Position numbers and translations under genes: made by a program. From Synechococcus sp. 8F6 (GTDB lineage: Bacteria; Cyanobacteriota; Cyanobacteriia; PCC-6307; Cyanobiaceae), in contig NZ_NQKZ01000015.1 of the NCBI RefSeq assembly GCF_002252665.1, forward strand, positions 1-44,984: DNA of 44,984 bases. Reading direction: 5' to 3'. The notes below the pieces were generated by a model, which ran no database searches, was not told the DNA's origin, and worked only from the letters and a program-made list of their open reading frames with translations. Positions 1-44,984 of this stretch are shown piece after piece; the stretch's first letter is position 1; each line of letters starts with the position of its first letter.

Positions 1-106
1 GCCGGCCGTGGAGGTAGGTGGCATCGAGGAAGACGTAGGCGTAGCCGCTCTCCTGCAGGGGCCGGTTCAAGAAGGCATGCACCTGGATGTCGATGTCTGT
101 CAGATG
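1..106 (-). mobile_element. IS256-family transposase fragment, cut by the window edge
   Basis: On the minus strand one frame reads AFLNRPLQESGYAYVFLDATY followed by LHGR and then runs off the window at base 1. This is the stretch around the first catalytic Asp (LDATY) of IS256 / mutator-type DDE transposases, which normally carry RPL..YPY.(W/Y)LDATY. In the same frame a TGA lies immediately upstream (complement of 107-109), so the N-terminal two fifths of the enzyme are missing. What follows upstream is repeat-rich non-coding DNA, so this is a broken copy or chimeric element rather than an intact insertion sequence. No terminal inverted repeat of an IS256 element can be recognised on this side. 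Confidence 0.7.
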
Positions 107-358
107 TCAATCAGGTTGAAAGGTGGCGTCAATCTGGTTGACCGGTTGACGCGGTTCTTTCAATGCCTCCTGATGGGTGAGAACCCTGTTGGGATCGTGA
201 TCGTGACCAGGGCTGTCGCGACGCGTCAATCAAGTTGTGGTTCCGGCGTCAATCTCAAGGCCGGTGGTCCAGTTTTCGTGTCGCCGCCTTGGTTTTGGTG
301 AGTTGGGGTGGTGGTGTCGTTGATCGTGACGGCCATGGCGCCCGCGTCAATTACGTAG
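106..358 (+). repeat. Dispersed GTCAATC repeat family, IS-end-like
   Basis: A short motif recurs in the same orientation: GTCAATCAGGTTG (106-118), GTCAATCTGGTTG (128-140), GTCAATCAAGTTG (225-237), GTCAATCTCAAGG (248-260) and a weaker GTCAATTACG (346-355). An inverted version occurs near 144-153 (GGTTGACGCGG). The first four form two pairs about 22-23 bases apart with roughly 97 bases between pairs. Most copies are preceded by GC. Such arrays resemble multiple transposase-binding sites at the ends of IS21- or Tn7-like elements. That reading is inference, since no istA/istB-like gene is in the window. Confidence 0.5.
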
Positions 359-806
359 GCGGTTCGCTCTGATCGCTGGAAACCCTTGCGGCAGCTACTT
401 TCGGCTGAGCCCAGCAGCAGCTCGTCCAAGCCAGTGCTCTTGCAGGGGCATCCGTTGCAGGGTGCTTTTTTGGTTTGGCCCCAATTCTGGGAGAGGAGAT
501 CGCCAAACGATCAGAGCTGTTGATGTGAATCCAGCATTGATCTTTGCACTGTGATACCCAACCTGGGCCCTGATTCGTAAATGCAGCGAGATCCCAGACC
601 TCCCCCCAGCCATCTCCACAGACGTTCCCCCCGCAACGACAGCGTTGACGGGCTTGATTCGTCCAAATCAGCTGCCTCCCAGAGGATCCCATCAATGATG
701 AGTGCTCCTGATCACCATGATTGAGGTTGCTTTTCATGCAGCAAAACGCCTCCAAATAGGCGCCACAGTGATTAAGGTTTCGCGACTCACAGCGGATATC
801 CACCCG
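359..806. other. Gene-free stretch between the mobile-element remnant and the sigma pseudogene
   Basis: About 450 bases with no convincing coding frame on either strand. Open frames across it on the minus strand have no recognisable protein features and skewed composition. The 5' part of the downstream sigma frame stays open back to an ATG at 702, but the residues before 807 do not resemble a sigma N-terminus. Confidence 0.5.
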
Positions 807-1778
807 ATGCCTGCGCCACAGAAGCTCCGCCGCGGAGACTGCGACGCGATCAGCCGGCACTTGCGTGCCATCGGTCGGGTGCCCCTGCTCACGCCTGAGG
901 AGGAAATCAGCCTGGGGCGGGCCGTGCAAAACGGCCAAAAACTGCTGGAGACAGCGGAAGAAATGAAGCTGCGCTGCGGCGGCCAGGAGCCCTGCCTGCA
1001 GGCCTGGGCCCTGGAGCTGGGCCTGACACCCCGTCAATTGCAGCGCCAACTGCGGCAGGCGGAGCGCGCCCGCGAGCGGATGGTGACCGCCAACTTGCGG
1101 CTGGTGGTGAGCATGGCGCGGCGCTACAGCCGTGGGCGCCTGGAACTCGACGACCTAATCCAGTAGGGGACCCTCGGCCTGATCCGCGCTGTCCAGCGCT
1201 ACGACCCAAGCCGGGGCTATCGGTTTTCCACCTATGCCACCTGGTGGGTTCGCGAAGGCCTGGGCCGGGCCCTGCAGCAGCAGGGCCGCAGCATCCGACT
1301 GCCGGCCCACATGCAAGACCGCCTGCAGCGTCTGCGGCGCTGTCAGCAGGAACTGCGCCAGATGCTCGGCCGCGAAGCCAGCCTCGAGGAGCTGGCGGAC
1401 GCCACCGAACTCAAACCGCTGGACATCCGGGAAGCACTGTTCCGCGCTCAGGAACCGCTCAGCCTCGACAGCGGCCACGGTTCGGAAGAGAAGCTGCGCC
1501 TGCTCGACACGCTGCGCTGCCAGGCCCAGCTGCCCCAGGACATGCTCACGGCCCATCTGTTGCAGAGCGACCTGGGGGCACTGCTCGAGGAGCTGCCTGC
1601 CCATGAAGTCGAGTTGCTGCGGTTGCGCTACGGCATCGACCAACCCGCACCCCTCAACCTCAGCGCCATCGCCCGGCAGATGGGCATCAGCCGCGACCAG
1701 GCCCGGGGGGTTGAACGCCGCGCCCACGCAGCGATCCGGCGCCTGTCGCAACGGGTGATCGACTATCTGGAAGCCTGA
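807..1778 (+). pseudogene. Group 2 sigma-70 factor interrupted by one nonsense codon
   Basis: The frame encodes a sigma factor of the cyanobacterial group 2 type. Region 1.2 is CDAISRHLRAIGRVPLLTPEE, region 2 contains ANLRLVVSMARRYSRGRLEL and then DDLIQ. After the stop it continues in the same frame with [36 protein letters not shown], region 3, and a region 4 helix-turn-helix ([20 protein letters not shown]). The break is a TAG at 1164-1166, exactly where the nearly invariant Glu of the DLIQEG motif should be, so one G-to-T change (GAG to TAG) explains it. No frameshift is present and the rest of the frame is open, which suggests a recent event. Start 807 is preferred because region 1.2 follows; an in-frame ATG at 702 also exists. 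Separate N- and C-terminal fragments would each lack half the core-binding or DNA-binding function. Confidence 0.85.
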
Positions 1779-1908
1779 TGCCCATGCGCCGTCCGCAATC
1801 TCTCCGCAGCCCGCATGAGCTGAACTACGGCCCAATGCCATGTGAATGGGACCAAGAGCGGTGCATGCTGAGCGGCGGCCGGCATGGCTGACACCGCGAG
1901 CTGACACC

Positions 1909-3192
1909 ATGAGCTGGCACCCCCACCTCTGGCACCCCACCACCCAGGTGGCCACGAGCCCCGAGCCGCTGCAGGTGCGCTCCGCCCGCGGCAGTGAGCT
2001 GGTGCTCGCCGATGGTCGCCGCCTGATCGATGCGATCAGCAGCTGGTGGGTGACCCTCCATGGCCACGCCGAGCCCGCCATTGCGGCGGCGATTGCCCGC
2101 CAGGCCCAGCAGCTGGAGCAGGTGATCTTCGCCAACTTCAGCCACGCCCCCGCCGAACAGCTGGCCACCCGGATCAGCGCCCTGACGGGCCTCGAGCGGC
2201 TGTTCTTCTCCGACAACGGCTCCACCGCCGTGGAAGTGGCGCTCAAGATCGCCTGGCAGTGGTGGCGCAACCAGGGCAGTGGCGACGCGGCGGGACTGCG
2301 CCGGCAGGTGATTGCCTTCGAGGGGGCGTACCACGGCGACACCTTCGGCGCGATGGCGCTGGGGGAGCGCTCGCTGTTTACCGACCCCTATGAGCCCCTG
2401 TTGTTTGCCGTGGCCCGTGTGGCCTGGCCCCACAGCCACTGGGGCGACGACGCGGTGGAGCAACGGGAACACCACGCCCTGCGCCAGCTCGAGCGGGCCC
2501 TGGAGACGCCCACCGCCGCCGTGATCCTCGAACCCCTGATCCAGGGGGCCAGCGGCATGCGGGTGGTGCGGCCGGCCTTCCTGCGGGCCGTGGCCGAGCG
2601 GGTGAAAGCCGCCGGCGCCCTGCTGATCGCCGATGAGGTATTCACGGGCTTCAGTCGCACGGGCGACCTGTTCGCCTGCCGCCGGGCCGGCATTCAACCC
2701 GACCTGATGGCCCTCTCCAAAGGCCTCACCGGAGGCTTCCTGCCGATGGGGGTGACGATGGCCAGCGAGCGGCTCTACCAGGGCTTCATCAGCGAGCGGC
2801 CCGAAGCCACCTTCTTCCACGGCCACAGCTTCACCGCCAACCCCCTGGGCTGTGCCGCGGCGCTGGCCAGCTTGGATCTGCTCCAGGCCCACCCCGAGCG
2901 CTTCCAGCAGTTCGAGCTGCGCCACACGCCCCTGCTCGAGGAGCTGGCCCAGCACCCCTTGGTGCGGCGGCCGCGCTGCGTCGGCACCATGGCGGCCTTT
3001 GATGTGGAAGCTGGCGAGGCCAGCTACCTCAATCCCGTGGGCAAACAGATCCAGCGCCACTGCCTAGAACAGGGCGTGTACCTGCGCCCGCTGGGCAACG
3101 TGGTGTATCTGCTGCCGCCCCTGGGGATCAGCACCCCCCAGCTTGAGCAGTGCTACGGCGCTCTGCGTTCAGCCGTCGACGCCCTGGCTTAA
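1909..3192 (+). CDS. bioA: Adenosylmethionine-8-amino-7-oxononanoate aminotransferase (BioA)
   Basis: PLP-dependent class III aminotransferase of 427 residues that converts KAPA to DAPA in biotin synthesis, using S-adenosylmethionine as amino donor. Visible signs are the N-terminal HLWHPTTQ box, the [16 protein letters not shown] segment, the PLP aspartate region [14 protein letters not shown] and the Schiff-base lysine in [16 protein letters not shown]. Length is normal for the family. The ATG at 1909 places the conserved WHP box a few residues from the N-terminus. An upstream in-frame ATG at 1846 would add an unconserved leader. The stop overlaps the stop of the convergent ndhF/cupS relict in a shared TTAA. 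No other bio gene lies in the window, though bioF/D/C often precede bioA in this group. Confidence 0.92.
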
Positions 3193-4945
3193 CCCGGCAG
3201 GATCACGCGATCGATCACGTGCACCACGCCGTTGTCGCAGGCGATGTCGGCCGTCACCACGGTGGCGTTTTTCACCTCGAAGGGATCGGCGCGGCGGATC
3301 GGGATCGGGGCGCCTTCCAGGCTCGGCAACTCCGGCTGCGCCACCAGGGCCTCCCGGGTGTGGGCACCAGCGATCACGTGATACTTCAGGATCCGCGCCA
3401 GCTGAGGTGGGTTGTCCACCAGGGTCTGCACCGTGCCGGGGGGCAGGGCATAGACGCCGTTGCGCACCAGCAGCTGGGGCAGGTGCAGCACCAGCCCCAT
3501 CAGCACGGTGGTGGGCAGCACCATCAGCCACAGCACCTCTGCCGAGCGGTGGGTGAAGGGGGTGGGACGCCCGCCCCAGATCTGGCCGAACACACGGATC
3601 AAGCCAGCGCTGATCAGGGCATTGCTGAGCAACACCACCCCACCCAGCAGCCAGGGGTGGCCGCTGCTGGCCGTGAGGGCCAGCAACTCCCGCAGGGCCG
3701 CGAAGCCGGCGAAGGGGGGCAGGCCCATGAGACCGGCGGCACCGGCCAGGAAGGCCAGGCCCATCAGCGGCCGCCGGCTCCAGAGCCCCCCAGTTGGGTG
3801 AGGTCCTGGGTGACGTTGCTGATCACGATCGTGCCGATCGCCATCAACAGCAAGGCCATCGGCAGCGGATACACCAGCAGCAGATGGTCGGCCACGGCGC
3901 TGCCGCCCAGACCGACCGCCACAAACAGCAGCCCCAGCCAACTGCTCACCAGGAAACTCAGCGCCCGCTTGACATCGATCTGGGCCAAGGCAATCAGCGA
4001 GGCCACCACGGCGGTGGAGCCCCCCACCACCACCAGCACGCTCTGCACGAAGGGGCTGAGCTCCAGCAGCGGCTCTAGGCGCAACAGAACCCAGGCGCCA
4101 CCCACCACCACCACCGCATTGCGCAGGATCGTGGAGGGCAGCGGACTCTCCATCGCCTCGTCGAGCCAGAGGTGCAGGGGGATCTGGGCGCACTTCCCCA
4201 TCGGACCAGCGATCAGGGCCAGCAAGATCAGCTGAAATCCCGCTGGAAGGCTCTGGCCGTTATTGCTGAGGTCGGCAGCCCAGGCCTGAAGGCCATGAAA
4301 ATTCCAGGTGCCGGCAACCGGCAGCAGGGCAATCACTCCGGCCAACAGGATCAGGTCGCCAAGGCGTTTGGTGAGAAAGGCGTCGCGAGCCCCCTTCACC
4401 ACCAGGGGCTGGTTGTACCAGGTGCCCACGATCAGGTAGGTGCCGAGGGTGAGCAGCTCCAGGATCACGTAGCTGAAGAACACCGAATCGGTGAGCACCA
4501 GGGCGCACAGACCCGCCTCGAAGAAGCTGAGCGAGCCGAAAAACCGCGGCCAGCCCCAGTCCATCTCCAGGTAGCCGATCGCATAGATCTGCACCAGCAG
4601 GTGCAGGCCCGTGATCACCGCCATCGCCACCAGGGCGGGCTCGGTCACCAGTCCGTCAAAGCCGACCCGCAAGCCGGCGGTGTCGAGCCAGGTCCAGTTG
4701 AAACTGATCGGCCGATGCAGAGCCTCAGCGCCGGCGCGGGCATTGGTGTGCAGGGCTGATAGGGCGCAGACGCTATGGGCGAAGGCCACAGCCACCATCG
4801 CCAGATTGAGGTAGCCGCAGGGGCGGGGGCCCGTGCGGGAGATCACGCCTGGCGACCACGCCAGGGAGGCCAGAGCTGCGACCAGGGGGTACAGGGGCAC
4901 AAGCCAGGCCGTCTGAAGCAGAAAGACGGTCACAATGTCAACCAA
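3189..4945 (-). pseudogene. Collapsed CO2-uptake NDH-1 locus: frameshifted ndhF fused to a truncated fasciclin/CupS-like domain
   Basis: From 4945 downwards the frame encodes an NdhF of the CO2-uptake type, with DWGWPRFFGSLSFFEAGLCA, LELLTLGTYLIVGTWYNQPL and KGARDAFLTKRLGDLILLAG. Near 3786-3791 (a run of six G on the coding strand) the frame shifts: LTQLGG ends in stop, while the other frame resumes at once with [19 protein letters not shown]. NdhF sequence continues to about residue 490 ([18 protein letters not shown]). The frame then passes without a stop into [36 protein letters not shown] and [14 protein letters not shown], the C-terminal half of a fasciclin (FAS1) domain. CupS of the ndhF3-ndhD3-cupA-cupS operon is a FAS1-fold protein. 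I therefore infer a deletion from late ndhF3 into mid cupS, junction near 3455-3490, removing ndhD3 and cupA. The start is TTG at 4945 or GTG at 4933. Function is almost certainly lost. Confidence 0.75.
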
Positions 4946-5342
4946 GCAGTGGAAATCACAACACTTGAGGCATTCAGACGGGCCCGAATCGGCCAGAGGT
5001 CAGCAACTTTAAGAAGCATTCAATGCCGTTGGGCGGGGAAAACAAAGGAATGCCCGATTCGCCTCAACAGCAACCCTGATCACTCCGAGGCACACCGCCC
5101 TGCTGCCGGCCTGGCCATGATCAGCCCAGTCGTCTCGCCGTGATGGCCTGCACCAAGTGCGGCTGCCGCCTGGGCCGTGGCCGGGGTGGCGCTGGCGCTG
5201 TCGCTCCTCTCCGACAGCCTGATGCAAGGCGACATCCCCTTGGGCGAACCGAGCCGCCTAGACCGATCGAACGAGGCCCCAGCTCCGAGCGAAGCCAAAG
5301 GTTCCAACTAACCCGCAGCGCAGGCGATCGTCAGCACAGGGC
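4946..5342. other. Intergenic stretch upstream of the ndhF relict; one doubtful 44-codon frame
   Basis: No recognisable gene. A GTG-initiated plus-strand frame at 5177-5311 would give a short hydrophobic N-terminus (VAGVALALSLLSDSLMQ) and a polar tail ending KGSN. It is cut off from upstream coding by a TGA in frame and could be the tail of a decayed small membrane protein. The region should hold the promoter of the ndhF relict, transcribed leftward. I could not identify an NdhR/CcmR site with confidence. Confidence 0.35.
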
Positions 5343-5999
5343 TCAACCAGCCCGACGGCGCGCCAGAACGACCTTCACCAGCAGCGCCACCACGCCCGCC
5401 CCCAAGGCAATCCAGGCCAGCAGCTGAATCATCTGGGACCAGGGAGCCAACCATCCCTCCACCTGCGCATAGCCCTTGCCCATCGCCTGGCCCGCCAGGG
5501 TGAGTAGCAGGGTCCAGATCAGGCTGCCAGCGGTCGTCCAGGCCAGAAAAGCGGGTTGAGGCATCGTCTCGATGCCCGCCGGCACCGACACCAGGGTGCG
5601 CAGGCCAGGAATCAGCCGCCCCCAGAACACCACGGCCGCCCCATGCCGCTTGAACCAGCGGCGACTGCGGGCCAGATCGCCGACCTGGATGCCCAGCCAC
5701 TTGCCCCGTCGCTCCAGCCACTGGCCGATTCGCTCCTCGCTGATCAACCGGCCGATGCCATACCAAAACCAGGCCCCCAGCACGGTGCCCACCAGCCCGG
5801 CCAACACGGTGGGGAGCAACTCCAAACGCCCCTGGTAGACCAGATACCCCCCATAGGGCATCACCACCTCCGAGGGGATGGGTGGGATGAGGTTTTCCAG
5901 CAACATCACCAGGGCGATGGCGCCATAGCCCAGCAGCGGGTTGGCCTCCACCGCCGAGCCGATCAGGTTGGACAAACCGTCGACTGAGGGCAGCGTCAA
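5343..5999 (-). CDS. DedA / SNARE-associated family membrane protein
   Basis: About 218 residues if it starts at the TTG at 5997-5999. DedA-family hallmarks are the early helix ending ENLIPPIPSEVVMPYGGYLV, an internal GTVLGAWFWYGIGRL helix, and FWGRLIPGLRTLVSVPAGIE followed by the MPQPAFL loop. DedA proteins are polytopic inner-membrane proteins implicated in lipid scrambling (undecaprenyl phosphate, phosphatidylethanolamine) and envelope homeostasis; the substrate here is unknown. The frame is open further upstream, but the added sequence would overlap the divergent ktrB start and lacks DedA similarity. Only about 60 bases separate it from ktrB, so the two promoters must be compact or overlapping. 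Confidence 0.85.
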   Translation of the reverse strand: MTLPSVDGLSNLIGSAVEANPLLGYGAIALVMLLENLIPPIPSEVVMPYGGYLVYQGRLELLPTVLAGLVGTVLGAWFWYGIGRLISEERIGQWLERRGKWLGIQVGDLARSRRWFKRHGAAVVFWGRLIPGLRTLVSVPAGIETMPQPAFLAWTTAGSLIWTLLLTLAGQAMGKGYAQVEGWLAPWSQMIQLLAWIALGAGVVALLVKVVLARRRAG

Positions 6000-6062
6000 G
6001 GGAAAACCCTGGTGTCCGGGGTGATTAGGGTAGACATCGCTTTGGCATCGCCCCAGGCTCCG

Positions 6063-7499
6063 ATGCGGCGATCTGCCCCAAGCCCTGCCACTGCCCCCAA
6101 CCTGACCGCCGCCACCCCCTGGAACGCGGTCAAAACGTGGCGGCAGCAACTCACCGTGCCGCAGTTCACGGTGGTGACCGGTGCCCTGGTGATCGCCTTC
6201 GGCACCGTGATCCTGGCCAGCCCGCTCTGCTCCACCGACGCGGTGGGCCTGTGGGAGGCACTGTTCACCGTGACCTCAGCGATCACGGTGACGGGGCTGT
6301 CGATCATCGACATCAGCCGCGACCTCACCGCCTTTGGCCAGGTGGCCCTGGCGGGCCTGATCATCACGGGCGGCCTGGGCCTGATGGCGATCACCACTTT
6401 CCTGCAGGGTTTCGTGCAGGGCCACTCGGGCCTGCGCCACCGGCTCGACAGGGGCCGGGCCCTCGACGACTTCGGCGTGGGCGGCATCGGCCCCACCTTC
6501 AACAGCATCCTGATGACGGGCTTCTGCGTGATGGGCCTGGGCACCGTGGTGCTCTACGTCTTCGGTTTCACCGACATCAACAATCCGCTCGAGCGCCTCT
6601 GGGCTGCGCTGTTTCACTGCATCAGCGCCTACAACAACGCCGGCTTCGGCCTCTGGAGCGACAACCTGGTGCACTACCGAGACAACCCCGTGGTGAATGG
6701 GGTCATCGCCACCATGGTCGTGGTGGGCGGCATCGGCTGGCGGGTGATCAACGACCTATGGAGCAACCGGGCCCGACTGCAACGGATGCGCCGGCTCAGC
6801 CTGCACACCCGTCTTGTGCTGCGCAGCACGGTGCTGCTGATCGGCTTTGGCGCCCTAGGCCTGCTGTTCACCGAGCACTTCGCCGCCGGCGGCGTGATGG
6901 AAAATCTCCACTGGTGGCAGCGGATCCAGGTGACGCTGTTCCAATCGATCACCGCCCGCACGGCAGGCTTCAACACCGTGCCCCTGTCGATCCAGACCTT
7001 CTCCGACGCCGGCTTGCTGCTGTTGATCGTGCTGATGTTCATCGGCGCCAGCCCCGGCGGCACCGGCGGCGGCATCAAAACCACCACCTTCGCCACCCTG
7101 ATGGGAGCCACCCGCTCCACCCTCCAGGGCCGGGAAGAAGTGGTGATCCACCGGCGCCAGATCCCCGACACCGTGGTGCTGCGCGCCGTGGGTGTAACCC
7201 TGGCGTCGGCGATCTTCGTGATCCTGATGGCCCTGCTGCTGGGGCTCGGGCCAACCACCACTGGAGAGCCGACCAGCATCAGCTTCAACTTCCTGGAAAA
7301 GCTGTTCACCTGCGTGTCGGCCTTCGGCACCGTGGGTTTTGACCTGGGCGTGACCGCCCAGCTCAACCGCTGGGGCCAGCTGGTGCTGATGGTGGGCATG
7401 TTCGTGGGCAGACTGGGCATCCTGCTACTGCTCTCAGCGATCTATGGCAGCCGGCCCCAACCGCGCGTGGGCTATCCCCGCGAAGAGCTCTACATCTGA
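6063..7499 (+). CDS. ktrB: KtrB-type potassium uptake channel subunit
   Basis: A TrkH/KtrB/HKT-superfamily K+ translocating subunit of about 478 residues. Four selectivity loops can be seen, each with its filter glycine: SAITVTGLSI, ISAYNNAGFGL, SITARTAGFNTV and VSAFGTVGFDLG. The conserved intramembrane gating loop appears as GASPGGTGGGIKTTTFATL, and MVVVGGIGWRVINDLW belongs to the second repeat. In cyanobacteria KtrB works with the RCK protein KtrA (next gene, 12 bases downstream) in Na+-dependent high-affinity K+ uptake under osmotic stress. Start 6063 (MRRSAPSPATAP) is preferred; an in-frame ATG at 6012 would run close to the divergent dedA start. KtrE, a third subunit in Synechocystis, is not in the window. 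Confidence 0.9.
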   Translation: MRRSAPSPATAPNLTAATPWNAVKTWRQQLTVPQFTVVTGALVIAFGTVILASPLCSTDAVGLWEALFTVTSAITVTGLSIIDISRDLTAFGQVALAGLIITGGLGLMAITTFLQGFVQGHSGLRHRLDRGRALDDFGVGGIGPTFNSILMTGFCVMGLGTVVLYVFGFTDINNPLERLWAALFHCISAYNNAGFGLWSDNLVHYRDNPVVNGVIATMVVVGGIGWRVINDLWSNRARLQRMRRLSLHTRLVLRSTVLLIGFGALGLLFTEHFAAGGVMENLHWWQRIQVTLFQSITARTAGFNTVPLSIQTFSDAGLLLLIVLMFIGASPGGTGGGIKTTTFATLMGATRSTLQGREEVVIHRRQIPDTVVLRAVGVTLASAIFVILMALLLGLGPTTTGEPTSISFNFLEKLFTCVSAFGTVGFDLGVTAQLNRWGQLVLMVGMFVGRLGILLLLSAIYGSRPQPRVGYPREELYI

Positions 7500-7511
7500 A
7501 CTCCCAAACCC

Positions 7512-8216
7512 ATGACGAACTGGTGGCACTGGAACCCTTCGGAAGGCGCCATCAAGGGAGGGTTTGCGGTGATCGGCGTGGGACGCTTCGGCTCCGCCGT
7601 GTGCAGCGAACTGAGCAAGGCCGGGGCCGAGGTGCTGGCGATCGATGCCAGCCAGCGGGCCATCGATGAGCTGCGCCAGATGGACCCCGCCATCGAAGCG
7701 CGGGTGGTGGATTGCACCGACGAAGAGGCCCTAAGGGCCGCCGGCGTGCTCGACATGACCACGGTGGTGGTGGCCATGAGTGATCCGATCGAAGCCAGCG
7801 TGACCGCCACCTTGATCGTCAAGGACGGTGCCGGCAGCCGGGTGAAACAGGTGATCGCCAGGGCCACCAGCGATCTGCACATGAAGATGCTGCAGCGGGT
7901 GGGGGCCGATCGGGTGGTGTTCCCCTCGAAGATGCAGGGGCACCGGCTCGGCATGGAGCTGGTGCGGCCCAACCTTCTGGAGCGCCTGCGCCTCGACGAC
8001 CGCAACAGCATCGAGGAGATTCGCGTGCCCCAGGCCTTCATCGGCCAGTCGCTGCGCGACATCAATCTGCGCAAGAACTTCAACGTCAGCGTGCTGGCCG
8101 CCGGACCCGACAACCAGCTCACCGTCAATCCACCCGCCTCCCACGTGCTCCAGGCCGGCGAGCTGCTGGTGGTGATGGGCGCCAGCGACGCCCTGGCGGA
8201 GCTGCCCGGGGCGTAG
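7512..8216 (+). CDS. ktrA: KtrA regulatory RCK subunit of K+ uptake
   Basis: A 234-residue cytosolic protein with an N-terminal Rossmann RCK_N domain (FAVIGVGRFGSAVCSELSKA, then VLAIDAS with the acidic residue at the end of strand 2) and a C-terminal RCK_C domain (SIEEIRVPQAFIGQSLRDIN). These proteins form octameric rings that gate KtrB in response to ATP/ADP and, in some species, c-di-AMP. It directly follows ktrB with a 12-base gap, so co-transcription is expected. The length is typical. Nothing unusual is seen in the nucleotide-binding glycines. Confidence 0.92.
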   Translation: MTNWWHWNPSEGAIKGGFAVIGVGRFGSAVCSELSKAGAEVLAIDASQRAIDELRQMDPAIEARVVDCTDEEALRAAGVLDMTTVVVAMSDPIEASVTATLIVKDGAGSRVKQVIARATSDLHMKMLQRVGADRVVFPSKMQGHRLGMELVRPNLLERLRLDDRNSIEEIRVPQAFIGQSLRDINLRKNFNVSVLAAGPDNQLTVNPPASHVLQAGELLVVMGASDALAELPGA

Positions 8217-8282
8217 ACATCGAGGCGTTGCACATTCTCGATCGACTTACCGGGTTATTGTCAACAGTCCGCGCGATCGGCC

Positions 8283-10091
8283 ATGTCTGAGCTCTCCGTC
8301 GCCCTGCTTCAGCCCGGGGCGCTCACCACCCTGCTGGTGCTGGCTGGATCGGTGGTGCTGTTCATCAGCGGCTGGCTGGCACCGGAGGTCACAGGCCTGC
8401 TCGCTGCCGCGCTCCTGATCGTCACGGGAGTGCTCAACCCCACAGAGGCGCTGGAGGGCTTCGGCAGCCCCGCCCTGATCACCCTGATGGGCCTATTTGC
8501 CCTCTCGGCCGGGCTGTTCCGCAGCGGCGGCCTCGATCGGCTGCGGGCCCTGATCGGCTCCGACGCCGTGCGCAGCCCCAAGCGGATGATCACCCTGATG
8601 GTGGCAGCCGTGGGGCCGGTGTCGGCCTTTGTGCCCAACACTCCAATCGTGGCCAGTCTGCTGCCGGTGATCGAGGGCTGGTGCCAGCGCCGCCGCATCT
8701 CCCCCTCCAAGGTGCTGCTACCGCTGTCCTTTGCCACGGTGCTCGGCGGCACACTGTCCCTACTGGGCAGTTCGGTCAACCTGCTGGCCAGCGAGGTGAG
8801 CAGCAAACTGGGCTACGGCGCCTTCGGCCTGTTCAGCCTCACACCGATCGGGCTGGGTGTGTGGCTGGTGGGCGGTTTGGTGATGGTGCTGCTGGCCGAT
8901 CGCTTTCTGCCCGACCGCGGCAGCAACGACGACGATCTGGTCGCCAGTCTTGCCAGCAGCGGCTACCTCACGGAGGTGAAGATCCCCGCCGACTCCGAGC
9001 TGATCGGCGAGTCGCTGCACGGCAGCCGCTTGCAACGCCGCTTCGACGTGGACGTGCTCGAGTTGCACCGCGCCAACGAGCGCTTCCTGCCCCCCCTGGC
9101 GGACCGCACCCTGATGCTGGGTGATCGCCTGCTGCTGCGCTGCAGCCGCGAAGACTTGCTGCGGCTGCAGCAGGACCACACGGTGGTGTTAGCCCCGACC
9201 CCCGAAGAAGCAATCCGCCCAGACCAGCAGAACAACCAGCGAATGGTGGAGGTGCTGCTGCCCTCCGGCTCCTCCCTGGCCGGCGACTGCCTGCGGGATC
9301 TGCGCTTCCGCCAGCGCTACAACGTGACCGTGCTCGCCCTGCGGCGCGGCAACGCCGTGCTGCGCGAACGCCTGGGCCGGGCCCAGCTGCGCGAAGGGGA
9401 TGTGCTGCTGCTGCAAGGGCCGAAGGATGCGATTCGCGGCCTTCAGGCCAACAACGATCTGGTGGTACTCGAGCAACTGGAAAAAGACTTGCCGACCGTG
9501 AGTCGCAAGCGGGTGGCCCTGGTGATCGCCGCTCTGGTGATCCTGCTGACAGCCCTGAATGTCATTCCCCTGGTGGCAGCGGTGCTGTTGGGCACGGTGG
9601 CGATGGTGGCCACGGGCTGCCTGCGGGCGGGGGAATTGCAGCGGGCGATCCGCCTCGATGTGATCCTGCTGCTCGGATCGCTGGCCAGTTTCAGCGTGGC
9701 GCTGGAAAAAACCGGTCTGGCTGCGGCCCTGGCTCAAGCCTTGCTGAACGGCCTGCAGAGCTGGCCGGTGTACGCCGCGCTGGTGGTGGTGTTTCTGTTC
9801 ACCACGTTGCTCACCGAGGTGATGAGCAATGCCGCCACCGTGGCCATGTTGATTCCGATTGCCGGTCAACTCGCCCAAGGCCTAAACCAGCCGCCGATGG
9901 CCTTCATCTACGCCGTGCTGTTCGGGGCCAGCCAGAGCTTTCTCAGCCCGGTGGGGTATCAGACCAACCTGATGGTGTTCGGCCCCGGTCGCTACCGCTT
10001 CCTGGATGTGGCCCGCTACGGGTTTCCCCTAACCGTGGTGATGACCCTGCTGGTGCCCCTGCTGCTGTGCCTTCACTTCGGGCTCAGCTGA
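8283..10091 (+). CDS. SLC13/DASS-family permease with two internal RCK_C domains
   Basis: A 602-residue membrane protein of the type annotated as SLC13 family permease or sodium/sulfate symporter. An N-terminal block of helices contains AEVTGLLAAALLI-like and FVPNTPIVASLLPVIEGW segments. Two soluble TrkA-C (RCK_C) domains sit in the middle (starting near VKIPADSELIGESLHGSRL and VEVLLPSGSSLAGDCLRDL). The C-terminal helix block has TEVMSNAATVAMLIPIA and FGASQSFLSPVGYQTNLMV. The NTP and SNAA motifs are typical DASS substrate and Na+ site signatures. Likely substrates are sulfate or related anions, but this cannot be settled from sequence. It lies 66 bases after ktrA. Its end overlaps the end of the convergent ABC ATPase by 8 bases. 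Confidence 0.85.
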   Translation: MSELSVALLQPGALTTLLVLAGSVVLFISGWLAPEVTGLLAAALLIVTGVLNPTEALEGFGSPALITLMGLFALSAGLFRSGGLDRLRALIGSDAVRSPKRMITLMVAAVGPVSAFVPNTPIVASLLPVIEGWCQRRRISPSKVLLPLSFATVLGGTLSLLGSSVNLLASEVSSKLGYGAFGLFSLTPIGLGVWLVGGLVMVLLADRFLPDRGSNDDDLVASLASSGYLTEVKIPADSELIGESLHGSRLQRRFDVDVLELHRANERFLPPLADRTLMLGDRLLLRCSREDLLRLQQDHTVVLAPTPEEAIRPDQQNNQRMVEVLLPSGSSLAGDCLRDLRFRQRYNVTVLALRRGNAVLRERLGRAQLREGDVLLLQGPKDAIRGLQANNDLVVLEQLEKDLPTVSRKRVALVIAALVILLTALNVIPLVAAVLLGTVAMVATGCLRAGELQRAIRLDVILLLGSLASFSVALEKTGLAAALAQALLNGLQSWPVYAALVVVFLFTTLLTEVMSNAATVAMLIPIAGQLAQGLNQPPMAFIYAVLFGASQSFLSPVGYQTNLMVFGPGRYRFLDVARYGFPLTVVMTLLVPLLLCLHFGLS

Positions 10092-10830
10092 TCTGGCTGA
10101 GGAACTGACGGCTTCGCTCGTGCTGGGGGTTGCTGAAGAACTGCTCCGGCGGCGCAACTTCCACCACCACCCCGGCATCCATCAACACCACCCGGTGGGC
10201 CACTTTGCGCGCGAAGCGCACCTCGTGGCTCACCACCACCATGGTCATGCCGTCCTGGGCCAGCCCCTGCATCACCTCGAGCACCTCCTGCACCATCTCG
10301 GGATCGAGGGCGCTGGTGGGCTCATCGAAGAGCATGATGCGCGGCTCCATGCAGAGCGAGCGGGCGATCGCCACCCGCTGCTGCTGGCCGCCGGAGAGCT
10401 GGCCGGGATATTTGTGGGCCTGCTCGGCGATGCCCACCCGATCGAGCAGCTCGAGGGCGCGGCGCTGCACCGCCTGTTTGGAGAGCTTGCGCACCAGCAC
10501 CGGCGCCAGGGTGAGGTTCTCCAGCACGCTCAGGTGCGGGAACAGGTTGAACTGCTGGAACACCATCCCCACCTCGCGGCGCACGGCGTCGATCTGACGC
10601 AGGTCGTCGTTGAGGGCAATGCCATCCACCACGATCGAGCCCTGCTGAAAATCCTCCAGGGCGTTGAAGGTGCGCAGAAAGGTGCTCTTGCCCGAGCCCG
10701 AGGGCCCCATGATCACCACCACCTCGCCCTGGTGCACGCTCAGGTCTACCCCCCGCAGGGCGTGAAAGCCGTTGGGGTACCACTTCTCGACCCCACGGGC
10801 CTCAATCATCACGGCGTTGGAGCTGGTCAT
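10084..10830 (-). CDS. Polar amino-acid ABC transporter ATP-binding protein
   Basis: A 248-residue ATPase of the GlnQ/AapP/BgtA group. Motifs in order are Walker A GPSGSGKST, Q-loop VFQQFNLFPHLSVLENL, signature LSGGQQQRVAIARSL, Walker B IMLFDEPTSALDPE and switch histidine VVVSHEVRFA. It is the last gene of a minus-strand operon (binding protein, two permeases, ATPase). Its ATG overlaps the preceding permease stop by 4 bases (ATGA), indicating translational coupling. In Anabaena the equivalent Nat-II system (NatFGH with the shared ATPase BgtA) imports acidic and neutral polar amino acids. In alphaproteobacteria the homologue is AapJQMP/BztABCD. Confidence 0.92.
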   Translation of the reverse strand: MTSSNAVMIEARGVEKWYPNGFHALRGVDLSVHQGEVVVIMGPSGSGKSTFLRTFNALEDFQQGSIVVDGIALNDDLRQIDAVRREVGMVFQQFNLFPHLSVLENLTLAPVLVRKLSKQAVQRRALELLDRVGIAEQAHKYPGQLSGGQQQRVAIARSLCMEPRIMLFDEPTSALDPEMVQEVLEVMQGLAQDGMTMVVVSHEVRFARKVAHRVVLMDAGVVVEVAPPEQFFSNPQHERSRQFLSQIS

Positions 10831-12083
10831 GCCTGGGATGGGGAGAGATTGGCTGAGGAGCGGGAATGGGGGTTGAGGCGCTCCTCTAGGGCACGGCTGC
10901 CAAGCCCCAGGGCAGCGCAGCAGCACCAGAAGAGCACAGCTAGCACCAGATACACCTCGGCGCTCTGGCCCAGAAAAGCTGGATTGGCCATCACCGTGCG
11001 AGCGGTGCCGAGCAGATCGAGCAGGCCGATCAAGGAAAGCAAGGTGGTGTCCTGCAGCAGGGAGATGAACTGGCCCACCGTGGCCGGCAGGGCCACCCGC
11101 AGGGCCTGGGGCAGCACCACATGGATCAGTGCCTGGGGCATCGGCAGGCCCAGGGAGCGGGCCGCCTCCAGCTGGCCAGCCGGCAGGGCCGCCAAACCTG
11201 AGCGCACCGCTTCGGCTACGTAGGCCGCGGCAAAGAAGGTGAGCACCCAGGCCGCCCGCCAGACCCGATCGGGGGCCATGCCGCCGGGCAGCAGGAAGCC
11301 CAGGATGTTCTGGCCGAGGAACAACAGGGTGATCAGCGGTGCGCCGCGGATGAATTCGATGTAGAGCACCGAACCCCAACGCAGCAGCGGCAGCGCACTG
11401 CGGCGCCCCAGGGCCAGCAGGATCCCCAGCGGGAAACAAAGCAGGATCGCGAAGCTCGACATCAGCAAGGTGAGCAGCAGCCCTCCCCATTCCGACGGGG
11501 CGACCTGCACCAGACCCAATCCGCCACTGATCAGCACCATGCCCAGCAGATAGAGCAGGGGCCAGATCAGGGGGATCAGCCGGCGGGCCGTGGCGGGAAT
11601 AGCGGAGCCCCAGCGCCCCAGCGCCCAGCGAACCACCAGCAACAGCAGGGTGATTCCCCACCAGCGCATCTGGATGGCCAGGCTGAGCCTCAGAGCCATC
11701 GGCAGCCAGAGGCTCAGCAGCACGAGCACCGCCAGGGCCCAGCGATCGTTGCGGGGCCAGAGGGTCACCGGAGGACCAGAACGGAGAATGGCCCGCAATA
11801 GCCCCCAGCTCAGTCCCGTGGCCAGGGCAAGAAGGGCGGTGAGCAGCCAGAGGCGCCACTGCTGCTCAAGCGGGTAGCGCCCCAGAGCAAACAGGGTGCT
11901 GTTGGCGCGGATCACCGCCCACTGGGCCTGGAACAGGGCCCACTTGGCCAGGCCGAGGGCGGCGGTCACCAGGAAGGCGATCAGGGCGATCGAGATCAGG
12001 CCATTGAGGCGACTTGAGAACAGTTCCTGCCGCAGCTGCTCGAGGCGGCTGGGGCGAACAATCATCGGAGGCGTGCTGGCCAT
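10827..12083 (-). CDS. Polar amino-acid ABC transporter permease (AapM/BztC/NatH type)
   Basis: A 418-residue inner-membrane permease of the His/Glu/Gln/Arg/opine class. The N-terminal extension with several helices (ISIALIAFLVTAALGLAKWA) is typical of the longer BztC/AapM subunit. The C-terminal half carries the ABC permease core with the EAA-like loop EAARSLGLPMPQALIHVVLPQALR and IEFIRGAPLITLLFLGQ. It pairs with the 320-residue permease encoded one base upstream to form the translocation pore, and it overlaps the ATPase gene by four bases. Confidence 0.9.
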   Translation of the reverse strand: MASTPPMIVRPSRLEQLRQELFSSRLNGLISIALIAFLVTAALGLAKWALFQAQWAVIRANSTLFALGRYPLEQQWRLWLLTALLALATGLSWGLLRAILRSGPPVTLWPRNDRWALAVLVLLSLWLPMALRLSLAIQMRWWGITLLLLVVRWALGRWGSAIPATARRLIPLIWPLLYLLGMVLISGGLGLVQVAPSEWGGLLLTLLMSSFAILLCFPLGILLALGRRSALPLLRWGSVLYIEFIRGAPLITLLFLGQNILGFLLPGGMAPDRVWRAAWVLTFFAAAYVAEAVRSGLAALPAGQLEAARSLGLPMPQALIHVVLPQALRVALPATVGQFISLLQDTTLLSLIGLLDLLGTARTVMANPAFLGQSAEVYLVLAVLFWCCCAALGLGSRALEERLNPHSRSSANLSPSQA

Positions 12084-12084
12084 C

Positions 12085-13047
12085 TCAGCGCTCCTTCAAC
12101 TGCACCAGGCCATTGAGGCCATTCATCAGGGCCGAGATCAGCAGGTCTATCACCAGATAGGAACCCAGCAGAATCAGCACCACCTCCACGGCCCGGCCGC
12201 TCTGGTTGAGGGTGGTTTCGGCCACCGAATAAAGATCGCTGTAGCCGCAGGCCACCGCTAGCGAGGAGTTCTTGGCCAGGGATATGTACTGGCTATTGAG
12301 CCCGGGCACGATTACCCGCAGGGCCTGGGGCATCACGATGCGCCGCAGAGTCTGCAGGGAGCTGAAGCCCAGGGAGCTGGCCGCCTCCCACTGTCCGCGG
12401 GCAACCGAGGCCACACCACCGCGCACCACCTCGGCAATAAAGGCGGCTGAGTAAACCACCAGTCCCGTGAGCAGGGCCCCGAACTCCACAGTGAAACTCA
12501 GGGGAGCCCTCCAGACCCCATTCACCAGTTCAGGCGAGCCCAGGAACAGGCCCGACTGGGCCAACACCACGCCCGGCAGCTGAATTGCAGCCGAGCCCTT
12601 GGGCAGGGCGAGGAACACCACGAAATACCAGAACACCAGCTGCAGCAGCAGCGGGATGTTGCGGATCAGTTCCACATAGATCCGCGCCAGGCGCTTGAGC
12701 AAGCCGTTGGAGCTGAAGGAGGCCGTGCCCACCAGGGTGCCGAGCACCGTTGCCCCCACCAGGCCCGCCAACACCACCCGCAGGGTGTTCACCAGCCCCG
12801 CCAGCAACGCCCGCCAATAGGGAAGGCTGGCGTCGAAGGGCAGTAGGGTTTCGGAGATGTCGAAGCCGGCGGGATTGCCCAGCCAGCTCCAGCTCAGCAG
12901 CAGGCCGCGGGCCGTGAGGTTGATCAGCAGATTGCTGAGCAGGAAGGCCACCACCACTGCCACCACAAGGGCCGCCACGCCCTGCACCAGCCAGGGCAGC
13001 AGGCGACGATTGCGCCACCAGGGCGGATCTTCAGCTCGGCTGGTCAT
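12085..13047 (-). CDS. Polar amino-acid ABC transporter permease (AapQ/BztB/NatG type)
   Basis: A 320-residue permease. Visible features are the ARIYVELIRNIPLLLQLVFW segment, the EAA loop EAASSLGFSSLQTLRRIVMP followed by QALR, and the AKNSSLAVACGYSDL segment near the C-terminus, all shared with amino-acid permeases of the HisM/AapQ class. It is shorter than proteobacterial AapQ, as is usual in cyanobacteria. It lies 25 bases after the binding-protein gene and 1 base before the second permease gene, firmly within one operon. Confidence 0.9.
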   Translation of the reverse strand: MTSRAEDPPWWRNRRLLPWLVQGVAALVVAVVVAFLLSNLLINLTARGLLLSWSWLGNPAGFDISETLLPFDASLPYWRALLAGLVNTLRVVLAGLVGATVLGTLVGTASFSSNGLLKRLARIYVELIRNIPLLLQLVFWYFVVFLALPKGSAAIQLPGVVLAQSGLFLGSPELVNGVWRAPLSFTVEFGALLTGLVVYSAAFIAEVVRGGVASVARGQWEAASSLGFSSLQTLRRIVMPQALRVIVPGLNSQYISLAKNSSLAVACGYSDLYSVAETTLNQSGRAVEVVLILLGSYLVIDLLISALMNGLNGLVQLKER

Positions 13048-13072
13048 GGCTGCAGAGCGGAGATCCTGCTGC

Positions 13073-14128
13073 TCACAGGAAGGGCGGTGAATACATCAGG
13101 CCACCCTGGCGCCATTGCTGGTTCACACCGCGCTCGAGCTTGAGGGGAGAGCCCGTGCCCACATTGCGCTCAAACACCTCGCCGTAATTGCCAACGGCCT
13201 TTACCGCTTTAACAACGAAATCGGCCGGCAGGCCCAACTGTTTGCCGAGATCTCCCTCCACTCCGAAGAAGCGCCGCAGCTGGGCGAGGTTCTTGTTGGC
13301 TTCGGCCTCGGCCAGCTTGGCGTCGATATTGGCGGCGGTGATGCCAATCTCTTCGGCCTCAATCAGGCTGTAAACCACCCAGCGCACGGCATCAGCCCAG
13401 GCCGGATCGCTATTCACGGTGGCCGGGTTGAGGGGCTCCTTGCTCAGTACATCGGGCAAGAGGATGTGGCCTGCAGGGTTTGGGAAGCCGGTTCGCTTTG
13501 CCGCCAGCTGGGAGCGGTCAGAGGTCACGGCAACGCAGCGGCCCTGCAGGTAGGCCGCGTAGGTCTGATCGCCCGATTGAAACTTCAGGGGGGTATAGGC
13601 GGCATTGAGCTCCCGCATCCGGTCGGCCAGGTTGAGCTCGGTGGAGGTGCCTGTTTCCACGCAGATCGGTTTGCCAGCCACATCCTTGAGGGATTGAATA
13701 CCGCTGCTGGCCGGCACCATCACGGCCTGACCGTCGTAAAAGGTGGTGGGGGCAAAGGCAAGGGCGTTGCCCCCAGGCGCATCGCGGCTGAGGGTCATGG
13801 TGGTGTTGCGGGAGAGCAGATCCACCTCACCGCTGCCAAGGGCCGCGAAGCGCTCCGAGCTGCTGAGGTCGCGGTAGGTCACCTTGGCGGGATCACCGAG
13901 CAACGCGGCCGCTGTTGCCTTGCAGAAATCCACATCCAAACCGCTGTAACTGCCGTCGGGAGCCACAAAACTGAAGCCAGGCAGCTTGCCGTCCACACCG
14001 CAGATCAGGTTGCCCCGGCTCTTGATCGCCGCCATCTTCTGGCTCTGGATCCCGCCGCCATCACTGGCGCAGCCCACAAGAGCAAGGGCGCCAATCAGGG
14101 GAAGGGCTGTGGCAAGTCTGCGCAACAT
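13073..14128 (-). CDS. Polar amino-acid ABC transporter substrate-binding lipoprotein (AapJ/BztA/NatF type)
   Basis: First gene of the importer operon, 351 residues. The start at 14128 gives a lipoprotein signal peptide (MLRRLATALPLIGALALVGC) with lipobox LVGC followed by ASDGGG; the upstream in-frame ATG would put charged, unconserved residues ahead of it. The mature part has the SBP_bac_3 fold signatures RGNLICGVDGKLPGFSF, the GLDVDFCKA motif and GKPICVETGTSTELNL. The family binds L-amino acids, mainly acidic and neutral polar ones. The 84-base gap to the next gene upstream contains a HIP1 octamer (14174-14181). I saw no clear NtcA site (GTA-N8-TAC). Confidence 0.9.
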   Translation of the reverse strand: MLRRLATALPLIGALALVGCASDGGGIQSQKMAAIKSRGNLICGVDGKLPGFSFVAPDGSYSGLDVDFCKATAAALLGDPAKVTYRDLSSSERFAALGSGEVDLLSRNTTMTLSRDAPGGNALAFAPTTFYDGQAVMVPASSGIQSLKDVAGKPICVETGTSTELNLADRMRELNAAYTPLKFQSGDQTYAAYLQGRCVAVTSDRSQLAAKRTGFPNPAGHILLPDVLSKEPLNPATVNSDPAWADAVRWVVYSLIEAEEIGITAANIDAKLAEAEANKNLAQLRRFFGVEGDLGKQLGLPADFVVKAVKAVGNYGEVFERNVGTGSPLKLERGVNQQWRQGGLMYSPPFL

Positions 14129-14212
14129 GGGCGGAAAAATTTTTTGTGAAGTGTGGCAGAACAATGCGCAATAGCGATCGCAGACCCTATAAGCGGTTGC
14201 CGATCCAACACC

Positions 14213-15283
14213 TCACGCAAGCCGATCCCGACGCCAACGCAACGTCTGCCACACCAGGAACACCAGCACCACGGGCAGCACAATCAGCAGGGCCACAAAG
14301 CGGAATTCATCCAGGGCCGAGGTAAACGTGTTGGAGAGCACCTGCTCCAGCAGATAAAGGCCATAGAGGGCCACCAAGATTGCCCCCTCAAGACGGGTGA
14401 TCGCGCCGTCGGTCCAGAAGATCGGCAGACAGGCCATGGTGGTGAGCACCATTATCGGCAGATCGCGGCTAACCAACACCGGATCCACCTCCAGTCCCTG
14501 GGCGCCAGAGGCGACCCCACACAGACCAAGGATCAACAACTGGTTGAGCAAGTTGCTGCCCACCACATTGCCGATCGCCAGATCGGCCTTGCCGCGGTAA
14601 GCCGCCACCAGGGAGGTCACCAGCTCGGGCATGGAGGTGCCTGTGGCCACAATCGTCAGACCAATCACCGTCTGGCTAACGCCCAGAGCAACAGCAGCGG
14701 TGGTGGCTCCCTTCACCAGCACCTGGGATCCCACCACGAGCAGCACCAGGCCGGCCGCCAGCTTGGTAGCGGCCACGGCAGGAGTAGCGCGATCGCTGTC
14801 GTCGATGTCGTCTACCTCATCGGGATGCTCTCCAGCGGTGCGCATCTCCCAAACCAGGTTGATAACCAGCACCACCAGCAGGGCTAGGCCGGCCTGCCAG
14901 GTGAGCCGTCCCCCGGAGGCCATCCCCCACACCGCCATCGACACCCCTAATAAGAGGGGCACATCGCGCCTCACCAGCCGGCTCTGAACCCGCAGCGGCA
15001 CCACCAGGGCACTCAGGCCCAGCACCACCAACACGTTGAAGATGTTGCTGCCCACCACGTTGCTCACCGCGATCGCATCGCCGCCCTGGATCGTGGAGAT
15101 CAGGCTCACGAACAATTCCGGTGCGCTGGTGCCGAGCGACACCACCGTCAGGCCGATCACGATCTGGGGGATGCCCAGCAACAGGGCCACAGCGGTTGAC
15201 CCGCCCACAAACAGCTCGCCGCCGCCGAACAGCAGCAGGATCCCCACAACGATCTCAATGGCACTGGGCACAAGGGTCATCAC
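14213..15283 (-). CDS. Calcium/sodium antiporter (CaxA/YrbG family)
   Basis: A 356-residue cation exchanger with the two inverted alpha repeats of the CaCA superfamily. The first is GLTVVSLGTSAPELFVSLIS followed by VVGSNIFNVLVVLG. The second is GLTIVATGTSMPELVTSLVA followed by VVGSNLLNQLLILG. Each has the GT(S)xPE motif that forms the ion sites. An acidic loop between the halves (EHPDEVDDIDDSD) resembles a cytosolic Ca-sensing or regulatory segment. Ten or so helices are expected. Start 15283 (MMT) or 15280. It is transcribed in the same direction as the importer operon, 84 bases upstream of it, but is probably a separate unit. Confidence 0.88.
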   Translation of the reverse strand: MMTLVPSAIEIVVGILLLFGGGELFVGGSTAVALLLGIPQIVIGLTVVSLGTSAPELFVSLISTIQGGDAIAVSNVVGSNIFNVLVVLGLSALVVPLRVQSRLVRRDVPLLLGVSMAVWGMASGGRLTWQAGLALLVVLVINLVWEMRTAGEHPDEVDDIDDSDRATPAVAATKLAAGLVLLVVGSQVLVKGATTAAVALGVSQTVIGLTIVATGTSMPELVTSLVAAYRGKADLAIGNVVGSNLLNQLLILGLCGVASGAQGLEVDPVLVSRDLPIMVLTTMACLPIFWTDGAITRLEGAILVALYGLYLLEQVLSNTFTSALDEFRFVALLIVLPVVLVFLVWQTLRWRRDRLA

Positions 15284-15333
15284 GCCAGGGCCAGCGGGGG
15301 AACAACGTGGCGTGATTCTGAAGGGTCAACCAC

Positions 15334-15360
15334 CAAAAGATCGGGCGTCGAAACGCCCGA
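15334..15360 (-). terminator. Rho-independent terminator, minus strand
   Basis: Bases 15341-15360 form a perfect 8-bp stem (TCGGGCGT / ACGCCCGA) with a four-base loop. On the minus strand it is followed by TCTTTTGG. It lies about 80 bases downstream of the small minus-strand frame at 15441-15587 and before the antiporter gene, so it would end transcription coming from the right. Confidence 0.6.
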
Positions 15361-15440
15361 CCTAGCCCCCTGGCACGCCAGAGGCTGATGGACGAAAAAT
15401 TAATTCGCGTTTATCTGCAACGGGAGCGCCTTCTCGGGGC

Positions 15441-15587
15441 CTAGCGCTGACCCAACAGCTCTTCCCAAGTCAGGGGCTGGGCCATGGGCCGTCCCTGGGG
15501 ACGCTGGTGGATGGGGCAGCTGGGGTAGCTGACCCGGTTGGATCGACTGGATTTGGAGCGAGTTGAGAAGGAAATCGAAGAAAACAT
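15441..15587 (-). CDS. Possible small basic protein, 48 residues
   Basis: An ATG-started minus-strand frame encodes a Ser/Arg-rich basic N-terminus (FSSISFSTRSKSSRSNR), a middle VSYPSCPIHQRPQGRPM and a tail AQPLTWEELLGQR. It is below usual gene-calling length. Points in its favour are codon use like the neighbours (GAG CTG TTG GGT CAG) and a clean terminator hairpin about 80 bases downstream in the same direction. The protein-like tail also does not read as a shadow of a gene on the other strand, where nothing is coded. Against it: no good ribosome-binding site is visible and I do not recognise the family. The CPIH motif might be half a metal site. Confidence 0.4.
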   Translation of the reverse strand: MFSSISFSTRSKSSRSNRVSYPSCPIHQRPQGRPMAQPLTWEELLGQR

Positions 15588-15822
15588 CACAAATGAAATG
15601 AACGGATATGGATCTCGCACCGGAAGACCGCCATCCCCCGCAGGGAATCACACAAGGCGGTCTGGCTGAACAATCTGACGCGTGGGCCTGTCTTGGTCGG
15701 CAATCCCCAGGAAGCGCAGGGGATGAATGGTGCTGGTTCCGGCCTGCGCGGGCTCTGAAGCCCGCCGGCTTCTGCCGGATGTCGTGATCTTAGACCGAAT
15801 TCCAGCCCAAGCAGCAGGAATA
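15588..15822. other. Short gene-free leader between the tRNA and the small basic ORF
   Basis: No coding frame supported. It contains a CG-rich inverted pair around 15742-15775 (GCGGGCTCTGAAGCCCGC) of unknown role; the rest shows nothing recognisable. Confidence 0.35.
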
Positions 15823-15906
15823 TGGGGGCAGGGGGACTTGAACCCCCACAACGTTGCCGTCTGCGGATTTTAAGTCCGCTGCGTCTACCAATTCCGCCAT
15901 GCCCCC
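15823..15906 (-). tRNA. trnL-UAA: tRNA-Leu (anticodon UAA), no intron
   Basis: On the minus strand the acceptor stem GGGGGCA pairs with TGCCCCC. The D-arm GGAATTGGTAGACGC, anticodon arm GCGGACTTAAAATCCGC (anticodon TAA), a class II variable arm (AGACGGCAACGTTGT) and T-arm GGGGGTTCAAGTCCCCC follow. The discriminator is A and CCA is not encoded. The anticodon arm is continuous, so the group I intron often found in cyanobacterial tRNA-Leu(UAA) is absent. Confidence 0.93.
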
Positions 15907-15947
15907 GGCCTGGGCATCTTAAATTCAATTCACTCCACAGTCCCGCT

Positions 15948-16199
15948 GTGTCGCTGCCCGGATTGCTCTCTTCCATCTCCCCGGACACGCTGCTGGTGCT
16001 GGCGGCCTACGTCGTGCTGGGCGGCAGCTACCTGGTGGCCGTCCCTCTGCTGCTCTACGCCTGGATGATCAAGCGCTGGACCGTGATGGGCAAGCTGGAG
16101 CGCCTCGGCGTCTACGGATTGGTGTTCCTGTTTTTCCCAGGCCTGATCCTGTTTGCCCCGTTCATCAATCTGCGCATGGCAGGCCAGGGCGAGGTTTGA
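15948..16199 (+). CDS. ndhL: NDH-1 subunit L (NdhL)
   Basis: An 83-residue membrane protein starting at GTG 15948. The sequence [40 protein letters not shown] and [16 protein letters not shown] matches cyanobacterial NdhL (formerly IctA), an oxygenic-phototroph-specific subunit of NAD(P)H-plastoquinone oxidoreductase needed for cyclic electron flow and CO2 uptake. Two or three helices are predicted. The frame stays open upstream through the tRNA antisense, so the GTG start is chosen from the conserved N-terminus. It is followed after 4 bases by the DUF3007 gene and then trpA, an order I recall from picocyanobacteria. It is divergent from tRNA-Leu with about 40 bases between. Confidence 0.88.
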
Positions 16200-16203
16200 A
16201 CCC

Positions 16204-16545
16204 ATGACCAACGGCAAGGCCCTGCTTCTCGCCCTGGGGGTCTTCGTTCTGGGGGGCCTGGGTTATGTGCTGTTTCAGTTCGGCGGGTTTGAGGGCTTCT
16301 CGGCTGGCATCGCCGCCTCAGCCCTATTGATGGTGCTGGTGCTCGCCTGGACCGGCAGCTATCTGTTTCGGGTGGTCACCGGTCAGATGACGTTCATCCA
16401 GCAACGCCAGCAGTACCGCGAGGCCTACGACGCCTTCACCACCGAAGAGCTGCAACGCAAGTTTGAGGCCCTCAGCCCCGAAGAGCAGGAGCGCCTGCTG
16501 CGGGAAACGGGTCAACTGGAGGAAGCCCCCCAGGGCGAGGCATAG
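16204..16545 (+). CDS. DUF3007 family membrane protein
   Basis: 113 residues. Two N-terminal transmembrane helices ([20 protein letters not shown] and a second around [20 protein letters not shown]) are followed by a soluble, charged helical tail ([20 protein letters not shown]). This is the cyanobacterial and plastid DUF3007 family. A chloroplast relative takes part in photosynthetic complex biogenesis, but the function here is not established. It starts four bases after ndhL and precedes trpA by 29 bases, so an ndhL-DUF3007-trpA unit is likely. Confidence 0.82.
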
Positions 16546-16574
16546 GCTCACAGGCCGAAGCCCCTTTCGCTGCC

Positions 16575-17405
16575 GTGACTGCTGCTGCTGTGACTGCCGC
16601 CCCCACCCCAATTCAGCAGCGTTTCACGGCCCTGCGGCAACAGGGCCGCTGCGCCCTGATGCCCTTTCTGATGGCGGGGGATCCTGATCTGACCAGCACC
16701 CGGGCCAGCCTGCTGGCGCTGCAGGCCCACGGTGCCGACCTGGTCGAGCTGGGCATCCCCTACAGCGACCCCCTGGCCGACGGGCCGGTGATCCAGGCCG
16801 CCGCCAGCCGTGCCCTCAAGGCCGGCACCACCCCAGCCGGGGTGCTGGAGATGCTCCGCTCCCTCAAGGGTGAGCTCACCGTGCCGGTTGTGCTGTTCAC
16901 CTACAGCAATCCCCTGCTCAACCGGGGCATGGAGGCCTTCTGCACCGCTGCTGCCGCCGCGGGAGCCGCCGGGCTGGTGGTGCCCGACCTGCCCCTGGAG
17001 GAAGCGGAGAAGCTCTCGGCGATCGCGGCCGCTGCGGGCCTGGATCTGGTCCTGCTGGTAGCCCCCACCACCCCTGCTGAACGGTTGGGCAGGATCCATC
17101 ACGCCAGCCGCGGCTTCACCTATCTGGTGAGCGTCACCGGCGTGACGGGCGTGCGCACCAACCTGGAATCGCGGGTGGGCACCCTGGTGGGCCAACTCAA
17201 GGCCCAGGGCGACACGCCGGTGGCCGTGGGCTTTGGCATTTCCGGCTCCGAGCAAGCCCGCCAGGTGCGCGACTGGGGAGCCGATGGGGCCATCGTGGGC
17301 AGTGCCCTGGTGAAGGTGATGGCCGAAGCCCACGGGCAGCAGGCCGACGTAGCCGCCGCGGCCGGGCGCTTCTGCGCGGAGCTGCGCGCGGGCCTCGACG
17401 CCTGA
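16575..17405 (+). CDS. trpA: Tryptophan synthase alpha subunit
   Basis: A 276-residue TIM-barrel enzyme that cleaves indole-3-glycerol phosphate to indole and glyceraldehyde 3-phosphate and passes indole to TrpB. The catalytic Glu and Asp lie in [20 protein letters not shown]. The glycerol-phosphate site appears in [11 protein letters not shown] and [16 protein letters not shown]. The length matches the family. The start is a GTG at 16575; the A/T-rich leader [12 protein letters not shown] is variable. No other trp gene is nearby, as is usual in cyanobacteria where trp genes are scattered. Confidence 0.95.
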
Positions 17406-17416
17406 CAGGCCAGCGC

Positions 17417-18001
17417 GTGCTGTTTTCCCCCGCCTGCGAACGCAACCAGGGCCCGATCCTGGCGGTGCTCCAAGACTGGCTCCCTGCCGGTGCCCAGGTG
17501 CTGGAAATCGGCTCGGGCAGCGGCCAACACGCCGCGTTCTTCTGCCAGCAGATCGCCGGCCTCACCTGGCAGGCCAGTGAGCGCCAGGACAACCTGGCAG
17601 CTCTGCAGGCCCAGCTGGCGGCCCTGAGCCCAGGCCTGCCGCCTGCCATCGCCCTTGATGTGACGGACGCAGGGCAGTGGCCCCGCCAGAGCTTCGATGC
17701 GGTGTTCACGGCCAACACCGCACACATCATGCCGGCGACGGCCGTGCCCCTACTGCTGGCCGGCGCGGCCCGGGTGCTGCGACCAGGCGGGGTGCTGCTG
17801 CTCTACGGCCCCTTCCACGACGGGGGCGTGCACACCGCCGCCAGCAATGCCGCCTTCGACCAACGCCTGCGCAGCCTCGATCCGGCCATGGGGGTGCGTG
17901 ACGCCCTGGAGCTGGTGGAACAGGCCCAGGGCCTCGGCCTCGCGGCCCTGGCCGATGTGGCCATGCCCGCCAACAACCGGATCCTGGTGCTGCAGCGGTG
18001 A
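17417..18001 (+). CDS. DUF938 family SAM-dependent methyltransferase-like protein
   Basis: 194 residues starting at GTG 17417. The SAM-binding motif I is VLEIGSGSGQHAAFF; later FDAVFTANTAHIMP and GGVLLLYGPFHDGGVHTAAS match the DUF938 family. The substrate is unknown. Its TGA overlaps the start of the next methyltransferase gene, and trpA lies only 11 bases upstream, so these three are probably co-transcribed. There is no sequence sign that it acts in tryptophan metabolism. Confidence 0.8.
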   Translation: MLFSPACERNQGPILAVLQDWLPAGAQVLEIGSGSGQHAAFFCQQIAGLTWQASERQDNLAALQAQLAALSPGLPPAIALDVTDAGQWPRQSFDAVFTANTAHIMPATAVPLLLAGAARVLRPGGVLLLYGPFHDGGVHTAASNAAFDQRLRSLDPAMGVRDALELVEQAQGLGLAALADVAMPANNRILVLQR

Positions 18002-18756
18002 TGAGTGACGTCAGCAACTGGTTTGGCGCCGTGGCCGCTGCCTATGCCCGCCACCGGATCACCTACCCAGCAGCCTTCTACGCCGCCTTCCTGGCCCGCC
18101 TCCCCGCCAATCCCCTGGTGTGGGATTGCGGCTGCGGCAGCGGCCAGGCCTCGGTGGATCTTGCCGAGGCTGGTGCCCGGGTGATCGCCACCGATGCCAG
18201 CGCCGCCCAGCTGGCGGCGGCCGGCCCCCACCCCCGCATCCGTTATCAGCAGGCCGATGCCACCGCCAGCGGCCTGGGCGATGCCAGCCTCGATGGAGTG
18301 CTGGTGGCCGCGGCCGTGCACTGGTTCGCCGGCGAGCCCTTCAACTCGGAAGTGCGGCGTGTCTGCAAACCAGGAGCCGTGATGGCCTGGATCGGCTACC
18401 TGCCGTTGCTGTTGCCCGAGGCACGGCTCCAGGCCCCACTGGATGCCTTCCACAACAGCACCCTGGCACCCTGGTGGCCGGCCGAGCGGAAATGGGTGGA
18501 GCAGTCCTACGCCGGCCTCGTCTTCCCCGGCGAGGAGTGGCCCTTTCCGACCGGACTCTGGATCGAACGCCACTGGACCCTGAGCGAGCTGATGGCCCAC
18601 ATCGGCACCTGGTCGGCGGTGCAGCGCAGCCGGGAAGCCGGGATCGATCCTCTGCCCGCCCTGCAGGCAGAGCTGGCCGTCCTCTGGCCCGACGCGGGCA
18701 CGGCACCGCTGACGGTGCGCTGGCCGTTCATGGGGCGCTGGGGATCACCAGGCTGA
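18001..18756 (+). CDS. Class I SAM-dependent methyltransferase
   Basis: 251 residues with the motif VWDCGCGSGQASVDLAEAGA (motif I), IATDASAAQL (acidic loop after strand 2) and LDGVLVAAAVHWF (motif IV region). This resembles the Methyltransf_11 / trans-aconitate methyltransferase-like group, in which HWF after motif IV is common. The start is ATG 18001 overlapping the upstream stop; a GTG three bases earlier is equally possible. The target molecule cannot be inferred. The C-terminal half (WWPAERKWVEQSYAGLVFPG, HWTLSELMAHIGTWSAVQ) is typical of a substrate-cap domain in this group. Confidence 0.8.
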   Translation: MSDVSNWFGAVAAAYARHRITYPAAFYAAFLARLPANPLVWDCGCGSGQASVDLAEAGARVIATDASAAQLAAAGPHPRIRYQQADATASGLGDASLDGVLVAAAVHWFAGEPFNSEVRRVCKPGAVMAWIGYLPLLLPEARLQAPLDAFHNSTLAPWWPAERKWVEQSYAGLVFPGEEWPFPTGLWIERHWTLSELMAHIGTWSAVQRSREAGIDPLPALQAELAVLWPDAGTAPLTVRWPFMGRWGSPG

Positions 18757-18793
18757 GCAGCCGGTAGCCCCCGCTCCATCCGACCAGAGGCGG

Positions 18794-19093
18794 TCAGAGG
18801 TGGTATTTGGTCGCTGCCTGGTTTTTGCAGGTGGTCTTAGCCACGTCAATCGACTGACGCTTCTTCATCTGCTGCACCACGCAATCGCAGGTGAAATCCT
18901 GCATCCCTTCGGGAGCGGGCTTGCCGGATGCCTTCACCTCATCGTTGACCGCCTTGAGGCAGTACTTGCGAACCATCTGATCCATCATGTTGTCTCCAGC
19001 CAGGGCGCCAGCGGAAGCGAGACCGAAGCCTGCGACCATCAACACAACACCAAGGCCCAGGGAGCGGCGGCGCATGAACATCCAGAAAGCCAT
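18794..19093 (-). CDS. Small secreted Cys-containing protein, conserved-type hypothetical
   Basis: 99 residues. After a short basic start (MRRR from 19075 is also possible) comes a signal peptide (SLGLGVVLMVAGFGLASAGALAG) and a mature region of about 65 residues. It has four cysteines (KYCLK, TCDC, TTCK) arranged for one or two disulfides. No family is recognised; small periplasmic proteins with this pattern are frequent in picocyanobacteria. It lies alone, convergent with the preceding methyltransferase gene and divergent from the YciI-like gene. Confidence 0.7.
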   Translation of the reverse strand: MAFWMFMRRRSLGLGVVLMVAGFGLASAGALAGDNMMDQMVRKYCLKAVNDEVKASGKPAPEGMQDFTCDCVVQQMKKRQSIDVAKTTCKNQAATKYHL

Positions 19094-19169
19094 TTCTCAA
19101 ACGTAACGCCACTGCAAGACACCTGTGGCGTGGCACCCGTAGCCTCAGGCGCGACCGATCACCACCACC

Positions 19170-19436
19170 ATGCGCTTCGTGCTCTGGGGCACCTACTGCG
19201 ACAACGCGCTCGAGAGGCGCACCCCTTACCGGGAAGAGCATAAAGCTGGGCTGCAAAAGCTTAAAGATGCCGGCACCCTGATCACCCTCGGCCCCACCGA
19301 GGGCAGCACCCACGTGTTCGGCATCTACGAAGCCGACAGCCTGGACCAGGTGGAAACCCTGGTGAAAGGTGACATCTACTGGCGCCAGGGCATCTGGACC
19401 GAAGTGAAGGTGTACCCCTGGATTCAGGCCTTTTAA
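19170..19436 (+). CDS. YciI family protein
   Basis: 88 residues with the YciI-like ferredoxin fold pattern: MRFVLWGTYCDNALERRTPY, REEHKAGLQKLKDAGTLITL, GPTEGSTHVFGIYEADSLDQ. The His in EEH and the acidic EADS turn are where related proteins have their catalytic or binding pair. The function of such stand-alone YciI proteins is unknown; relatives are chlorodehydratase-like or muconolactone isomerase-like. The stop lies 7 bases before the stop of the convergent cytochrome gene. Confidence 0.8.
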   Translation: MRFVLWGTYCDNALERRTPYREEHKAGLQKLKDAGTLITLGPTEGSTHVFGIYEADSLDQVETLVKGDIYWRQGIWTEVKVYPWIQAF

Positions 19437-19443
19437 ACAGGTT

Positions 19444-19833
19444 TCAAGCCCGCGGCCAGTCCAACTGGGCCTGCTGCCACACGTAGTCGGCCACCGCCTC
19501 CGGTCCGCCGTCTCCGAGCACGGCCCCATAGCCCGACATCTGTCCGAGCCCAACGGCGGCGATGGCGGCAATCCGCTGGGCATCGTGAATGCCATTGCGC
19601 TCCAGGGCGGCCAGCCGCAGGGTTTTGCCGCGGCGAATGATGTTGCCGCCGTTCACATGGCAACCGGCGCAGTGATTCGCAAACAGCTGGCCCCCATCGG
19701 GGCCCGCAAGGTTCGCCCGGGCCGGCGTCGCCCCCATGAGCAGCATTGCCGCCAGCAGCGCCGGCAGCACGGCCCGAAACACGGTCCGCCACAAAGCCGA
19801 GCCATCCCACCCGCTCTGCTCCACCACGTCCAT
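19444..19833 (-). CDS. Cytochrome c6-like protein (class I cytochrome c)
   Basis: 129 residues from ATG 19833. It has a twin-basic-free signal peptide (VFRAVLPALLAAMLLMGATP then ARAN) and a mature domain of about 90 residues beginning with AGPDGGQLFANHCAGCHVNG. CAGCH is the haem-binding motif, the Met in GQMSGYGAVLGD is the sixth ligand, and the end AVADYVWQQAQLDW is characteristic of c6-type proteins. It is expected in the thylakoid lumen as an electron carrier or a low-potential c6B/c6C relative. The variant linker (LAALERNGIHDAQRIAAIAA) makes the c6-like label safer than PetJ. An in-frame ATG at 19872 would extend the leader without benefit. Confidence 0.85.
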   Translation of the reverse strand: MDVVEQSGWDGSALWRTVFRAVLPALLAAMLLMGATPARANLAGPDGGQLFANHCAGCHVNGGNIIRRGKTLRLAALERNGIHDAQRIAAIAAVGLGQMSGYGAVLGDGGPEAVADYVWQQAQLDWPRA

Positions 19834-19884
19834 TCCGTCATTGCTGGTCCCAGTGTGCGCCCACGGCGGCAAGACCAGCCCAAC

Positions 19885-19907
19885 AAAAAACCCCGGGTAA
19901 GCCGGGG
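19885..19907 (-). terminator. Rho-independent terminator of the cyAbrB gene
   Basis: On the minus strand a CCCCGG / CCGGGG stem with a five-base loop (19891-19907) is followed by TTTTTTG. It lies about 50 bases after the cyAbrB stop and just before the cytochrome gene, so it separates the two minus-strand units. Confidence 0.8.
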
Positions 19908-19957
19908 TGAACTGTCTTCAGACATCTGGCAGTAGGCCTATCGGCCGAAGCCAATGC

Positions 19958-20323
19958 TCACTCTTCGTCTTCGTCGGTGGCGCCGGCGGGGATCAGACGA
20001 ATTTGTTTGCGACCAAGCTTGATCTCAAATTCATCACCGGGCTTGAGATCGAGAAGGGCCGTGTAGGCCTTACCGATCAACAGGTTGCCGTTGCCTTGGA
20101 CGGTGGCCACATAGCTGAGCTTGCGACCGCCCTTGCCAACCTTGCCAGTGCCGCCAAGCTCAACACCCTTGGCTTCCAGCAGAGCCTCGTAGAAGGCCGT
20201 GAAATTGAGGCGCTCGCCGCCGTCTTTCTTACTAGAGACATACCCGCAAGCCCGGACGATCTCCGACTTGCCCACATCGCCAAGCTCTTTGACCTTGGCC
20301 AACAGTTCTGATCCAGTGAGCAT
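19958..20323 (-). CDS. cyAbrB-type transcriptional regulator
   Basis: 121 residues from ATG 20323. The N-terminal half (GSELLAKVKELGDVGKSEIV, RACGYVSSKKDGGERLNFTA) and C-terminal AbrB-like swapped-hairpin DNA-binding part (LIGKAYTALLDLKPGDEFEI, KLGRKQIRLIP) are diagnostic of the cyanobacterial AbrB family. In it the DNA-binding domain is at the C-terminus. These are abundant nucleoid-type regulators of carbon and nitrogen metabolism, with targets in other species including the CO2-uptake operons. The tail is acidic (ATDEDEE). It is a single-gene unit with its own terminator and is divergent from the acetyltransferase gene. Confidence 0.92.
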   Translation of the reverse strand: MLTGSELLAKVKELGDVGKSEIVRACGYVSSKKDGGERLNFTAFYEALLEAKGVELGGTGKVGKGGRKLSYVATVQGNGNLLIGKAYTALLDLKPGDEFEIKLGRKQIRLIPAGATDEDEE

Positions 20324-20499
20324 CGATTTAGGGGTTGGGTGGGATGGGAGGGGACTTCCCAAGGTGATTACATCCAGAATGTACAGCATTAACAGCAGCT
20401 GCCAAGCTTTACCGTTCAAATCAACGCCAGAAGATTCAGCCCACTTCCAATGGCGCAGCGGGGAGCAGTGATAGAAAGCACACCGAGGTGGTGAGATGG

Positions 20500-21054
20500 A
20501 TGGAGAGCCTGCGTGTGCTGCGTCCGGGCGATCTTGATCAGGTGACTGCTGTGTATCGCGATGCGGTGATCAGCCAGGCCCAAGGCCTCTACACCCCTGT
20601 TCAGATTGCAGCCTGGTCCAACCACGCGACTACCAGCAACGCCATCAAAGAAGCGCTGCAGCGTGGGTACGGCCTGGCCAGTTGCAGCCAAGTCGGCCAA
20701 CACGGCCAGGCCACCGGCCAGACCAGCCCAGCAGTCATTGAAGCCTTTGGACTACTCGATCCCGTCGATCGACTGTCGTTGCTGTACTGCCGCGCACGCT
20801 CCTGCCGGCAAGGCCGCAGCAGCGCCATTCTGCGGGCCCTTGAGCTCTATGCCAGGCAACAGGGTTGTCGCCAGTGGCGCACCGAAGCCAGTCAATTGTC
20901 GAAACCGTTGCTGCTGCGCCTCGGCTGGTGCATCGATGCGGAGGAAACTGTGATTTTTGCTGGCGAGTCCTTCCAGCGATGGCGGATGATCAAGACCCTG
21001 AGCCCATCCCCCGGCTGGACGGGACCTAACGCGGTGAAGACCCCCGGTGGCTGA
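20500..21054 (+). CDS. GNAT-type acetyltransferase-like protein
   Basis: 184 residues from ATG 20500 (a GTG at 20488 is also in frame). It follows the GNAT plan: an N-terminal LRVLRPGDLDQVTAVYRDAV, and a central LLDPVDRLSLLYCRARSCRQ GRSSAILRALELYARQQG stretch corresponding to the acetyl-CoA pyrophosphate loop and helix. Then QWRTEASQLSKPLLLRLGWC corresponds to the late strand-helix with the LGW/LGF motif. The normal Q/R-x-x-G-x-G/A loop is seen as RQGRSSA, which is slightly unusual. The substrate is unknown. The last 8 bases overlap the next gene's start. Confidence 0.72.
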   Translation: MESLRVLRPGDLDQVTAVYRDAVISQAQGLYTPVQIAAWSNHATTSNAIKEALQRGYGLASCSQVGQHGQATGQTSPAVIEAFGLLDPVDRLSLLYCRARSCRQGRSSAILRALELYARQQGCRQWRTEASQLSKPLLLRLGWCIDAEETVIFAGESFQRWRMIKTLSPSPGWTGPNAVKTPGG

Positions 21055-21577
21055 AGCCCAGCTGCAGCAATTTCTGGACAAGGTGCGCCAGCTGAATGCC
21101 TTTGTGGCCCTCAGCGAGGCCGATCCGATCCTGCGCGAGGCGCTGAGAGATTGCAGCGATCACCACGCCGTGGTGGCCCTGGCCCGCAGCCGGGGCTTCG
21201 AAATCGGCCGGCGCTGGGGAGAAACCGATCCCCCTGCTGCCGCGGGCGACAACCTGCTGGCCGCAGGCTGCCCGCCGGCGGGAGAAGAATCCATCACCGT
21301 GCTGGTCGAGCAGCCCACCTGGCGGCTGGAGCGCATCCATTCCTGTCAGGCGTCAAGCCCGCCGGGCTTCTGGTACGACCAGAGCGAACACGAGTGGGTG
21401 GTGTTGCTCCAGGGCAGCGCCAGGTTGGCGTTCGACGGCGAAGAACACCAGCGGGAGCTCTGCCGCGGCGACAGCCTGCTGATTCCTGCCCACCAACGCC
21501 ATCGGGTGGCCGCTACCGATCCTTCTCCCGGATCCGTATGGCTGGCCCTGTTCTGGAAGGAGGCTTGCGGAGGCTGA
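21047..21577 (+). CDS. Nif11-like domain fused to a cupin
   Basis: 176 residues starting at GTG 21047. Residues about 4-60 (LQQFLDKVRQLNAFVALSEA, DPILREALRDCSDHHAVVAL, ARSRGFEIG) match the Nif11-like domain, best known as a leader of RiPP precursors in picocyanobacteria. Residues about 85-175 form a cupin (GFWYDQSEHEWVVLLQGSAR, LAFDGEEHQRELCRGDSLLI, PAHQRHRVAAT), with candidate metal ligands H-x-W-type after QSE and the H in PAHQRHRV. There is no GG cleavage site or core peptide, so it is not a RiPP precursor itself. It starts inside the acetyltransferase gene end (coupled), and its 3' end overlaps the convergent PsiE-like gene by 65 bases. Confidence 0.82.
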   Translation: MAEAQLQQFLDKVRQLNAFVALSEADPILREALRDCSDHHAVVALARSRGFEIGRRWGETDPPAAAGDNLLAAGCPPAGEESITVLVEQPTWRLERIHSCQASSPPGFWYDQSEHEWVVLLQGSARLAFDGEEHQRELCRGDSLLIPAHQRHRVAATDPSPGSVWLALFWKEACGG

Positions 21578-22004
21578 GGCTGCGCACCAGCCAAAAGGCA
21601 CCAGCCAGAGCCAGCACAGCCAACCCGAGGCCAGCGAGCAGCTGGGGCTTGCTCTCGGCACCGGGGGGCAGCACGATCACCTTCCGTGCCACGGCGGTCA
21701 TGGCGGTGAGCAACACCAGCTCGATCTGCACCACGTGGCGGCGCAGGTAGGAGGTGATGTTCTGCAGCACCTCCAGGGCGATCAACAGGGTGAGCAGATC
21801 CCCCAGCACTGTGTTGAGTTTGCCGCCGAGCCAAGGGGTGTCTGGCTGCACAACCGCCAGGGCCACCACACCGATCAACTGCATGGTGCCGGCCACCATC
21901 ACCACCAGCAGCACAACCCCGAGAACCTTGGCCAGGAGCTGCTCGCTGCGGTCGATCAGGTAGAGGTAATTGGCGTCCTGCAGCAGCCTGCGCAATTTGA
22001 TCAT
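21513..22004 (-). CDS. PsiE-family membrane protein
   Basis: 163 residues from ATG 22004 (an ATG at 22016 adds four). Four transmembrane helices are visible: LLAKVLGVVLLVVMVAGTMQ, LNTVLGDLLTLLIALEVLQN, the segment around IELVLLTAMTAVARKVIVL, and LLAGLGLAVLALAGAFWLV. The LIALEVLQNITSYLRRHVVQ motif is characteristic of phosphate-starvation-inducible PsiE-like proteins. The role is unknown. It is the last of a run of minus-strand genes starting at the sigma factor (24000) and overlaps the convergent cupin gene tail. Confidence 0.8.
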   Translation of the reverse strand: MIKLRRLLQDANYLYLIDRSEQLLAKVLGVVLLVVMVAGTMQLIGVVALAVVQPDTPWLGGKLNTVLGDLLTLLIALEVLQNITSYLRRHVVQIELVLLTAMTAVARKVIVLPPGAESKPQLLAGLGLAVLALAGAFWLVRSLSLRKPPSRTGPAIRIREKDR

Positions 22005-22016
22005 CCCCGAAGGCAA

Positions 22017-22295
22017 CTAGTTCTTGAACTGCTCGTAAATAGGACGCGCCTGGGTGTCGCTGGGTGAGTTTTCCAGTTGGGTGTCACAGGTGATCGATCC
22101 ATCCGGGCCGGTGACGCAGTTTTTGGGCTTCACCTTGGTGGAAGGCCCCACGGAACTGCCAGGTCCTACCAAGAAACTCTCGACCTGGGCCCAGGCAGGG
22201 GACACTCCAAGGCCGCAGGCCAGGCTGATCGAACCGCAGGCCGCCAGGGACGACCAGAAAGCGGTGGTGCGCGGCATCGCGGGGAAAAAGGACAT
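22017..22295 (-). CDS. Small secreted protein of unknown function
   Basis: 92 residues from ATG 22295. The signal peptide ends SPAWAQ. The mature part is about 55 residues with one CVTGPDGSITCDT Cys pair and a tail NSPSDTQARPIYEQFKN. A tail of this kind recurs in cyanobacterial secreted proteins as I recall, but no function is known. It directly abuts the PsiE-like gene (stop next to the alternative start of that gene) and follows the 108-residue gene by 23 bases. Confidence 0.68.
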   Translation of the reverse strand: MSFFPAMPRTTAFWSSLAACGSISLACGLGVSPAWAQVESFLVGPGSSVGPSTKVKPKNCVTGPDGSITCDTQLENSPSDTQARPIYEQFKN

Positions 22296-22318
22296 CACCC
22301 CACTTTGACCTGGAAACC

Positions 22319-22645
22319 TCAAGGTTGTTGGTCTTGACGGATTTCCTGCAACAGCAGATCCAACTGGCCCAGGGAAGCCTCAAGCCCGGGCAGCCCAGCG
22401 TCATCCGACCCACCGGCGTCGTCCTCGCTCTGCCACAGCTCTTCCACCCGGCACAGCTGGTCGGCCAGCCCCGGCAGCCCATCGCGGCTGTAGGTGCGCT
22501 GCAGCACCTCCAGCAACACCGGCATCCGGATCGAGCCCGCCTGCAGGGCGCGCCGCAGATCCGCCTGGGTGCGCCCCGTGTGCCGCAGCCAATCCTTGAG
22601 GAAGGTCTGCAGATCCTCGAGCTCGTTGCTGGTGAGGGTGGACAT
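22319..22645 (-). CDS. Conserved-type helical protein of unknown function
   Basis: 108 residues from ATG 22645. It is entirely helical and charged: NELEDLQTFLKDWLRHTGRT, QADLRRALQAGSIRMPVLLE, LQRTYSRDGLPGLADQLCRV, with an acidic linker (SEDDAGGSDDAG). The first half looks like a lambda-repressor-like helical segment (TQADLRRAL), so a DNA- or protein-binding role is possible. No family is recognised with confidence. It lies in a compact minus-strand series with the DUF1232 gene (5-base gap) and the sigma factor. Confidence 0.65.
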   Translation of the reverse strand: MSTLTSNELEDLQTFLKDWLRHTGRTQADLRRALQAGSIRMPVLLEVLQRTYSRDGLPGLADQLCRVEELWQSEDDAGGSDDAGLPGLEASLGQLDLLLQEIRQDQQP

Positions 22646-22650
22646 CGCCG

Positions 22651-23058
22651 TCAGCGATCCAGGGGGAACCAACGGTCCAGTCTGCGCTGGGCCCGCAACC
22701 GAATGGCATCGGTGCGGTGGCGGGTGCAGAGGCCAAGCAGGGCCGTAAGCGCCACCAGATCATCACTGAAGCCCACAGCGGGGATGAAGTCGGGAATCAG
22801 ATCGAGGGGCACCAACAGATAGGTGAGGGCCGCCAACACCGTGAGCTTGGCCGAGGCCGGCGTTTGGGGATCGAGCAGCAGCTCCAGACATTCCAGGGCT
22901 GGACGGGCCAGGGTGCGACCGGCTCGTCGCAGCAATTTGAGCAACACCGCCTCATCCACCACGGTGCTTTCCAGCACCTGAGCATCCACAGAAGCGGGAT
23001 CCACGGAAGCGGCATTCACGGAATCCGTCACGGGCAGCACAGCAGCCAACCCTTCCAT
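22651..23058 (-). CDS. DUF1232 / YkvA family membrane protein
   Basis: 135 residues. The C-terminal half is diagnostic: AALTYLLVPLDLIPDFIPAV followed by GFSDDLVALTALLGL matches the DUF1232 motif Y..SP.DLIPDF.P..GY.DD. The N-terminal 45 residues contain short SVD/ASVD repeats (NAASVDPASVDAQVL) and are probably disordered. Homologues are small membrane-associated proteins of unknown function. It is transcribed 18 bases after the sigma factor gene, so it is probably in the same operon. Confidence 0.85.
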   Translation of the reverse strand: MEGLAAVLPVTDSVNAASVDPASVDAQVLESTVVDEAVLLKLLRRAGRTLARPALECLELLLDPQTPASAKLTVLAALTYLLVPLDLIPDFIPAVGFSDDLVALTALLGLCTRHRTDAIRLRAQRRLDRWFPLDR

Positions 23059-23076
23059 TCAACGCTCCAACGGGGG

Positions 23077-24000
23077 CTAAACAACCTCCACCAAACCGCT
23101 GTCGATGCCGGTTGTCCGCAACTTGCGCAGCGCCCGCTGCACCACTTGACGGCAATGTTCACGGCTGCACTCCAGCTGGCGGGCCACCTCAGCCAGGGTG
23201 CGCCATTCATGGCTGCCATCGAGGCCGAAGCGCAGCATCACCACGGTGCGCTCCTTGGGGGTGAGGTTGGCGCGATCCAGCAGGGTCCACACCGTAGCCG
23301 TGCGCTCTGCCAGCTCGGCTCGCTCCATCGGCGGCAGCTCCGGGCTGGGCAACACGTCCACCAATTCGGAGGGGTCCGACTTCGACTTCACCACCCCCTG
23401 CAGACTGACGGTGATGCTGCGCAGCTCGCAGCCCAGCAGATCCTCCACCTCGGCCAAGGGCAACTGCAGGATCTGGGCCAGTTGAGACGGCCGGGGAGCC
23501 GTGCCATTGGCCTGGAGATAGCGGGCTTTGGCCGCCCGCAATTTGGTCAGTTTTTCATTCAAATTCACGGGAATGCGAATGGTGCGGCTCTGGGTGGATA
23601 GGGCACGGTTGAGCCCCTGACGAATCCACCAATAGGCGTAGGTGCTGAATCGGTGGCCGCGGGTGGGGTCGTATTTCTCCACGGCTCGGGTGAGGCCCAA
23701 GGTGCCTTCCTGAATCAGATCCAACAGATCCAGGCCCTTGTTTTGATAGCGCTTGGCCAGGTTGACCACCAGCCGCAGATTGGCCGTGATCATCTGATTT
23801 TTAGCCCGTTCGCCCGTTTTGAGAGTGCGGCGCTCCAACTCGTCGAAATCGCAGGCGGGGCCGGATCCTCCGGCGTCGCGGCAGCGCTCCTGCAACTCCG
23901 CCATCGCCTGCACCTTTCGGCCCAAGGTGAGTTCCTGCTCCGGGGTCAGCAACTGATGCCGGCCGATCTCACCGAGAAAGGCGCTCAAAGAGCTCGCCAT
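23077..24000 (-). CDS. Group 2 RNA polymerase sigma-70 factor
   Basis: 307 residues, complete. Region 1.2 starts SAFLGEIGRHQLLTPEQELT, region 2.1-2.2 is ANLRLVVNLAKRYQNKGLDL with intact LDLIQEGTLGLTRAV, region 2.3-2.4 is RGHRFSTYAYWWIRQGLNRA. Region 3 (IRIPVNLNEKLTKLRAAKAR) follows, and region 4.2 carries TLAEVARQLECSREHCRQVV. It lacks the long region 1.1, as expected for non-essential group 2 factors that reprogramme transcription under stress, dark or nutrient limitation. It heads a minus-strand series of five genes. The damaged paralogue at 807-1778 is clearly different in sequence. Confidence 0.93.
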   Translation of the reverse strand: MASSLSAFLGEIGRHQLLTPEQELTLGRKVQAMAELQERCRDAGGSGPACDFDELERRTLKTGERAKNQMITANLRLVVNLAKRYQNKGLDLLDLIQEGTLGLTRAVEKYDPTRGHRFSTYAYWWIRQGLNRALSTQSRTIRIPVNLNEKLTKLRAAKARYLQANGTAPRPSQLAQILQLPLAEVEDLLGCELRSITVSLQGVVKSKSDPSELVDVLPSPELPPMERAELAERTATVWTLLDRANLTPKERTVVMLRFGLDGSHEWRTLAEVARQLECSREHCRQVVQRALRKLRTTGIDSGLVEVV

Positions 24001-24229
24001 GGTTCACGCATGCAGTGAATTGAACCTAAGGGCAATGTGCAACCAGAAACCGACCAGCAGAAAAGCTTCCAACTTTCAACCTTCCTTCCCAATTTCATGC
24101 CTTGTGCGGTTTTCACAAAGGCTGCGGATTTCTCCATGCCAGCAAAGACTGCTGCATCGATCACGCCCCATGGGCCACAGCAGGGGAGCAGAGCCGGCAG
24201 TTACGGTTGCAGGCCATTGCCTCTACCCC

Positions 24230-24721
24230 ATGTTCGGCTTTGCCGCGATCCCCCCTGATGTGCTCTCCCGGGCGGGCGTGGCCTACGTGCACTACCTGAG
24301 CTTCATGCTCTGCTTCGGCGCCCTGGTGTTGGAGCGGCGGCTGATCAAGCCCAGCCCCAGCAAAGCCGACGCCACCTTGATGGTGATCACCGATGTGGTG
24401 TACGGACTGGCGGCCCTGGCCTTGCTGGGTAGCGGCATCCTGCGGGTCCTGTACTACGGCCAGGGTTCTGAGTTCTATACCCAAAACCCGCTGTTCTGGT
24501 GGAAGGTGGGTCTCTATCTGAGCGTGGGCGGGCTGTCGCTCTACCCCACGATCACCTACATCCTCTGGGCCATTCCCCTGCGCAAGGGCGAACTACCCCA
24601 GGTGAGCGAAGCCCTGGCGAATCGCCTGGGCTGGATCCTCAACATCGAACTGGTGGGCTTTGCCCTCGTGCCCCTACTGGCCACCCTGATGGCCCGCGGT
24701 GTGGGGCTCCCGGCCGCCTGA
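24230..24721 (+). CDS. DUF2214 family membrane protein
   Basis: 163 residues from ATG 24230. Four hydrophobic segments are visible (VAYVHYLSFMLCFGALVLER, ITDVVYGLAALALLGSGILR, FWWKVGLYLSVGGLSLYPTI, LVGFALVPLLATLMARGV). The HYLSFM and FWWKV motifs match DUF2214 proteins, which resemble CopD-like or haem-containing small membrane proteins. The histidine in helix 1 and the buried Lys/Trp cluster could bind a cofactor, but nothing is known. Its stop codon overlaps the ATG of the protease gene (ATGA type). Confidence 0.78.
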   Translation: MFGFAAIPPDVLSRAGVAYVHYLSFMLCFGALVLERRLIKPSPSKADATLMVITDVVYGLAALALLGSGILRVLYYGQGSEFYTQNPLFWWKVGLYLSVGGLSLYPTITYILWAIPLRKGELPQVSEALANRLGWILNIELVGFALVPLLATLMARGVGLPAA

Positions 24722-25476
24722 TGGGGGGCCGTCGTGCCCTTCCACTCCTGGCCGGGCTGCTCTGCGGCCTGGTCCGCGCTGCCTGGTCGGCCCCTGCGCT
24801 GCCCGATCCCTGCCCACCGCTGCAGGCGCAACGTGCCGTGGACCTCACTGAGTCGCGGCCGATGCCACCCGCTGTGCCGCCCCCCAGCCCCGCCGACTAC
24901 CGCCACCTCATCAAGCCCACACCCCTGGGCTGGCCGCGCTTGAACCATTGGTGCGTCTGGATCGAGCCCGGCGCCAGCGAGGGCCCGGCAGCCCTGTGGG
25001 ATAACCGCTGGCGCCAGGCGGTGGATGGGGCCCTAGCCAGCTGGCAGCAGATCCTGCCGATCACGGTGGTGGCCGACCCCGCCCGCGCCCAGGTGCAGCT
25101 CCTCCGGCGCAGACCGCGCGTGCAGAACCAGCGGGCCAGTCACGGCCGCGCCACCTTGACGCTGGTAGAGGTGCAACGGGGCGCGCCGGGACAACTCGCC
25201 GGCCTATGGCAGCTCGAACCCCAGGTGACCGTGCAACTCAGCCCCGGCCAGGGCGTGCAGGCCATGCAAGCCACGGCCCTGCACGAGCTCGGCCACGCCT
25301 TCGGGCTCTGGGGCCACAGCGATCAGCCCGGCGATGCCCTCGCCGCCATCCCCGGCAGCCAGCCGGTGCTGGAGCTCAGCCCCCGCGACCGGGCGACCTT
25401 GCGCTGGCTGCAGGCCCAACCCGGGCTCAAGGGCAGCTCACCAGGAACAGCGCTGCCCCCTGATGCCTCGCGCTAA
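24721..25476 (+). CDS. Secreted matrixin-like zinc metalloprotease
   Basis: 251 residues. The N-terminal signal peptide (MGGRRALPLLAGLLCGLVRA, cut near WSAPA) is followed by a Pro-rich segment, then a protease domain. In that domain HELGHAFGLWGHSDQPGD provides the HExxHxxGxxH zinc motif of matrixins/astacins (third ligand His in WGH). The preceding VQAMQATAL helix and a downstream A(L/I)-rich Met-turn candidate fit a metzincin. Related small cyanobacterial proteases are annotated as peptidase. It is expected in the periplasm or outside the cell. It is translationally coupled to the DUF2214 gene. Confidence 0.82.
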   Translation: MGGRRALPLLAGLLCGLVRAAWSAPALPDPCPPLQAQRAVDLTESRPMPPAVPPPSPADYRHLIKPTPLGWPRLNHWCVWIEPGASEGPAALWDNRWRQAVDGALASWQQILPITVVADPARAQVQLLRRRPRVQNQRASHGRATLTLVEVQRGAPGQLAGLWQLEPQVTVQLSPGQGVQAMQATALHELGHAFGLWGHSDQPGDALAAIPGSQPVLELSPRDRATLRWLQAQPGLKGSSPGTALPPDASR

Positions 25477-25602
25477 ACGCTGGGGATCACCTCTCAGGTT
25501 GCGTTCTATTGCGCGGCGTAACGTTGTTTGTGATTCGGCTCGATTGGGCGAAAGCGCGCCACGGACTCACATACGTTTCGCGCTCACAGCAATCCCTGTC
25601 CG

Positions 25603-26361
25603 ATGCCCTTGCCAATTTTAGCCACCAAACCGCTCACCAACAACGCCCGGGTGAGCAGCTTTCTGGCCCCCGGTGAGGAGACCCCGCGCCAGAGCGACAC
25701 CACTTGCTTGCAGCGAGATCGGGCCGCCACCGACGCACTGATCGAGCAGGCCTACCGCCAGATCTTTTTCCATGCCTTCAAGGTGGATCGGGATGAGGTG
25801 CTGGAATCCCAGTTGCGTTCCGGCCAGATCAGCACCCGCGACTTCATCCGCCAACTGCTGCTCTCGGAGAAATTCCAGCGAGATTTCTACCGGTGCAACA
25901 GCAACTACCGGGTGGTGGAGCAGGTGGTGGGCCGGGTGCTCGGCCGCCAGGTGCATGGAAAAGCCGAAGAGATCGCCTGGTCGATCGTGATCGCCGAGCA
26001 GGGGCTGCCCAAGTTTGTTGACGCCTTACTGAATTCCGACGAATACCGCGACAACTTCGGCGACAGCCTGGTGCCTTTTCAGCGCTCGCGGGTACTTCCC
26101 GGCCAGGCCGTAGGCACCATGCCCTTCAACCAGCAAGCCCCCCGCTACGACTTCTACTGGCGTGAGGCGATGGCCAGGCGCGCACCCACCGGAGGATTAA
26201 ACCCCTGGACAGACGGCGGCGGCTGGGCCCGCCCAGCCTGGCTGGAAGGCCAGCCCACACCAAAGGTTCAAGCTATCTGGCAATACACCGTGGCTACCGG
26301 AGGCTTCGTGCTCACCGGCCTGGTGATCTGGATTGCTGCGGCCATGCTCAGCACAGGCTAA
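25603..26361 (+). CDS. cpcL: Membrane-anchored phycobilisome rod linker (CpcL / CpcG2 type)
   Basis: 252 residues. Residues about 10-175 form a PBS linker domain (LIEQAYRQIFFHAFKVDRDE, STRDFIRQLLLSEKFQRDFY, NSNYRVVEQVVGRVLGRQV, ALLNSDEYRDNFGDSLVPFQ), followed by RSRVLPGQAVGT as in CpcG proteins. Unlike CpcG1, the C-terminus ends in one hydrophobic helix (YTVATGGFVLTGLVIWIAAA) of the type that anchors CpcL rods in the thylakoid membrane. CpcL forms rod-only phycobilisomes that feed photosystem I. The promoter must lie in the 125 bases after the protease gene. Which rod phycobiliproteins are used is not visible here. Confidence 0.85.
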   Translation: MPLPILATKPLTNNARVSSFLAPGEETPRQSDTTCLQRDRAATDALIEQAYRQIFFHAFKVDRDEVLESQLRSGQISTRDFIRQLLLSEKFQRDFYRCNSNYRVVEQVVGRVLGRQVHGKAEEIAWSIVIAEQGLPKFVDALLNSDEYRDNFGDSLVPFQRSRVLPGQAVGTMPFNQQAPRYDFYWREAMARRAPTGGLNPWTDGGGWARPAWLEGQPTPKVQAIWQYTVATGGFVLTGLVIWIAAAMLSTG

Positions 26362-26369
26362 GGCGGTCC

Positions 26370-27077
26370 TCAGCCCCGCCGGGGGGCGCCGCGGCGGGCT
26401 GCCAACACCTGCTGCACCTGGCGCCAACTGACGCCGTGGTGGGCCAGGGCCACCTGCAGGTGGAAGACGATGTCGGCCGCTTCACCGGCGATCTCGGCGG
26501 CGTTGGCGTCCTTGCAGGCCATCACGAATTCGGCGCTCTCCTCGCCGATCTTTTTAAGGATGCGGTTGTCGCCCCCCTCCAGGAGCTTGTTGGTGTAGCT
26601 GCCGGGCTCGGGATGGTCGCGGCGCCCCTCGATCACACGCATCAGCTCGGTGCACACATCGGCCGGCGGCGGCGCAGCCGCTGGGCCTCCGGCTGTGGGC
26701 GCGGGGCCGTCGTCGTAGAAGCAGCTGCGGGCACCGGTGTGGCAGGCCACATCGCCGCGCTGCTCAATGGTGAGCAGCAGCACATCGGCGTCGCAGTCGT
26801 AGCGCAGACCTTTGAGGCTTTGAAAGTGGCCGCTGGTGGCGCCCTTGTGCCACAGCTCCTGCCGCGAGCGGCTCCAGTAGTGCACCTCACCGCTGGCCAG
26901 GGTGCGCTCGATCGCCTCGCGGTTCATCCAGGCCACCATCAGCACGGCACCATCGAGCCAGTCCTGGGCCACGGCGGGGATCAGGCCGGCCTCGTTGAAC
27001 TGCAGGCTCGCGAGCAGTGCGGCTGTGGATCCGGGATCCGGGGCCTGAAATGATGCCTTCACGGGCTGCCAATCCAT
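26370..27077 (-). CDS. hisIE: Bifunctional HisI-HisE: phosphoribosyl-AMP cyclohydrolase / phosphoribosyl-ATP pyrophosphatase
   Basis: 235 residues catalysing the second and third steps of histidine synthesis. The HisI domain (about 20-130) has [40 protein letters not shown] and [27 protein letters not shown], including the zinc and Mg ligands. A Pro/Ala linker is followed by the HisE domain (about 145-230) with [29 protein letters not shown] and [20 protein letters not shown], the MazG-like EExxE..D metal site. Its end faces the cpcL end with an 8-base gap, and its start faces the QueD-like gene divergently. Confidence 0.93.
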
Positions 27078-27115
27078 CGATCCCGATTCTCCCGCACCAC
27101 TCGCTGTCCCAGGGG

Positions 27116-27589
27116 ATGACCGCCGCCTTCACCTGCTCGAAGACCTTCAGTGGGTATCCCTGCTGCCACCGCCAGTGGCGCCACCCGGGCCACTGCCGCT
27201 TCGTGCATGGCTACAGCCGCAGCTTCACCTGCTGGTTTAAAGCCACCGCCCTCGATGCCCACGGCTTCGTGGTGGATTTCTCCAGCCTCAGCTCCCTGCA
27301 GGCCCAGCTGGCCGAGCAATTCGACCACACCTTTCTGGTGAATGCCGACGACCCACTGCTGGAGCAGTGGCAGGCCCTGCACGACCAGGGCGCCCTCGAC
27401 CTGCGGGTGATGGACAACGTGGGCATGGAAGCCAGTGCCCAGCTGGTGTGGAGCTGGGCCAACGCCTTGCTGCAGGCCCGGGATGGGGGACGCACCTGCT
27501 GCTGGAAGGTGGAGTGCCGCGAAAACGAGAAAAACGCCGCCTGCTACACGGCGGTGCCGGAGTGGTTCGGGGCCACTCCAGGCGGCTGA
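27116..27589 (+). CDS. 6-carboxytetrahydropterin / 6-pyruvoyl-tetrahydropterin synthase family protein with altered metal motif
   Basis: 157 residues from ATG 27116. The family fold is recognisable: [20 protein letters not shown], then [53 protein letters not shown], and the C-terminal [13 protein letters not shown]. The usual zinc motif has one His in the first strand and HGH in the second. Here the first region reads [12 protein letters not shown] and the second HGYS, so the third zinc ligand is replaced by Tyr. FDHTFL, which carries the catalytic His/Asp, is intact. It may be a queuosine/pterin enzyme with shifted metal ligands or a divergent paralogue. I recall similar HGY variants in marine Synechococcus. 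Confidence 0.75.
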
Positions 27590-27653
27590 GCCGGCCGGCA
27601 AGGCAGATCCGCCGCATCTATGCCAGGGTCAGCGGGCCTTCCCCAAGCCAACC

Positions 27654-28610
27654 TTGGAGCGACTGGCCACCGCCTGGGCCATTTTTCAGGGGCTGCTGAT
27701 TGAGGCCCTGCCGTTTCTGCTGATCGGGGTGGGCATCGCCAGCCTGGCCCGCTGGCTCGCCCCCGGTGGCGCCTGGCTGCGCAAGCTGCCGCGCGATCCC
27801 CTGCTGGGTCCGCTCACTGGCGCCGCCCTGGGTTTTGCCCTGCCGGCCTGTGAGTGCGGCAACGTGCCGGTGGCGCGGCGGCTGCTCGCCGGCGGTGCCC
27901 CCCTGGGCACGGCCCTGGGCTTTCTATTCGCCGCTCCGGTGCTGAACCCGATCGTGCTGGCCAGCACCTGGGCCGCTTTCCCCAACCAACCCTGGCTGCT
28001 GGCAGCCCGGCCCGCCGGTGCCCTGCTCCTGGCCCTGCTGCTGGCGAGCGTGCTGCGGCTGCTGCCCGAAACGGCCCTGCTCGATCCGGTGCTGCTGGAG
28101 GAACGGCGGCTGAGCCAACCGCTGGCGGAGGTGGGACTGCTGGAGCGTCGCACCGGCCTGGTGGGCGCCGTAAGCCCGCCGCCGCTGCCGGCCAAGCCGA
28201 CCCGCCCGCCGCTGCAGGAGGTGCTGCAGCAAGGCAGCCGCGAGTTTCTGGATCTGGCGGCGCTGCTGGTGCTGGGCTGCGTCATCGCCGCCACGGTGCA
28301 GACCCTGCTGCCCCGCAGCTGGTTGCTGGCGGTGGGGGGAGCCCCGACCCTGTCGGTGCTGAGCCTGATGCTGCTGGCGGTGGTGGTGTCGGTGTGCTCC
28401 AGCGTGGATGCCTTCCTGGCCCTGGGCTTTGCCGCCCAGATCACCCCCGGGGCCCTGCTGGCCTTTCTGGTGCTGGGGCCCGTGGTGGATCTGAAGCTGC
28501 TGGGCCTGTTCCGGGTGCTGCTCCAGCCCAGGGCCATCGCCATCACCGCCGCGGCCGCCACCGTGGCCGTGCTGGTGCTGGGCCAGTGGGTCAACCTGGT
28601 GCTGCTGTGA
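27654..28610 (+). CDS. UPF0718 / YraQ-like permease (COG0701)
   Basis: About 318 residues if it starts at TTG 27654 (MERLATAWAIFQGLLIEALP). Eight or so helices. The family motif PACECGNVPVARRLLAGGAP and GFLFAAPVLNPIVLASTWAA are present in the first half. The second half repeats the pattern with SVCSSVDAFLALGFAAQITP and LGPVVDLKLLGLFRVL. COG0701 permeases next to a TIGR03943 (COG3689) protein are a recurring two-gene unit, placed in Zur or other metal regulons in several bacteria. Here the pair leads toward the znu cluster. The stop overlaps the ATG of the next gene. Confidence 0.8.
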   Translation: MERLATAWAIFQGLLIEALPFLLIGVGIASLARWLAPGGAWLRKLPRDPLLGPLTGAALGFALPACECGNVPVARRLLAGGAPLGTALGFLFAAPVLNPIVLASTWAAFPNQPWLLAARPAGALLLALLLASVLRLLPETALLDPVLLEERRLSQPLAEVGLLERRTGLVGAVSPPPLPAKPTRPPLQEVLQQGSREFLDLAALLVLGCVIAATVQTLLPRSWLLAVGGAPTLSVLSLMLLAVVVSVCSSVDAFLALGFAAQITPGALLAFLVLGPVVDLKLLGLFRVLLQPRAIAITAAAATVAVLVLGQWVNLVLL

Positions 28611-29290
28611 TGCGCGCCCTCGCCCTGGCCCTGTGGGGAGCGGTGCTGCTGGGGAGCACCCTCAGCGGGCGGCTGGATCTGCTGCTCAACGGCGTCTTCC
28701 ACCCGCTGGTGGGCCTGAGCGGCGTAGCCCTGCTGGTGTTCGCCGGGTTGGTGCTGAAGGCCGACCGCGACCTGGCCATGGGTCCGGGTCGGCGGCTGTC
28801 CACGCCGCGGGCCACCCAGCTGGCCTTGGGGCTGAGCATCGCCGTCGCCCTGCTGGTGCTGGCGATCCCACCCAACCCCTCCTTCAGCGATCTGGCCGCC
28901 AACCGCCCGGCCGAGCTGGGCGAGGAGGCGGAGCTGAGCTTCGTGCTGCCGCCGGCCCAGCGCACCCTCACCGATTGGGTGCGGCTGCTGCGCAGCCAGC
29001 CCGATCCCAGCCTCTACGCGGGGGATCCGGTGCGCATCAGCGGATTTGTGTGGCCCCAGGACAACGACCAACCCCAGCTGGCCCGGCTGCTCGTGCGCTG
29101 CTGCCTGGCCGATGCCACGCCGGTGGGGCTGCCCATGCGCTGGCCGGCGGGCCAGAAGCCCAGGGCCGATCAATGGCTGGCGGTGCAGGGAACCATGGCG
29201 ATGGAGGAGCACAACGGCCAAACCCGCAGCGTGGTGGTGGCCGAGCAGATCAGGCCGATCCCCCGGCCCCGCCGGCCGCTGGAGCCATGA
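28610..29290 (+). CDS. TIGR03943 / DUF1980 family protein, partner of the UPF0718 permease
   Basis: 226 residues. The N-terminus has three hydrophobic segments (LALALWGAVLLGSTLSGRLD, LVGLSGVALLVFAGLVL, ALGLSIAVALLVLAIPPNPS), then a soluble domain. That domain contains YAGDPVRISGFVWPQDNDQP, ARLLVRCCLADATPVGLPM and WLAVQGTMAMEEHNGQ, the OB-like DUF1980 part with the RCC.ADA motif. It is expected at the membrane with the soluble part outside. It overlaps the genes on both sides by an ATGA or TGATG, so all three are coupled. Confidence 0.8.
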   Translation: MRALALALWGAVLLGSTLSGRLDLLLNGVFHPLVGLSGVALLVFAGLVLKADRDLAMGPGRRLSTPRATQLALGLSIAVALLVLAIPPNPSFSDLAANRPAELGEEAELSFVLPPAQRTLTDWVRLLRSQPDPSLYAGDPVRISGFVWPQDNDQPQLARLLVRCCLADATPVGLPMRWPAGQKPRADQWLAVQGTMAMEEHNGQTRSVVVAEQIRPIPRPRRPLEP

Positions 29291-30618
29291 ACCAGGCCAC
29301 GAAACGGGTGCTGCTGCTGTTGGCGGGCGGGCTCGGCCTGGCAGCCCTGCAGCAACAACTGCTGCTGCGGCGCCCACCCCGGCTGCTGGAGCTCCAAGCC
29401 TTCAGCGCCAGTTCGGGGCCGGCGGCCCTGGATCTGCGCTTCAGCCGGCCGATGCTGCGCGCCAGCCTCGAGCGCGACAGTGCCCTCAAACCACCGCTGG
29501 CCTGGCGCTGGCTGGGGGAGGGCAACCCCCTGCGCCTGCTGCTGCGGCCGGGTCAAACGATCCCCGGGCCCCTAACGCTCCTGCTGGCCGGCGTCGACCG
29601 CCGCAACCTGCCCCTGCCACGGCAGCGCTGGCGCTGGGACCCCCGGCCGCGGCTGCTGGCGGTGGTGCCGGTGCCCGGCGGCGAGCAGTTGCAGCTGCAA
29701 CGGCGCGATGGAAGCTGGCAGCCGCTGACGCCGGTGTGGCCCCAGCTGGCCCAGGTGATGCCGCTCGGCAACGGCTCCGGGGTGGCCCTGCTCAGCGGCA
29801 ACGACCAGGGCTCCCATCAGCTGTGGCTGCTGCCGCTGCAGCAACGCAATCTGGTGCGGGCACCCCAGACGCTCTCCGAACCCCGGCCCGGCCAACTCCA
29901 GCCGCTCAGCAGCGCCCCCCTGCTGTTTGCCCACCTGAGCAGCAACCAGCGGGGCGATCTGCTGGTGCAGTCGGCCACCGCAGCATTGGATCCAGGCAGC
30001 ACTGTGCTGCGCCGCGTGCAGGGGGGAGAGGTTGCCATCCCCCAAAGCGCCACCGGGCCCATGCAGCTGCTGCCGGAGGGGGGAGGGCTGGTGGTGCCCG
30101 AACTGGAGGGACTGACCCTCCACAACCTGCCGGGGCAGCCCAGCCGGCGCCAGGTGCTGCCGGGGAGCCGGGAACTCAGCAGCTTCTGCCCCGTGAGCGG
30201 CCGCGCCCTGCTGGTGCGCCACTGGCCCGACTACCGGCGCTCCTTGGAGCTGGTGGAACCCGGCCAGCCGCCGCGGCAACTCTGGATCGGCGGGGAAGCC
30301 GTGCTGGCCAGTGCCTGCGACCGGGGCGGCGAGCGGGTGTGGCTGGTGGTCAGCGACTGGGCCCGGGGATCGCACCCCCAGCTATTGGCCCTGGATCGCC
30401 GCGGCCAGCTGCTGCAGCAACGCCCGCTGACGGGCTGGGAGGTGGAGCCCGGTGCCCCGTTGCTGTTTGATCCCAGCAGTCAACAGCTGCTGCTCACCCT
30501 GCGCTCCAGGGCCCGGGCCACTGAGGCGGCCCAGCCCGTGCTGATCGAGGCGACCACGCTGGAGCTGCGCCCGCAGGCTAAGCCGGTTCGACTGGCCCAG
30601 TGGCTACCCGCGGGCTGA
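29287..30618 (+). CDS. Membrane-anchored Ig-like plus propeller-like protein of unknown function
   Basis: 443 residues starting in an ATGA overlap with the TIGR03943 gene. A basic N-terminus and one helix (RVLLLLAGGLGLAALQQQLL) give a signal anchor. Residues about 35-100 resemble a bacterial Ig-like (Big_5/SbsA) domain (LDLRFSRPMLRASLERDSAL). Residues about 115-440 are repeated beta-type blocks reminiscent of a beta-propeller (RLLAVVPVPGGEQLQLQRRD, VALLSGNDQGSHQLWLLPLQ, CDRGGERVWLVVSDWARGSH). The exact blade number cannot be read by eye. I know no named family. The coupling to a putative metal permease pair suggests an extracytoplasmic accessory subunit. Its end overlaps the end of znuB by 15 bases. 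Confidence 0.72.
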   Translation: MNQATKRVLLLLAGGLGLAALQQQLLLRRPPRLLELQAFSASSGPAALDLRFSRPMLRASLERDSALKPPLAWRWLGEGNPLRLLLRPGQTIPGPLTLLLAGVDRRNLPLPRQRWRWDPRPRLLAVVPVPGGEQLQLQRRDGSWQPLTPVWPQLAQVMPLGNGSGVALLSGNDQGSHQLWLLPLQQRNLVRAPQTLSEPRPGQLQPLSSAPLLFAHLSSNQRGDLLVQSATAALDPGSTVLRRVQGGEVAIPQSATGPMQLLPEGGGLVVPELEGLTLHNLPGQPSRRQVLPGSRELSSFCPVSGRALLVRHWPDYRRSLELVEPGQPPRQLWIGGEAVLASACDRGGERVWLVVSDWARGSHPQLLALDRRGQLLQQRPLTGWEVEPGAPLLFDPSSQQLLLTLRSRARATEAAQPVLIEATTLELRPQAKPVRLAQWLPAG

Positions 30619-31416
30619 AAGCCACTGGGCCTGCAGGGCTGCGATCGGCAACAGCCCCATGCAGAGCACGCCGATCAGGGGGCCCGGCGGCAGGTTGATC
30701 GCCGGCTGGATCGCCAACAGAAATCCTGCGCCACTGAGGACCAACCCCACCAGGGCCGAGCGCCCCAGGGCCTGGCGCAGGCTGGTGGCCCCAGCGAGGG
30801 CCACCAGGGCCGGGGCGCCCATGAGGGCAATCACGAGCACCACCCCCACCGCCGTCATGGCACTCACCACCGTGAAGGCGGTCACCAGGGTGAGCAGCAG
30901 CCGCAGCCGCTGCACCGGCAGGCCAGCGCTGGCGGCACCGAGAGGATCGACCCCGAGATACACGTAGTGGTGGTAGCGCCAGGCCAGAAGCAGGAGCACC
31001 GCGGCCAGGGCCAGCAGGCTGCGCAGCAGATCGATCGGCCCGGCCGCCAGCAGGTCGCCGAACAGCACCGCCTCCAGATCCACCCGGATGTGCAACAGGG
31101 GAATCAACAGCACCCCCAGCCCCAGAAAGCCAGCCAGCACCGTGTTGAGCACGGCCTCATCGCCGGCCTGGCCCGGGCGATCCCGGCGGCTCAGGCGCTC
31201 CGCCAACAGGGCGCCGGTCACGCCGCTGATCACCCCGCCCAGGCCGGGATCGAGCCGCAGGGCCACCGCCAGGGCCAGGCCCGGCAGCACCGCGTGGGAC
31301 ACGAGGTTGGCCAGAAACAGCCGCCGCTGCACCAACAGCAGGGTGCCGGCCAGGGGACAGAGGGCGCCGATCACCAGGGCCAGCAACAGAGGCAGCAGCC
31401 ACCAGAGAGTCTCCAT
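30604..31416 (-). CDS. znuB: Zinc (manganese/zinc-type) ABC transporter permease
   Basis: 270 residues from ATG 31416. An ABC-3 family permease with the LVSHAVLPGLALAVALRLDP segment, a GVITGVTG-like helix, RVDLEAVLFGDLLAAGPIDL and AMTAVGVVLVIALMGAPALV. About eight helices. It belongs with znuA and znuC but is separated from znuC by the oppositely oriented zur gene. Only 34 bases divide its start from the zur start, which leaves little space for a private promoter. Read-through from znuC across antisense zur is therefore likely. Confidence 0.88.
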   Translation of the reverse strand: METLWWLLPLLLALVIGALCPLAGTLLLVQRRLFLANLVSHAVLPGLALAVALRLDPGLGGVISGVTGALLAERLSRRDRPGQAGDEAVLNTVLAGFLGLGVLLIPLLHIRVDLEAVLFGDLLAAGPIDLLRSLLALAAVLLLLAWRYHHYVYLGVDPLGAASAGLPVQRLRLLLTLVTAFTVVSAMTAVGVVLVIALMGAPALVALAGATSLRQALGRSALVGLVLSGAGFLLAIQPAINLPPGPLIGVLCMGLLPIAALQAQWLSARG

Positions 31417-31450
31417 AGGATCAGCGCACTCCGCCGCAGCCTGTCCGGCC

Positions 31451-31852
31451 ATGTCCACCCAGGTTGCCGCCCCAAGCGACCGCCAGCAGCTCTTGTTGAC
31501 CGCATTGCGCCAGGCCAGCCGGGAGCTCTCCGGCCAGGACCTGCACGCCCTGCTGCGCCAGGGTCCCCAACCGATGGGCCTGGCGACGGTGTACCGGCAC
31601 CTGCGCCAGTTGCAGCAGCGGGGCCTGATTCGCTGTCGCCACCTGCCCAGCGGCGAGGCCCTGTTCGCACCCACCGAGCGCGATGAGCACCACCTCACCT
31701 GCGTCGATTGCGGCACCAGCGTGGTGTTGGAGCAGTGCCCCATGCACAACGTGTCGCTGAAGGGCGAGCAGGCCGCCGGCTTCCAGCTGCTGTTCCATAC
31801 CCTGGAATTCTTTGGGCTCTGCCGCGCCTGCCAGGAACGCCAGAGCGCCTAG
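31451..31852 (+). CDS. zur: Fur-family zinc uptake regulator (Zur)
   Basis: 133 residues from ATG 31451. The winged helix is seen in ALRQASRELSGQDLHALLRQ and MGLATVYRHLRQLQQRGLIR. The regulatory metal site is around FAPTERDEHHLTCVDCG. The structural zinc site has two CxxC motifs (CVDC and CRAC). Fur-family proteins with two CxxC and an EHH-type hinge site next to znu genes are typically Zur, a zinc-dependent repressor of znuABC and zinc-sparing genes. Zur is favoured over Fur because every neighbour is zinc-related. It lies in reverse orientation between znuC and znuB. Confidence 0.85.
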   Translation: MSTQVAAPSDRQQLLLTALRQASRELSGQDLHALLRQGPQPMGLATVYRHLRQLQQRGLIRCRHLPSGEALFAPTERDEHHLTCVDCGTSVVLEQCPMHNVSLKGEQAAGFQLLFHTLEFFGLCRACQERQSA

Positions 31853-31884
31853 CCGCAGCACTGGCCTAACCGCAGCTGGGTGGC

Positions 31885-32580
31885 TCAGCCGCAGCAGTGG
31901 TTGCCCACCTGCAGATCGCCCAGGGCATGGCGCACCTGCTGGGGGGTGCCGTCGGCGAGCAGGCCGCGATCGAGCACCAGCACCCGGTCGTAGGCGTCGA
32001 GGTCGAGGCCCCAGTCGTGACTGCTCACCAGCAGGGTGAGGCCGGCATCGCGCAGCTGCCCCATCACCTTCAGCAGCTCCGTGCGGGAGGGGGGATCGAT
32101 GGCGGCGCAGGGCTCATCGAGCAACAGCACCCGGGCTGGCTGCACCAGCGTGCGGGCCAGCAGAGCCCGCTGCTGCTGGCCACCCGATAGCTGATCCAGG
32201 CGCCGGCCTGCCAAGCCCGCCAGGCCCACCCGCTGCAGGGCCGCCTCCACATCGCAACAGCCGGGCCGCTGGGCCGCCATCCGCCCCAGGGCCACCAGCT
32301 CGCGCACGGTGATCGGGAAATGCCAGGCGATTTCGCCGCGCTGGGGCATCAGGGCCAACTGCTGCCGCACCAGGGCGGGCGTCAGAGCCGCTCCGTCCAG
32401 CCGAATGGTGCCGGCCGCGATCGGCAGTTGCCCCTCCAGGGCCTGCAGCAGGGTGCTCTTACCGGCTCCATTGGGGCCCACCAGGGCCGTGAGGGTGCCG
32501 CGCTCGAGGGCAAAGCTCACCCCATCGAGGGCCAGCTCGCCGCCGCGGCGCACCTGCAGCTGGCTCACCTCTAGGGACAC
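31885..32580 (-). CDS. znuC: Zinc ABC transporter ATP-binding protein
   Basis: 231 residues. Walker A is LVGPNGAGKSTLLQ, the Q-loop region is LALMPQRGEIAWHFPITVRE, the signature is LSGGQQQRALLARTL, Walker B is VLLLDEPCAAIDPPSR and the H-loop is LLVSSHDWGLDL. The C-terminus ends in HCCG, a possible weak metal ligand. This is the ATPase of the high-affinity Zn import system with ZnuA (divergent, 105 bases away) and ZnuB (downstream beyond zur). Its end lies 33 bases past the convergent zur end. Confidence 0.9.
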   Translation of the reverse strand: MSLEVSQLQVRRGGELALDGVSFALERGTLTALVGPNGAGKSTLLQALEGQLPIAAGTIRLDGAALTPALVRQQLALMPQRGEIAWHFPITVRELVALGRMAAQRPGCCDVEAALQRVGLAGLAGRRLDQLSGGQQQRALLARTLVQPARVLLLDEPCAAIDPPSRTELLKVMGQLRDAGLTLLVSSHDWGLDLDAYDRVLVLDRGLLADGTPQQVRHALGDLQVGNHCCG

Positions 32581-32632
32581 CGAATCGCCACAGGGTCCCC
32601 AACGCTAACGAGACGCCCCGACCCGGCCGCAC

Positions 32633-32650
32633 TGAGAACCATTACGTTCA
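32633..32650. promoter_or_regulatory. Weak candidate Zur site between znuC and znuA
   Basis: In the 105-base divergent gap the stretch TGAGAACCATTACGTTCA matches the left half of the Zur box upstream of the nearby porin (TGAGAAT-C-GTTATCA) but only loosely the right half. It is placed about 36 bases before the znuA ATG and 53 bases before the znuC start, where a shared operator would be expected. Confidence 0.4.
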
Positions 32651-32685
32651 AGTTTGCTGTTGCGGCCGGTCAGCGCTGCCACGTC

Positions 32686-33711
32686 ATGCCGATCAAGCCT
32701 CAAGAAGCGCCCGTGCATCCACGCACTGCACGCCCAGCTTTGGCGGGGGCAACAGCGGCTGGGGCTGGAGCTGACATGGCCCTCGCCCTTGCCGGCTGCG
32801 GAGCCCCTCCGCCTGCCGAAGTGATTGCCGGCGATGGCGTGCTCTGTGACATCACCCAGCGCCTGGCCGCAGACGACCTGCGGGTGAGCTGCCTGCTGCA
32901 ACCGAGTGACGACCCCCACCAGTTCCGACTGACACCACAGCAGAGCCGCGAACTCAGCCAGGCCCAGCTGGTGCTGATCAATGGGTATGGCCTCACCCCC
33001 TCCTTAGCCGGCCAGAGCAAGGCGGTGGCGGTGGCCGAGCGGGCCGTCCCGGGGAGCCCCGAGCTCAAAGCGCTGCAGGACAGCCACGGCGACCACCATG
33101 AGGAAGGAGGGCACGATCACGGCGATCGGGATCCCCATGTGTGGCACGACCCCAGCCAGGCCAGCGCCATGGTGCAGCTGGTGGCCCAGCAGCTCGAGCA
33201 GCTCAAACCTGCGGCCCGCCCCCGCATCGCCGCCCGGGCACGGGCGATGACGGCCGTGCTCGGCCAGCTCGACCGCTGGAACCGCCAGCAGCTGGACACA
33301 ATCCCCGCCCCCCGGCCCCAGGCCAGCGGGCACCGCGCCTTCGCCAGCCTGGGGCGGGCCTACGGGCTCCAGGAGCTGCCCCTGGTCGACTCGATGAGCA
33401 GCAGCGACAACCTCCGGCCCCAGGCCTTCCAGGCCGTGGTGAAGCAGCTCAAACAGGAGCAGGTTCCGATGCTGTTCAGCGAACAACTGCCGCCCAGCAA
33501 AGCGCTGCAACGCATCAGCGCCCTCAGCGGCGTTCCCCTATTGGCCGAGCCCTTGGTGGCCGACGGCCTGGCTCTGGCAGGCGATGGCTCCGCCACCAGC
33601 CTGGTGGCCACCCTCAGCGCCAACACCTGCCTGATCGTGAATGGCCTCGGAGGTCGCTGCGACCGAGCCAGCCAAGAGGCTCTGATCGAAAGCTGGCAGG
33701 CGATTCGCTGA
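32686..33711 (+). CDS. znuA: Zinc ABC transporter substrate-binding lipoprotein
   Basis: About 341 residues from ATG 32686, or 331 from GTG 32716. The signal peptide ends with lipobox LALAGCG. The zinc ligands of the cluster 9 family are recognisable: the His in SDDPHQFRL, the His in RDPHVWHDPSQA, the His in SGHRAFASLGRAYGL and the acidic residue in VDSMSSSDN. A mobile His-rich loop (HGDHHEEGGHDHGD) between the first two sites is typical of ZnuA rather than Mn-binding relatives. The family binds Zn(II) in the periplasm and delivers it to ZnuB. It is divergent from znuC. Confidence 0.9.
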   Translation: MPIKPQEAPVHPRTARPALAGATAAGAGADMALALAGCGAPPPAEVIAGDGVLCDITQRLAADDLRVSCLLQPSDDPHQFRLTPQQSRELSQAQLVLINGYGLTPSLAGQSKAVAVAERAVPGSPELKALQDSHGDHHEEGGHDHGDRDPHVWHDPSQASAMVQLVAQQLEQLKPAARPRIAARARAMTAVLGQLDRWNRQQLDTIPAPRPQASGHRAFASLGRAYGLQELPLVDSMSSSDNLRPQAFQAVVKQLKQEQVPMLFSEQLPPSKALQRISALSGVPLLAEPLVADGLALAGDGSATSLVATLSANTCLIVNGLGGRCDRASQEALIESWQAIR

Positions 33712-33735
33712 AGCAAGGCCGGAATCAGGCAGGAA

Positions 33736-33750
33736 TGAGAATCGTTATCA
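33736..33750 (+). promoter_or_regulatory. Zur/Fur-type operator before the first porin gene
   Basis: TGAGAATCGTTATCA is a near-perfect 7-1-7 inverted repeat (TGAGAAT / GTTATCA, whose complement is TGATAAC) and agrees with the cyanobacterial Zur pattern TGA.AAT.ATT.TCA. It ends 53 bases before the porin ATG. Fur boxes share the core, but the flanking genes (znuA, COG0523 GTPase) favour Zur. Confidence 0.7.
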
Positions 33751-33802
33751 TCCTCGGGCAACTCTGCTGGGCTGCAATCCGCAACCCTTGGTGACCAAGC
33801 AA

Positions 33803-35278
33803 ATGGCATCGATCCGACAAGGTCTGACTGCAACGGCAGTCCTGGGCCTGCTGACACCCGTCGCGGCTGCAGCAACCGAGCTCAACCTTGAGCGCGTCAA
33901 CCATTACGCGCGCAGCCAGGAGCAGGTCACCAGCATTGGCCAGTTCTCCGATCTGCGCCCCACCGACTGGGCGTACCAGGCCCTCAGCAACTTGATCGAG
34001 CGCTATGGCTGCGTAGCCGGCTACCCCGATGGCACGTTCCGCGGAGGCCGTTCCATGACCCGCTTCGAGGCCGCCGCCCTGCTCAACGCCTGCCTCGATC
34101 GCATCACGGACGTCACCGACGATCTCAAGCGCCTGATGGCCGAGTTCGAGAAGGAACTGGCCGTGCTCAAGGGCCGCGTCGATGGCCTGGAAGCCAAAGC
34201 GGGCGAACTCGAGGCCACCCAATTTTCCACCACCACCAAACTTTCTGGCCTGGCCACCTTTGTGGTGGGTGGGGTGAGCAACAACCCCGCCGGTGAGCAG
34301 GTCACGTTCAACTACGACGTGCAGCTCAACCTCGACACCAGCTTCACCGGCAAGGATCTGCTGCGCACGGTGCTGCGGGCCGGCAACTTCGATGGAGAAC
34401 GCAATGCCTTCGGTGGCGGGCTCTCCACCTTGGAGATCGCATTCCAAGAGGAGGGTGGCCCCGATGTGCTGGGCATCGACAAGCTCTTCTACCAATTCCC
34501 AATCGGCAGCCAGTTCACCGCCACCTTCGGCGGCCGGGTGGGCCAGGAAGACATGCTCGCCCTCTGGCCCAGCGCCTATCCCAGCGACACGATCCTCAAC
34601 GCCCTCACCCTCAACGGTGCACCCCTGGCTTACAACAAAAACCTCGGCCCCGGCTTGGGTCTCTGGTGGCAAGACAACGGCTTGAGCGTGAGCGTTAATT
34701 ACGTCGCCGCCAACGCAGCCGATTCCAGCCAGGGCCTGTTCACCAGCACCTCAGCCGGCACCAGCACCGTGCAGCTGGGCTATGGCCAGGAGAACTGGGG
34801 CCTTGCGGCGATTTACTCCTATCTCAATGGCGGCGTGGGTGTGCCCGGCGCCACACCCTTTATCACCGCCGAGATTGAAGGGTTCGGGGCCAGCACCAAT
34901 GCCTTCGGCATCAGCGGCTTCTGGCAGCCGGCCGAGGGTGGCTGGATCCCGTCGATCAGCGCCGGCTACGGCCTCAACCGCAGCTCAGGCACGAATCTGC
35001 GCACCAGCCAGTCGTGGATGGTGGGCCTGCAATGGAGCGATGTGCTGGCGGAAGGCAACAGCTTTGGCATGGGTGTGGGCCAGCCGGCCTTTGCCACAGC
35101 CACCCGCAACGGGGCCGACACGGAGAAGGGCGTCTGGGCCTGGGAATGGTGGTACCAGTGGCAGGTGACCGATGCCATCTCAGTGACCCCGGCGATCTTC
35201 TACCTCAACAACCCGGGCGGAAATCAGGGGGGCGGTAATCAGGTCGGTGCCCTGATCAAAACCAGCTTCCAGTTCTGA
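33803..35278 (+). CDS. SLH-domain outer-membrane porin, zinc-island copy
   Basis: 491 residues from ATG 33803 (GTG and TTG also occur in frame just upstream). Order: signal peptide (ATAVLGLLTPVAAAA), an SLH domain (VTSIGQFSDLRPTDWAYQAL, RYGCVAGYPDGTFRGGRSMT), a coiled-coil (LKRLMAEFEKELAVLKGRVD), then an OprB-type beta-barrel ending in Phe (IKTSFQF). The SLH part holds on to peptidoglycan-linked polymer and the barrel forms the channel. A Zur-type box sits just upstream, so I infer induction under zinc shortage to pass zinc to ZnuA. It is closely related to the porin at 38054-39622: the SLH and coiled-coil parts are almost identical and the barrels diverge. Confidence 0.9.
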   Translation: MASIRQGLTATAVLGLLTPVAAAATELNLERVNHYARSQEQVTSIGQFSDLRPTDWAYQALSNLIERYGCVAGYPDGTFRGGRSMTRFEAAALLNACLDRITDVTDDLKRLMAEFEKELAVLKGRVDGLEAKAGELEATQFSTTTKLSGLATFVVGGVSNNPAGEQVTFNYDVQLNLDTSFTGKDLLRTVLRAGNFDGERNAFGGGLSTLEIAFQEEGGPDVLGIDKLFYQFPIGSQFTATFGGRVGQEDMLALWPSAYPSDTILNALTLNGAPLAYNKNLGPGLGLWWQDNGLSVSVNYVAANAADSSQGLFTSTSAGTSTVQLGYGQENWGLAAIYSYLNGGVGVPGATPFITAEIEGFGASTNAFGISGFWQPAEGGWIPSISAGYGLNRSSGTNLRTSQSWMVGLQWSDVLAEGNSFGMGVGQPAFATATRNGADTEKGVWAWEWWYQWQVTDAISVTPAIFYLNNPGGNQGGGNQVGALIKTSFQF

Positions 35279-35334
35279 GCCAGGGGCGATCCTGCCCTTC
35301 CTAAGGTCCAATTCTCTCGGCAGCTCCCGATTCG

Positions 35335-36438
35335 ATGACCGCCAGCGCCAGCCCCGCCCCCACGGCCAGTCCCACGGGCTTGCCGGTAACGATCCTCACC
35401 GGCTTTCTGGGAGCTGGGAAAACCACCTTGCTGAACCACATCCTCAGCAACCAGCAGGGCCTGAAAACGGCGGTGCTGGTGAATGAATTCGGGGAAATCG
35501 GCATCGACAACGACCTGATCGTCGCCACTGGCGACGACATGGTGGAGCTGAGCAACGGCTGCATCTGCTGCTCGATCAACGGCGAGTTGCTCGAAGCGGT
35601 GTATCGGATCCTGGATCGCCCCGAGCCGGTCGACTACCTGGTGGTGGAGACCACCGGCCTGGCTGACCCGCTGCCGGTGGCCATGACCTTCCTGGGCAGC
35701 GACCTGCGCGATGCCACCCGGCTCGACTCGATCATCACCCTGGTGGATGCGGAGAACTTCAGCGACGAGCTGCTGGAGGGCGAGGTGGCCCGGGCCCAGA
35801 TCGTGTACAGCGACATGCTGCTGCTCAACAAGTGCGACCTGGTGGCCGAAGAGCGGCTGAACGCCCTGGAAGAGCAGCTGCGCAGCATCAAAACCGACGC
35901 CCGCATCCTGCGGTCGGTGAACGGTGAGGTGCCCCTGCCGCTATTGCTGAGCGTGGGCCTGTTCGAGAGCGACAAAATCGTTGCCGAGCAGCAACGCACG
36001 GCGCAAGAAGACCACAGCGCCTGCGACCACGAGCACGGCCACTGCGAACACGAGCACGAACACGCTCACAGCCACGCGCACAACCACGATCACGATCACA
36101 GCCACGCCGACCATCCCGACCACGCCGCGATCGAGGGCTTCACCTCCCTGTCGTTTGCGGCGGAAGGCCCCTTTGCCCTGCGCAAATTCCAGAACTTCCT
36201 CGACAACCAATTGCCGGCGGAAGTGTTTCGGGCCAAGGGCATCCTCTGGTTCAACGAGAGCGAGCGGCGGCATGTGTTCCACCTGGCCGGCAAGCGCTTC
36301 TCGATCGACGACTCCGACTGGCCCGACGCCACCCGCAAAAACCAGATCGTGCTGATCGGCAAAAACCTCAACCACGACGCGCTGCGCCGCCAGCTCCAGG
36401 TGTGCGTTGCCAAAGATTCCGGCAAGGGCCTCGCCTGA
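35335..36438 (+). CDS. COG0523 GTPase (CobW/ZNG1-type) with long His-rich linker, putative zinc chaperone
   Basis: 367 residues. The GTPase domain has Walker A GFLGAGKTTLLNHIL, the metal motif NGCICCSING (CxCC), VVETTGLADPLPV and NKCDLV. Residues about 225-265 form a linker very rich in His (HEHGHCEHEHEHAHSHAHNH, followed by DHDHSHADHPDH), then a CobW_C domain (SLSFAAEGPFALRKFQNFLD, WFNESERRHVFHLAGKRF). COG0523 members in Zur regulons supply zinc to client metalloproteins under scarcity. The genomic position after the Zur-boxed porin, 56 bases away, supports this over cobalamin or nitrile hydratase roles. It may be co-transcribed with the porin, as no clear terminator is seen between them. 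Confidence 0.88.
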   Translation: MTASASPAPTASPTGLPVTILTGFLGAGKTTLLNHILSNQQGLKTAVLVNEFGEIGIDNDLIVATGDDMVELSNGCICCSINGELLEAVYRILDRPEPVDYLVVETTGLADPLPVAMTFLGSDLRDATRLDSIITLVDAENFSDELLEGEVARAQIVYSDMLLLNKCDLVAEERLNALEEQLRSIKTDARILRSVNGEVPLPLLLSVGLFESDKIVAEQQRTAQEDHSACDHEHGHCEHEHEHAHSHAHNHDHDHSHADHPDHAAIEGFTSLSFAAEGPFALRKFQNFLDNQLPAEVFRAKGILWFNESERRHVFHLAGKRFSIDDSDWPDATRKNQIVLIGKNLNHDALRRQLQVCVAKDSGKGLA

Positions 36439-36472
36439 GCGGGATACTGAATCTGAGGCCTTCGCCATCGCC

Positions 36473-37069
36473 ATGCCCCCCTCCTCCCTCCGCCAACTGG
36501 CTCCCGCCGCCGCTGCCGGCCTGGCCTTGAGCCTGCTTTCCGCCCTACCCGCGGGGGGCCATGGCCTCGCCTCTGGCGGTCTGGTCGCCGGAGCCAGCCA
36601 CCCCCTGCTGGGCGTCGACCACCTGTTGCTACTGGTGGGCGTGGGTGGTGCCGCCGCCCTGGCGGGCCCCTCTCTGCTGCTGGTCTCCCTGGCTGCAGCG
36701 GTGGTCGGATCCCTGTTCGGCGCCTTCGGCGGCAGCCTGCCCGCTGCGGAAGTGCTGGCCGCCCTCACGGTGTCGGGGCTAGGGCTCGCCCTGCTGGCAC
36801 GCCAGCGCAGCCACCAGTTGGACGGCCAGGGGGTACTGACCGTGGTGCTGGCGGTTGGCGTGGCCGTCCACGCCATGCTGCACGGCCAGGAAGCCGGCGG
36901 CAGCGCCTCCGAGCTGCTCGGCTGGTGGATCGGGGCGGCCCTGGCCTCCACCGCCGTTGTAGGCACTACTTTTGCTGTGCTGCGCAAGAGCAAGCCCGCC
37001 TGGGGCCTGGCCCTGGCCGCAGGCCTCACCCTTGGCGGCGGGCTGCTCGCCCTGGCTCCGCTGGTGTAG
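36473..37069 (+). CDS. HupE/UreJ family membrane protein
   Basis: 198 residues from ATG 36473. A signal-like N-terminus (LAPAAAAGLALSLLSALPAG GHG) is followed by the family motif HPLLGVDHLLLLVGVGGAAA with the HxxxxxD-H metal ligands. Later VAVHAMLHGQEAGG provides a second conserved His cluster. Six helices. HupE/UreJ proteins are secondary metal transporters, usually for Ni or Co; here the location after the COG0523 gene suggests Zn or Co import. The gap of 34 bases implies one operon with the GTPase gene. Confidence 0.85.
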   Translation: MPPSSLRQLAPAAAAGLALSLLSALPAGGHGLASGGLVAGASHPLLGVDHLLLLVGVGGAAALAGPSLLLVSLAAAVVGSLFGAFGGSLPAAEVLAALTVSGLGLALLARQRSHQLDGQGVLTVVLAVGVAVHAMLHGQEAGGSASELLGWWIGAALASTAVVGTTFAVLRKSKPAWGLALAAGLTLGGGLLALAPLV

Positions 37070-37150
37070 AAACCGCCCCGAAACCAGACACCATCGCTAC
37101 AGCACCCCCTTGCCAGCCTGGCTACGATTACTCGAGCCAATCCGAACGCC

Positions 37151-37294
37151 ATGGCCGAAATCATCCTCTTCACGGGCGTCCTCGCTCTGTTCGGCCTGGC
37201 CTTCTGGCTCACCACCGTCTCCGATGACGACAACGGCGGCGGTGGGTTGATGCAGCCGGTGCTGGTGCCCGTGCGTGTCCGGCGCAGCCGCTAG
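37151..37294 (+). CDS. Small single-pass membrane protein, 47 residues
   Basis: ATG 37151 starts a frame with one N-terminal helix (AEIILFTGVLALFGLAFWLT), an acidic DDD turn, a Gly run (NGGGGGLM-like) and a basic end (VPVRVRRSR). Its plan resembles small photosynthetic-complex subunits, but I do not recognise it as any of them. The stop codon overlaps the stop region of the convergent Crp-like gene by 4 bases, which supports it being a real gene. It lies 81 bases after hupE. Confidence 0.55.
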   Translation: MAEIILFTGVLALFGLAFWLTTVSDDDNGGGGLMQPVLVPVRVRRSR

Positions 37295-37932
37295 ACCAGC
37301 GTCAGAAAATCGGGTTGAAACAACCAGCCAGGCTGATCGGGGTGATCCCGCAAATGCCCATATTGGCGCAGTTGTTGCAGCGCTCGCGTTGCTGTTGGGC
37401 GCGTTGAACCGATCAACTCGGCCAATCGCCCATGGGATAGGCAAAACGGCAGCCAATACCCTTGGCCAATCCTGCGCCCGTGGTGCCAGATCAGCGCCTG
37501 AAATAGAACCTGTAGACGCCGATCTGCCTGGGGTTGACTGCGTAGCCGTAACAGCCTCAGCATCCAATCGCTGATCAAATCGTCGCCGAACCCGAGACCA
37601 TCTGGCAGATCACGCCAGACCACCGAGAGATCCGTCAGCGCCTCCAGACAGCCTGCGCAACCGGCGGGGATCCGAATCAACTGCACATCGCCAGGGCCAA
37701 CAAAGGCCAATGTGAGTTCTGAATCGGACAACCGGCCAAAACCACTGGTGATGGAAAGTTGCAGCCAGCTGCCCGACGTGTCTGTGGACAACAGCACCGA
37801 TTGACCGACGTTGATCTGCACAACACATCCATGGCAGGGCGTCTGCGTTCCAACAGCGCAATCCCATGATGCAAGTACGCGAAGGGCTAAAAAGGCAATG
37901 CTCACCAACAACGGCACTCCACACCAGCTCAC
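37291..37932 (-). CDS. Crp/Fnr-family transcriptional regulator, first copy
   Basis: The open frame is 213 residues, but the first 35 are hydrophobic and unlike a sensor domain, so the start may be the GTG at 37821 (177 residues). The helix-turn-helix is clear: LSHGRLAELIGSTRPTATRA LQQLRQYGHL. The N-terminal beta-roll begins VVQINVGQSVLLS and aligns by eye with VRMPVGQTVLLD of the second Crp-like protein at 43575-44171. The two are distant paralogues that flank the porin/fut/ferritin genes. The effector is unknown. Residues CAGC and two further Cys could bind metal. It is divergent from the second porin gene. Confidence 0.78.
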   Translation of the reverse strand: MSWCGVPLLVSIAFLALRVLASWDCAVGTQTPCHGCVVQINVGQSVLLSTDTSGSWLQLSITSGFGRLSDSELTLAFVGPGDVQLIRIPAGCAGCLEALTDLSVVWRDLPDGLGFGDDLISDWMLRLLRLRSQPQADRRLQVLFQALIWHHGRRIGQGYWLPFCLSHGRLAELIGSTRPTATRALQQLRQYGHLRDHPDQPGWLFQPDFLTLV

Positions 37933-37991
37933 GTGACATTTGATACCCTGACTTGAATCAGAACGGGGCGATCAAGCTCCTTTCATCCAAT

Positions 37992-38039
37992 AGAAGTAGG
38001 CGCAGTTGATTCCCATTCATTGGGAATCCACCTACTTCT
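37992..38039 (+). promoter_or_regulatory. Two-part stem-loop in the leader of the second porin gene
   Basis: An outer 9-bp stem (AGAAGTAGG 37992-38000 with CCTACTTCT 38031-38039) encloses a 7/2 internal loop and an inner perfect 8-bp stem (GATTCCCA 38008-38015 with TGGGAATC 38021-38028) with loop TTCAT. The ribosome-binding site GAGGAG (38044-38049) follows five bases later and the ATG is at 38054. It could be an operator, an mRNA stability element or a translation switch. It lacks a U-tract, so it is not a terminator. Confidence 0.65.
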
Positions 38040-38053
38040 GTTGTGAGGAGTTC

Positions 38054-39622
38054 ATGAATCCGTTCCAGCGCATGCTGCTGGCACCTGCCGCCCTTGGCTT
38101 GGTGCTGCCTGCCGTCATCGCCCCTGAAACCGCAGCCGCGGGTGAACTGGCGTCGCTGAATGGCCGCGAGGCCATCAACGACTACATGGAGCAGCAAGAA
38201 ATCGACGAGCTCAAGGCCTGGCGATCCAAAAACCAGGTCACCAGCGTCAACCAGTTTTCCGATATACGGCCCACCGACTGGGCCTATCAGGCCCTGACCA
38301 ACCTGGTGGAGAAGTATGGCTGCGTGGCCGGCTATCCCAACGGCACCTACAAGGGTGGCCAGGCCATGACCCGCTACGAAGCGGCGGCCCTGCTCAACGC
38401 CTGCCTCGACCGCGTCACTGAGGTGACCGACGAGCTCCAACGCCTGATGGACGAGTTCAAGAAAGAACTCGCCGTACTCAAGGGCCGCGTTGATGGCCTC
38501 GAAGCCCAGGTGGGCGAACTGGAAGCTCAGCAGTTTTCCACCACCACCAAGCTTAAAGGTGAGGTGAACTTCATCCTGGGAGGTGTGCCCGACTACGACG
38601 GGAGAACCACAGTTAACCAAGATCGCACCACCTTCAACTACGACATCCGCCTCAATCTCGACACCAGCTTCACCGGCAAAGATCTGCTGAAAACCCGGCT
38701 GCGCTCAGCCAACTTCAGCGCAGCCAGCCCCTTCAACGCCGGCGACAGCCTGTTCAAGCTGGACAAGGCCTCCAGCACCAATGCTGGCACCGGCGGCGTT
38801 GGCGGTCTCGACACGGTCACGATCGACCGCCTCTTCTACCAGTTCCCGGTGGGCAAGGAGTTCACCCTCACAGCAGGAGCCCTGGTGCGCAACACAGAGA
38901 TCCTGGCCTTCATCCCCACGGCTTACCGCTCCCAACTGCTCGACTTCTTCACCACGGCCGGCAGTCCTGGGGTCTACAACAAAGCCACGGGTCAGGGTTT
39001 TGGTGCCGTCTGGAAGCAGAACGTGGCCAAGGGCAAAGGTTTCTGGAATGCCTCGCTGAACTTCATCGCTCAAGACGGCGAAATCTCCAATGAGGGGATC
39101 TTCGACAGCGACGGCAGCCTGAACACCACGGCCCAGATTGGCTACAAGGGCAGCAACTGGGGTGCAGCGGTGGCCTATCGCAACGGCACCTTCGGCACCC
39201 GCACCATCAACGCCAACGGCTCGGCCTACAGCAGCCTGAGCTCGGGTCAAACCTCCAACAACGTCTCGGTAGCTGGCTACTGGCAGCCGCTTGACACGGG
39301 CATCATCCCCTCGATCAGCGCCGGCTACGGCTTCACCGACATCAGTGGAACCGGGTCGGCCGCCAATTCCGACTCCTGGTATGTGGGCCTGCAGTGGGAT
39401 GACGCCTTCGCCAAGGGCAACGCGGCCGGCATCGCCATCGGCCAGAACCCCAGCGCTGGTGCCGGCGTCGATGATCCGCTGTCGCTGGAGCTGTTCTACA
39501 AGTTCCAGGTGACCGACAACATCTCGATCACGCCTGGGCTCTTCTACATCACCAACAGCTCCAACCAGGTAGGCAGCCAGGACCTCTGGGGCGGCGTGAT
39601 CCAAACCCAGTTCCGCTTCTGA
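38054..39622 (+). CDS. SLH-domain outer-membrane porin, iron-island copy
   Basis: 522 residues from ATG 38054 with RBS GAGGAG. Signal peptide (LAPAALGLVLPAVIAPETAA), SLH domain (VTSVNQFSDIRPTDWAYQAL, KYGCVAGYPNGTYKGGQAMT), coiled-coil (LQRLMDEFKKELAVLKGRVD) and a beta-barrel ending in Phe (VIQTQFRF). It is a close paralogue of the porin at 33803; the barrel is more diverged than the SLH/coiled-coil part. The leader carries a strong stem-loop and the downstream neighbours are the ferric iron importer genes, so a role in iron or general nutrient diffusion is plausible but inferred. Confidence 0.9.
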   Translation: MNPFQRMLLAPAALGLVLPAVIAPETAAAGELASLNGREAINDYMEQQEIDELKAWRSKNQVTSVNQFSDIRPTDWAYQALTNLVEKYGCVAGYPNGTYKGGQAMTRYEAAALLNACLDRVTEVTDELQRLMDEFKKELAVLKGRVDGLEAQVGELEAQQFSTTTKLKGEVNFILGGVPDYDGRTTVNQDRTTFNYDIRLNLDTSFTGKDLLKTRLRSANFSAASPFNAGDSLFKLDKASSTNAGTGGVGGLDTVTIDRLFYQFPVGKEFTLTAGALVRNTEILAFIPTAYRSQLLDFFTTAGSPGVYNKATGQGFGAVWKQNVAKGKGFWNASLNFIAQDGEISNEGIFDSDGSLNTTAQIGYKGSNWGAAVAYRNGTFGTRTINANGSAYSSLSSGQTSNNVSVAGYWQPLDTGIIPSISAGYGFTDISGTGSAANSDSWYVGLQWDDAFAKGNAAGIAIGQNPSAGAGVDDPLSLELFYKFQVTDNISITPGLFYITNSSNQVGSQDLWGGVIQTQFRF

Positions 39623-39637
39623 TCGCGGCATGACGCA

Positions 39638-39663
39638 GCCGGCGTAGCAATTGCTACGCCGGC
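39638..39663 (+). terminator. Palindromic terminator after the second porin
   Basis: A perfect 26-base palindrome (GCCGGCGTAGCAA and its complement) begins 15 bases after the porin stop. It is followed by CCCCTTGCATTCATT, a poor U-tract, so termination may be partial or need a factor. It would fold as a very stable hairpin on either strand. Confidence 0.7.
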
Positions 39664-39747
39664 CCCTTGCATTCATTACGGGACCAGCCGACGACATCCG
39701 ACAGGATTCCAGAACGTCCCGATTCACCCCACCTGGCATTCGTTGTT

Positions 39748-40794
39748 ATGCGTTTCAAGCTCACGGCCATCCCCACCACAGCCCTGGCCACCACAGCGCT
39801 GGCAGCCACCACCCTGGCTAGCGCCATCGGTGTGGCCAGCATGGCCCAGAACCGGCCCCAGGACGTGAATGTCTACTCGGGCCGCCACTACAACACCGAC
39901 AAACAGCTTTACGCCGAATTCACCCGCCGCACTGGCATCAAGGTGAACTTGCTGGAAGGAAAAGATGACGAACTGATTCAGCGCCTCAAGAGCGAAGGCA
40001 ACAAGAGCAAGGCCGACCTGCTCGTGCTGGTGGATGCGGCCCGTCTCTATCGAGCCCAGCAGGACAACCTGTTCCGCTCGATCTCCTCACCTGAGCTCAA
40101 CAAGGACGTTCCGGCCAACCTGCGGGATCCCGGGGGGCGCTGGTATGCCCTCACCCGTCGCGCCCGCCCGGTGATGGTCAACACAGCAATGGTGAACCCC
40201 AAGTCGATCCGCACCTACGCCGATCTCGCCAAGCCCGAGTTCAAGGGCAAGCTCTGTCTTCGCAACCGGGCCAGCGTCTACAGCCAGTCGCTTGTGGCCG
40301 ATGAACTGGTGCGTCGCGGGGCAACGGCAACACGGCAATGGGTCCGAGGCGTGGTTGCCAACATGAAAGAACCCTTCTTCACCTCCGACACCACCATGGT
40401 GCGGGCCGTCGGCCAGGGGCAGTGCGGCGCCTCCATCGCCAACCAGTACTACCTGGCCCGCCTGCTCAGCGGCGACAACACAGCCGACCGCGCCACCGCC
40501 AAAAAGGTGCGCGTGGTGTGGCCCAACCCCACCCACGTCAACGTGACCGCAGGAGGGGTGACCCGCAGCTCCCGCAACCCGGAAGCAGCCCGACGCCTGC
40601 TGGAATTCCTGGCTTCTCCCACCTCCGGGGAGGGCTATGCCGCCGCCAACAACGAGTACCCCCTGAAAGGCTGGGGCAACAATCCCACCCTCAAGGCCTT
40701 CGGCACCTTCAAGGCCTCTGCGGTGTCCATGGAGCAGCTGGGTCAGCGCAACCGCGAGGCGGTGCAACTGATGACCGAGGCTGGCTGGGAGTAA
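39748..40794 (+). CDS. futA: Ferric iron ABC transporter substrate-binding protein (FutA/IdiA)
   Basis: 348 residues from ATG 39748. A signal peptide (TALAATTLASAIGVASMAQ) precedes a cluster D iron-binding protein: VNVYSGRHYNTDKQLYAEFT, RTGIKVNLLEGKDDELIQRL, WYALTRRARPVMVNTAMVNP, and the Tyr ligands in NQYYLARLL plus NNEYPL. The set of one His and three to four Tyr (YSGRHY, YY, NEYP) fits FutA-type Fe(III) coordination. The family is expressed under iron limitation. The distal twin-Arg motif is absent. It is followed by futB after 15 bases. I saw no convincing Fur box in the 84 bases upstream. Confidence 0.93.
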   Translation: MRFKLTAIPTTALATTALAATTLASAIGVASMAQNRPQDVNVYSGRHYNTDKQLYAEFTRRTGIKVNLLEGKDDELIQRLKSEGNKSKADLLVLVDAARLYRAQQDNLFRSISSPELNKDVPANLRDPGGRWYALTRRARPVMVNTAMVNPKSIRTYADLAKPEFKGKLCLRNRASVYSQSLVADELVRRGATATRQWVRGVVANMKEPFFTSDTTMVRAVGQGQCGASIANQYYLARLLSGDNTADRATAKKVRVVWPNPTHVNVTAGGVTRSSRNPEAARRLLEFLASPTSGEGYAAANNEYPLKGWGNNPTLKAFGTFKASAVSMEQLGQRNREAVQLMTEAGWE

Positions 40795-40809
40795 CGAGCG
40801 CGCAAAGCG

Positions 40810-42360
40810 TTGACGCCCTCCACGACCCAAGACGCCACATCCCATGGCCCGGTCGGCTCCAGCAGCCGGACCGGGCTTCTTGTGGGCGTCCTGGTGGCGT
40901 GCGGGCTCGCCTTGCTGCCGCTGCTGACCCTGCTGAAGGATGCCCTGATCGGTGGCGGCGACACGCCATTGGAGCTCGGATTCGACGGGGCCAGCCAGGT
41001 GAAGGGCACGCTGCTGTTGGTTTCCGGTGAAGGCCTCCTGGGTGCGGTTTTGGGCACGGCGATCGGCTGGCTCACGGCGGTCTGCCGCTTCCCGGGCCGC
41101 CGCTGGCTGCGCATTGCTCAGCTGGTGCCCATGGCGTTTCCGGCCTACCTGCTGGCCGCGAGCCTGATCGATTGGGGCAGCCATCGCGGCATGCGCATTC
41201 ACGGCCTGGGCTGGGCGGTGGTGCTCCTCACCCTGGCCAATTACAGCTACGTGTTTCTGCTGAGCACCGAAAGTTTCTCGGTGAGTGGCCGGCGACTGCT
41301 GGAGGCCAGCCGCAGCCTTGGCGTGGGCCCTTGGAGCAGCTTCTTTCGGGTGGCCCTGCCGATCGCCTTGCCGTCGATCGGAGCCGGCGTTGCCCTCAGC
41401 GCCATGGAGGTGGTCAATGAGTTGGGCGCCGTACGCCTGCTGGGGGTGCCCAGCCTCTCGGCTGGAATCCTGGACCGCTGGCAAGTGGATGGGGATCCCC
41501 AGGGAGCAGCCCTGCTGTCGCTGGTGGCGCTGGGGATTGTGGCCGTGCTGATCGCCACCGAGCGCCTGCTCCGCCAACGCAGCCGCCGCTGGAATCTGGA
41601 GGGCAGCCGAGGAGGCGGGCACGTCTGGCCCTTGACGGGCTGGCGCTCAGCGCTCGCTCAACTCCTCTGTGCCCTCCCACCACTGGGAGCCGTGGCGATT
41701 CCAGTGCTCTGGATCCAAGAGGGCTGGCAGGGTCTGGAAGCCGAATCCATCGCCGAACTAGGCCAACTGGCCAGCCGCAGCCTGGGACTGGCCCTGCTGG
41801 CCACCGCTGTCACCGGCCTGGCGGCTCTGCTACTGGCCATCTCCCGGCGCTGGAGCCCCCAACCCTTGGTGCGACAGCTGAGTTTCCTGGCCGGGCTGGG
41901 CTATGCCATTCCCGGCAGCGTGCTGGCGCTTGGTCTGATCATCCTGGGGGGCCCCCTGGGGTTCAGCCCAGTGCTGCTCTTGCTTTGGGGCTATGGCGAT
42001 CGCTTCATCGCCGTGTCCAAACAAGGGCTTGATGCGGCGCTGGAGCGCATCCCTCCGAGCATCGACGAAACGGCCACCAGCCTGGGTTGCGATTGGCTGG
42101 GGGTGCTGCGCCGCATTCACCTGCCGCTGCTCAGGGGGCCCCTACTGGTGGGCTCGCTGCTGGTGTTTGTGGACGTGGTGAAAGAGCTACCGATCACTCT
42201 GGCCTTGCGCCCGTTCGATTTCGACACCCTGGCGGTGCGGGTGTTCCAATACGCCAGTGATGAGCGAGTGGGAGCAGCCATGGCGCCGGCACTTTTAATT
42301 ATGATTTTTGGTCTGATTGCGGCTTTTGCACTGATACCAACCCTCGAACAACACGACTAA
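40810..42360 (+). CDS. futB: Ferric iron ABC transporter permease (FutB), two-domain
   Basis: 516 residues from TTG 40810; no ATG lies in the right place and the start is therefore uncertain. Two fused permease domains of the SfuB/FbpB type, each with an EAA loop: LLEASRSLGVGPWSSFFRVA LPIALPS in the first half and IDETATSLGCDWLGVLRRIH LPLLRG in the second. About twelve helices. It forms the inner-membrane channel for Fe(III) delivered by FutA. The ATPase FutC is not in this window. The TAA stop lies inside the palindrome shared with the convergent Cys-rich gene. Confidence 0.9.
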   Translation: MTPSTTQDATSHGPVGSSSRTGLLVGVLVACGLALLPLLTLLKDALIGGGDTPLELGFDGASQVKGTLLLVSGEGLLGAVLGTAIGWLTAVCRFPGRRWLRIAQLVPMAFPAYLLAASLIDWGSHRGMRIHGLGWAVVLLTLANYSYVFLLSTESFSVSGRRLLEASRSLGVGPWSSFFRVALPIALPSIGAGVALSAMEVVNELGAVRLLGVPSLSAGILDRWQVDGDPQGAALLSLVALGIVAVLIATERLLRQRSRRWNLEGSRGGGHVWPLTGWRSALAQLLCALPPLGAVAIPVLWIQEGWQGLEAESIAELGQLASRSLGLALLATAVTGLAALLLAISRRWSPQPLVRQLSFLAGLGYAIPGSVLALGLIILGGPLGFSPVLLLLWGYGDRFIAVSKQGLDAALERIPPSIDETATSLGCDWLGVLRRIHLPLLRGPLLVGSLLVFVDVVKELPITLALRPFDFDTLAVRVFQYASDERVGAAMAPALLIMIFGLIAAFALIPTLEQHD

Positions 42361-42375
42361 TCGCGCGATTAGTCG
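42354..42375. terminator. Bidirectional palindrome containing both convergent stop codons
   Basis: A perfect 22-base palindrome (CGACTAATCGC and its complement) contains the futB TAA (42358-42360). Its mirror-image TAA (complement of 42369-42371) ends the Cys-rich gene on the other strand. The structure could end transcription in both directions, although only weak U-tracts follow. Confidence 0.7.
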
Positions 42376-42509
42376 CGGCCGCAGCGGCACTTGCCGCCCT
42401 TCCAGTGGGAACACTTGCTCTGCTTGCAACCCTTTTTCTTGTCCACGCTGGGGCCGCGCTGGCCAAGGGGCGAACGGGCGTCGTTGCTGGGGCCGATGGG
42501 CTTGGCCAT
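42369..42509 (-). CDS. 46-residue Cys-rich protein, possible metal binder
   Basis: From ATG 42509: MAKPIGPSNDARSPLGQRGP, then SVDKKKGCKQSKCSHWKGGK and CRCGRD. The C-terminal half carries C-x4-C-x-H-x5-C-x-C, a pattern fit for one zinc or a small metallothionein-like knuckle. The N-terminus is Pro/Gly-rich and probably disordered. It lies between the iron permease and ferritin genes, in reverse orientation. I do not recognise a named family. Codon use fits the neighbours, and the shared-stop palindrome supports its reality. Confidence 0.7.
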   Translation of the reverse strand: MAKPIGPSNDARSPLGQRGPSVDKKKGCKQSKCSHWKGGKCRCGRD

Positions 42510-42683
42510 GGCGACAACCTCTGTCGTGAGGTCGAACTCTTGAATCAGCCTATGAAGGTTCAGGCCTGCCAATGACGGCCTCTGCGCAGATTTGACGCCG
42601 GATTACCGGCGGTTGTGCCATTTGCAACACGTTTCCTTTGGGACGACTGTGGCTACGGTGCAAACAGCGAATCGAGCCACACC

Positions 42684-43271
42684 ATGGTGCAGTCCACCAC
42701 CAGCACCAACACCACCAGCCCCGTGGCCACCGGGCCCGCAGGACGGGCGATGGCCCAGCCGATGGAGGCCTCCCTACTGGAGGGCCTGCAGCAGCACCTG
42801 ACGATGGAACGCCAGGCCAGTGCGACCTATTGGGCCATGGCGATCTGGTTTGGCGAGCGGGAGCTGCGGGGCTTCTGCAGCTACCTCAAGGGCGAGGCGA
42901 GCAACGAGCAACACCACGCCGGACTGGTGGCCGACTACCTGGTCGCCCGCGGCCAGACCGTGCTGCTCGAAGCTGTGGCTCCGCCGCGCCAGCACTGGCA
43001 AGGCGCCGAAGAGGTTTTCTCCGCCGTCTTCCAGATGGAGGCGGAGGTGACCAGCTCCTTGCAACAGCTGTATGCCATGGCGGAGCGGGCCGGCGATGTG
43101 CGCACCACCGTGTTCCTCGATCCGATCGTGCAGGGACAGATCGACTCCGAAAACGAGGCCGCCCATCTGCTGGGGCGGATCCGCTTCGCCCAGGCCAACC
43201 CCGCCGCCATGCTGGTGATCGATGGGGAGCTCAGCCAGGGCAAGCACGCCCCTGAATCACTGGCGTTGTAA
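42684..43271 (+). CDS. ftn: Ferritin (non-haem iron storage)
   Basis: 195 residues from ATG 42684, with a 35-residue Thr/Ala-rich extension before the ferritin bundle. Ferroxidase-site residues are visible as the Glu in LTMERQASATYWAM, GEASNEQHHAGL (E-x-x-H) and FQMEAEVTSSL, with QIDSENEAAHLL in the fourth helix. The C-terminal tail is ELSQGKHAPESLAL. Marine Synechococcus ferritins of this type (SynFtn) store iron with an unusual oxidation mechanism. It is expected to be cytoplasmic as a 24-mer. It lies between the fut genes and two minus-strand regulators. Confidence 0.9.
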   Translation: MVQSTTSTNTTSPVATGPAGRAMAQPMEASLLEGLQQHLTMERQASATYWAMAIWFGERELRGFCSYLKGEASNEQHHAGLVADYLVARGQTVLLEAVAPPRQHWQGAEEVFSAVFQMEAEVTSSLQQLYAMAERAGDVRTTVFLDPIVQGQIDSENEAAHLLGRIRFAQANPAAMLVIDGELSQGKHAPESLAL

Positions 43272-43275
43272 CCCC

Positions 43276-43566
43276 CTAGCAAGGCAGGGGCCGGCGGGTC
43301 AGTTCTTCCAGAAACGCCACGGCGAGACTGTCACGCAGTCCAACGCTGCGGCGCAGCTGGCTGGCACAGGCCTGCAGCTCCTGGCGGCGGCTCTGCAGTT
43401 GCTGGAGCTCCCTCGTCAGACGCTGCAGCAGTCGCTCCTCACGGCAACGGCCCAGATCGGCCATCACCTGCGCACCGCGGCAACGCAGCTGGTCCATTTC
43501 GTGGCAAAGGCTGGCCACCAGGCTGGCCGATGGCTGGGCGCTGAGGTGGGGGGAACGGTTGGTCAT
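43276..43566 (-). CDS. Small coiled-coil protein of unknown function
   Basis: 96 residues. Nearly all helix with heptad-like spacing: LVASLCHEMDQLRCRGAQVM, RCREERLLQRLTRELQQLQS, RRQELQACASQLRRSVGLRD. It contains five Cys. It follows the Crp-family gene by 8 bases on the same strand, so it is very probably in one operon, and its end faces the ferritin stop with a 4-base gap. No family is recognised. Confidence 0.65.
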   Translation of the reverse strand: MTNRSPHLSAQPSASLVASLCHEMDQLRCRGAQVMADLGRCREERLLQRLTRELQQLQSRRQELQACASQLRRSVGLRDSLAVAFLEELTRRPLPC

Positions 43567-43574
43567 CGCAGGGC

Positions 43575-44171
43575 TCAGGCAGCAGCCAGGGGAGCGGTTT
43601 CGATCAACACCGGCGCCAAGCGCATGCCGGGCTCGCCAACGGGGGCTTCGATCAACTGGGCCTGGCGAATGCGGGAGATCAAACGGGTGGTGGTGACGCG
43701 GGTGGTGCCGATCAGTTCACCGATCCGCTCATGGGTGAGCCGGAAGGGCAGATCACACCAACTGCCGCAGCGGCGGCCCAGCCGACGCACCAACAATCCC
43801 AGCAGGGCATGCAGGCGCTGTTCGGCACTGCCGAGATGGCGAATGCGCAACAGCTGCAGGGTCCACTCGTTGACCGCATCAAATCCCTCGCCCTGACGGG
43901 GAGTTGCATCGCTGCGGAAGCTGAGGGGCGTGAGGGCCTCGACGCAGACGCCCTCGCTGCAGAGGCGATCAACACACAGCTGATCCCCTGCCTGCAGAAA
44001 GGCGAGGGTCATCCCTTCGGTCTCCTCACAGGGGCAGTACACACGGGCCACGCCATCGAGCACCTCGATGCAGCTGCCACTGGGGCGCAGGGCTGGATCG
44101 AGCAGCACGGTTTGCCCGACGGGCATGCGCACTGCAGAGACGGGGTCGTCGGAGAGGAAGCGAAAACTCAT
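43575..44171 (-). CDS. Crp/Fnr-family transcriptional regulator, second copy
   Basis: 198 residues. An N-terminal beta-roll sensor (VRMPVGQTVLLDPALRPSGS, CIEVLDGVARVYCPCEETEG, MTLAFLQAGDQLCVDRLCSE) is followed by a long helix and a winged helix-turn-helix (LTHERIGELIGTTRVTTTRL ISRIRQAQLI). Several Cys in the sensor (YCPCEE, LCVDRLC) could bind metal or sense redox, but the usual cAMP-binding Arg-Ser pocket is not evident. It is paired with the coiled-coil gene. A TTGCGA-N5-TCGCAA repeat lies 19 bases before its ATG, a likely autoregulatory site. Confidence 0.85.
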   Translation of the reverse strand: MSFRFLSDDPVSAVRMPVGQTVLLDPALRPSGSCIEVLDGVARVYCPCEETEGMTLAFLQAGDQLCVDRLCSEGVCVEALTPLSFRSDATPRQGEGFDAVNEWTLQLLRIRHLGSAEQRLHALLGLLVRRLGRRCGSWCDLPFRLTHERIGELIGTTRVTTTRLISRIRQAQLIEAPVGEPGMRLAPVLIETAPLAAA

Positions 44172-44189
44172 GGCCGCCGCGCGGACTTA

Positions 44190-44206
44190 TTGCGAATGAC
44201 TCGCAA
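44190..44206. promoter_or_regulatory. Inverted repeat TTGCGA-N5-TCGCAA before the Crp-family gene
   Basis: TTGCGAATGACTCGCAA is a perfect 6-5-6 inverted repeat located 19-35 bases upstream of the Crp-family ATG (44171). Its position over the likely promoter or leader makes it a candidate operator for autoregulation or another repressor. Confidence 0.5.
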
Positions 44207-44500
44207 CCTAAACAAGATCGCCGCCTTTTGCAAGCGATTCTCAATAACAACTGTCAATTGCAAGGCGGAGGGGCAGCCGCGACAGCCTGATCACCGCCCT
44301 GCCAGCCACTGGCTGGATCAGACCCTGCCGCCCCCCGTACAGCCGCAAGCCCCGAGGCAGAGAAAAACCGAAGACAACAGCAGAGCGGCCCATCGGCCAC
44401 CAATAATTTCGTTTTTCGACGATTATTTCCTCAATTGCAACAGCACAGTGCCGCAAATGTGCGTTTTGTAGCCATGCGCAACAGCCTGCAGACAAGCATG
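44207..44500. other. Intergenic region between the Crp-family gene and the last gene
   Basis: About 300 AT-richer bases with several short inverted pairs (for example GTCAATTGCAAG near 44254 and CTCAATTGCAACAG near 44432), but no coding frame I can support. Confidence 0.4.
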
Positions 44501-44514
44501 GTGATCGTGATCAC
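44501..44514. promoter_or_regulatory. Crp-type site GTGA-N6-TCAC upstream of the last gene
   Basis: GTGATCGTGATCAC has the exact half sites and spacing of the Crp consensus TGTGA-N6-TCACA, except that the outer T/A are G/G. It lies 40 bases before the ATG at 44554. An overlapping perfect 12-base palindrome TCGTGATCACGA (44505-44516) is centred nearby. A Crp-family gene lies 330 bases away. Confidence 0.5.
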
Positions 44515-44553
44515 GATGACAAGGCGTCCCACCATCGCTGGGGATTTCTTTTC

Positions 44554-44984
44554 ATGTTGAACCGCAAGACTCTCTGCAGCAGGCTCGGACTGGTGACCGC
44601 AGCCGCATGCACCTTTGCATCGGCACCATCTCTGGCGCAGACCGCCGCATCAACGACGCTCTACAAACTCGACACCCATTGCAGCGTCAAGCAAGGCAAG
44701 CCACAAAACTGCGTCGTTGAAGTAATCCAGGAGGGCGACGCCACCCTCTATCGCCACAAGATCGGCAGCAACATCGAAACAGTGCGCATCACTGACATGC
44801 CGGTGCGCATGAACCTCTGGAACGCTAAGAGTTTGCGGAAAAACCGTCAGAAACGCCGCGTTCCTCCCTCTCGCGATCTGATTACTTGCTGTTCGGGCTG
44901 GATTTCGCTGATTCAGCGGTTCAGAACGCCAGATTTCAGGCGTTTTGCCCCGTTGGGGCTTCCTGGAAGCCGCCTCATTGGCAC
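44554..44984 (+). pseudogene. Secreted protein gene, 5' part normal, 3' part replaced by foreign sequence and cut by the window edge
   Basis: From ATG 44554: a signal peptide (MLNRKTLCSRLGLVTAAACT, cut near SLAQT), then KLDTHCSVKQGKPQNCVVEV and YRHKIGSNIETVRITDMPVR MNLWN. This is a plausible small periplasmic protein with two Cys. From about 44826 the frame changes character (KSLRKNRQKRRVPPSRDLIT, then CCSGWISLIQRF) and stays open to the window end, but reads as non-protein. I infer that a mobile element has inserted here. The intact gene would normally continue for an unknown length. Confidence 0.5.
44826..44984. mobile_element. Possible insertion-sequence end at the right window edge
   Basis: The sequence from about AGAGTTTGCGGAAAAACC onward no longer fits the secreted-protein frame and includes a short GC hairpin (GCCCCGTTGGGGC, 44946-44958). 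No transposase frame is visible in the 159 bases available, so the element type is unassigned. The assignment rests only on the abrupt change and on the matching IS fragment at the other window end. Confidence 0.3.

Follow-up and report, generated by a model that had tools for sequence, protein, structure and literature searches.

A probable deletion scar of the ndhF3-ndhD3-cupA-cupS operon beside bioA in Synechococcus sp. 8F6

The region next to bioA in Synechococcus sp. 8F6 raises the question of how a frame of the CO2-uptake type of ndhF comes to run into the end of a fasciclin-domain gene, and whether the resulting frame still has a function. The ndhF3-ndhD3-cupA-cupS operon encodes subunits of the low-CO2-inducible complex NDH-1MS. 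We analysed a stretch of 44,984 nt (contig NZ_NQKZ01000015.1, positions 1-44,984, hereafter the window), in which two overlapping ORFs on the minus strand, 4945-3764 and 4193-3189, are frames of one broken gene that occupies 3189-4945. An earlier interpretation made from the letters of the DNA alone (the sequence-only reading) described this as an operon collapsed by a single deletion of several kb and decayed further by a separate one-base frameshift. We are highly confident that the window contains a recently dead ndhF3-ndhD3-cupA-cupS operon, the scar of one deletion of ~3.4 kb plus a frameshift.

Both ORFs exist as the sequence-only reading described them, and profile matches to TIGR01960 (NCBIfam, ndhF3_CO2) and Pfam Fasciclin confirmed an ndhF frame of the CO2-uptake type that runs stop-free into a fasciclin end (Table 1). 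The ndhF3 match falls into two pieces, of 503 and 93 bits, and does not reach the curated TIGR01960 cut-off of 588.7 bits. In frame b, no stop separates ndhF3 from the 86 residues that end cupS, and the Fasciclin match covers columns 38-123 of 123 only, not the whole FAS1 domain. The fused halves are not a chance pairing, because their E-values are 4.6e-151 (ndhF3) and 6.5e-21 (Fasciclin) and both stand in normal gene order. The remnant is of the NdhF3 type, not NdhF4 or NdhF1: its nucleotide identity to ndhF3 of a same-genus relative (G015) is 84% and its best PDB match is 6tjv_F, while the intact NdhF4 of the same genome shows a protein identity to G015 NdhF3 of only 42%. The nominal start of ndhF3 is a TTG at 4945; a GTG at 4933 aligns with the ATG of the relatives and is the likely start.

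Table 1. Features of the ndhF3-cupS remnant and its flanking genes in the window
Feature	Position	Strand	Details
ndhF3 5' part, frame a	3797..4945	-	~380 codons; TIGR01960 columns 4-371 (at 4924-3782, one frame); PDB 6tjv_F, E=2.4e-121
One-base frameshift, run of G	3786..3796	-	Gap at 3792 in alignment with ten relatives
ndhF3 continuation, frame b	3450..3788	-	113 codons; TIGR01960 columns 368-479 of 606 (at 3794-3453, next frame); 6tjv_F residues 370-477 of 611
Deletion junction	3438..3452	-	Possible short shared word GCCCT(G), coding orientation
cupS 3' end	3189..3449	-	86 codons plus stop; FAS1 profile columns 38-123 (Pfam Fasciclin at 3449-3195, frame b, the frame of the ndhF3 continuation); 6tjv_Q and 2mxa_A, E ~1e-25
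bioA, intact	1846..3192	+	TIGR00508, E=1.8e-146; convergent with cupS; conserved neighbour anchoring the locus
DedA/VTT-domain gene	5355..6029	-	Pfam VTT_dom and synteny; upstream of ndhF3; other anchor of the locus

A single frame of the window contains parts of NdhF3 and CupS, two separate chains of one solved complex, NDH-1MS. In this complex (also NDH-I3; 6TJV, Thermosynechococcus elongatus, operon ndhF3-ndhD3-cupA-cupS), chains F and Q are homologous to the two remnants. Unlike that system, the window lacks ndhD3 and cupA, and its ndhF3 and cupS are truncated, fused and frameshifted. The remnant should be unable to form an NDH-1MS complex.

Alignment to NdhF3 and CupS placed the junction, the C-terminal part matching CupS itself. 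Alignment to six relatives put the breakpoint at 3449/3450, just outside the interval near 3455-3490 that the sequence-only reading had given. The same alignment upheld the proposal of a single deletion from late ndhF3 to cupS that took ndhD3 and cupA, with 'several kb' becoming ~3.4 kb: compared with the six relatives, the window lacks 3367, 3406, 3406, 3343, 3410 and 3395 bp (range 3343-3410). The missing span extends from about codon 493, late in ndhF3, through the first third of cupS, and ~130 C-terminal NdhF3 codons are gone. We propose that one such deletion would have joined late ndhF3 to the last 86 cupS codons and removed ndhD3 and cupA, the frame across the junction staying open by chance, and that the frameshift in the G run inside ndhF3 would have disabled the gene further. 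The remnant presumably yields no functional product.

The junction, in coding orientation, has the sequence ...GTCTAT|GCCCTGCCCCCC, and GCCCTGCCCCCC is also found at this place in cupS of G015, G004, G014 and G008. On the ndhF3 side, the sequence after the breakpoint begins with GCCCT at three of 14 loci of relatives and with TCCCTC at five, and shares less at six. The three GCCCT loci all belong to other genera (GCCCTC in G263 and G203, GCCCTG in G232), and the window no longer has its own ancestral ndhF3 end. The junction may have arisen at a GCCCT(G) word, by slipped-strand or microhomology deletion. On both sides the word would be read as Ala-Leu in the same phase, which would explain the open frame across it.

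The sequence-only reading had placed the locus beside bioA, where TIGR00508 indeed identifies that gene, and had advised comparison with sister strains. Eight of the 11 same-genus genomes that are at least 90% complete, the window's genome included in the 11, carry ndhF3-ndhD3-cupA-cupS in that order, with bioA near cupS and the matched parts free of stops (G001, G004, G005, G008, G012, G013, G014 and G015; the NdhD3 match of G013 covers residues 75-505 of 523 only). The six relatives used to size the deletion are among these eight. A working operon is absent from the window's genome, G006 and G011; no scar can be read in G011 because its bioA contig ends 1.4 kb past bioA. Five more genomes are <90% complete: G002 has the four genes, with bioA on a different contig, contig ends truncate the region in G009 and G010, and neither ndhF3 nor cupS was found in G003 and G007. 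The bioA and cupS frames abut in the window and in G015, and an extra gene lies between them in G004, G005 and G006, encoding in G004 a sodium/hydrogen-exchanger family protein (Pfam).

A search of the rest of the genome detected the ndhF4/ndhD4 type and no intact ndhF3, ndhD3 or cupA; neither cupA and ndhD3 nor the missing ndhF3 and cupS parts were found on any other contig of the 99.99% complete assembly. The single ChpXY gene, on contig C52 beside ndhF4 and ndhD4, encodes a protein 37% identical to CupA. The NdhD-like proteins (L005, L006 and L007) are only 37-48% identical to G015 NdhD3, compared with 71-96% for NdhD3 of the other same-genus relatives. The window remnant is the one FAS1 gene of the genome. 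Other carbon uptake is retained, namely NDH-1MS' (ndhF4-ndhD4-cupB type), one SbtA-family protein, and two proteins sharing 86% and 48% identity with a SulP/STAS protein (Pfam) of G005, with a weaker third match at 32%. We take the G005 protein to be BicA.

It is conceivable that the contig was misjoined or missequenced and that the operon is intact in the organism. The assembly is an 84-contig draft of 2.51 Mb in which the locus lies <5 kb from the end of its contig (C10), and two single-base lesions, the homopolymer frameshift and a nonsense codon in a neighbouring sigma gene, are each <4 kb from that end. However, the missing genes and gene parts were found on no other contig, the shared junction word was judged too short to mislead an assembler, and a one-contig genome, G006, has a different deletion at the same locus. 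Of 36 comparisons of window genes with relatives' frames, which covered the window outside 32.6-44.8 kb, 27 gave a single frame without a stop. The other nine concerned the sigma gene, ndhF3, intact-ORF rows 1663, 7390 and 10833, antisense row 3003, and rows 15989, 20359 and 22039. We consider an artefact very unlikely.

The single-base lesions are a different matter from the deletion. The G run near 3790 has one base fewer in the window than in all ten relatives with sequence there, in agreement with the separate frameshift of the sequence-only reading; the only other gap within the window's ndhF3 part is of 9 bases and in frame. With a contig end close by and a stop in the neighbouring sigma gene as well, the ndhF3 frameshift and the sigma TAG could be sequence errors, an explanation that is much harder to apply to the 3.4-kb deletion. 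A frameshift in G033, a stop in the NdhF3 match of G263 and a cupS break in G203 may likewise be sequence errors and were given no weight. The sigma-70 family gene itself (807-1778, plus strand) has a single in-frame TAG at 1164-1166, aligned with Glu in a relative; G012 retains only pieces of the gene, and the fetched loci of G001 and G013 had no match.

The open frame also invites the hypothesis that NdhF3 and CupS form a functional fusion protein, perhaps as a subunit to which the CupS cap is tethered. In PMC6981117, CupS is described as capping CupA, and CupA as binding NdhF3, within NDH-1MS, and dN/dS is low in both parts of the remnant. The same paper names R37, Y41 and E114 as NdhF3 residues at the CupA site in T. 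elongatus; the window remnant retains R37 and Y41, and retains E114 as E123, as expected for a young pseudogene. The hypothesis is at odds with the failure to find NdhD3 and the catalytic, CO2-hydration subunit CupA in the genome, with the frameshift that ends the first frame, and with the loss of ~130 C-terminal residues from NdhF3 and of the first third of CupS. In addition, no other match among those listed carries the fusion, and we regard a functional fusion as extremely improbable.

The fusion was sought with a junction-spanning query of 201 residues in 400 genomes of the family. Some match was obtained in 269 genomes, and a full-length match would rank at the top; among the matches listed, an alignment over residues 1-201 occurred only in the window's genome. 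Conservation of the fusion in many strains, which would have refuted the sequence-only reading, was not observed among these matches. Nor did the fusion occur at any of the 76 named loci that account for the best 80 of 116 confirmed stretches. Among the matches listed, those of six genomes (G389, G381, G407, G367, G395 and G404) extend beyond the junction as far as query residue 133-162. Their open frames are of 335-657 aa and none reaches the CupS end at 201; we read these as probable NdhF3 alignments that run on. A literature search, largely of sources outside subscription, listed no paper whose title concerns this fusion or picocyanobacterial ndhF3 pseudogenes.

The age of the deletion scar was approached through dN/dS, with reading frames chosen by similarity, and through private changes. 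Over 493 ndhF3 codons, mean dN/dS was 0.123 between the window and nine relatives and 0.110 in 36 pairs of intact relatives (0.031-0.189); over 86 cupS codons, it was 0.153 for the window versus 0.138 for intact relatives. The corresponding control values were 0.196 versus 0.153 for NdhF4 and 0.158 versus 0.145 for BioA (eight relatives). Private ndhF3 changes by codon position numbered 13/7/22 in the window, 13/10/20 in G013 and 19/11/20 in G002. Eight ndhF3 replacements are private to the window; seven relatives have 0-2 private replacements each, G013 has 14 and G002 has 16. The window's ndhF3 branch is long (0.134), with no near sister in the tree. Neither dN/dS nor private changes clearly revealed relaxed selection on the remnant, and the loss looks recent because dN/dS shows no clear relaxation. 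The lesions are probably recent, although low dN/dS is equally compatible with continued selection, and there may be a modest recent excess of replacements in the window's ndhF3.

Lesions of the same operon were identified in other genomes. G006, a one-contig genome of the same genus, is ~95% identical to G001 here and lacks 523 bp and ~4.5 kb in two deletions. Like the window, G006 has lost the operon from between bioA and the DedA gene and retains a cupS 3' end, but the two deletions are other ones and much less ndhF3 remains: 38 bp, with the last 48 cupS codons (L078:7788-8004). In G038, a one-contig genome of another genus, an insertion element (L179:3378-4643) interrupts cupA at residues 141-144; it has DDE_Tnp_1 and DDE_Tnp_1-associated domains, 20-bp terminal inverted repeats that are 85% complementary, and a 10-bp target duplication, CCCATACCCT. 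We take this element to be ISAs1-like. In G114, also one contig and of another genus, the frame of ndhF3 changes at residues 215-217, and ~5 kb with GGDEF, EAL and PAS genes lie between ndhF3 and ndhD3 (L180:886-7926).

Taken by itself, the window locus is a pseudogene scar of an ordinary kind in a well-known system. The loss of an inducible CO2-uptake complex is caught partway there, and the breakpoint can be read along with both ends; the parallel losses are the main value. Considered with the lesions of G006, G038 and G114, the locus suggests repeated loss as at least part of the reason why the complex is patchily distributed in picocyanobacteria, a proposal testable by strain comparisons at low CO2. 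According to PMC9477826, ChpY/CupA occurs in freshwater alpha-picocyanobacteria and the high-affinity system is absent from all marine ones; the lesions described here resemble an ongoing loss within the group that has the system. We tentatively speculate, as something short of an even chance, that in Cyanobium-like alpha-picocyanobacteria NDH-1MS behaves as a revolving-door module: deletions, an insertion sequence and frameshifts, unrelated to one another, repeatedly remove it, while NDH-1MS' stays. If so, one could read from the genome of each lineage, by its loss of NDH-1MS, that the lineage had recently been released from CO2 limitation.

The sequence-only reading went further, proposing life in CO2-rich or otherwise buffered water. 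Adaptive loss of this kind concerns the cause, is compatible with a deletion scar, and accords with the reported absence from marine strains and with the further losses and lesions in relatives. We found the proposal unsupported: with NDH-1MS', SbtA and two BicA-like genes retained, a CO2-rich habitat is not needed to explain the loss, for which redundancy, drift or relaxed selection account equally well. We consider adaptive loss rather unlikely.

Several minor observations concern the locus and its surroundings. The ndhF3 remnant (3450-4933) does not group with those relatives that bioA places nearest to the window. Among the matches listed, the closest to this remnant over 118 residues include other genera (G377, G263 and G203, at 92%), a hint that the operon has recombined between lineages. 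In several relatives a BicA-like gene lies beyond bioA, on its other side. In the window, TrkH, TrkA-type and CitMHS/TrkA_C transporter genes follow the locus at 6012-10091 (plus strand), and like genes occur in the same order in G005 and G006.
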